DNA from: Methanobacteriota archaeon
Lineage (GTDB): Archaea; Thermoplasmatota; Poseidoniia; Poseidoniales; Poseidoniaceae
Direction of reading: 5' to 3'
Length of the DNA: 33,095 nt
NCBI GenBank assembly: GCA_018666575.1
Contig: JABIYX010000064.1
Location: forward strand, 1-33,095
The notes under the pieces were generated by a model that was given only the letters and a program-made list of their open reading frames with translations, was not told the origin of the DNA and did no database searches. The first letter of the stretch is position 1. Each line of letters begins with the position of its first letter. This document shows, in pieces, positions 1-33,095 of this stretch. A program made the translations under genes and the position numbers.

Positions 1-11
1 AACCACAAACA

Positions 12-767
12 ATGTCCTTGACATGGGGGTCTCGTCCTTGGAAGATTTGGCGCTCTCATTGGCAAAATCGTTCAGGTATGAATGGAAGGCGTGTTTCCTA
101 CGCGCTTGTAGGAGCAATGATTCTCTTTGCAGCAATCCCATATGCAATAATCAACCATCTGACTTCTTTACGAGACTGGGCAGCATTTGATCCATCAACT
201 CAATACGATCACGACATGGTTTTTTGGGCATGGATGATCATTCCCTATCTTACACTGTACCTGTATTATCCAGCTGCTGCATGGCTGGGAAGTAAAAACG
301 AAACGATGTGGAGGCAGAATGTTATTTTCCATCAAATGATGCTCATTTCCTGCTGGATTGTGTTCCTAATCTTTTTTTTATTCCCAGTTGAAATCGACTT
401 GCGTCATCTCGTCGTCAATACAGAAGGCACTGTTTGGGAACCGCTCTTTGTCATGATGCACACGGTCGACACACCTTGGAATTCTTGGCCTTCTCTTCAC
501 ATTGTTCAAAGCATGCAGGTTGTGTTTGTGTTACGGTACTGGTTTCCTCCTGAGTCGACTCGAATGAAGATTCTTCATTCCATGTTGTTAGTCTCCTGGC
601 TCCTATTGGTGGCTTCGACTATGGTCGTAAAGCAGCATTACATCTGGGATGTTACAACTGCAATTATTTTTGCTGGCCTGGGATGGCGATATTGGATGAA
701 GCCTTGCCTTGAAGAATTAAACTACGAACATGCTCAAAAAGAGTTTGATAAAGTATATGATATCTAA
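12..767 (+). CDS. PAP2-superfamily membrane phosphatase (inositol phosphotransferase-like)
   Basis: Predicted integral-membrane phosphatase or phosphotransferase of the PAP2 fold, 251 residues; such enzymes remove or transfer phosphate on lipid substrates. Hydrophobic segments lie near residues 29-49, 70-91, 105-125, 163-178, 189-206 and 214-226. The two conserved phosphatase motifs are visible: SWPSLH (His163 as proton donor) and KQHYIWD (His209 as nucleophile, Asp213 partner). The spacing resembles the Aur1/inositolphosphotransferase branch. The ATG at 12 is used, but Met23 (position 78) is an alternative because the upstream 22 residues are polar and not typical of the family. The real start could also lie outside the window. 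A decayed copy of this gene's 3' end is found about 800 bases downstream. The substrate is not inferable. Confidence 0.75.
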   Translation: MSLTWGSRPWKIWRSHWQNRSGMNGRRVSYALVGAMILFAAIPYAIINHLTSLRDWAAFDPSTQYDHDMVFWAWMIIPYLTLYLYYPAAAWLGSKNETMWRQNVIFHQMMLISCWIVFLIFFLFPVEIDLRHLVVNTEGTVWEPLFVMMHTVDTPWNSWPSLHIVQSMQVVFVLRYWFPPESTRMKILHSMLLVSWLLLVASTMVVKQHYIWDVTTAIIFAGLGWRYWMKPCLEELNYEHAQKEFDKVYDI

Positions 768-813
768 CTGAGTGATGCGTATTGCAAAGCCTATGGTGAT
801 TTTTCACGGAAAC

Positions 814-820
814 ATTATAA
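814..820 (+). promoter_or_regulatory. Archaeal TATA box for the gene starting at 844
   Basis: The sequence ATTATAA is centred about 27 bases before the ATG at 844. That is the usual distance from an archaeal TATA box to the transcription start, so the mRNA is probably leaderless. No Shine-Dalgarno-like sequence precedes this ATG, which agrees. Confidence 0.5.
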
Positions 821-843
821 CTTTACCGTCATAGTTTATTCAC

Positions 844-1395
844 ATGCAACCTGATGCACAACCACAGCAGCAAGTCATAGAAGGACAACCTATGAGTCAA
901 CCAATCGGACAACAGCAAGTCATGGCTGGCCAAAATATGACAATGGGGAACCAACAGATTATGATGATCCGGCAAAGAAGCGGAGGACCAAAAATCTTCG
1001 GTATCCTGGGCATTTTACTCGGTGGACTTGGAGTAATCGCTAGCGCAATGAATCTCGGAACTGATCTCGATGGACTTGGGGGTACTGCAACAGCAGTTTA
1101 CTACCTCACAACCCTGCTTAGTTTAGTCTCCGCTGGTGTGTTTGCTTACGCTGGTGTGCTCTTGTTCCAATACAAGAAGAATGGTGTCTGGTTCGGACTC
1201 GGCGCAGTCGGTGTGACTGTTCTTAGCGGACTTATCCAAGTATTCTACATAACTGTCGAAATCGAAGAGGTTTTGGGAGAAGATGCTGCAGGCATTATGG
1301 CTACACTCGGACTCATTGTGGTCGGAGTCCAAGCGATCTGCTGTACTGGTATCGTTGCTTTGCCGATGATGTTCAACGGCCAAGATCTCGAGTGA
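844..1395 (+). CDS. Small four-helix membrane protein, unknown function
   Basis: Not recognised. The 183-residue product begins with about 48 polar residues very rich in Gln and Met, with a loosely repeated QQQV-x-x-GQ-x-M pattern (residues 8-17 and 23-32). Four hydrophobic segments follow near 50-70, 85-108, 115-138 and 148-176. The loop between helices 3 and 4 is acidic (EIEEVLGED). The layout resembles many small archaeal membrane proteins with a disordered cytoplasmic head. It stands between the intact PAP2 gene and a decayed PAP2 remnant, so it may have been inserted into, or trapped within, a former tandem duplication. The start is supported by a TATA box 27 bases upstream. Confidence 0.6.
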   Translation: MQPDAQPQQQVIEGQPMSQPIGQQQVMAGQNMTMGNQQIMMIRQRSGGPKIFGILGILLGGLGVIASAMNLGTDLDGLGGTATAVYYLTTLLSLVSAGVFAYAGVLLFQYKKNGVWFGLGAVGVTVLSGLIQVFYITVEIEEVLGEDAAGIMATLGLIVVGVQAICCTGIVALPMMFNGQDLE

Positions 1396-1430
1396 TTGAA
1401 CAATCGCTAAAGCTCAGTGGGCTTAGTGTA

Positions 1431-1607
1431 AGCGCTGCTACTGTAATTTGGCCTGACGCAACTGCAATTGTGTTTACTAAAGTTGTTTGACGATATTGGA
1501 TGAGGCCTTGTCTGGAGACGTTAAAGGATGAAGTAATTCAACAAGAATTTGATTCTACACTTAATCCAATTAATCCAACGGAAGACATTAATTGGGAGAT
1601 TCTATAA
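1431..1607 (+). pseudogene. Decayed 3' remnant of a second PAP2 gene
   Basis: From 1449 to about 1550 the sequence aligns without gaps to the end of the intact PAP2 gene at a constant offset of 804 bases (645-746). Examples are CAACTGCAATT at 655 and 1459, and CGATATTGGATGA at 687 and 1491. The reading frame is kept but TGG (Trp) of the intact copy is TGA at 1488-1490. Downstream it encodes RYWMRPCLE against RYWMKPCLE in the intact gene, then a divergent tail ending at TAA 1605-1607. Upstream of 1449 the similarity fades and no start or catalytic motifs remain. This region fills most of the 336-base gap between the coding regions on either side. Confidence 0.75.
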
Positions 1608-1629
1608 TCTGTGATTTCAGATATTATGG

Positions 1630-1637
1630 ATTAAAAT
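1630..1637 (+). promoter_or_regulatory. Possible TATA box for top6BA
   Basis: ATTAAAAT lies about 100 bases before the top6B start, just after the PAP2 remnant. If it is used, the mRNA leader would be roughly 70 bases and would contain the purine-rich GGAGGAGG at 1703-1710 and GAGG at 1715-1718. It is the only A/T-rich element in this gap, but the match to the archaeal consensus is weak. Confidence 0.3.
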
Positions 1638-1731
1638 TTGGCCGAAACATCAAGTAGCCTCGTCATTAGTATGCGAATGCCTGCTGGCCCGAAGTCTTTG
1701 ACGGAGGAGGACCTGAGGCGGATGTGTCAAT

Positions 1732-3834
1732 ATGAGCATTGCAGAAAAGATGGCAGCAAATCAGAAACAAGTCGCTATTTCAGAATTCTTTGAAAAGAAC
1801 AAACACTTCCTCGGTTTTGATACCCTAACAAGGGCACTCATAACCGCTGTTAAAGAAGCAGTAGACAATGCTTTGGACGCTTGTGAAGAAGCACGAATCC
1901 TTCCTGATATCATCGTTCAAATTACAAAAATTGACAATAAAAAGGATATTCTTCAACTGGATGTTGAAGATAATGGCCCTGGTATTCCTCGTACAAGCAT
2001 CGAGAAAGTGTTTGGACAACTCCTCTTTGGTTCACGGTTTCACGCAATTCGCCAGTCACGCGGCCAACAAGGTATCGGAATTACTGGCGTAGTCATGTAT
2101 TCTCAGTTAACGACAGGAGACCCTACGCACGTTGAATCGAAAATTGCGACGGAAGCAACCGCAGTCGCAGTTGATATCGGACTTGATACTCGAAAGAATA
2201 AGGCTGTGAAGTCCAACCAAGATCGAGTTGATTGGGGAGACAAAGTCCATGGTTTGAGAATCCGAACCACGATGAAAGCGAAGTATCAGAAAGGACGCCA
2301 ATCTGTCTGGCAGTATCTTCGTATGACAAGTATTGTCAATCCGCATGCAGATATTATTTTCATAGACCCCGATGGGCAGAAGCATCACTGGCCACGTGTT
2401 ACTGAGAAATTACCAGGTCGTGTTGAAGCGATTAAACCCCATCCTAACGGTATCGAACTTGGACAGCTCCAACGATTGTGTGGTGAATCTTCTGAAGCAA
2501 GAATGACCACATTCCTACGGCGAAATTTCTCTGGTGTTTCAGGGAGAGCCGCCAAGGAGTTGTGTGAAGTTGCTGAATTGGAAGAGAAGTTGAAACCAAA
2601 ATCTCTCAAGGCTGAACAAATTAGGGCCCTGCTCGAAGCATTCCAAGGTGAGCGAACGCTGCGTGGCAAGCCTGTCAAACTGCTGAATCCACCAACGTCC
2701 TGCCTCTCTCCTATCGAAGAATTACTCATTAAGAAGGGGCTTTCTAAAACAATTGATTCGAAGTTCGTAACCACTATGACACGAGCCCCGAATGTTACTC
2801 AAGGAAATCCATTCCAAATTGAAGTGGGCCTAATCTTTGGAGAGGGTATGGCTGCAGACAAACCTGTTGAAATTCTACGATTTGCAAATCGTGTTCCACT
2901 GATGTATCAACAAGGTGGTTGTTTGTTAACCAAGGCTATTGAAGGCGTAGATTGGAGACAATATGGTCTTGATCAAGCCGGGGGAAGAGGTGTTCCTAAG
3001 GGCCCTGCTGCTATTCTTGTTCATCTTGCAAGTACAAACGTCCAGTTTACTTCTGAAGCCAAAGAAGCACTCTCAGATAATGAGATGGTGATGGAAGAAG
3101 GTCGTAAGGCGATGTTGGAAATGGGTCGCAGTTTGAGAAAGCATCTTGAGAAGAAGAAAAAGATGGGGAAGACGCGAGAGAAATTCGAACTTATCAACGA
3201 TATTATCCCTGCAATTGCAGAGAAGTCCGCATCCTTACTTCAGCTCCCAGTACCAGATTTAGCCGCCTCAATTACCAAGATTATGTCTGCTGTAATTGCT
3301 GAAACAACCACAACTTGGAATAAAGAAACAAAGCAAACAGATGTTCACATTATTCTGTATAACTACACATCAAGAGCCCGTTCCTACACCATACTTGTCA
3401 CCTGGCCTGAAAAGCAAGGCGGAAAGATGATCGGGAATGAACTCGGTGGACGGAAAGAAGCAACTGGGGTGTGGGCATGGAAACTTGAGACTCTACAGCC
3501 AGGCGTTCAAACAGTAATTACGTACAGTCTTGATAATATCGAAAAAGGAGACTGGAATGAAACCGATGTCTTTTACAGAGGTTCACAAGAGGTCATTGGA
3601 GCAACAAAGATGGACGAAAAACTCCTCGAAGAGATACGTAGACAGGAAGAAGCATTCATTGAGCAAGAGAATCTTAGCAAAGAAATTGTTACCGATTCAA
3701 TTGAGGAGGAACAATCAGCCCCGGTCCAAGAAGAAGTTGTTACCCATGATGAGCCTCCTGTTGAAACACAAGATAGTCCTGAGGTTGATTCAGGAGAAAC
3801 GAAACAAACAACTCTGTTTGGAGGTGATTACTGA
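1732..3834 (+). CDS. top6B: DNA topoisomerase VI subunit B
   Basis: ATP-binding subunit of the type IIB topoisomerase that passes one DNA duplex through another together with subunit A. The GHKL (Bergerat) ATPase fold is clear: KEAVDNALDA with catalytic Glu42 and Mg-binding Asn46, DNGPGIP at 80-86, and GQQGIG at 111-116 as the ATP lid. A transducer region follows, with the likely switch lysine in QFTSEAKEAL. At 700 residues it is longer than crenarchaeal homologues. It carries an added beta-sandwich-like region at about 530-610, as in Methanosarcina-type proteins, then an acidic, probably disordered tail ending QTTLFGGDY. An in-frame stop at 1714-1716 leaves ATG 1732 as the natural start. It overlaps top6A by one base (TGATG), showing translational coupling. 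Confidence 0.95.
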   Translation: MSIAEKMAANQKQVAISEFFEKNKHFLGFDTLTRALITAVKEAVDNALDACEEARILPDIIVQITKIDNKKDILQLDVEDNGPGIPRTSIEKVFGQLLFGSRFHAIRQSRGQQGIGITGVVMYSQLTTGDPTHVESKIATEATAVAVDIGLDTRKNKAVKSNQDRVDWGDKVHGLRIRTTMKAKYQKGRQSVWQYLRMTSIVNPHADIIFIDPDGQKHHWPRVTEKLPGRVEAIKPHPNGIELGQLQRLCGESSEARMTTFLRRNFSGVSGRAAKELCEVAELEEKLKPKSLKAEQIRALLEAFQGERTLRGKPVKLLNPPTSCLSPIEELLIKKGLSKTIDSKFVTTMTRAPNVTQGNPFQIEVGLIFGEGMAADKPVEILRFANRVPLMYQQGGCLLTKAIEGVDWRQYGLDQAGGRGVPKGPAAILVHLASTNVQFTSEAKEALSDNEMVMEEGRKAMLEMGRSLRKHLEKKKKMGKTREKFELINDIIPAIAEKSASLLQLPVPDLAASITKIMSAVIAETTTTWNKETKQTDVHIILYNYTSRARSYTILVTWPEKQGGKMIGNELGGRKEATGVWAWKLETLQPGVQTVITYSLDNIEKGDWNETDVFYRGSQEVIGATKMDEKLLEEIRRQEEAFIEQENLSKEIVTDSIEEEQSAPVQEEVVTHDEPPVETQDSPEVDSGETKQTTLFGGDY

Positions 3835-4934
3835 TGGTAGCTGTACGCAAGTCTGTTGAAGAAACAAAGGTGGCTCTACACGGTGTTGTCCGTGAAATGT
3901 ATGACCGTATTATCAAGGGCGATCCTCCGACCATGACACTCCCTGTACGAACCAAGAACAACATTGGATTCGATCCTAAATTGGGTGTTTACAAATATGG
4001 AAAGAAGCAAACTATTCGTGATGCAACAAGCCTTGGTTCTGCAAAGCAATTGCTACGCGCATTGCACGTTATTGAATTCATTGAAGGCATGATCAATGAC
4101 GGAAAATCGTCCACTCTTCGTGAAATGTACTATATTTCAGAAGGATGGGGTCTTGGGAAATTCCAATCTCAAAACGAGAGCAACAACCTAGCTGAAGATT
4201 TAGAAATCGTAACAAAATGTTTGAGAGAAGATTTCAAACTACGTCCTGAAGAAGATGGGGCCAGAATGATTGGTAACATAACACTACAAGAACGGAACCG
4301 TCGCGGACAATGGATGCGTATCAATGCTCGAGACGATGTAGGAGACAGTGGATACGGTGTCCCATACAACGTCGAGAAAGAGAAGATTGAATTCTTAGAG
4401 CATGATGTAAAATTCATCATGGCAATTGAGACCGGTGGTATGTTTGACCGACTGGTTGAAAATGGATTTGATGAGGATTTCGATTGTGCTTTACTTCACT
4501 TGAAAGGACAGCCTGCTCGTTCAACTCGAAGAATTATGAAAAGAATGAGTGAAGAATGGGATCTGCCTGTAGTTGTCTTCCTCGACGGTGATCCTTGGTC
4601 GTTCAGAATCTTCGCGTCAATCGCTTATGGTGCAATTAAGACTGCACACATTTCAGAATATCTTGCTACACCTTCCTCGACATATCTTGGGATTACCGCT
4701 GACGATATCCTTGCATATGATTTACCGAGTGATGACCTTTCAAAGAAGGATATTGAAGCGCTTAATGCTGAATTAAGCGACCCTAGATTCGCAGACGGTT
4801 GGTGGCAAGAACAAATCAATATGATGCTTGAAATCGGAAAGAAGGCTGAACAGCAATCGTTGGCAAAGTACGGTCTTGATTTCGTAACTGAAACATATCT
4901 GCCAGAGAAATTATCAGAACTCGGTTTGAACTGA
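3834..4934 (+). CDS. top6A: DNA topoisomerase VI subunit A (Spo11 family)
   Basis: DNA-cleaving subunit of topoisomerase VI, relative of eukaryotic Spo11. The winged-helix (CAP-like) domain contains LREMYYISEG; by analogy with Spo11 the second tyrosine, Tyr100, is the residue that attacks the DNA backbone. The Toprim domain shows the acidic residue in the IETGGMFDRL segment and the DGDPW metal-binding motif. The length of 366 residues is normal for the family and no key residue is missing. The start codon overlaps the top6B stop by one base, so the two subunits are made from one message and assemble as an A2B2 enzyme. Confidence 0.96.
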   Translation: MVAVRKSVEETKVALHGVVREMYDRIIKGDPPTMTLPVRTKNNIGFDPKLGVYKYGKKQTIRDATSLGSAKQLLRALHVIEFIEGMINDGKSSTLREMYYISEGWGLGKFQSQNESNNLAEDLEIVTKCLREDFKLRPEEDGARMIGNITLQERNRRGQWMRINARDDVGDSGYGVPYNVEKEKIEFLEHDVKFIMAIETGGMFDRLVENGFDEDFDCALLHLKGQPARSTRRIMKRMSEEWDLPVVVFLDGDPWSFRIFASIAYGAIKTAHISEYLATPSSTYLGITADDILAYDLPSDDLSKKDIEALNAELSDPRFADGWWQEQINMMLEIGKKAEQQSLAKYGLDFVTETYLPEKLSELGLN

Positions 4935-4974
4935 TTACGGAAAGCGAGCCTTCTTTGAGGAGTGATTCTTCGAC

Positions 4975-5967
4975 ATGGACATGGAGCAGCAACAGAAGAG
5001 CCGATGGCCCTTCCGAATCTTGATTGCATCATTGGTCAGTTTGGTTATTGGCAGTGTACTCCTCCTTTCTCAAATGGACACAATGGATGCGATTCTTGAT
5101 CCTCGCGATAACAACATCGCTGTTCTCAACACGCAGGATGAAGTTCAAACTCTCGTCGAAATTGATGATCCTGGTTGCTATCGTGCGTATGGCGTAGGGT
5201 TCGGTGGGAATGTTACGCTTTCAGAACTTGATGGTTCAGTAATTGGAGATCCCCTAACAGAATCAAAATGTAAACTCGATTGGCAAGCAATGGCAAGTGA
5301 CGGTCAAGAATTTGAGACACTTGCTACATGGGTTGTTTCAACCAAGGGCGATTACATTCTCCAAGTTGAATGTGAAGGCGATTGTGGGAACGAAACGATT
5401 TGGCTTACATCAATAGATAGTATGGAAGAAGGAATTATTTCTTCAACGTCGTTACTAACTGGAGGATTTTTGTGTTGCCTCGGAATTCTACTGCTTCCGT
5501 TATCCGGAGTACTCTTAGCATTCTCACAAAATCGAAAGAAGAACGTCATGGTTGTCGTGGGGCCTGATGGCAACCTTATGCCATTAACTGATTATACCCC
5601 CGACAACATTCAAGCACAACTCAACCAGCAACGAAATGATACCAGTGAAGGGTTAGATTTCGATATTAGAACTGGAGAATATGTAGGTCCGCAAAATTCG
5701 AACACCCAGACTCAAATGGGAGGGCAGCAGCATGTTGCAGCGGGAAGTATGCTGACCACTGAACAAGTCTATGCGCTGATGAGAGGGGATGTCGAAGCTG
5801 CATCTACTCCTGAAGAAGAAACCGTACCTGATCCATTCCCAACTTCTCCAGGAAGTTCAATTGTTGCGAGTAGCCCTACAAAACAGACTCCTCTTCCAGT
5901 AGAAAAACAGAGTCGGAAGATACCCAAGGCTGAGAACCAAGATTGGCAGTCATGGGACGAAGACTGA
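4975..5967 (+). CDS. Two-helix membrane protein with extracytoplasmic domain, unknown function
   Basis: Not recognised at family level. The 330-residue product has a hydrophobic segment at 12-33, an extracytoplasmic domain at about 35-155 with four cysteines (68, 99, 133, 137) that could form disulfides, a second membrane segment at 158-183, and a cytoplasmic tail of about 145 residues. The tail is low in complexity (Gln, Asn, Pro, Ser, Glu) and probably disordered. A good ribosome-binding site (TGAGGAGTGA, 4958-4967) precedes ATG 4975; a second ATG two codons on is possible. It lies 40 bases after top6A on the same strand. The topology resembles small surface proteins seen in marine archaea, but no function can be assigned. 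Confidence 0.6.
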   Translation: MDMEQQQKSRWPFRILIASLVSLVIGSVLLLSQMDTMDAILDPRDNNIAVLNTQDEVQTLVEIDDPGCYRAYGVGFGGNVTLSELDGSVIGDPLTESKCKLDWQAMASDGQEFETLATWVVSTKGDYILQVECEGDCGNETIWLTSIDSMEEGIISSTSLLTGGFLCCLGILLLPLSGVLLAFSQNRKKNVMVVVGPDGNLMPLTDYTPDNIQAQLNQQRNDTSEGLDFDIRTGEYVGPQNSNTQTQMGGQQHVAAGSMLTTEQVYALMRGDVEAASTPEEETVPDPFPTSPGSSIVASSPTKQTPLPVEKQSRKIPKAENQDWQSWDED

Positions 5968-5972
5968 GATTG

Positions 5973-5993
5973 ACTCGTATTTCTTCGACGAGT
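5973..5993. promoter_or_regulatory. Inverted repeat between membrane-protein gene and regulator gene
   Basis: Perfect six-base arms ACTCGT (5973-5978) and ACGAGT (5988-5993) are separated by nine bases. The flanks TTG and TTCAA nearly extend the symmetry. It begins five bases after the preceding stop codon and ends 40 bases before the preferred start of the wHTH regulator. It could be a dimer-binding operator for that regulator or a small transcript hairpin; there is no T-run after it, which argues against a classical terminator. Confidence 0.4.
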
Positions 5994-6033
5994 TCAAATG
6001 AGGGGGGCGCTACGTAACTACAGGTTGAGTAGT

Positions 6034-6768
6034 ATGGGTGACCTCGATAAAACATTGAACCTTCTGCAAAACAAGACGCGTCGCCTAATTCTTGAGCGCC
6101 TGGTTAGAGAACCACATTATCCAATGCAGTTAGCTGAACTCATTGGAATCAGCCAACAAGCAATCAAGAAAAATCTAAGGGAATTGGAGAACGGAGGATT
6201 CGTAGAGAAAATGCAGGTTGCAAGTGAAAAAGGCGGCCCACCGAGAACAATATTTCGAGTTCAGGAAGCATTTTCTTTACGTATTGATCTTGGGCCGGAT
6301 CTATTCAAGATAGAGAAGAGAAAACTTCCATCGGGTGGACCTCTGCGATTAAGTTCCAAGCTCCCCTCAACTGTCGTACCTATTGCAGAACAGGTAAGTG
6401 GGCGCAAGAAAATCAGTGTAACTGAAGGCGTTATGCATCTTGACCAACTCAATGAACAGCTCGAAACTCTGGACCGTCAAAGAGATGCCTTGATTGCATT
6501 ACATCAGCAAATTCGAGGTCGCATTTCCGCTGCAGTGGATTCTGATTTTGAGAACTACTCGCAGCGAACTATGGTTCATGCACTCATCGAAGCTCCCAAG
6601 ATTCAGCCAGACCTTGGCCTCATGGCGAAGGAATTACAACTTTCAGAACAGGACATCACAGCCGTTATGACTCGTGTACGAGAACTGGTTGAGAGGCAAC
6701 GCTCTGACCGGTCTGGTGAAGTTGTCGCCATTGACGACAACCCCGACCTACGCTGGTGGCTTGGTTAA
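6034..6768 (+). CDS. ArsR-like winged-helix transcriptional regulator
   Basis: Predicted DNA-binding repressor or activator. Counting from the preferred start, residues 1-80 form a winged helix-turn-helix: a helix opening LQNKTRRLILERL, recognition region AELIGISQQAIKKNLREL, and a wing ending KGGPPRTIFRV. This pattern matches archaeal ArsR-type regulators of the COG1777 kind. A helical, coiled-coil-prone stretch (about 125-165) and a C-terminal helical domain follow, probably for dimerisation. An upstream ATG at 5998 would add 12 residues, but the ATG at 6034 begins at the family-like MGDLDKTLNLL and has GGTTGA seven bases before it. The gene ends three bases from the convergent surface-protein gene. 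Its target is unknown; the inverted repeat at 5973-5993 is a candidate site. Confidence 0.75.
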   Translation: MGDLDKTLNLLQNKTRRLILERLVREPHYPMQLAELIGISQQAIKKNLRELENGGFVEKMQVASEKGGPPRTIFRVQEAFSLRIDLGPDLFKIEKRKLPSGGPLRLSSKLPSTVVPIAEQVSGRKKISVTEGVMHLDQLNEQLETLDRQRDALIALHQQIRGRISAAVDSDFENYSQRTMVHALIEAPKIQPDLGLMAKELQLSEQDITAVMTRVRELVERQRSDRSGEVVAIDDNPDLRWWLG

Positions 6769-6771
6769 GCC

Positions 6772-9700
6772 TCAATCAGAATCTTCTGAACCGAGTACAG
6801 ACATCAGTGAGGACTGTTCTGCGATTCGATCCTTTACATCCGCTCTGCGTCCCTTTCCTACAAGGTAAAGAACACCAAAGAGAGAGAATGTTAGAAGAAC
6901 AATCATGGTTGGCAGTGCAACCTTTCCAGCAACTTCACCTGCGACATCCAAGAACGGGTTTGAAGAACCGAGTTCGTCTGAAATACGCATAACGTTGTTT
7001 CCTTCACTCGCTTCGACGATGTTGTTACCTGGATCGACGACGACGTAGACATTCTTGGTACCTGCAGTTACTGGGTAAAGCATGTACAGTTCAACGACGC
7101 GACCATCTTTCATTGAATCATCAGGCTTGTCGATTGCTCCAATTTCTTGTCGCATGACAATGCTGTCTTCATCGCACATGTTGCTGTTCTTGCGGATTGT
7201 ATCCTTCATATCATCATCGTCGTATTCGCAAAGAATGACTTCAATGTTGGAAGCATGGACGTTTCCTGTGTTGGCAATCTCAATTCGGATCGGAATGGAT
7301 TCGCCTACGTCAGCGGAGTCCTTATCTGTGGTTGCTGATACAACTTCTAGGTCAGGAGCACGGAGACTGACTGTAATGATTTTCTCATTAGAATCGAGGT
7401 TATCTCCGTCCCATGCAGCACTTTCATCGTGATCTCCACCGTCTTCCATACCACCCATCATTGAAACAACCTTCAGCCCAAGGCTTCGAGTTAAGAGTTG
7501 TGCGCCTGGATCGATTGAAACGATAGCCGCCATGGTGTAGGTTTCGTAAGGAACCATCTCAGGAAGTCTCCATTCATTGATATCTTCGAGATACACACAA
7601 CTGTCTTCTGGGAATGAGCTTGCTGTCGATTGTGTAACAACGCACTCTTCCTCGCTTTCCAAGTCAAGTCCAACCTGACGTAGAATCTTCCAAGAAACAC
7701 TCCATCCATCGAGAGTTCCCATACCAGGAGTCTCTGTCCATACGAGATCGTTTCCTGTTCGAGTCGAGGTGTGGTTATCCAATGAAGGAACATCTGGGAC
7801 GTTACCTGCGTTGGTGACATTGACTACGAACCTGACAATACGGCCAGGGGCAGAAGTCTTGACGTCATTCTCAACTGTCGGATCCATTGAGATTTGCATA
7901 TCATAGAACTCGTTAACAGTAACTTGCAGTGTTGCAACATCACGTAGTCGTGTCATACGGCCTGAAGCATCTGGGTAAGATTGTTCAGAGTAAGTGTTGA
8001 ACACAATGGTGTATTCGCCCGCAGGAACTTGCTGAGGGATGTTCATCAGAACATCGAAGATTTGTTCAGAATCTACGTCGAGTTCCTCAAGTGAGTTTCT
8101 TGGTATCTCGATGTCCCAGATGACATCAACGCCCGCGGAGTCAGTGACTCGAGCGAGAGTGTAATCAAAGCGGTCAGGTCCATTCCCTTCGTTTGTAACA
8201 GTTGTTGGTAGAGTAATCGAGTCTCCTGGGTTAACCAGCATGTCTGGATTTGCTCCCAAATCTATGGCCGTATCGAGTTTGTACACGTGGTTGATATCAA
8301 CTTGAAGAATCTTCGAAGCGGAGATCTTAGGATATCCTTTCAGATTTGCCTTGATCGTTACCGCCTTTCCTAGACCTGCAACTGAATCATCAGGTGCGCA
8401 GATCTTGACTTTGACTTCGTGAGTCCTTGATTCATCCCCGCTTAGAATAATCCATGGGCGAGAGATGCCATCAGGATTGAGTGGTAATCCAGTTGGGAAG
8501 ATGACTTCGACTGTCCAATTGTCTTCGTTATCGGTTGTACCAGGCGTAGTGAATACAAGGTCCCCTGAATCAAAATTCTTCGCAACATCGATCTCAAAGG
8601 TGTGACAATTAGGTTCCAATGCACCCGGCATGTAAGGAGCAGGTGTAACACGAGCTGATGTGTCGTTTTGGAACATCATAATGTTGTTTGAGGAACGTAT
8701 CGATACAAAGACACCTAATTCAAGAATATCATACGTACCTTTCTCGACGGACTTGATTGGTTCTCCAGCTGACCATCCCTTGAGTAATATTACGAATGCC
8801 CCTGGATCTTCAGAAGTTGGAACACTGATTTCAAGGTTCTTTGTTACAGTCTGTTGAGGATCAAGTTGTACGCTCATTGGGAAATTGACGTCCCATGCAA
8901 ACGGCAAAAGCCATTCTTGTCTTCCCTCGAGAGTTTGAGGGTCCCAGAAGAGGAATGTATCTGCTACGTTTCCAGTGTTGGTAATCGTAATCGAGAAGAT
9001 TGCGGTCTGTCCCTGTTCAACATCGGCAACGCTGTGCGAGCTATCGAGGTCAATTCCATGAACAACGTCCATGAGTGTTAGAGTGGTAATCTCAGACCGG
9101 ATTGCTGGATCCTTGTACGACTTAGCATCAACTCGTATTTCTGCTAATTCGTCACCATTCGCTTGATAAATCGATGGCGCCCGTACTCTGAGGTAAAATC
9201 GAATAGATTCGCCGCCTTCAAGGAAGATTGCGGTATCAGGGAAGATTGCTGTGTGGTTCTCTGCGAAGAATAATGTGGCTGTCCAGTTGGTTGGAACTCC
9301 TGTGATGTTGAGTCCGTATGTGTCTGCAACCAAATCCTTCGGTCCCGGTGTCGAGTTATTCATTGAAAGATTGTAGATGGTTTGTTCACCTGGTTCGATG
9401 ACGTGATAGAAGGTTTCTCCTTCTTCGAACTCTACATCAACTTGTCCTGTAAGGACGTGAGAATAACAGATAGTAAATCGGTTGTTGTTGGCTTGGTCGT
9501 TACACTTGTTGGTATCAGACCATGCAACGTGAGCCCCACTTCCAAGATCGTTTGAGAAAGCTGGCGGCATTCCAATACTCGGCTTATACCCGGAGTTAGG
9601 GCCAAGTTTGTTCGATGACCATTTCGTAATCGGCACAATTTCCCATGGATCAAGAGCAATGAGCCCATCGCCTTCCATGTTGGTATGGTTGAGACGGACA

Positions 9701-11784
9701 TACTGGATTTCTTCCCCTGCAGAGGTATTGCCTGAATCAACCCAAGCAATATGGATTTGATTTTGGTCGTCAGTCAGGAGTGAAGGGAATACGGAGTTTC
9801 CTCCCCACGGAGCGTTCTGTGGAAGGCCAGCATAGGTTTCAACATTCGAAATTGGTGTGTCGTTAATCTTCTTGATAGCATATGTGGATAGTCCATCATC
9901 GCGACCATCGAATTCTCCAGCGCCTTGCAAGCGAAGTTTGGTGTAGTAAACCTCGTAGTTGACATCCTTTTCGAATCCGTAATCACGTCCATCCATCCAT
10001 GCGATGTGTGTGTTACCTTCCATATCCACTCCAATAGATGGATGGAATGAGTAAGCGTCATCGATTGTTACACGAGTGTCATTTACAACGACAAGGTGTC
10101 CTTCTGAACCCTTTCCAGTGTCTTCAGAATAGCCTCCATTCACAACAACAGTTCCTGAAACACCAGGAGTCCAACTTGGGTCGTTGTCCATCTTACCATA
10201 TGGGTCGAGGACTGACATGTAGATCTCACGTGAATTGTTTGTTGAGATGTAGACCATAGCTTCTACGAGAAGAGCCATCGAACTCGCGCCACCGGATCCT
10301 GATGGGAATTCATAGACTTGTCCGCCCGCACTTGTTGAGCGGATTGTGTTTGCAGGGCAGTTTCGAGCTGCTGTGCTTTGAATACCATTCGGACAAAGTG
10401 ATAAATCTTTGAAATGGGATTGAACTCCAGTCGCTCCACCATATGTCTGACCGTACATCCCTACTGGGACAACGCCAGCAACAACACAGTTATCGTGAGC
10501 CTCTTCAATTGAGGTTGTATCGTCTGCTTGTTGTGCAGGGTCACCGTCTTTTGGACCTTCGTCAGAAATTGGAATTGCGATCTTTGTAGCGTTCGGATTC
10601 CATCTGTGGTCGTCTTGTGTTGGAGGATTTCCAGGAACGTTTCCTTGAGCATCCTTCCATGAAAGGCAGGCCCAGTTCGTACCAGGGCCCCAGTCTTCCC
10701 CAGAGTATCCGGAGTAAGTGTTTCCGTTGTATACGGTGCCTGGAAGTTTTCGGATTCCGCCAGAGTCATCGCCTGGTTGGATACCTAGAGCAGTTGTACG
10801 TGGTCCAGCATTTTTGTTGTGTGTAGCACAATTACCACTGCTTGCCGCACCTGGAAGGGTATTACCTAGTCCATAGATGGTCTCGTAAACAGTCATGTTT
10901 CCTTCTTCAAGCATAGGTTTTAATCCTTGGAAATAACCACCTGCTGCGAAGTTTCCACCGTAAATGACAGTGCAAACGTCAGCCCATTCAGAGTACATTG
11001 AACCAGAGGTGTCGACGATGAAGACGAGTTCAACCTTACCGCCTCGGGTATCGTCCCAAGCAATCTGAACAAGGTCGTTTGAATCGACAACGATGTCAGG
11101 ATGGCCTTTGTGGCCAATAATAGGTGTTAGGAGAGTGTCTTCGAAAAGTGTGAGGATGCTACCGGCATCAAATTCAGGTTGAATCATTGTGTAGTAAATT
11201 TGAGGTTGGTTGAAGAACATCTGAAGTTCGTCATAGGAATCTTGCCAAGCGATGTGTAGGTTCCCACGGCTGTCAACATCAATTGATGGCCAATCTCTGT
11301 CCTGTGCACGCATTGATAGGATGGTGTCGTCAATTTGAGAGATGGTGGTGTCTTCAACAGCCATACCATCCAAAGGAGCGAGGTATGGGTTTAGAGAAGT
11401 ATACATGATCTTGTATTGGCCAGATTTGTCTGCCCAAACGATGTGGATGCGATCGGTGTCATCGATGACCATGTCTGGATGCCAGACTTTGTGGAGTCCC
11501 GGATTGGTGATTTGAGTAGCGTCAATAAGCGTCTCTCCACGAGGCGATAGCATGGAGTAATACAGGTGCTGATTGTTGCGTGTCCACACGACGTGGACAT
11601 TGCCTTCACTGTCAGATGCAACGGTTGTTTGAGCATCGGATGCAGTTCCTCCGTCAACAATGCGGACTGCTTCTGTGATGACAACTTGGGAAGCTTCTGC
11701 TTCTTCTGTTCCAATAATTAATCCGGAGAATGCTGAAAGGAGCATTAAGCTGACGAGTGTAAATGATTTGGTTGTTTGACGCAT
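6772..11784 (-). CDS. Giant surface-anchored protein: beta-propeller with inserted VWA domain, Ig-like/CARDB repeats
   Basis: Secreted, membrane-anchored protein of 1670 residues. A signal peptide occupies about residues 1-30 (hydrophobic TLVSLMLLSAFSGLIIG). Seven propeller-type repeats with the pattern P-[SD]-x-x-x-D-x-x-x-x-x-H-[IV]-[AV]-W-x-D fall near 49-68, 101-119, 164-182, 228-245, 580-599, 666-683 and 733-757. A VWA domain with the MIDAS motif DTSGS (258-262) interrupts the fourth blade, from about 250 to 517. From about 800 on there are several Ig-like modules with the 'TNTGNVADTF' signature and a C-terminal CARDB-type module. One membrane helix (about 1623-1643) and a charged cytoplasmic tail close it. 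The start at 11784 is chosen because AGGTGA lies six bases before it and the signal peptide begins there; an upstream ATG at 11841 overlaps the promoter. Probable role: adhesion or binding of extracellular polymers (inference). Confidence 0.85.
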   Translation of the reverse strand: MRQTTKSFTLVSLMLLSAFSGLIIGTEEAEASQVVITEAVRIVDGGTASDAQTTVASDSEGNVHVVWTRNNQHLYYSMLSPRGETLIDATQITNPGLHKVWHPDMVIDDTDRIHIVWADKSGQYKIMYTSLNPYLAPLDGMAVEDTTISQIDDTILSMRAQDRDWPSIDVDSRGNLHIAWQDSYDELQMFFNQPQIYYTMIQPEFDAGSILTLFEDTLLTPIIGHKGHPDIVVDSNDLVQIAWDDTRGGKVELVFIVDTSGSMYSEWADVCTVIYGGNFAAGGYFQGLKPMLEEGNMTVYETIYGLGNTLPGAASSGNCATHNKNAGPRTTALGIQPGDDSGGIRKLPGTVYNGNTYSGYSGEDWGPGTNWACLSWKDAQGNVPGNPPTQDDHRWNPNATKIAIPISDEGPKDGDPAQQADDTTSIEEAHDNCVVAGVVPVGMYGQTYGGATGVQSHFKDLSLCPNGIQSTAARNCPANTIRSTSAGGQVYEFPSGSGGASSMALLVEAMVYISTNNSREIYMSVLDPYGKMDNDPSWTPGVSGTVVVNGGYSEDTGKGSEGHLVVVNDTRVTIDDAYSFHPSIGVDMEGNTHIAWMDGRDYGFEKDVNYEVYYTKLRLQGAGEFDGRDDGLSTYAIKKINDTPISNVETYAGLPQNAPWGGNSVFPSLLTDDQNQIHIAWVDSGNTSAGEEIQYVRLNHTNMEGDGLIALDPWEIVPITKWSSNKLGPNSGYKPSIGMPPAFSNDLGSGAHVAWSDTNKCNDQANNNRFTICYSHVLTGQVDVEFEEGETFYHVIEPGEQTIYNLSMNNSTPGPKDLVADTYGLNITGVPTNWTATLFFAENHTAIFPDTAIFLEGGESIRFYLRVRAPSIYQANGDELAEIRVDAKSYKDPAIRSEITTLTLMDVVHGIDLDSSHSVADVEQGQTAIFSITITNTGNVADTFLFWDPQTLEGRQEWLLPFAWDVNFPMSVQLDPQQTVTKNLEISVPTSEDPGAFVILLKGWSAGEPIKSVEKGTYDILELGVFVSIRSSNNIMMFQNDTSARVTPAPYMPGALEPNCHTFEIDVAKNFDSGDLVFTTPGTTDNEDNWTVEVIFPTGLPLNPDGISRPWIILSGDESRTHEVKVKICAPDDSVAGLGKAVTIKANLKGYPKISASKILQVDINHVYKLDTAIDLGANPDMLVNPGDSITLPTTVTNEGNGPDRFDYTLARVTDSAGVDVIWDIEIPRNSLEELDVDSEQIFDVLMNIPQQVPAGEYTIVFNTYSEQSYPDASGRMTRLRDVATLQVTVNEFYDMQISMDPTVENDVKTSAPGRIVRFVVNVTNAGNVPDVPSLDNHTSTRTGNDLVWTETPGMGTLDGWSVSWKILRQVGLDLESEEECVVTQSTASSFPEDSCVYLEDINEWRLPEMVPYETYTMAAIVSIDPGAQLLTRSLGLKVVSMMGGMEDGGDHDESAAWDGDNLDSNEKIITVSLRAPDLEVVSATTDKDSADVGESIPIRIEIANTGNVHASNIEVILCEYDDDDMKDTIRKNSNMCDEDSIVMRQEIGAIDKPDDSMKDGRVVELYMLYPVTAGTKNVYVVVDPGNNIVEASEGNNVMRISDELGSSNPFLDVAGEVAGKVALPTMIVLLTFSLFGVLYLVGKGRRADVKDRIAEQSSLMSVLGSEDSD

Positions 11785-11820
11785 AGTATCACCTGTGGCA
11801 CACTGAACCATACAAGTCCA

Positions 11821-11828
11821 GTACTTAA
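11821..11828 (-). promoter_or_regulatory. TATA box for the giant surface-protein gene
   Basis: On the minus strand the sequence is TTAAGTAC, preceded by a G/C-rich stretch. It sits about 40 bases before ATG 11784, which places transcription start near 11798. That leaves a short leader of about 13 bases holding the AGGTGA ribosome-binding site. Confidence 0.4.
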
Positions 11829-11871
11829 CCGCGCCCCTCAAGCGTCAGTTAGACAAGGCGTGAATTTGCTT

Positions 11872-12495
11872 TCAGGCCCACTCTTCTGGGTCTAAGCCTG
11901 TGCCGAATGGCATCGTGTCATTAAACTCGATTTTTGCTGGTTCTTCAATTTTAATTGAAGAGGATTTTTTCTCTTGATTTGCCCAATCATCGACAGGTCC
12001 GGGTTCACCTTTACCTGGGCCATAAGCGAATTTGATTTCATGAATCATGCTTAGTTTTGCAAGCCATAACCTTCGCAGAGAATGCATTAACGCATTTTTG
12101 CTGAGCCCGTCGTTCCAAATTGGTAAACTCACGTTGAAGGCTTGAAGCGGACCTGGTTTTTCCTTTCCTTCGTGCCCCATATGGATGCCCCAGTCGAGTT
12201 CAGCTTTCATCAACGTTAAGCGGCATTCGTGCACCCACTCGCTCCAAACATCTTGCTCTTCGGACATGTGTTCCTTCATTTGTTCTTGTTGCCCGAGATC
12301 AACTCTCGTCATACTCGAGACAAAAACCAAATCGCGTCCTTTTGGTACAACGACTGCAAACATGTGGCCTTGCGGGCCTGGAGGATACTTGATGAGGAAA
12401 TGCGCTTCAGCTCTGGGGTCGTTTTTATCCCGAATTTCGAGACGTTCGCTGGCGAGCCATTTGCGAATATCATTGATGCGGTTTTCATCCACCAT
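11872..12495 (-). CDS. DUF2299-like protein
   Basis: Soluble 207-residue protein resembling the archaeal DUF2299 family: an N-terminal 'IRKWLASERLEI' helix, a beta-rich FLIKYPPG...FAVVVPKGRD section, then helices with the family-like sequence IWNDGLSKNALMHSLRRLW followed by a long helix. The family has no established biochemical function; its fold recalls small chaperone-like or secretion-chaperone-like proteins (weak inference). The last 40 residues are charged and probably flexible. No membrane segment is present. It lies 30 bases after the acyltransferase gene in the same direction, the last small gene before the giant surface protein, which has its own promoter. Confidence 0.5.
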   Translation of the reverse strand: MVDENRINDIRKWLASERLEIRDKNDPRAEAHFLIKYPPGPQGHMFAVVVPKGRDLVFVSSMTRVDLGQQEQMKEHMSEEQDVWSEWVHECRLTLMKAELDWGIHMGHEGKEKPGPLQAFNVSLPIWNDGLSKNALMHSLRRLWLAKLSMIHEIKFAYGPGKGEPGPVDDWANQEKKSSSIKIEEPAKIEFNDTMPFGTGLDPEEWA

Positions 12496-12525
12496 GTCTA
12501 TGCCTCGCGGTCGATGAATTTGAAC

Positions 12526-14148
12526 TCAACGCTTCTCACTAGCAAGACTTTCACGAAGTATTGTAAGTTTCTCTCCAAGTTCGTTCTTGTAAGTCCCAGG
12601 AGCAGTGAGGCGTGAAAATGCCTTTTTGGTGTCGACATAGGAATCCCACCAGAATCCAAACATACGCCCAGTTAACCAATAGGTTGGGAAAGAGCATAGA
12701 TAAACGGTGATAATAGCAGCAGCTCTCATGCTAGAAGATTCACCAAACATCTGCGTCCACTCGAATGCAAGAATTGTTTCGAGTTCACTCTCAAACCACC
12801 ACAAAGACCCAATCGTTAGAATAGATATGAATGGCCACATCAAAACAGAACCAAACATTGCTGCAAGGAACTGGTATGTTGTTCTCGCGTCAACCCCTTC
12901 ATCGGTTCTGTCACCTATGATTCGGCCAAAAGCCATTTGCAATGATAACGAAACAAGGAAGATTGGAAGTAATGCGGCCATCACTGTTGTTCGAATGCTT
13001 GCGTCTACGAGTCGCAAAGGATTCCCCTTCCTAAGCCCAGTCGCGTCTTTATTCAAATCGCGTCCATCGAGGTTTCTTTCATCGAGTTTTTTTTGGATAT
13101 CGATTCCATGATCGAGAATTGGATGGTCGATTTTTACAGGTTTGGAGTCGACGTGTTGGAGTTCTGTTTGGTATCTATCACGGACATTACGAGCCGCGAT
13201 GACTTCTTCTCGCCATGTTTGAAGTGGTTTGTTTTCCATACGAGATTCGACTTGAGCAATCAGATGCGTCCCCTTATGTTCATCCCATGAAGAGACGTTC
13301 GGCGTCAATGGATGTAGGTGTGGGCGGAGATTATCTCGAAGGGAACGAACGAGTTCCTGAGGAGGTTCAACCCATTGACGTTGTTTTACAGCTTGGATGA
13401 GATCTTCTGGGATTTGGTCTTCTGGGAGATAGTGTGGGTCGCCAAATTCAACCCACATATCTGTTCGATAATGATGGCGGACTCGGAAGTGCAAACCAAC
13501 TGGCTGGAGCACTGGACATTTGTCCCCACTTGCCTTTGCGATTGCTGCAGCTGCGAGGACGGTTCTCATAGGGCCTGTTCTAAATCTGAGCATGTGAGAC
13601 AAATCATGGCTTGTTCCTTCCGGGAAAAGAACACACGCAAATCCACTTGAGATTCCGGTTGCAAGAGTCAACAATGAACGGCCATTTAGATTCGTAGCTT
13701 CTTCTTCTGAACAACCTCCGCGAAGTAATTCAGCTTTACGAACTACAGGTTGAACCGCTAATCTACGAGTCCAAAATGAAAGGATAGGACGTGTGACAAG
13801 ATCGTGACGGCCGCCCATGACGAATTCCTTGGGGTGAGCCAACATGATTCCAAGTGGATCGATAAGCCCGTTTGTATGCCAAGATGTGCAGAGCGACCCT
13901 CTGTCCGAGGGTATCTTTTCTGTACCTGTATATTCAATGGTCCGAAACTGGTTTGCAGCCGTTCTTCGACAGAAGAAAAATGCTAATTTCGTCCAGAAAA
14001 ACGAGCCAGGTGTTGATTTATCGTAGGATGGCATTGGAGTGTTCAACAGTTTCTCCATCTTCATATTCCCAGATGATTTGGAAAGGACTGGCAGGGCCTC
14101 GCCTCTGTGGTCTACTGCTCCATCCCAATCTGCAACTCCTTTGGCCAC
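12526..14148 (-). CDS. PlsC-like glycerol-phosphate/lysophosphatidate acyltransferase family protein
   Basis: Membrane acyltransferase of the LPLAT/PlsC superfamily, 540 residues. The block I motif is WHTNGLIDPLG (His91, Asp97; the longer His-x5-Asp spacing seen in the NHPNxLxDP subfamily). The substrate-binding motif FPEGTS is at 175-180 with RFRTGP after it. Three hydrophobic segments lie in the last third (about 387-410, 424-455 and 475-500), making it longer than ordinary PlsC. The start is GTG at 14148, immediately after the HIT stop, with GGAGGGGG eight bases upstream. Met29 or Met31 are alternatives. Fatty-acyl transfer to glycerol phosphate is bacterial chemistry; its presence in an archaeon fits published proposals that Marine Group II may make unusual lipids. 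The acyl donor and acceptor cannot be told from sequence. Confidence 0.8.
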   Translation of the reverse strand: MAKGVADWDGAVDHRGEALPVLSKSSGNMKMEKLLNTPMPSYDKSTPGSFFWTKLAFFFCRRTAANQFRTIEYTGTEKIPSDRGSLCTSWHTNGLIDPLGIMLAHPKEFVMGGRHDLVTRPILSFWTRRLAVQPVVRKAELLRGGCSEEEATNLNGRSLLTLATGISSGFACVLFPEGTSHDLSHMLRFRTGPMRTVLAAAAIAKASGDKCPVLQPVGLHFRVRHHYRTDMWVEFGDPHYLPEDQIPEDLIQAVKQRQWVEPPQELVRSLRDNLRPHLHPLTPNVSSWDEHKGTHLIAQVESRMENKPLQTWREEVIAARNVRDRYQTELQHVDSKPVKIDHPILDHGIDIQKKLDERNLDGRDLNKDATGLRKGNPLRLVDASIRTTVMAALLPIFLVSLSLQMAFGRIIGDRTDEGVDARTTYQFLAAMFGSVLMWPFISILTIGSLWWFESELETILAFEWTQMFGESSSMRAAAIITVYLCSFPTYWLTGRMFGFWWDSYVDTKKAFSRLTAPGTYKNELGEKLTILRESLASEKR

Positions 14149-14580
14149 TCATTCCCCCTCCGTTTGTAGTTCTAAAGCCAAGACTCTTAATTTGTCGTGG
14201 TCAGTTTCTTGGCTTTGATGCGGCCACATTGCAGCCAACGTCTTACCAGAATCGTTTTCTGTTCTTGGAAGGATATGTAGGTGCACGTGAGGCACTTCTT
14301 GGCCTGCAAGAGGACCATCGTGAACAACGACTGTGAAATCTGTCGTGTTGAATTTTATTGCGAGTAAACGCTGCACTTCGACAACTCCTTCCATAAGTTG
14401 TGAGCGTTCAAGAGGTGACAAATCCTTCATTCTTGATGCGGCTGTGATTGGAATCACAAGAGTGTGCCCTTCTCGTCTCGGAGATATATCGAGAAAGGCA
14501 TACCATCCTTCGCCAGATCCAACTTTGTGGGATGGAATGTCGCCTGACAATATATGTTCAAATAATGTTTTCTCGGCCAT
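14149..14580 (-). CDS. HIT-family nucleotide hydrolase
   Basis: Histidine-triad protein of 143 residues, the usual size. These enzymes hydrolyse nucleoside phosphoramidates, adenylates or dinucleoside polyphosphates such as Ap4A. The N-terminal signature FEHILSGDIPSHKV and the catalytic triad HVHLH (His98, His100, His102, preceded by GQEVP) are intact. The family phrase 'EGHTLVIP' is at 37-44. It is followed with no gap by the acyltransferase GTG start, and preceded 28 bases upstream by the flavoprotein gene, so it is part of the minus-strand operon. The substrate is not predictable from sequence. Confidence 0.9.
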   Translation of the reverse strand: MAEKTLFEHILSGDIPSHKVGSGEGWYAFLDISPRREGHTLVIPITAASRMKDLSPLERSQLMEGVVEVQRLLAIKFNTTDFTVVVHDGPLAGQEVPHVHLHILPRTENDSGKTLAAMWPHQSQETDHDKLRVLALELQTEGE

Positions 14581-14608
14581 AGAACGACCAGTCGCCCATT
14601 ACAGATAA

Positions 14609-16243
14609 TCAAACCGCAGATGTAGGGTTGAGAATCCAATTTCCTGATGGGCCCTTTCTCAATGCGAGAGTTCCGCTGGAACCGTCATTGTAAACAAGAT
14701 TGTGATGTAGTTGTTCCGAATCCGTCTCTGGGTAATCTGAGCGTTGGTGGAGGCCACGAGATTCTGTTCTTAATTCAGCACTTTTCACACTGGCAAGGCC
14801 AAGGCGGATTGCTGCTTGAACTCTGAACATCTCAAGTAGATTCTGATTTGCAATAAGCGATGTTTCATCACAATGAAGTTGTTCGCCTCGAATCGATAGT
14901 TGGTTAAGCGATTCTGAAGCACTTGCTAGAGCGCTAGCATCAATTGCAGGAGTTTGAGTTGATGTGAGAATCTCACAAAGACGTTGAACAACGGGCTTGA
15001 GTCGTTGGACTGGCCCGTCTGATTCTGCACCAAGCATACTTAGTTCAGCTTCTGCGATGTTTAGAGATGTTTCAAGTGTTGAAGCCCCAGTGAATTTACG
15101 TTTTGTGATCCACTCAGATGCGTGGACGCCTGCTGATTCTCCTGAACATATTGCTTCCAGTAAACGGTTGCCTGCAAGAACATCTGCTCCATGAAGACCG
15201 CTTGAAGATGCGTCTCCTGCAGCGTAAACCCCTGTGAACCAACGCGCCCATGTTTGAAGGACAACTCTGCCATTCTCATCGGTTGGAAGCCCGCCGAGGG
15301 TGTGGTTTGGCCGTGGTGCAACTTCGATTGTTTGCCGATGCATATCGACGCCAAGTCGTTGCTTGATTTGGTCAAATGTCATTGCCCACCACTCAGCGTG
15401 TTCGCCGAGTTCACGGGCATCGAGTACCGTCGTGCCCGCTTCATTCATTTTCGAACAGATTTCCGATGTCATTGAGGATGCTGATACATCGATCTCTGTT
15501 CCAGATGGCGTGTGCAGTGTTGCACCGTCTGAAAGAATTGACTGAGGAATTATCATGTTTGTACCGACGACGCCAAGTGGTGCGTGCGCGACAAACTCCA
15601 TGTTTCTAAGTGGAGCGCCTGCTCGGTAAGCCATGTCCATTCCAAGAGAAGTTGAGCCTGTTGTAAATGCGCCTTCGTAACCACCGTCAGCGATGATCAG
15701 TGCTTTGCATTGTACAGTTAGAACACGCCCGTTGATCATGTCGAGGGTTGTGATTCCATTGATTGAGTAATTTGTATGGACGAGTTCAAGTGGTACTTGG
15801 TCGCCTCTTCGAGTGACGCCGTGCTTCATGCATTGTTCTTCGAGAACTTGTTGACATTCGCGGATTGTTGCGTCTCCAGCATTGCAGAGTCGTGGTTTGC
15901 TGTGACCGGCACCAGAGTGACCTTTCACGATTCCTTTCGCATCTCTGCGGAAATTGACTCCGCGTCGTTCTAGGAGATCGACAGTGCGAAGTGCGTCGGT
16001 AGTGTACCGGGCTACGATATCTTGGTCTGAAAGAAAATTACCGGCACGGATTGTGTCCTCTCGATGTCCTCGATTGCTTTCTTCCTGAATGTGACAAGAT
16101 ATCCCATTCATAGCAGCATTCCCGCCATCGCCTAGGCCTGATGAGCTCATCATTAGGACGTTCGCGCCGCCCTTTGCCGCTTCTGCAGCCGCTGTTAGAG
16201 CTGCAGGTCCGTCACCAAGTACTACGATGTCCCATGCTTCCAT
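14609..16243 (-). CDS. Fumarate reductase/succinate dehydrogenase-type FAD flavoprotein (orphan)
   Basis: FAD-dependent oxidoreductase of the fumarate reductase/succinate dehydrogenase/L-aspartate oxidase superfamily, 544 residues. Seen: the dinucleotide-binding start VVLGDGPAALTAAAEAA; the GHSKPRLCNAGDAT segment typical of the family; RPNHTLGG (His314) of the capping domain; and the second FAD motif VYAAGDASSSGLHGADVLAGN. Departures: the usual flavin-linking SHT sequence is absent (GLGDGGNAAMNG instead), and the HPT motif is replaced by FVAHAPLG. No iron-sulfur or membrane-anchor subunit gene is next to it. ATG 16243 is preferred over an ORF start at 16324, since the extra 27 residues have no family counterpart and GGGGGT precedes 16243. 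It could act on fumarate-like dicarboxylates or another substrate; the specific reaction is uncertain. Confidence 0.75.
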   Translation of the reverse strand: MEAWDIVVLGDGPAALTAAAEAAKGGANVLMMSSSGLGDGGNAAMNGISCHIQEESNRGHREDTIRAGNFLSDQDIVARYTTDALRTVDLLERRGVNFRRDAKGIVKGHSGAGHSKPRLCNAGDATIRECQQVLEEQCMKHGVTRRGDQVPLELVHTNYSINGITTLDMINGRVLTVQCKALIIADGGYEGAFTTGSTSLGMDMAYRAGAPLRNMEFVAHAPLGVVGTNMIIPQSILSDGATLHTPSGTEIDVSASSMTSEICSKMNEAGTTVLDARELGEHAEWWAMTFDQIKQRLGVDMHRQTIEVAPRPNHTLGGLPTDENGRVVLQTWARWFTGVYAAGDASSSGLHGADVLAGNRLLEAICSGESAGVHASEWITKRKFTGASTLETSLNIAEAELSMLGAESDGPVQRLKPVVQRLCEILTSTQTPAIDASALASASESLNQLSIRGEQLHCDETSLIANQNLLEMFRVQAAIRLGLASVKSAELRTESRGLHQRSDYPETDSEQLHHNLVYNDGSSGTLALRKGPSGNWILNPTSAV

Positions 16244-16320
16244 ATTAGACCCCCAATATTTGAGGGGAAGTGAAGCCCTGCCATAAGGAAAGCGCTTGGT
16301 CAACCAGAAATTGAATCGAC

Positions 16321-17883
16321 TCAAGCCTCAGGTATCGGGCGGTCAGAGAACCTTCGTGCAACAAGGAGTTTTCGAATTCTGTCTGCTCGTTGATGACTTT
16401 CTCTGGGCGTGACAAATGTTCGTACTATTCTTGATCCAAGTACGGTTCCATTATCATCTCTAAGCGTCACTTGAACTTGCGCGTCTCCCTTGAATTGTCG
16501 ATCCCAAGCCACATTTATCCAAAGGACAACCGTTCGTTCAAGATAGCGTGGTAACCAGTCAAGCACGTCATCATCAGAAGGATGTGTTAGTTCAACTGAT
16601 TTTGTTGGAGGGGGGCATGGCATTAATTCGAATCGGTGGTCAATTGATTCAGGTTTCCCCCCGGGAACTTGGACTTCCACGCGGGTATGCGTTGAATCAA
16701 AGGTTTGGTTGTTGAGTGCGATGAATAGGCTTCCAGAACCATCATAGCACATCGTATCCAATGAGATATCCATTCTCCAAGGTGAAAGAAGAATTTCTGG
16801 AGAGCCGGTTAGAAGATCGTTTTGCAATCGTTCAAACAAACGGAAAGCCCCTGGTTGCCATGCTCGTGCATGCTCAAGAGCACGTTGAATCGATCTCCAA
16901 TTGAAGAATGTTTCATCTTGAAGAAGCGTACGTTCAATCGCCTCTGGCGGCATGAAATCACGCAATGATTCGATGACATCGCTCGATGATACAACATCTG
17001 TTGCATGAAGATGGAGAAGGAATAACAGTCGCTCTCGTGCTTGAATTGGATCGGTACCAGGCAAGATGCTTGAAGTGAATTTGTCTTGCCATGAACTCCA
17101 TTCAATTTGTGAATCCGGGTCAAGATGAGCAAACAATAGTTCCCCTAAAGGAGAACCAAGTTGAGTTGGGTGGTGGGTTGGAGCATAATGAATCAATAGC
17201 GGCATTGAATCCGCTTGAAGACGAACGTAGAACGTTGTCAGTATCGAATGGATACTAAGTCCAATTCCTGATGTCATGGAAATAAGGAGAAGAAGATTCC
17301 AAGCCACTGTTTTGGGCGCAATCAATGTCGATAAACAAAGTAGCGTAAGCGATGTGGTTGCTAGGAAAGCACTGATGTTGTTCTGACGCCGTCCATCCCG
17401 CAGTCCTTCCAAAATCCGGTCCATTCCTGGTTGGGCTCGTAAGGTATGTCTCCTGCCATCGCCAATTCCGCCTTGTTCACGAAGGGATATTTTCGCTTCA
17501 ACAGCAGACCATGTTGCTTCACTACCTGCTATGGGGGGGCCGAATGCTAGGAGAAGTGGAATCAGCCAAATTAAGAGAACGATTAACGGGTTTGAAGGTA
17601 AAAATGAGGGATTGATTACAAACAAAAGAGCGGTTGCTGCTATGCTAAATCCGACGATGTTTCTGAAAAATAAGAAGAATGGGTTGGTGGCTATTTTTCC
17701 GCTCTTCATTCTTAGAAGTTCACTCTTTTCCCAAGCCTCTCTTGTTCGCGCCAGAGGATCTTCGCTGCGAGAGAACCCGTGGCCATAGGGGTCTGGAAGA
17801 GATTTGAGAGTGCGCCTTGTACGGGCGATGATGGATTCGTCCTCTGGTTCCATCTCGCTCAGTTCTTGTGAGGGAAACACCAC
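16321..17883 (-). CDS. Membrane protein of unknown function with large soluble C-terminal half
   Basis: Not recognised. The 520-residue product has an acidic N-terminus, two hydrophobic segments near 68-90 and 99-119, a soluble loop with many arginines (125-168), and two more hydrophobic segments near 170-190 and 193-217. The remaining 300 residues are cytoplasmic if the termini face inward. They appear to hold a helical part (about 240-360) and a beta-rich end containing PGGKPESIDHRFEL. The first codon taken here is GTG at 17883. The ATG at 17853 (Met11) is a good alternative, and neither has a strong ribosome-binding site. It follows tRNA-Arg by 40 bases and precedes the flavoprotein gene by 77. 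Confidence 0.55.
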   Translation of the reverse strand: MVFPSQELSEMEPEDESIIARTRRTLKSLPDPYGHGFSRSEDPLARTREAWEKSELLRMKSGKIATNPFFLFFRNIVGFSIAATALLFVINPSFLPSNPLIVLLIWLIPLLLAFGPPIAGSEATWSAVEAKISLREQGGIGDGRRHTLRAQPGMDRILEGLRDGRRQNNISAFLATTSLTLLCLSTLIAPKTVAWNLLLLISMTSGIGLSIHSILTTFYVRLQADSMPLLIHYAPTHHPTQLGSPLGELLFAHLDPDSQIEWSSWQDKFTSSILPGTDPIQARERLLFLLHLHATDVVSSSDVIESLRDFMPPEAIERTLLQDETFFNWRSIQRALEHARAWQPGAFRLFERLQNDLLTGSPEILLSPWRMDISLDTMCYDGSGSLFIALNNQTFDSTHTRVEVQVPGGKPESIDHRFELMPCPPPTKSVELTHPSDDDVLDWLPRYLERTVVLWINVAWDRQFKGDAQVQVTLRDDNGTVLGSRIVRTFVTPRESHQRADRIRKLLVARRFSDRPIPEA

Positions 17884-17926
17884 ATAAGTGTGCTTCGCTT
17901 TATTGGAAGTGAATTAGAGGATTTGG

Positions 17927-18000
17927 CGGGCGTGGCAGGATTTGAACCCGCGATCTTCGGCTTAGGAGGCCGACGCATTATCCAGCTGTGCTACACGCCC
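17927..18000 (-). tRNA. tRNA-Arg (anticodon CCU)
   Basis: A full cloverleaf is read on the minus strand. The acceptor stem is GGGCGTG (from 18000) with CACGCCC (to 17928). The anticodon arm is TCGGC-CTCCTAA-GCCGA with anticodon CCT, reading AGG codons. The T arm is GCGGG-TTCAAAT-CCTGC. The discriminator base is G. The next three bases, 17924-17926, read CCA, so the tail appears encoded. No intron is seen. It lies 31 bases downstream of the clamp-loader-like gene in the same direction and has no clear TATA box of its own, so it may be co-transcribed. Confidence 0.93.
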
Positions 18001-18031
18001 ATCAGTGCCAAACCGCCTCCTATCAAGGAGA

Positions 18032-19156
18032 TTACGCTGGATTGATGTTTGCAATGTCGAACAACATATGTTCGATTTGAATGCGCCCTTGAGCCGATCT
18101 ACGAAGTCGCATATCACAACTGGCAATGGCCTGCAGAGCGGCATTGAGAGTTGATTCTTCCAGGTTTAATCGCCCGCTTGTCAAGACTTGGTGGGCTTGC
18201 TCAACAACATCTTCTGGCTCAAGGCTTTGAGAAGAGATGATTTTGTCGTACAGTCCCATCGCCCCTTTGAGTTGGCGAACATTCTTGACACCATCTTTGA
18301 CCCAGCGCCAATCAACAACACGGCCACGAAGAGCTTCTTCGAGCATGATTTGAACGTCGGTTGTTGACGTTGCCTTGAGGAGTTTCTGCAGATTCGTTCG
18401 ATCATCGAGTAGGTTTCTTCGAGAAAGCATTTCAGTTGTGAAAATCGCCTTCCTTAGATTACCATCGCTAACGTGAGCGATGTCTCCTAGGATTCCTCTT
18501 GTAGATTCTACTCCTGCCCGTTTGCATATTTCCTCAAGACATTTTTGTATTATGTTGCGAGGTGTTGCTGAAAGACGTATGTGTTGCGTCCTACTGCGTA
18601 ACGCATCAATCAGCCTCGAAGGTGTTTGAGCAGTGAAAATGAAGCGGGATGTTTGGCTGGTTGATTCCATCATTCGACGAAGAAGAGGTTGCCTTTTGTG
18701 TCCAAGATAATCTGCATCTTCGATGACAATAATTCTTGAGATGTGTGCCTCTTTGCTATTTCCTCGTTCGGATTCATGTCCCGCAGGAGCAGTATCGCCA
18801 GCCTCTATCTTAGAGAAGGTCGAATCAAATGCATCGAGTGAAGTGCGGCTTGCGAGGGTGTCGCTTGAGTTCTTACCCCCAGGGCGGAGAAAGTTTTCGA
18901 ATGTGGCCATAGCCCCTGCGGTTCGAGCAAGATCCTTCGCTTGAAGAACGTGGACAGTCGAACGCCATGAAGGACCTAGGACTTGTCGAACAATGAGTTG
19001 CCAAGTCGCAGTCTTGCCTACGCCTGATGGGCCTGAGATGAGAAGATGCGGGGGGTTGGCTTGCAACGCCACGTGTTGAATGGTGTCAATCTGACTCGCT
19101 TCAAGAGCAAGTTCAGAAAATGTTCGAGGCGAATACGCCTTCAACCAACTCGCCAT
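18032..19156 (-). CDS. Divergent RFC-like clamp-loader AAA+ ATPase
   Basis: AAA+ ATPase related to the small subunit of replication factor C, which loads the PCNA sliding clamp. The 374 residues begin WLKAYSPRTFSELAL, echoing the 'W..KYRP.T' opening of RFC. Walker A is GPSGVGKT (42-49). The Walker B position reads IVIEDAD (143-149) instead of LDEAD. The sensor 1 region is RFIFTAQT, and the SRC arginine-finger motif is SRT (188-190). About 45 extra residues, low in complexity, lie between Walker A and B (about 92-138). The C-terminal helical collar domain is present. ATG 19156 is preferred; the longer ORF start at 19237 would overlap rpo12. The changes suggest a specialised or non-canonical loader rather than the main RFC small subunit. 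Confidence 0.75.
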   Translation of the reverse strand: MASWLKAYSPRTFSELALEASQIDTIQHVALQANPPHLLISGPSGVGKTATWQLIVRQVLGPSWRSTVHVLQAKDLARTAGAMATFENFLRPGGKNSSDTLASRTSLDAFDSTFSKIEAGDTAPAGHESERGNSKEAHISRIIVIEDADYLGHKRQPLLRRMMESTSQTSRFIFTAQTPSRLIDALRSRTQHIRLSATPRNIIQKCLEEICKRAGVESTRGILGDIAHVSDGNLRKAIFTTEMLSRRNLLDDRTNLQKLLKATSTTDVQIMLEEALRGRVVDWRWVKDGVKNVRQLKGAMGLYDKIISSQSLEPEDVVEQAHQVLTSGRLNLEESTLNAALQAIASCDMRLRRSAQGRIQIEHMLFDIANINPA

Positions 19157-19199
19157 GAATATCAAACAACGACAAGGGTCTTTGACCCTTTGCGTGAAC

Positions 19200-19361
19200 T
19201 CATTCTGCCTTGAGTGTCTTCTTCTTTCGGTCGCCACTGCTTCGGCGGAGCTTCATGAAGATCTTTGAACCACAGTGACTGCAATGGATTCCATTGCGTT
19301 CGCGGTCAAAGCTTTCGTGTGTTCCACAGAGGGCGCACTTGTAATCAACAAGTTCTGACAT
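19200..19361 (-). CDS. rpo12: DNA-directed RNA polymerase subunit Rpo12 (RpoP)
   Basis: A 53-residue zinc-ribbon protein matching archaeal Rpo12/eukaryotic Rpb12. It starts MSELVDYKCALCGTHESF, has the second zinc knuckle HCSHCGSKIFMKLR, and ends in a basic tail. The zinc ligands are CxxC at residues 9 and 12, and CxxC with Cys27 and Cys30. Rpo12 stabilises the Rpo3-Rpo10-Rpo11 assembly platform of the polymerase. The length is close to the family norm. The gene lies 43 bases before the clamp-loader-like gene and 54 bases after the triple beta-grasp gene, all on the minus strand, so it may be transcribed with both. Confidence 0.88.
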   Translation of the reverse strand: MSELVDYKCALCGTHESFDRERNGIHCSHCGSKIFMKLRRSSGDRKKKTLKAE

Positions 19362-19415
19362 GAATCATCCGACCTACCCATTGGTTTTGAATCTGTCCGT
19401 TCGAATGAACCTTAG

Positions 19416-20051
19416 TTAAACCAATCCAATTCCACCAACAAGTGGCTTCGTAAGGCGAATTTCAGCTGCTTGGCTCAAATCCATTTCTCGGACTGCTGTC
19501 GCATCGACCATTTGGCCGTCTACGAACAGCCAGTTGCTTCCGCTTTCAGTTTCACAAGCCAATTCGGTTTGAGACATCTGAGCAACAGAGTGACCTGTTG
19601 AATCTGTGATTTGAACGGTGAAGGTTGTTTCGTCGGATCCACCAACAATTGATGGGACCATTCTCAAAACGTTGTCTTGAGTGATGGATGTGTTTTCGAG
19701 TGTGCTCGCATCAACCATCTGGCCGTCTACAAACAACCAGTTTCCTTCGTTTTGTGACAATTCACCAACAATCTCTTGCTTGCTCATCATAACTTGTTGG
19801 TCTCCGGTTTGGTTTGCGATAAAAACCTTGAATGTCTCGCTTCCACCAACCATGCCAGGGTTGATTCTGATTTCGGTTGAATTGTTGAGTTCGATGGTCT
19901 CAAGTTCATCAACACTGACCATTTGAGAGTCAACAAAGACCCATGTGTTATCGTTTGTTGATACCATATCGATGATACCTTGTCGGGTCATGACTTCTTG
20001 TTCATGACCGCCTTCTCTTGCTACGTGTACTGTGTATGTTTTGTCCAACAT
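19416..20051 (-). CDS. Tandem triple ubiquitin/ThiS-like (beta-grasp) protein with three Gly-Gly ends
   Basis: A 211-residue protein composed of three related units, residues 1-70, 71-138 and 139-207, each ending in Gly-Gly (69-70, 137-138, 206-207), followed by a short IGLV tail. Each unit reads as beta hairpin, helix, then the core W-[LV]-F-V-D-[GS]-Q-M-V (37-45, 105-113, 174-182), a turn, and a last strand such as LRMVPSIVGG or EIRLTKPLVGG. The order and spacing match ubiquitin (LIFAGKQLEDGRTL...LRLRGG) and sulfur carriers of the ThiS/MoaD/SAMP type. No signal peptide or membrane segment is present. GAGGA precedes ATG 20051 by about seven bases. If the units are cut after GG, this is a poly-modifier precursor. 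Alternatively it is a stable multi-domain adaptor. The fold call is from pattern only. Confidence 0.65.
   Translation of the reverse strand: MLDKTYTVHVAREGGHEQEVMTRQGIIDMVSTNDNTWVFVDSQMVSVDELETIELNNSTEIRINPGMVGGSETFKVFIANQTGDQQVMMSKQEIVGELSQNEGNWLFVDGQMVDASTLENTSITQDNVLRMVPSIVGGSDETTFTVQITDSTGHSVAQMSQTELACETESGSNWLFVDGQMVDATAVREMDLSQAAEIRLTKPLVGGIGLV
19431..20051 (-). repeat. Three head-to-tail coding repeats of the beta-grasp unit
   Basis: Unit 1 is 20051-19842 (70 codons), unit 2 is 19841-19638 (68 codons) and unit 3 is 19637-19431 (69 codons). Units 2 and 3 share an identical NWLFVDGQMVDA segment; unit 1 differs there at several positions. Codon use differs between copies, so the duplications are not recent. 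The near-constant length and the GG at every boundary indicate selection on the unit as a whole. Confidence 0.8.
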
Positions 20052-20082
20052 TGTAGTTCCTCGCTATTCCCCAACTTCAACA

Positions 20083-20090
20083 GTATATGA
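20083..20090. promoter_or_regulatory. Shared TATA-like element between divergent genes
   Basis: GTATATGA (plus) or TCATATAC (minus) is the only TATA-like sequence in the 62-base gap. It lies about 27 bases before ATG 20114 on the plus strand, fitting a leaderless amidotransferase mRNA. It lies about 35 bases before ATG 20051 on the minus strand, leaving a short leader for the beta-grasp gene. Whether one box serves both directions cannot be told from sequence. Confidence 0.4.
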
Positions 20091-20113
20091 AGTCGCGATG
20101 ACTCGGCAAGTTC

Positions 20114-20731
20114 ATGGATGTTCTCGGCACGAATCGGAACATGAGCAAAGCGGATGCACTTGTCATTGATGTTGTTGATAACGGCGGCCAATGGACACAT
20201 CGTGAATGGCGGATGTTGCGTTATCTCAAAGTCGATACGAAAATTATCCCCAATGACACTCCTGTTGAGGACATGAGAGAGCTTGACGGTTTGATCCTAT
20301 CAGGCGGTGCTGCACGCGTTGGACTGACTGGAGAATTGGGAAATTGTGCCGAGTATCTAAAATTGGATATTCCTATTCTTGGAATATGTGCCGGACATCA
20401 GTTCATGGCCCGTTTCTATGGAGGAGATGCGAGAGAATCTCCAGAGCCTGAATTTGGAGCAATGGAAATCGAACTTCACGATGGTGGGGGGAAAATCTTT
20501 GCTGGAACGAACGCAGAGCAAACGGTGTGGGAATCACATAATGATGAAGTCCATGAAGTGCCAGATAATTTCTTCATTACTGCAAGCAGCCCTTCCTGCA
20601 AAGTACAAGGTATGGAAAACAAAGAAGGGGACCGTTTTGGTTTACAATTCCACCCAGAAGTCAACGACTCTGAATTTGGCAAGGAAATGTTCGAGAATTT
20701 TGTTCAGGTTTGCAGAGATCGGAAGCAATAA
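20114..20731 (+). CDS. guaAA: GMP synthetase, glutamine amidotransferase subunit A
   Basis: Class I glutamine amidotransferase that releases ammonia from glutamine for the conversion of XMP to GMP by the separate ATP-pyrophosphatase subunit, as in most archaea. Seen: the family opening VVDNGGQWTHREWR; an LSGG oxyanion-strand region (62-65); GICAGHQ with nucleophile Cys92; and LQFHPEV with His180 and Glu182 completing the triad. The length of 205 residues is slightly longer than usual (about 190). Met10 at 20141 would give the more typical start, while the TATA box at 20083-20090 favours ATG 20114; both remain possible. The partner subunit (GuaAB) is not in this window. The stop codon abuts the stop codon of the convergent aldolase-like gene with no gap. 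Confidence 0.9.
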   Translation: MDVLGTNRNMSKADALVIDVVDNGGQWTHREWRMLRYLKVDTKIIPNDTPVEDMRELDGLILSGGAARVGLTGELGNCAEYLKLDIPILGICAGHQFMARFYGGDARESPEPEFGAMEIELHDGGGKIFAGTNAEQTVWESHNDEVHEVPDNFFITASSPSCKVQGMENKEGDRFGLQFHPEVNDSEFGKEMFENFVQVCRDRKQ

Positions 20732-22066
20732 TCAGAATTTCAGATTTGCTTGTCTTGCAAGAAGAAGAATTTGCATAGAATGTTCCAGCATTGCTGCATT
20801 TGCCATTGCTTGGTCTAAATTAGCACCGACTGCATAGGCGCCATGTCCTCGAACGACGACACATCGCAAGCCGCCTTGATTCAAGGCTTCAGCAACCTGA
20901 CGAAGGAATTCTGTATCCATTCCGTCCGGATCAACAATGACTACCTTTCCAATGTGTTCTTTCCCGATGACATCGATTGGTTGAACGATGATGAGGTCTT
21001 TCTCACAACTTGCAGCCGTTGTGTAAGGTCCATGCATGTGAATAGCAGCTGCAGGGCCGCCAGTGACGACTGACACTGATGCGAGCAATACTTCGTGGAC
21101 TTTCCAATCTGCAATTGCGCCTCTGGGAGGTGCGCCACCAAGTTGGCCTCCTACTATTCCTCTCTCATCAAGGCGTGCAAGCGAAGTTGAATGCCTGGTG
21201 CTGATCATGAGCCCTGGTTCATCAGGATGGAGCATGGACATTGAGCCCATAGATCCCTTCACAAGATTTGCTTGATTCAATTGTCTGCCCATGCGAGCGA
21301 AATCTGCAACGAGATGTGGCGCGACAACAATGTTCTCGAAAACGATTGGAGGCATTGGGGTTTCTTCTAACTCTTCGATGACTTCAACTGCCCCAACTAA
21401 ACTTCCTCGTAGACGTTCAATTTCTGCTGTTAACCGAGCAATTTCATCTTGGCTTCCTGGTTCGGAGACAGATTCAGAGATTGGTTCTCCTTCATCTTCT
21501 GGCTGTTCCATTACCTCTGGTTCATCAGGTTGAACAGCGATAGGTTCAGCCTCTTGCACTGGAACCGATATCGGTTCTGGTTCTTCGATTAGAGGAGCTT
21601 CTTCTTGTTCAACTTCGGGAGCTGTTTTTGGATCTTCGGTTGCTTGTTCTTCAAGAATCTCAGGAGTTGGCTCTTCCTCAGTAACCTCCTCGATGATTTC
21701 CTCAGCAATTTCTTCGGACGGTTCTGGAGATTCAATTTCATCAGAAGGGGGACCGCTTGGGGGGCCGCTTGGAGGACCTCTTGGAGGATTTGAAGGTGGA
21801 CCTGAGGGCCCAGGTGCTGCTGAAGGCGGGCCACTTGGAGGACCGCTTGGAGGATTGGAAGGTGGACCTGAAGGCCCAGGTGCTGCTGAAGGCGGGCCAT
21901 TGGGACCTGAAGATGCTGGTGTTGCTGGTTCTGGAATTTGAGTTTCAGGCTCTTGTGGACCCTCTATTCCATCCATTGCTCCGAATGCTCCATCGAGCAT
22001 CGAACCGAGTGTGGCCTCTTCGGCTTGTTCTCTTGCTTGTTCTGCAGATGTTTTCTTGTCGGCCAT
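20732..22066 (-). CDS. Class II aldolase/adducin-like protein with long disordered N-terminal region
   Basis: Modular protein of 444 residues. Residues 1-205 are low in complexity: a Gly-Pro-Ser region with two copies of an SAAPGPSGPPSNPP-type block (59-108), then a Glu/Pro-rich acidic stretch. A short coiled coil (about 206-236) leads to a class II aldolase domain (about 240-440). The zinc-type ligands of that fold are visible as HMHGPY (His343, His345) and RGHGAY (His408). The position of the catalytic glutamate in fuculose-phosphate aldolase (SSEW) reads IADW here, with Asp320. Enzymes of this fold are aldolases, epimerases or dehydratases; adducin members are non-catalytic. The reaction is therefore open. 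ATG 22066 follows a TATA-like TATTTAAG about 35 bases upstream. Confidence 0.75.
   Translation of the reverse strand: MADKKTSAEQAREQAEEATLGSMLDGAFGAMDGIEGPQEPETQIPEPATPASSGPNGPPSAAPGPSGPPSNPPSGPPSGPPSAAPGPSGPPSNPPRGPPSGPPSGPPSDEIESPEPSEEIAEEIIEEVTEEEPTPEILEEQATEDPKTAPEVEQEEAPLIEEPEPISVPVQEAEPIAVQPDEPEVMEQPEDEGEPISESVSEPGSQDEIARLTAEIERLRGSLVGAVEVIEELEETPMPPIVFENIVVAPHLVADFARMGRQLNQANLVKGSMGSMSMLHPDEPGLMISTRHSTSLARLDERGIVGGQLGGAPPRGAIADWKVHEVLLASVSVVTGGPAAAIHMHGPYTTAASCEKDLIIVQPIDVIGKEHIGKVVIVDPDGMDTEFLRQVAEALNQGGLRCVVVRGHGAYAVGANLDQAMANAAMLEHSMQILLLARQANLKF
21762..21899. repeat. Tandem 66-base repeat, two copies, in the disordered region of the aldolase-like gene
   Basis: GGAGGATT starts at 21783 and again at 21849, and the sequence matches with only a few changes at a spacing of 66 bases (22 codons). 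The period is in frame, so copy number can change without breaking the protein. Shorter GGPPS-type sub-repeats lie within each copy. Confidence 0.8.
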
Positions 22067-22095
22067 GGTCGTCCCTGACTAAGCCATACCTCGCG

Positions 22096-22104
22096 GCTTA
22101 AATA
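22096..22104. promoter_or_regulatory. TATA box between tRNA-Asp and the aldolase-like gene
   Basis: GCTTAAATA sits about 28 bases before the tRNA-Asp 5' end at 22129. On the opposite strand it reads TATTTAAGC, 30-38 bases before ATG 22066. It is the only A/T-rich element in this G/C-rich gap and matches the archaeal TATA consensus well, so it may serve both directions. Confidence 0.55.
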
Positions 22105-22128
22105 GCGGTTCCGTTACGGCAGACTACC

Positions 22129-22200
22129 GCCCGCTTGGTGTAGAGGTTATCATGCAGGATTGTCATTCCTGCGACCCGGGTTCAATTCCCGGAGTGGGCG
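22129..22200 (+). tRNA. tRNA-Asp (anticodon GUC)
   Basis: Complete cloverleaf. The acceptor stem is GCCCGCT with AGTGGGC and one G-T pair. The D arm contains TGGTGTAGAGGTTATCA. The anticodon arm is CAGGA-TTGTCAT-TCCTG with anticodon GTC. The T arm is CCGGG-TTCAATT-CCCGG. The discriminator base is G at 22200. The following bases are CCT, so the CCA tail must be added after transcription. No intron is seen. A TATA box lies 28 bases upstream. Confidence 0.95.
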
Positions 22201-22201
22201 C

Positions 22202-22345
22202 CTACTCCTCACGACGATGAGTTGTTACTGTGCCACAAACACGGCACCAGACTTTGATTCCATCTTTACGAGGAGTGATTCCTGCGATGTCAATACTTGC
22301 ACCACATTGGCATTGGACGACGTTGCGCATGACCCGTCCAATCAT
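22202..22345 (-). CDS. Small zinc-ribbon protein, unknown function
   Basis: A 47-residue open frame with two cysteine pairs in a zinc-ribbon arrangement: CQCG (Cys12, Cys14) and CRVCG (Cys34, Cys37), with a basic linker between and a THRREE end. ATG 22345 is the first start after an in-frame stop; an internal ATG at 22330 would give 42 residues. It lies 15 bases downstream of the Trm5-like gene on the same strand and its stop is one base from the end of the convergent tRNA-Asp. The paired cysteines and tight fit between neighbours support a real gene, perhaps a translation or transcription accessory protein (inference). No family is recognised. Confidence 0.5.
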   Translation of the reverse strand: MIGRVMRNVVQCQCGASIDIAGITPRKDGIKVWCRVCGTVTTHRREE

Positions 22346-22360
22346 TGCCTGTTCATCAAC

Positions 22361-23458
22361 TCAGCGATTGGTTTTACTGGATAATACACATTCATACCGT
22401 ACCATTGCTTTGGTCGCTGAGAATCCTTTCACAAACTCTAACTCATTTGATTCAATGTCACGCTGACCTTCATGAAGAATCGATGTGAGTGAGTTCATGA
22501 ACGTCTCACTTTGTGTTTTTTCAATGATTGACCATCCGCACAACATTGCTCGTTTGTTGGAGAGGAGTGGAAGAAGTTCTGGCAAGTGATCGATTCCATC
22601 ATGAGGTAAATTTACCAAAAGCACATCTGCTATGTGTCTTGTTTCTGGCCTATGTGAAACCAGTTGTCTTGCATCGATTGTTTCAATGACAAAGTTTCCC
22701 TTCTTGGTTCGCTTATTGTCAAAGACTCTCATATTCGCCTCCAATAATTCCCGCGTTTCTGGATTCATGTCATTGACATATACCCGTTCTGTTAAGTCTG
22801 AATCCGTGTACAGATATGCCATTGAGGGCCCAACTCCAGCGTATGGGTCAAACACAATCAACGGTCTGTCAAACCCATCCCTGAACTCTAAGATTGACTT
22901 GTGGGTTTTCATTCGCTGTTCACTTAAACGGCCTGAGAAATATGCCTTGGCAGGATCTACGTGGATAAAATGTCCATGTTCTTTGATGCGCGTTTGTGTT
23001 GTAGTAGAGTCATCTCTTGAACCAAGAATTCGTAAATTTCGGATTCTGAATTCACCATCAACTCCTTCGTCATGACAGATAATTCGTACATTCGGATATT
23101 GCTTGAGCATTGCTAGGGCGAGTTCATGTTCGATGTTTTCAAGCTCTTCTGGAATTTTAATTAACAATACATCGCCTTGTATTTCATAGGCTTGTGGAAA
23201 CTGAATGGTTTTGTTTTCGAGAAGACTAATTGGAAGGTGCTCTGTCCAGTGTTGGGTTTTCTTCTGTGTTCCAACCTCATCGGTAATTGCAAGGCCTTCC
23301 CATACAATGTCTTCTCCATGTGGAGCCGATTCATTGAGGGGAATTCCGCGTTCTTCACCAAGTGGGAGGACTCCAGAACCAATTTCATACCATCTGTTTT
23401 CCTTGCACCGTTCGACCCAAAATGCCGTTTTGGCACTCGGCACCCTCAAATGACGCAT
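22361..23458 (-). CDS. trm5: Trm5-like tRNA (guanine37-N1)-methyltransferase
   Basis: SAM-dependent class I methyltransferase of the Trm5/Taw2 family, 365 residues. Trm5 methylates N1 of G37 beside the anticodon and so prevents frameshifting. Seen: the D2-domain start VLLIKIPEELE; GEFRIRNLRILG; HVDPAKAYFSGRLSEQR; the SAM-binding loop DPYAGVGPS (204-212); NDMNPETRELLEANM; and the catalytic NLPHDG (283-288), matching the NLP motif that separates Trm5 from Taw2. ATG 23458 is chosen because the longer frame to 23548 would run into the divergent dph5 gene. Two departures are an expanded N-terminal region and FDPYAGVG in place of the more usual D-x-FAGVGP. It pairs head to head with dph5, 37 bases apart. 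Confidence 0.72.
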   Translation of the reverse strand: MRHLRVPSAKTAFWVERCKENRWYEIGSGVLPLGEERGIPLNESAPHGEDIVWEGLAITDEVGTQKKTQHWTEHLPISLLENKTIQFPQAYEIQGDVLLIKIPEELENIEHELALAMLKQYPNVRIICHDEGVDGEFRIRNLRILGSRDDSTTTQTRIKEHGHFIHVDPAKAYFSGRLSEQRMKTHKSILEFRDGFDRPLIVFDPYAGVGPSMAYLYTDSDLTERVYVNDMNPETRELLEANMRVFDNKRTKKGNFVIETIDARQLVSHRPETRHIADVLLVNLPHDGIDHLPELLPLLSNKRAMLCGWSIIEKTQSETFMNSLTSILHEGQRDIESNELEFVKGFSATKAMVRYECVLSSKTNR

Positions 23459-23495
23459 GTTCTTCGCTAACCTGTCGCAAGTATGAGGTTTGAGG

Positions 23496-24314
23496 ATGGC
23501 AGATGACAAAAAAACCGGTTTGGCGCTGATTGGAATTGGCCCCGGCAAGGTATCTTCAATGACTCTTGAAGCGGTTGAGTTGGCTCAACGTGCAGATGTG
23601 AGGCTCTATGAAGCATACACTGCATTGTGGTCCGAGGAATCATTGGCCGCATTGGAAGATGAAATTGGTTCAATCCAACGTATTATGCGTCCCACCATCG
23701 AACAACCTGAAGATTTGCTTGAAATGGCTAAACAACAACTCGTGGCGATTCTTGTTGTTGGCGACCCTATGCAAGCAACCACGCACATCGATCTACAACT
23801 TCGAGCCGAGAACGCTGGCATCTCTGTCCATGTGGTTCACGGAATTTCGATCACCACTCTTGTTCCTGGAGCGACTGGTGTTTCGAATTACAAGTTCGGT
23901 CGTTCAACCACGTTAACCTATCCGTATGGAGACTGGATTGCGACATCTCCGCTGGAAGTCATGTTGCAGAATTATTCACAGAAATTACATACCCTCGTCC
24001 TTTTCGATCTTGACCCTAGTGGAGCAGGTACTGGGGATCAACAACCGATGCAAGCCTCAGATGCTTCAGAGAGTATCACAAAGATGGTAAAGAAATTCGA
24101 AGAAATGGAATCCACTCAAGAACAATCAGAAATAGTCGCTGAAATCGATTCACTTGAAATCGTACTTTGCAGTGACTTGGGAACGGATGACCAGCGCCTC
24201 CAAACCACAACAATTGGCCTCCTCGGTAACAAAAGCAGCGGGAGATTGAATTGTATGGTCTTGTTAGCCAATTTGTCCGAGATTGAGCGTGAAGCAGTAA
24301 ATCGGTGGAAGTGA
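23496..24314 (+). CDS. dph5: Diphthine synthase
   Basis: SAM-dependent methyltransferase that methylates the amino-carboxypropyl-histidine of elongation factor 2, a step toward diphthamide; restricted to archaea and eukaryotes. The family features are clear: LIGIGPGKVSSMTLEAVE; LYEAYTALW; the glycine-rich VVGDPMQATTH loop; HGISITTLVPGATGVSNYKFGRSTTL; and FDLDP. The 272-residue product is of usual length, with a Gln/Glu-rich insertion near 195-225. A TTG two codons upstream is an alternative start. No spacer is left for the TTGAGG next to ATG, so this mRNA may be leaderless. The stop overlaps the likely ribosome-binding site of the symporter gene that follows five bases later. Confidence 0.92.
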   Translation: MADDKKTGLALIGIGPGKVSSMTLEAVELAQRADVRLYEAYTALWSEESLAALEDEIGSIQRIMRPTIEQPEDLLEMAKQQLVAILVVGDPMQATTHIDLQLRAENAGISVHVVHGISITTLVPGATGVSNYKFGRSTTLTYPYGDWIATSPLEVMLQNYSQKLHTLVLFDLDPSGAGTGDQQPMQASDASESITKMVKKFEEMESTQEQSEIVAEIDSLEIVLCSDLGTDDQRLQTTTIGLLGNKSSGRLNCMVLLANLSEIEREAVNRWK

Positions 24315-24319
24315 TTCGT

Positions 24320-26407
24320 ATGAGCAGTGAAATTGGCATCCTTATCTCGTTCTTAATTTTCCTAGGTTTTTTTGCAGGTGTTGGCCTTGCCAGCATGCGC
24401 GTTAAACAAGACACGACTGACGATTACCTTGTTGCTGGGAGAGGGATGCATCCGGCTTTGGCTGCACTGTCTGCCGTGAGTACTTGGAACTCAGGCTACA
24501 TGTTCATTGGATTTATTGGATTTACCTACACGATGGGATACTCTGTAATTTGGATCGGATTGTTTTCAACGATTGGGCAATTGATTGCGTGGGCTTGGTT
24601 ATACAAATTCATTCAGAAAGAAGGAAGTGAACGTGGCGTTCGCTCCCTATCTTCCCTTGTCGCTGAAAAAGCAGGAGCGCCTGAGGCAAAACTTGCTGCT
24701 GTTCTTTCAGTCTTCTTCCTTTGCATTTATGCTGCTGCTCAATTGACAGCAGGTGGAAAAGCGCTCTTTGTCATGATGGGCTGGGATGAGTTGGTGGGAA
24801 TTCTCATTGGGTTCGTCCTCGTTGTAGCCTACTGTTACGCAGGAGGAATTCGGGCATCAATTTGGACTGACGCTGCTCAGTCCTGTGTTATGATTGTTGG
24901 ATCTACAATTCTATGTTTCATTGCAATTGGAGAAGTTGGCGGCTTCTCTGGACTTAACGATGGATTGTCGGCGCAAAGTTCGAATCTTACAAACCTTCTA
25001 CCTCCAGATTTATCGTTTGGAATCAGCCTCTACATCTTTGCTTTCTTCCTTGGAGGATTGGGTGTTGCAGGGCAGCCTCAGGTTGTCTCCCGGGTCATGA
25101 CATTGGATTCTGATGAAGATCGCAAGAAGGCAATGATATGGTTCTTCATCTGGCAAACGCCATTCATCCTCATCATGTTGATTATCGGACTTGCAAGTCG
25201 AGTCTTGTTTAGTGCAGCAGAGTATGATGCTGAATTGAGCCTACCGAAGATGGCAATGGAAACAATGCCTGCAGTTGGCATTGGAATGATTCTAGCATCG
25301 ATTTTCGCTGCTACAATGTCCACTGCAGACAGCCAAGTGTTGGCCTGCACTGCGGCGATTACTGATGATATTAAGCCCGAATGGAATCAAAATCACAAGA
25401 GAACGAAACAGGTGACACTGGTCGTAGCAGCGTTTGCAACTGCGATCTCAATCGCTGGATTGTATATTCCAGGAGGGGATTCTGTATTCACTCTCGTTGT
25501 TCTCGCAGTCTACGGTTTAGGAGGCGTTTTCGTTCCACTACTTATTCTCCGGTGGAGCGGATACAAACCAGATTCACTCCATTCGATTGTGATGATGACT
25601 TCTGCTTTTGCAGGCGTTATCATTTGGGGTTTACTTGGATTCGGCGAAGATATCTTCCCCTCCGTCCCCGGAATGGGCGCAGCGTTCCTTGCTCACTTCC
25701 TCATGTGTGCATTTAGAGAAGCATCAGATTCGAACTCATTAGGCCGATTCAAGATCCCCGAAGCCAGAAAGAATCAGATGGTTGGTTTCGGTATTGCACT
25801 TCTCTTTGTTGCTGGGGCTGCAGAAGCCGGTTATGCGGCTTATGCTCCAGAATCCATTCCTTCGACCTCAGCTAAAGGGGAAATTGGAGTGTATTCAGTG
25901 AACGGAAATGTCACATATCACGAAATTGGATCAGGTAGCGGCTACATCAATGACGGGGAAACCTCTGTTATTGAGGCAAGTTCTGATGATTCAAACCTCG
26001 ATGGGTTGAATCTTGTTGGTTTCAGAGTTACCACATCTCACGTTGATGATGAACCAGACGGCAATCCATTTACTTGTGCTGGTGTTTCGAATGAAGATGA
26101 CTTAGTCTCTGTTTCTGGAGGAATTGGAATGAATGTTTCATCGAGTTCAGGCACAGAATCTCCCCTCATGACATATGGAGTCTTCATACCTGATGTCTTA
26201 AACCAAACATTAACACTTTCAATTAACGAAATTGAACAACTATTGGATGCAGGAACAACTGGATTTGGAGATTACACATTTGATATTGAAGTCAGTACAA
26301 ACGCTGGCTCTCGAGCCGGTTGTAATAAACAAGATGAAGGTGAACAAATCGATTGGACCATTGAAGTCATCTCTCTCGAGTATGTCATCAATGAAGTCAC
26401 AGAGTGA
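24320..26407 (+). CDS. Sodium/solute symporter (SSS family) with added extracytoplasmic C-terminal domain
   Basis: Cation-driven uptake transporter of the SSS family (PutP, PanF and SglT relatives), 695 residues. The opening TTDDYLVAGRG, the TWNSGYMFIGF segment, GGIRASIWTDAAQ and the sodium-site sequence ATMSTADSQVL are family marks. About 13 membrane helices are expected up to about residue 520. After a last helix near 500-520, a soluble region of about 170 residues follows. It is rich in Gly, Ser, Asp and beta-prone stretches, with two cysteines, and probably lies outside the cell. This extra domain is not usual for the family. ATG 24320 is preferred to the GTG at 24305, with GGAAGTGA six bases upstream. 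The substrate is unknown. The end overlaps the convergent metallo-hydrolase gene by 11 bases. Confidence 0.85.
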   Translation: MSSEIGILISFLIFLGFFAGVGLASMRVKQDTTDDYLVAGRGMHPALAALSAVSTWNSGYMFIGFIGFTYTMGYSVIWIGLFSTIGQLIAWAWLYKFIQKEGSERGVRSLSSLVAEKAGAPEAKLAAVLSVFFLCIYAAAQLTAGGKALFVMMGWDELVGILIGFVLVVAYCYAGGIRASIWTDAAQSCVMIVGSTILCFIAIGEVGGFSGLNDGLSAQSSNLTNLLPPDLSFGISLYIFAFFLGGLGVAGQPQVVSRVMTLDSDEDRKKAMIWFFIWQTPFILIMLIIGLASRVLFSAAEYDAELSLPKMAMETMPAVGIGMILASIFAATMSTADSQVLACTAAITDDIKPEWNQNHKRTKQVTLVVAAFATAISIAGLYIPGGDSVFTLVVLAVYGLGGVFVPLLILRWSGYKPDSLHSIVMMTSAFAGVIIWGLLGFGEDIFPSVPGMGAAFLAHFLMCAFREASDSNSLGRFKIPEARKNQMVGFGIALLFVAGAAEAGYAAYAPESIPSTSAKGEIGVYSVNGNVTYHEIGSGSGYINDGETSVIEASSDDSNLDGLNLVGFRVTTSHVDDEPDGNPFTCAGVSNEDDLVSVSGGIGMNVSSSSGTESPLMTYGVFIPDVLNQTLTLSINEIEQLLDAGTTGFGDYTFDIEVSTNAGSRAGCNKQDEGEQIDWTIEVISLEYVINEVTE

Positions 26408-27236
26408 TTTGTTGTCCTTCGAATGCGACATGCCATCCAAGACTTGTGACTTGTTCGTGTTCAATGCTACCCGATGAATTAACCGGATTTGTGTGATTAA
26501 GATGCGTAAAATAAATCTCTGGATCTCCGCTTTGTTTCTGCCCTAATCGAGCCATGGTGTCTTGTATTGTTGGATGAGGTACTACGGACATATCTCGGCC
26601 CTGAAGTTCGCCGCCTGACCAAAATGTACCATCGAGTAGCGCGTGAGTAATGTCGAGATTGTTGAGCCATTCTCGAATTGAAACTGCATCATGTGCTGAG
26701 AGAGTCTGTTCCCATGAATCATGATCTGGTAGGAAGAGAACGGAATGCACCTTACCTCTAATAACAAAGGCATGCATATCAGAAAGTTCGGCTCTATGTG
26801 GAATAGCAATCGATTCAATGACGACATCATCGATTTCAACATTCCCAATTTCGGTCATTTCAAAGACGCCTTGTTCGAGCAGTAATGCCCACGCAGGTGT
26901 TGATTTGATGAGGTTCTGCATCGATGGACTGACGTGTAAGGGGATACCTCGAGCACTCATTGTTTCCCTTCCAAAGAGCCCAAGACCATCAACATGGCCA
27001 AGATGGGCATGGGTCAAAAACAGCCGATCAATCGTTGATTCTCCAAATATCTTGAGTTGCCGGCCAAGGTCTCTTGTCGCTTCGATGAGAATCGTTGTTC
27101 CGTTTTCTGTTTTGATACCGAGTGAAACCGGACTGCGATAATCTGCCTGTGTTAGGTTTTGACAGCATGGCCGCAGACAACCTGGTTGGGGCCTTCCGCC
27201 ATCTTGAGCTATTCCAAGAACAGTGAGTGTCGCCAT
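26397..27236 (-). CDS. PqqB-like metallo-beta-lactamase-fold hydrolase
   Basis: Zinc-type hydrolase or oxygenase of the metallo-beta-lactamase fold, 279 residues, close in layout to PqqB. Seen: the family start VLGIAQDGGRPQPGC; a Cys-rich turn (CLRPCC); the metal motif THAHLGHVDG (His76, His78, His81), a variant of the usual HxHxDH; and the later metal-binding segments FLPDHDSW, DGTFW and FTHLNHTNP. PqqB acts in pyrroloquinoline quinone synthesis, but many PqqB-like proteins occur in genomes without the rest of that pathway, and no pqqA, C, D or E gene is visible here. Function is therefore uncertain. It starts close to the divergent promoter region at 27237-27330 and its end overlaps the symporter gene. 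Confidence 0.75.
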   Translation of the reverse strand: MATLTVLGIAQDGGRPQPGCLRPCCQNLTQADYRSPVSLGIKTENGTTILIEATRDLGRQLKIFGESTIDRLFLTHAHLGHVDGLGLFGRETMSARGIPLHVSPSMQNLIKSTPAWALLLEQGVFEMTEIGNVEIDDVVIESIAIPHRAELSDMHAFVIRGKVHSVLFLPDHDSWEQTLSAHDAVSIREWLNNLDITHALLDGTFWSGGELQGRDMSVVPHPTIQDTMARLGQKQSGDPEIYFTHLNHTNPVNSSGSIEHEQVTSLGWHVAFEGQQITL

Positions 27237-27271
27237 GCTAACAAAATGCCGTTATGTTCCTACATGATAGA

Positions 27272-27278
27272 GATATAT
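27272..27278 (+). promoter_or_regulatory. TATA box for the unknown gene at 27331
   Basis: GATATAT lies about 56 bases before ATG 27331, giving a start of transcription near 27302 and a leader of about 29 bases that contains GGGGAG just before the ATG. The upstream ATG at 27277 overlaps this box and so cannot be the start if the box is used. Confidence 0.45.
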
Positions 27279-27330
27279 GCGGAGGGAAGACCTCAAGCGA
27301 GACCCCTTGTTGGGATGTGTTGGGGAGCAT

Positions 27331-29076
27331 ATGGCCAAACCAGCGCAAGTCACTTTCCCTGGTCAAAAACAACGCATGCGAATGCGTGGTACAAAGCATG
27401 CAAACGATGCAACTGCAAAGCGCCTTGGCCGAAATCTGCGGGTTCTTCTGGAAGATCCTGATGCATGTTTACCAACCATGACTTGGAAAGGGCGATTGAG
27501 TTGGGGGCGTAAAGACCCAGTATCAAAAACGCTCAATAATTTGAAGAAAATTGTTGCGAATAAGGACAATACTGCTTGGCTCTCGAAACGAATGCTTGCG
27601 AAGCGAGGCGATCCTGTTGGAAAGGCTCTCGCAGGGTCGCTACATGCAGCTCATGATTCCGATATTACAATCGTGGGTAATTTCAAATCACCAAATTTTG
27701 GAACGGGTTCATTCATCCGAAGAGGAGATGGTAAGCAGGGGTATCTTGCTGGATTACAAAACCATCAAAACCTCACATTGCGATTATTGCCTTGGGAGGA
27801 CCATGCTCGAAAAGGAATGTATTTCTTCTCATGGGAAGGAGGATTTGTTTGCACCGGGCCAAATCCTACACCACCCGCTGGTTGGCTTGAGGATGTTCTA
27901 GAACGTTCTCGGTTTGATTTTCAACATGAACAAGTCGAAGGAATCGATGTCTTTGTTGCAGGAGATATTGATCCTAGCGATGTATTGAACAGCGTTCCAT
28001 CGAATGAAGGTTGGGTGCGGCTTACATTCAAGCATGGGCCAATCGTTGGGATCGACCTTCAATCCCTTCGTGCTACGGGAGAGAAAGAAAGTGCCTTTGT
28101 CCATCATCTTGCACTTTCAATGCTTCCTCCATTGTTGATGTCAATCGTAGAGATTGATGCCATGTGGATTCCTATGGGGTGGGACCCAGAACAAGAACTC
28201 CCAGAAAGTGCACTCGAAGGATTGGGCAAGATTGTCGCGGGTTGGCATGGCCTTACTGTTCCCGAAGGCGGTTTGAGTATGGCTTGTCAACGTGCCGTAA
28301 TCGATTCCCTAGAGTCGGGTTTACTTCTTGGTTCATCGTGGTGCGAAGGCTCCTCAATCGATGAGATTCTTGATGCATTGAAGGGAATGGCTGGTGCTGA
28401 GGATGAAAAAATGTTAGCGGCAGGCGTCTTTTTTCATGCAATGCAGGCATCAACCGAAGGTATTCGAATTGACTCACGCGGTGGGCTGCGTGAGCGCGAT
28501 GGAAGTATTATTGAAGTCATGGAGGGGGCAAGTCTTAGCGATGCAGTGAATGCTTTGTGGGAAGAAAATGGTCTCGCTGGTCTTGATCACATCGGCATTG
28601 ATGGGGATGAAGCTCAAATCATTTGGAAGCAGCAATTGAAAAAGCCAAAACCGTTGAAGACTTTCCTCAAAGGATTAGGAACAACACGTGAGAAGGCTCA
28701 GAAGAAGGCTAAATTCCCATTCTCCAAGGAAGAAATATCAGGCCCAACCGGCTCAATTCATGATTTGATTTTAACTGGACTCTTGGAAGGACCTGGAATT
28801 GCTGAACGTGTTGCAACATCTCGTCATGATGGAATCGATGAATCTGCTGCTGGGTGGTCGTGGTTGTGTGCTGCTGGTCGCTCAAGTGGACAAGATTGGC
28901 ACTTTGAATCACTTGCACGGGATCGTGGTGGTGCTTGGATGGAGGCAACCAAGGTTTTGCTAAAAGCGGGAAAGAATCTCCTTGAATCTGAAGGAAATGA
29001 CCGAACTGAATTCATGGATGCTTTGAATAACTTGCATTCTGCAACTGGACAGCAAGAGCCTCTGCCATCATTGTGA
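27331..29076 (+). CDS. Large soluble protein of unknown function
   Basis: Not recognised. The 581-residue product is soluble, without signal peptide or membrane segment. The N-terminal 25 residues are basic (KQRMRMRGTKH), and residues up to about 100 are rich in Lys and Arg, suggesting nucleic-acid contact (weak inference). A beta-rich region (about 110-200) follows with WEGGFVCTGPNPTPP, then mixed alpha/beta segments. A second basic stretch lies near 445-480 (KKPKPLKTFLKGL, EKAQKKAK), and the C-terminal part is helical. ATG 27331 is preferred to ATG 27277 because of the TATA box and the GGGGAG ribosome-binding site at minus 5. It is a single-gene unit between divergent and convergent neighbours, and its end overlaps the PLP-enzyme gene by nine bases. 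Confidence 0.6.
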   Translation: MAKPAQVTFPGQKQRMRMRGTKHANDATAKRLGRNLRVLLEDPDACLPTMTWKGRLSWGRKDPVSKTLNNLKKIVANKDNTAWLSKRMLAKRGDPVGKALAGSLHAAHDSDITIVGNFKSPNFGTGSFIRRGDGKQGYLAGLQNHQNLTLRLLPWEDHARKGMYFFSWEGGFVCTGPNPTPPAGWLEDVLERSRFDFQHEQVEGIDVFVAGDIDPSDVLNSVPSNEGWVRLTFKHGPIVGIDLQSLRATGEKESAFVHHLALSMLPPLLMSIVEIDAMWIPMGWDPEQELPESALEGLGKIVAGWHGLTVPEGGLSMACQRAVIDSLESGLLLGSSWCEGSSIDEILDALKGMAGAEDEKMLAAGVFFHAMQASTEGIRIDSRGGLRERDGSIIEVMEGASLSDAVNALWEENGLAGLDHIGIDGDEAQIIWKQQLKKPKPLKTFLKGLGTTREKAQKKAKFPFSKEEISGPTGSIHDLILTGLLEGPGIAERVATSRHDGIDESAAGWSWLCAAGRSSGQDWHFESLARDRGGAWMEATKVLLKAGKNLLESEGNDRTEFMDALNNLHSATGQQEPLPSL

Positions 29077-30240
29077 AAGGGCTTGGTTCAAGTCGTTCCA
29101 AAGATCTTCAACGTCTTCAATTCCTACACTGATGCGAACATAACCAGGTTCAATCCCTGCTGCTATTCGAACATCGACCGGTACCGCCATGTGGCTCGAA
29201 GTTGCTGGAACTTCAATCAGAGATTCAACGCCACCAAGAGAGGTTGCTTCGTAAAAGAGTTTCAATTTCGACATGAAATCCATAGCGCCTTCGTCTCCGC
29301 CATCGACAACGATTCCAAGCATTCCACAACCTTTTGGTACGACTCTCTGAGCAACTTCATACTCTGTGTGAGAAGGAAGTGAAACATGCTGAACACGCAT
29401 CACCTTTGGGTGGGAATCAAGTCGCTTTGCAAGCGTAGCAGCGTTGGATGTGAGCAATGGCATCCGAGCATGAAGGGTTCGCATCCCACGTTCAAGAAGA
29501 TAGCAGTTATGTGGATCTGGAGAACCTCCAAAGTGGACTCTTCCCTTGAATATTTTAGAGATAAGTTCCTTTGAACCAACAACCGCTCCTCCTATTAAAT
29601 CAGAGTGTCCGCCGAGGAATTTCGTGGTTGAATGGATAACAAGATCAACACCCATTGAAAGTGGCTTACAAGCCCATGGAGATGCAAATGTGTTGTCGAT
29701 GATGACAAGCAGGTTATGGCGCTTTCCAATCTCGACCATTGCAGGAATATCACAAACTTTGAGGTTTGGATTTGTGATTGTCTCAATGTAGAGAATCTTC
29801 GTGTTTGGCTGAATAGCAGCCTCATAGGATGAAGGTTCGGTCATATCGGCCATGGTTACTTCTATTCCAAAACGAGGAAGTTCTTCTGTGATTAGCCCGT
29901 AGGTTCCACCGTAAACATCAGGAGATGCAACCATGTGATCTCCTTGGCTCAAGAGCATCATCAATGTAGAAGAAATTGCGGCCATACCGCTTGCAAACGT
30001 TTCTGCATCCTCTCCCCCTTCCATTGCACAGATTTTTTGCGCAACAGCATCAGAGTTTACTGAGGAGATTCGTGAGTAAAGAAGTGTGTGTTGGGCTCCA
30101 GCTGCCCAGCCTGCATAGCGCTCTTCAGTCAATTTGTATGTTGATGATAGGAAGATTGGAGTGTTGACTGATTCGCCAACGTGATTGGTTCCTGCGTGCA
30201 CGTTTTTTGTTCCGTCTTGGTGATGTTGGTTGTCGTCCAT
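29068..30240 (-). CDS. Cystathionine gamma-synthase/lyase family PLP enzyme
   Basis: Pyridoxal-phosphate enzyme of the Cys/Met metabolism family (cystathionine gamma-synthase, gamma-lyase, methionine gamma-lyase, O-acetylhomoserine sulfhydrylase), 390 residues, the usual size. Seen: YSRISSVNSDAVAQ (Tyr55 and Arg57 contact the cofactor of the partner subunit); FASGMAAISS; IDNTFASPW with Asp182 pairing to the pyridine nitrogen; HSTTKFLGGHSD with Schiff-base Lys207; and the C-terminal TSLGGVESL and GYVRISVGIED. It works in the cytosol as a tetramer. The members cannot be separated safely by motif alone. ATG 30240 is used; an in-frame TTG four codons upstream is less likely. The EamA transporter gene lies 62 bases upstream on the same strand, possibly one unit. 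Confidence 0.9.
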   Translation of the reverse strand: MDDNQHHQDGTKNVHAGTNHVGESVNTPIFLSSTYKLTEERYAGWAAGAQHTLLYSRISSVNSDAVAQKICAMEGGEDAETFASGMAAISSTLMMLLSQGDHMVASPDVYGGTYGLITEELPRFGIEVTMADMTEPSSYEAAIQPNTKILYIETITNPNLKVCDIPAMVEIGKRHNLLVIIDNTFASPWACKPLSMGVDLVIHSTTKFLGGHSDLIGGAVVGSKELISKIFKGRVHFGGSPDPHNCYLLERGMRTLHARMPLLTSNAATLAKRLDSHPKVMRVQHVSLPSHTEYEVAQRVVPKGCGMLGIVVDGGDEGAMDFMSKLKLFYEATSLGGVESLIEVPATSSHMAVPVDVRIAAGIEPGYVRISVGIEDVEDLWNDLNQALSQ

Positions 30241-30302
30241 GTTGCAGCCCAAACCGAACGAGTTGCATTCAGCCCTTCAACGATGTGGAAGTTTTTGATG
30301 AA

Positions 30303-31232
30303 TTATTCTTCCTCTGATGAGGTTGATTGCCGCAATTCTACAAGGACATTGCCCAAAAGTAAAGCCGACCCTCCAACAGCGATCCACATCGTCCAATCTG
30401 TTAAACCGAGACCCAAGGCGAACATCGTGGCCCAAACTGGTTCAAGGCCATAGATAATGGCGGCTTGTACAGGATGAAGATATCTTTGAAGTAAATTGAG
30501 CAACAACAAAGCGAAGAGCGAACCAAGTAAGCCTAAGCAAAGTAGGGGGATAAGGACGTCATGTTCGAGTGTTAGTCCCCAGAGTGTGAAAGTGTCTCCG
30601 CCTCCCATCAGAAGGGAGATTGCGAAACTTCCAATGCTAACAACGAGGAAAGAAGTAATTGTGACCCCAAGAGGATCCATTCGTTGTGTAATCGATTGAG
30701 TAAAAATAATGTGAAGTGCGAAAAAGAATGCACAAACGACCGTCAAAATTTCCCCCTTCCCCCAAGAGAGGTGCGGGGGGCCTTCAATGAAGCCTGCTCC
30801 AAATGTAGCCAAGAGAACTCCTACAATCATCATTCGGGTTACGGCTTGGCCAGTCATTTTTGTTGAGATGACTGCCGTGAAAACAACATAAAGCGAGGTC
30901 AAAAACGCTGACGTAGAGGGTGAAATAGTATCGATACCAACCATTTGAGTTGTGAATCCTATGAGGAGGATTACTCCAAGAATCGTTCCTCCGCCCCATA
31001 ATTCCCTTTCTCTGAGTGCGGCTCTTGCCTTTGATGATCCGATGAAAAGCGCAATTGCTGCTATGAGGAAGCGGCCTCCTACGAGAACTGATACGACTGC
31101 AGTATGGCCATAGAGGTCAATTTCAGTTTGTAAGGCATTCATGGCTTGTTTCATCCAAATGAAAGTCGCTCCCCATACGATGGTTACAACGAGCAAACCC
31201 CATGCCGCTTTACGTCGCGTCACAGTCTGCAT
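30303..31232 (-). CDS. EamA/DMT-superfamily transporter
   Basis: Drug/metabolite-type membrane transporter of 309 residues with ten hydrophobic segments in two repeated halves of five, the standard EamA layout. The first repeat opens LLVVTIVWGATFIWMKQA. The second contains LTVVCAFFFALHIIFTQ and the family-like end AAIIYGLEPVWATMFALGLG. Termini face the cytoplasm. Members export amino acids, nucleobases or other small metabolites; the location upstream of a sulfur-amino-acid enzyme would fit amino-acid export, but this is only inference. The gap to the divergent reductase gene is 80 bases with no convincing TATA box. Confidence 0.88.
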   Translation of the reverse strand: MQTVTRRKAAWGLLVVTIVWGATFIWMKQAMNALQTEIDLYGHTAVVSVLVGGRFLIAAIALFIGSSKARAALRERELWGGGTILGVILLIGFTTQMVGIDTISPSTSAFLTSLYVVFTAVISTKMTGQAVTRMMIVGVLLATFGAGFIEGPPHLSWGKGEILTVVCAFFFALHIIFTQSITQRMDPLGVTITSFLVVSIGSFAISLLMGGGDTFTLWGLTLEHDVLIPLLCLGLLGSLFALLLLNLLQRYLHPVQAAIIYGLEPVWATMFALGLGLTDWTMWIAVGGSALLLGNVLVELRQSTSSEEE

Positions 31233-31312
31233 GAATTACGTTGTCCACCCAAAGCGCATAGTGATGATGGTGGGGTAAGAAGCCTCAAAGAGCATCGTGC
31301 AGTCCACGAACC

Positions 31313-32659
31313 ATGTCGTCATGGACACAACCAATTGATACGGGGGAAATTCCTGAATCAGGAGCGTCCTTCGATGCAATTGTCGTTGGTGGCGGGCCAG
31401 GTGGCTCTTCTGCTGCTGGATACCTAGCAATGGCAGGAAAGCGCGTCCTACTGATTGAGAAAGGTGTTTGGCCAAGAGACAAGGTCTGCGGCGATGCTGT
31501 TGGCGGTAAATCGCTTTCACATGTTAAGGCACTCGGAGTAAAAGAGACTCTTGAGAAAACCCCTCATTTTCGAGTCAATGGAATTTTATTCTCTAGTCCA
31601 AATGGGAAAGAGGTTCGAGTCCCACTTCCAGAAGAAGATGTTGCGCGATTAGAAGCGGGATACTCATTACCAAGAGCACAGTTTGATCAACTCTTGTTCG
31701 AAAGAGTTCAGCATCTTGTTCGAGAAAATGGGGGCTCTGTGCTTCAAGGCGCAGATGTTACAGATGTTCTATTCAATGATGGAAACGACCCGGGTGAAGG
31801 AACAAAAGATGCACGTTTTGCATCTGGAATCCAACTTCGAATTGGTGGGAAAAAGGGCGATGTTTACGAATTCAGCGCCCCAGCGATTGTTGGTGCAGGA
31901 GGATATCGTTGCCCAGTTGCAACAGCGCTCGTTGTGGACACATACAACGAGGTCATGGTCGACAGAAAGCACTATTGCGGTGGATATCGTGAGTATTGGG
32001 ATGATGTCAAAGGATGTGAAGAAAACATTGGAGACATTGAAATCCATTTCGTAGACGACATCATTCCTGGATACTTCTGGATCTTCCCGCTTGGCAATGG
32101 AAGAGTAAATGTTGGCTGTGGCATGGTTATGCATTTGATGGATAAACAATCCAAAAAACTCAAGGCATTGCAACGAGATATTATTGCAAACCATCCTCAA
32201 TTCAAAGAACGGTTTGCAAATGCAACATTGGTTGAAGGAACGGCAAAGGGATGGCAACTCCCCTTCGGCTCTCCCCGGAAAAAACAGAAGCTCCAGCCAA
32301 GAAGAATGGCAATGAACGGGGCATGGTTGGTCGGAGACGCTGCAAGCCTCATCGACCCATTTTCTGGCGAGGGGGTTGGAAACGCTTTGGTTACTGGAGA
32401 GATTGCAGCACGTCATATCCTTGAAGAGAAATCTCCGATGGAGTATCAAGTGGAGGTGTGGTCTGTGTTGGGTAAAGAACTAACCAACAGTTACAGAATG
32501 CAATCGCTCTCTCGACGCTCATGGTTGCTCAATTGGTTTGTTGGAAAGGCAGGTAAAAAACCAGCACTTCAAGAAATGATGACGGAGATGATTGCAAGCA
32601 AAGAAGCACAAGAAAATCTTCATTCTCCATGGTTCATGTTCAAGACCTTGATGTTCTAA
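31313..32659 (+). CDS. Geranylgeranyl reductase family FAD enzyme
   Basis: FAD-dependent reductase that saturates double bonds of isoprenoid chains, as in digeranylgeranylglycerophospholipid reductase of archaeal lipid synthesis. The 448 residues show the Rossmann start FDAIVVGGGPGGSSAAG, the family motif PRDKVCGDAVGG near residue 54-65, the substrate-region YFWIFPLGNGRVNVG and the second FAD motif GDAASLIDPFSGEGVGNAL. The C-terminus carries extra helices and is longer than Thermoplasma GGR (about 400). Several paralogues often occur in one archaeal genome and some act on quinone side chains, so the exact substrate is open. It is followed nine bases later by a HAD phosphatase gene, likely the same transcript. 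Confidence 0.85.
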   Translation: MSSWTQPIDTGEIPESGASFDAIVVGGGPGGSSAAGYLAMAGKRVLLIEKGVWPRDKVCGDAVGGKSLSHVKALGVKETLEKTPHFRVNGILFSSPNGKEVRVPLPEEDVARLEAGYSLPRAQFDQLLFERVQHLVRENGGSVLQGADVTDVLFNDGNDPGEGTKDARFASGIQLRIGGKKGDVYEFSAPAIVGAGGYRCPVATALVVDTYNEVMVDRKHYCGGYREYWDDVKGCEENIGDIEIHFVDDIIPGYFWIFPLGNGRVNVGCGMVMHLMDKQSKKLKALQRDIIANHPQFKERFANATLVEGTAKGWQLPFGSPRKKQKLQPRRMAMNGAWLVGDAASLIDPFSGEGVGNALVTGEIAARHILEEKSPMEYQVEVWSVLGKELTNSYRMQSLSRRSWLLNWFVGKAGKKPALQEMMTEMIASKEAQENLHSPWFMFKTLMF

Positions 32660-32668
32660 GAGCAAAAC

Positions 32669-33095
32669 ATGGGAGCCTCTCTTGACGGAATAAAGGCCGT
32701 CTTTCTGGACCTCGATGGAACAATTTATCTTGGTGGAAACCTCATTTCTGGCGCTCTAGAATTCCTAAATCGTTGTGATGAACAAGGTGTTCAACGATTC
32801 TTTCTTTCAAACAATTCTTCCAGAAGTGTTTCTCAGTACGTCAAAAAGTTGGAAGGAATGGGTATTCCTGCAACCGCAGATGATGTTCTCTTATCGACCC
32901 ATGATTGTATATCGTGGTTGCATAAGAACAACATAACCAAAACGTATTGCGTTGGTACGGAAGGAATGTGCCAAATGTTAGAAGCAGAAGGAATCGCAAC
33001 ACGATCATTGAACCCGCAATATGTCGTTCTAGGGTATGACACTGAAACCACATATGACAAACTTGAGACAGCGAGTCTTCATCTTCATGCTGGCG
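32669..33095 (+). CDS. NagD-like HAD phosphatase, 5' part (runs off the window)
   Basis: The first 142 residues of a haloacid-dehalogenase-fold phosphatase of the NagD/phosphoglycolate-phosphatase type. The nucleophile motif FLDLDGTIYLGG is at residues 12-23 (Asp14 nucleophile, Asp16 acid/base). Motif II is FLSNNSSRS, as in the p-nitrophenylphosphatase branch. VVLGYDTETTYDKLETA, the usual start of the C2 cap region, comes just before the window ends. Typical substrates are 2-phosphoglycolate, nucleotides or UMP. Motifs III and IV lie beyond the window. ATG 32669 fits, nine bases after the reductase stop, though no strong ribosome-binding site is visible. Confidence 0.9.
   Translation, partial: MGASLDGIKAVFLDLDGTIYLGGNLISGALEFLNRCDEQGVQRFFLSNNSSRSVSQYVKKLEGMGIPATADDVLLSTHDCISWLHKNNITKTYCVGTEGMCQMLEAEGIATRSLNPQYVVLGYDTETTYDKLETASLHLHAG

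Follow-up and report, generated by a model that had tools for sequence, protein, structure and literature searches.

The window, a stretch of 33,095 nucleotides from a Methanobacteriota archaeon, carries on its minus strand a gene whose product is a membrane protein of the Poseidoniales (Marine Group II), marine archaea that are abundant. Judging from its sequence, a VWA domain most likely sits in the b-c hairpin of blade 4 of this protein's β-propeller. We consider it more probable than not that the protein is a surface receptor in which a seven-bladed propeller serves as the platform for the VWA domain spliced into its fourth blade, and that its likely task is attachment.

Domain layout and the split of blade 4

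Read from the ATG at 11784, the gene occupies positions 6772-11784 of the minus strand and encodes 1670 amino acids, while the open reading frame listed from the TTG at 11841 encodes 1689, with the ATG at residue 20. Because matches begin at residues 13-24 in most relatives and at residues 1-3 in some close ones, the choice between the two start codons is ambiguous. Residues are numbered here from the TTG; the first-pass annotation counted from the ATG at 11784. As judged from the open reading frame listing and hydropathy, the product read from the ATG consists of a signal-type segment, the propeller with the inserted VWA domain, a stalk, a transmembrane helix and a short tail. Hydropathy is maximal in scanning segments that start at residues 25-28 and 1637-1646, corresponding to the signal-type segment and to a single C-terminal transmembrane helix at about residues 1637-1664 (positions 6850-6933), after which comes the short charged tail. 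The stalk, residues 803-1630 (6952-9435), holds about six β-sandwich repeats when counted by eye, and matches the choice-of-anchor T (NF041740), CARDB (PF07705) and DUF7507 models above their cut-offs.

The propeller was delineated with a blade profile built from nine family rows, with blades 1, 2, 3, 5 and 6 as the training set and blades 4 and 7 left out. Seven blade starts were found, at residues 72, 121, 184, 247, 600, 685 and 753, the seventh weakly. The blades that form part of the training set score 51.0 bits (blade 1, residues 72-120, positions 11482-11628), 70.0 bits (blade 2, residues 121-183, 11293-11481), 70.3 bits (blade 3, residues 184-246, 11104-11292), 74.3 bits (blade 5, residues 600-684, 9790-10044) and 68.8 bits (blade 6, residues 685-752, 9586-9789). 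Blade 7, outside the training set, is the weakest, and its strands a-c at residues 753-802 (9436-9585) reach only 4.3 bits. Its outer closing strand is probably provided by residues 53-63 (VVITEAVRIVD, 11653-11685), which resemble the other d strands by eye and coincide with a predicted strand at model residues 9-11.

Blade 4 is found in two parts. Its front half, strands a and b at residues 247-269 (11035-11103), aligns with profile positions 1-20 at residues 247-266 and scores 12.7 bits in the whole protein, again outside the training set. The inserted domain follows at residues 270-537 (10231-11034), and strands c and d are assigned to residues 538-599 (10045-10230). The VWA segment lies where the first-pass annotation had put it, with IAWDDTRGGK at residues 260-269, DTSGSM from residue 277 and REIYMS from residue 538. 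Scored as best domains, the front half gives 19.8 bits, the back half 2.2 and the two halves joined 25.5, and no match with the blade profile was reported in the VWA segment.

The assignment of the back half comes from a joining control, in which each of 1498 stretches, 62 residues long, was attached in turn to the front half of blade 4; the true join, taken without the preceding 15 residues, scores 26.1 bits. This value was equalled or exceeded by 91 of the 1498 joins (the true one included), 80 of which start within blades 1, 2, 5 and 6, all members of the training set. The remaining 11 start at residues 528-539, and the true join is among them. None of the 1012 joins that start in the VWA domain (residues 270-470) or in the stalk (after residue 815) reaches 26.1 bits; their median is 18.7 and the best of them 25.3, a small margin of 0.8 bits. 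The chain was thus found to resume after the VWA domain and to complete blade 4, as had been proposed. Since joins starting at residues 528-536 score up to 29.8 bits, the C-terminal edge of the VWA domain is uncertain by about ten residues.

An AlphaFold2 model of residues 45-840, built from 52 alignment rows (orthologues of 73-98% identity), has a mean pLDDT of 57.5 and a pTM of 0.60. It is good in blades 1-3 and patchy after model residue 325, with pLDDT below 50 through most of the interior of the VWA domain and in some stretches of blades 5-7. Whole seven-bladed propellers align across the insertion, the best being CylK at Z 30.1 with 349 residues aligned over model residues 12-756. Next come the PLL/PHL lectins, at Z 26.9-28.2 with alignments that end at model residues 755-756, and Sec12 at 26.5. 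CylK, PLL/PHL and Sec12 are presumably all seven-bladed, and their alignments end at model residues 755-757, consistent with a ring of seven blades; model residue 756 is residue 800, so that the fold matches extend into blade 7. From the 349 aligned residues we infer that the VWA domain is skipped in these alignments, the output of which gives the ends of the ranges only. Some Foldseek alignments extend across the insertion, with TM scores of up to 0.66 by target length at an rmsd of about 6, and many of the best rows cover only about 205-270 columns. The predicted propeller therefore closes around the VWA domain, as the first-pass annotation had anticipated, in a model of low confidence in the VWA domain and patchy in blades 5-7. 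No VWA chain occurs among the 50 structural matches listed; the propeller fills this list, which is uninformative on the VWA domain.

An alternative layout would be a tandem one such as that of PilY1, with the VWA domain beside the propeller, or with partial propellers on either side of it, so that the split of blade 4 is only apparent. Blade 7 and the back half of blade 4, with their scores of 4.3 and 2.2 bits, would be understandable under such a layout, as would the patchiness of the model after residue 325 and the narrow win in the joining control (26.1 versus 25.3 bits), and PilY1 itself has its VWA domain ahead of the propeller (PMC6322766). However, the chain that follows the VWA domain completes blade 4 better than any of the 1012 stretches from the VWA domain and stalk, and the fold matches describe one propeller over model residues 12-756, with seven blade starts in all. 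We hence regard a tandem arrangement as very improbable. Insertion inside one blade was also the claim of the first-pass annotation, and neither an insertion between complete blades nor separate propellers were seen, the propellers aligning as one unit.

The same structural lists raise the question as to whether the propeller is an enzyme, of sialidase, rhamnosidase or polysaccharide-lyase type, with the VWA domain serving only to target it to its substrate. The Foldseek list holds BT3686-type glycoside hydrolases, sialidases and PL25 ulvan lyases, and the NCBIfam model AlphRhmnaseBT3686 matches at an E-value of 0.015. Yet that match scores 13.8, where the model's cut-off is 700, and lectins and WD40-type proteins, which are not enzymes, appear in the same structural lists. 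An enzymatic propeller is accordingly improbable, although less so than the tandem layout.

The inserted domain and its putative metal site

Residues 270-537 are probably a divergent VWA domain, identified by the conservation of its MIDAS residues and cysteines, by a chain of profile comparisons and by the low-confidence secondary structure of the full model; homology to known VWA domains is reached via intermediates only. The MIDAS motifs were examined in an alignment of 118 rows (117 distinct segments and the query again). In the DxSxS motif (10999-11013), Asp277 and Ser279 are present in 118 of 118 rows and Ser281 in 116, the last MIDAS serine being missing from two paralogues, L111 and L112. 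Thr388 (10678-10680, in GPGTNW), which we take from the pattern to be the MIDAS threonine, is Thr or Ser in 117 of 118 rows, while Asp427 (10561-10563, in IPISDEG) occurs in all 118. The domain had also been described as rich in cysteines, and six are indeed invariant in 118 of 118 rows. In the full model, strands at model residues 225-232, 273-281 and 375-382 and helices at 241-250, 398-410 and 474-492 follow one another in an order that fits a VWA domain, with low confidence; AlphaFold2 applied to the VWA domain alone gave a pLDDT of 31.9.

Direct searches did not identify the domain. Pfam reported no VWA family in any of eight family segments even at an E-value of 10, neither the VWA profile nor the propeller-plus-VWA profile matched the PDB sequences, and a search of the genome itself with VWA_2 and PF00092 found nothing. 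Being invisible to Pfam, this VWA domain will be missed by pipelines based on it. A 32-member VWA profile, on the other hand, matches long proteins in four genomes of another family of the phylum (f5; best E-value 1.1e-11), which carry DTSGSM-, WGPGTSW- and IPISDE-type motifs and whose best match to PF00092 (E-value 1.6e-4, 22.4 bits) lies below the cut-off of 23.8. When profiles were compared, the VWA domain of the propeller protein matched those of f5 at 99.8% over 158 columns, the f5 set itself having been gathered with the former's own profile. The f5 set in turn matched 22 Pfam-type VWA domains of the phylum (those longer than 140 amino acids among the 28 found) at 97.1% over 157 columns. 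The direct comparison between the two ends of this chain gave 79% over 13 columns only. As a control, the propeller profiles gave 0.1% against the Pfam-type VWA domains; the VWA profile gave 11% over 7 columns against the N-terminal half of the propeller, and 75% over 9 columns against the C-terminal flank, columns in which the two alignments overlap.

Two functions come into consideration. The VWA domain may act in metal-dependent adhesion, as the first-pass annotation had proposed. Alternatively, it could serve structure or maturation, as a metal-locked scaffold on which proteins of the cell envelope assemble with one another, and have no adhesive role. The six invariant cysteines, like the long loops, suggest that the module is rigid and extracellular, and the two paralogues with an incomplete MIDAS would likewise fit a scaffold. 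Against this, the invariance of Asp277, Ser279 and Asp427 in 118 of 118 rows is what would be expected of a working metal site, an observation that is also compatible with a part in assembly. A scaffold is also suggested by the occurrence of the gene at a conserved place in 59 of 60 genomes, as befits a housekeeping envelope part more than a niche adhesin. We rate the structural function as unlikely, but as a more serious competitor than an enzymatic propeller.

Comparison with known systems and a proposed role

The closest architectural parallel is the integrin α chain with an α-I domain, found in chordates. There too a MIDAS-containing VWA domain is set into a seven-bladed propeller, and the propeller forms the N-terminal end of a protein anchored in the membrane. 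Integrin α chains also have a β-sandwich stalk, a transmembrane helix and a short tail. The headpieces of integrin αM and αL match the model at Z 23.9 and 23.1, matches for which the propeller accounts. The integrin VWA domain differs in lying between blades 2 and 3, an arrangement that arose around the first chordates (PMC3192720, PMC12422189). The archaeal one lies within blade 4, where it separates strand b from strand c. No calcium loop of the DxDxDG type occurs in residues 52-802, and no FG-GAP family is among the Pfam matches at E-values up to 1, a weak test because Pfam detects no blade of this protein; its blades match the PDIAV type instead. Membership of the integrin α family was considered and rejected on blade type and insertion site. 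The likeness to α-I integrins is thus one of analogy and not of kinship, the two having apparently evolved separately.

PilY1 and PilC, adhesins at the tip of bacterial type IV pili, similarly combine a MIDAS-bearing VWA domain and a β-propeller in one surface protein (PMC6322766). In PilY1, however, the VWA domain precedes the propeller in tandem, and these proteins have a propeller of the Neisseria-PilC type, whereas the archaeal VWA domain is nested and its protein has a membrane-anchored stalk. The Neisseria-PilC propeller family is absent from the Pfam matches at E-values up to 1. By blade signature the protein resembles the PDIAV/RIVW-type propeller proteins, whose model NF053835 matches the propeller at an E-value of 1.5e-11 (44.4 bits, cut-off 90); those proteins differ in that the portions read, which do not always span the whole protein, gave no match to the VWA domain. 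RIVW repeats are reportedly the subject of Adindla et al. 2007. Lastly, the f5 proteins have the same VWA subtype (DTSGSM, ESWGPGTSW, IPISDE) but carry it among Ig-like repeats, as judged by eye, without blades and, also by eye, without the long loops. No description of a VWA domain nested in a propeller in prokaryotes was found among the papers listed by searches of an open-access library. The arrangement, which the first-pass annotation had called uncommon, would accordingly be so among prokaryotes, none having been described in the literature searched; the chordate integrin α chain has an analogue of it.

A role can be proposed for the receptor. The propeller and its VWA domain would be displayed at the cell surface, held off the membrane by the stalk. 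The VWA domain may bind Mg2+ or a similar ion, and the metal site could then grip an acidic group of a ligand, be it a particle, a polymer or a cell-surface protein. The b-c loop of a blade lies on the face of a propeller. The propeller itself might present the VWA domain rigidly, and perhaps offer another face for binding. The outcome would be attachment to particles or cells. Archaella, thrombospondin-like genes and flotillin were pointed to in earlier work; a MIDAS protein that is widespread and anchored in the membrane offers a concrete and testable candidate. Should it bind a ligand, the mounting of a VWA domain on a propeller would have at least two origins, one among chordate integrins and one among archaea, and would give a general clue as to why propellers suit the presentation of VWA domains.

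Distribution, history and paralogues

A search with the whole protein found a match in 59 of 60 genomes, the genome of origin counted. Among the best 80 of 180 relatives with named records, nearly all are labelled Poseidoniales, Poseidoniaceae, Poseidonia or Euryarchaeota, with identities of at most 95%. The family codes f1 and f2 used here are equated with Poseidoniaceae and Thalassarchaeaceae, as we infer from record titles and PMC6461757. The neighbourhood is conserved among those of 80 loci that have enough flanking sequence: on one side of the gene, topoisomerase VI B, topoisomerase VI A, an unnamed open reading frame and an HTH gene are kept in 61, 64, 64 and 64 of 64 loci, and on the other DUF2299, an acyltransferase and HIT are each kept in 65 of 65. 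In four f1/f2 genomes (G042, G254, G321 and G391) the VWA domain had no match, which could reflect either absence of the gene or an assembly gap; the propeller profile has no match in G254 and G391 and only weak ones in G042 and G321 (E-values of about 1e-6 and 1e-7).

Orthologues without the VWA domain, which the first-pass annotation had suggested comparing, were looked for and none was found. In the scan of the genome collection the domain is present in all 78 of the 80 loci that have both flanks, and in 139 of 139 open reading frames that match both flanks. In a larger, overlapping set it is present in 160 of 161. This set was chosen by matches to the whole protein or to the VWA domain and so leans towards carriers of the domain, and the same genome may count twice: of the 154 rows left after length filtering, 134 are distinct. 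The single exception, L228, is a fragment at a contig edge that starts inside a nested insert, and its match to the N-terminal flank falls in the C-terminal blades.

The propeller itself is spread more widely, the profile of its N-terminal half having matches in 184 of 389 genomes of the phylum, f1 and f2 included. Of 30 matching stretches from 10 re-searched genomes, 28 were read, from other families and from two Poseidoniales genomes. A VWA match is lacking in 26 of these 28, and the remaining two are the gene of the VWA-propeller family itself. Conversely, no blade reaches a positive score in those parts of the f5 VWA proteins that were read. Since the phylum thus contains propellers with no VWA match and VWA domains with no detected blades, insertion of the VWA domain into the propeller is the likelier direction. 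Distances in the VWA domain and in the flanks are correlated (r about 0.95), and the data suggest a single old insertion, before the main Poseidoniales families split.

A bolder version of the receptor reading, tentative and rather less probable than the attachment role alone, is that an integrin-α-like receptor evolved independently in Poseidoniales, with the VWA domain as an exchangeable ligand-reading cassette that is common to paralogues with diverged propellers and has been diversified by domains inserted before its last helix. In the paralogue L113, the VWA domain is 79% identical to that of the orthologue L124 in the same genome and 81% identical to that of L125 in another, with flanks at 29-36%. 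L213 similarly has 73-78% identity in the VWA domain and 22-37% in the flanks relative to the three Poseidoniaceae-type rows compared. In quick trees, the flanks of L113 reject its placement together with seven orthologues from f2 (p-AU 1.3e-55), and its VWA domain rejects neither the paralogue grouping (p-AU 0.551) nor the orthologue grouping (p-AU 0.362). A swap of the cassette between paralogues was therefore not adopted as the explanation, strong constraint on the VWA domain together with fast-changing blades accounting for these data equally well.

In f2 paralogues the VWA domain is itself interrupted, between its last strand and its last helix. In 16 of 134 distinct rows the VWA segment exceeds 350 amino acids, compared with 283-313 elsewhere (median 287); the nested insert is therefore about 160-275 residues long. 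For L226 a stray match adds to the measured segment length, its own insert being about 255 residues.

Nested insertion in the propeller-borne VWA domain

In paralogues of the window's gene from f2 genomes (L118, L119, L121, L122, L127, L128 and L216-L225; f2 is one family within the phylum), the VWA is itself interrupted by an additional beta-rich insert. This insert comprises approximately 160-275 residues and is located at the junction between the last strand and the last helix of the VWA; a Pfam scan of the three paralogues L118, L119 and L128 gave no match. These f2 paralogues display three levels of nesting, in which an insert domain resides within a VWA domain that in turn lies within a propeller blade.

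Divergence of the VWA and its host blade

In paralogues L113 and L213, the VWA is 73-81% identical to the VWAs of orthologues, whereas the flanking blades reach just 20-37%; L113 was compared with L124, both being from a single genome, G045. This contrast reflects either recombination or a constraint that is very uneven along the protein, and a tree test, conducted for L113 only, singled out neither of the two.

In the divergent paralogue pair L111 and L112, the final serine of the MIDAS metal-site motif has been lost (DSSGGM and DSSTGM), and both proteins retain the MIDAS aspartates and all six cysteines. In the window's protein, the signature histidine of the HIVW type is present in blades 1-3, 5 and 6, and is replaced in the VWA-bearing blade 4 (window 11035-11103) by glutamine (VQIAW).

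Related records and C-terminal repeats

The same VWA subtype occurs in very long proteins of another family, f5 (L142, L143, L144 and L145; open frames of 1561-3271 aa), where it is surrounded by repeats that appear Ig-like by eye. The record L037, which bears the title 'uncultured Rhodobiaceae bacterium', contains a copy of the gene 87% identical to the window's and is probably a mis-binned Poseidoniales contig. Finally, the C-terminal parts of paralogues L228 and L213 carry acidic repeats of the DxDxDG type which, as identified by eye, resemble thrombospondin type 3 calcium repeats.
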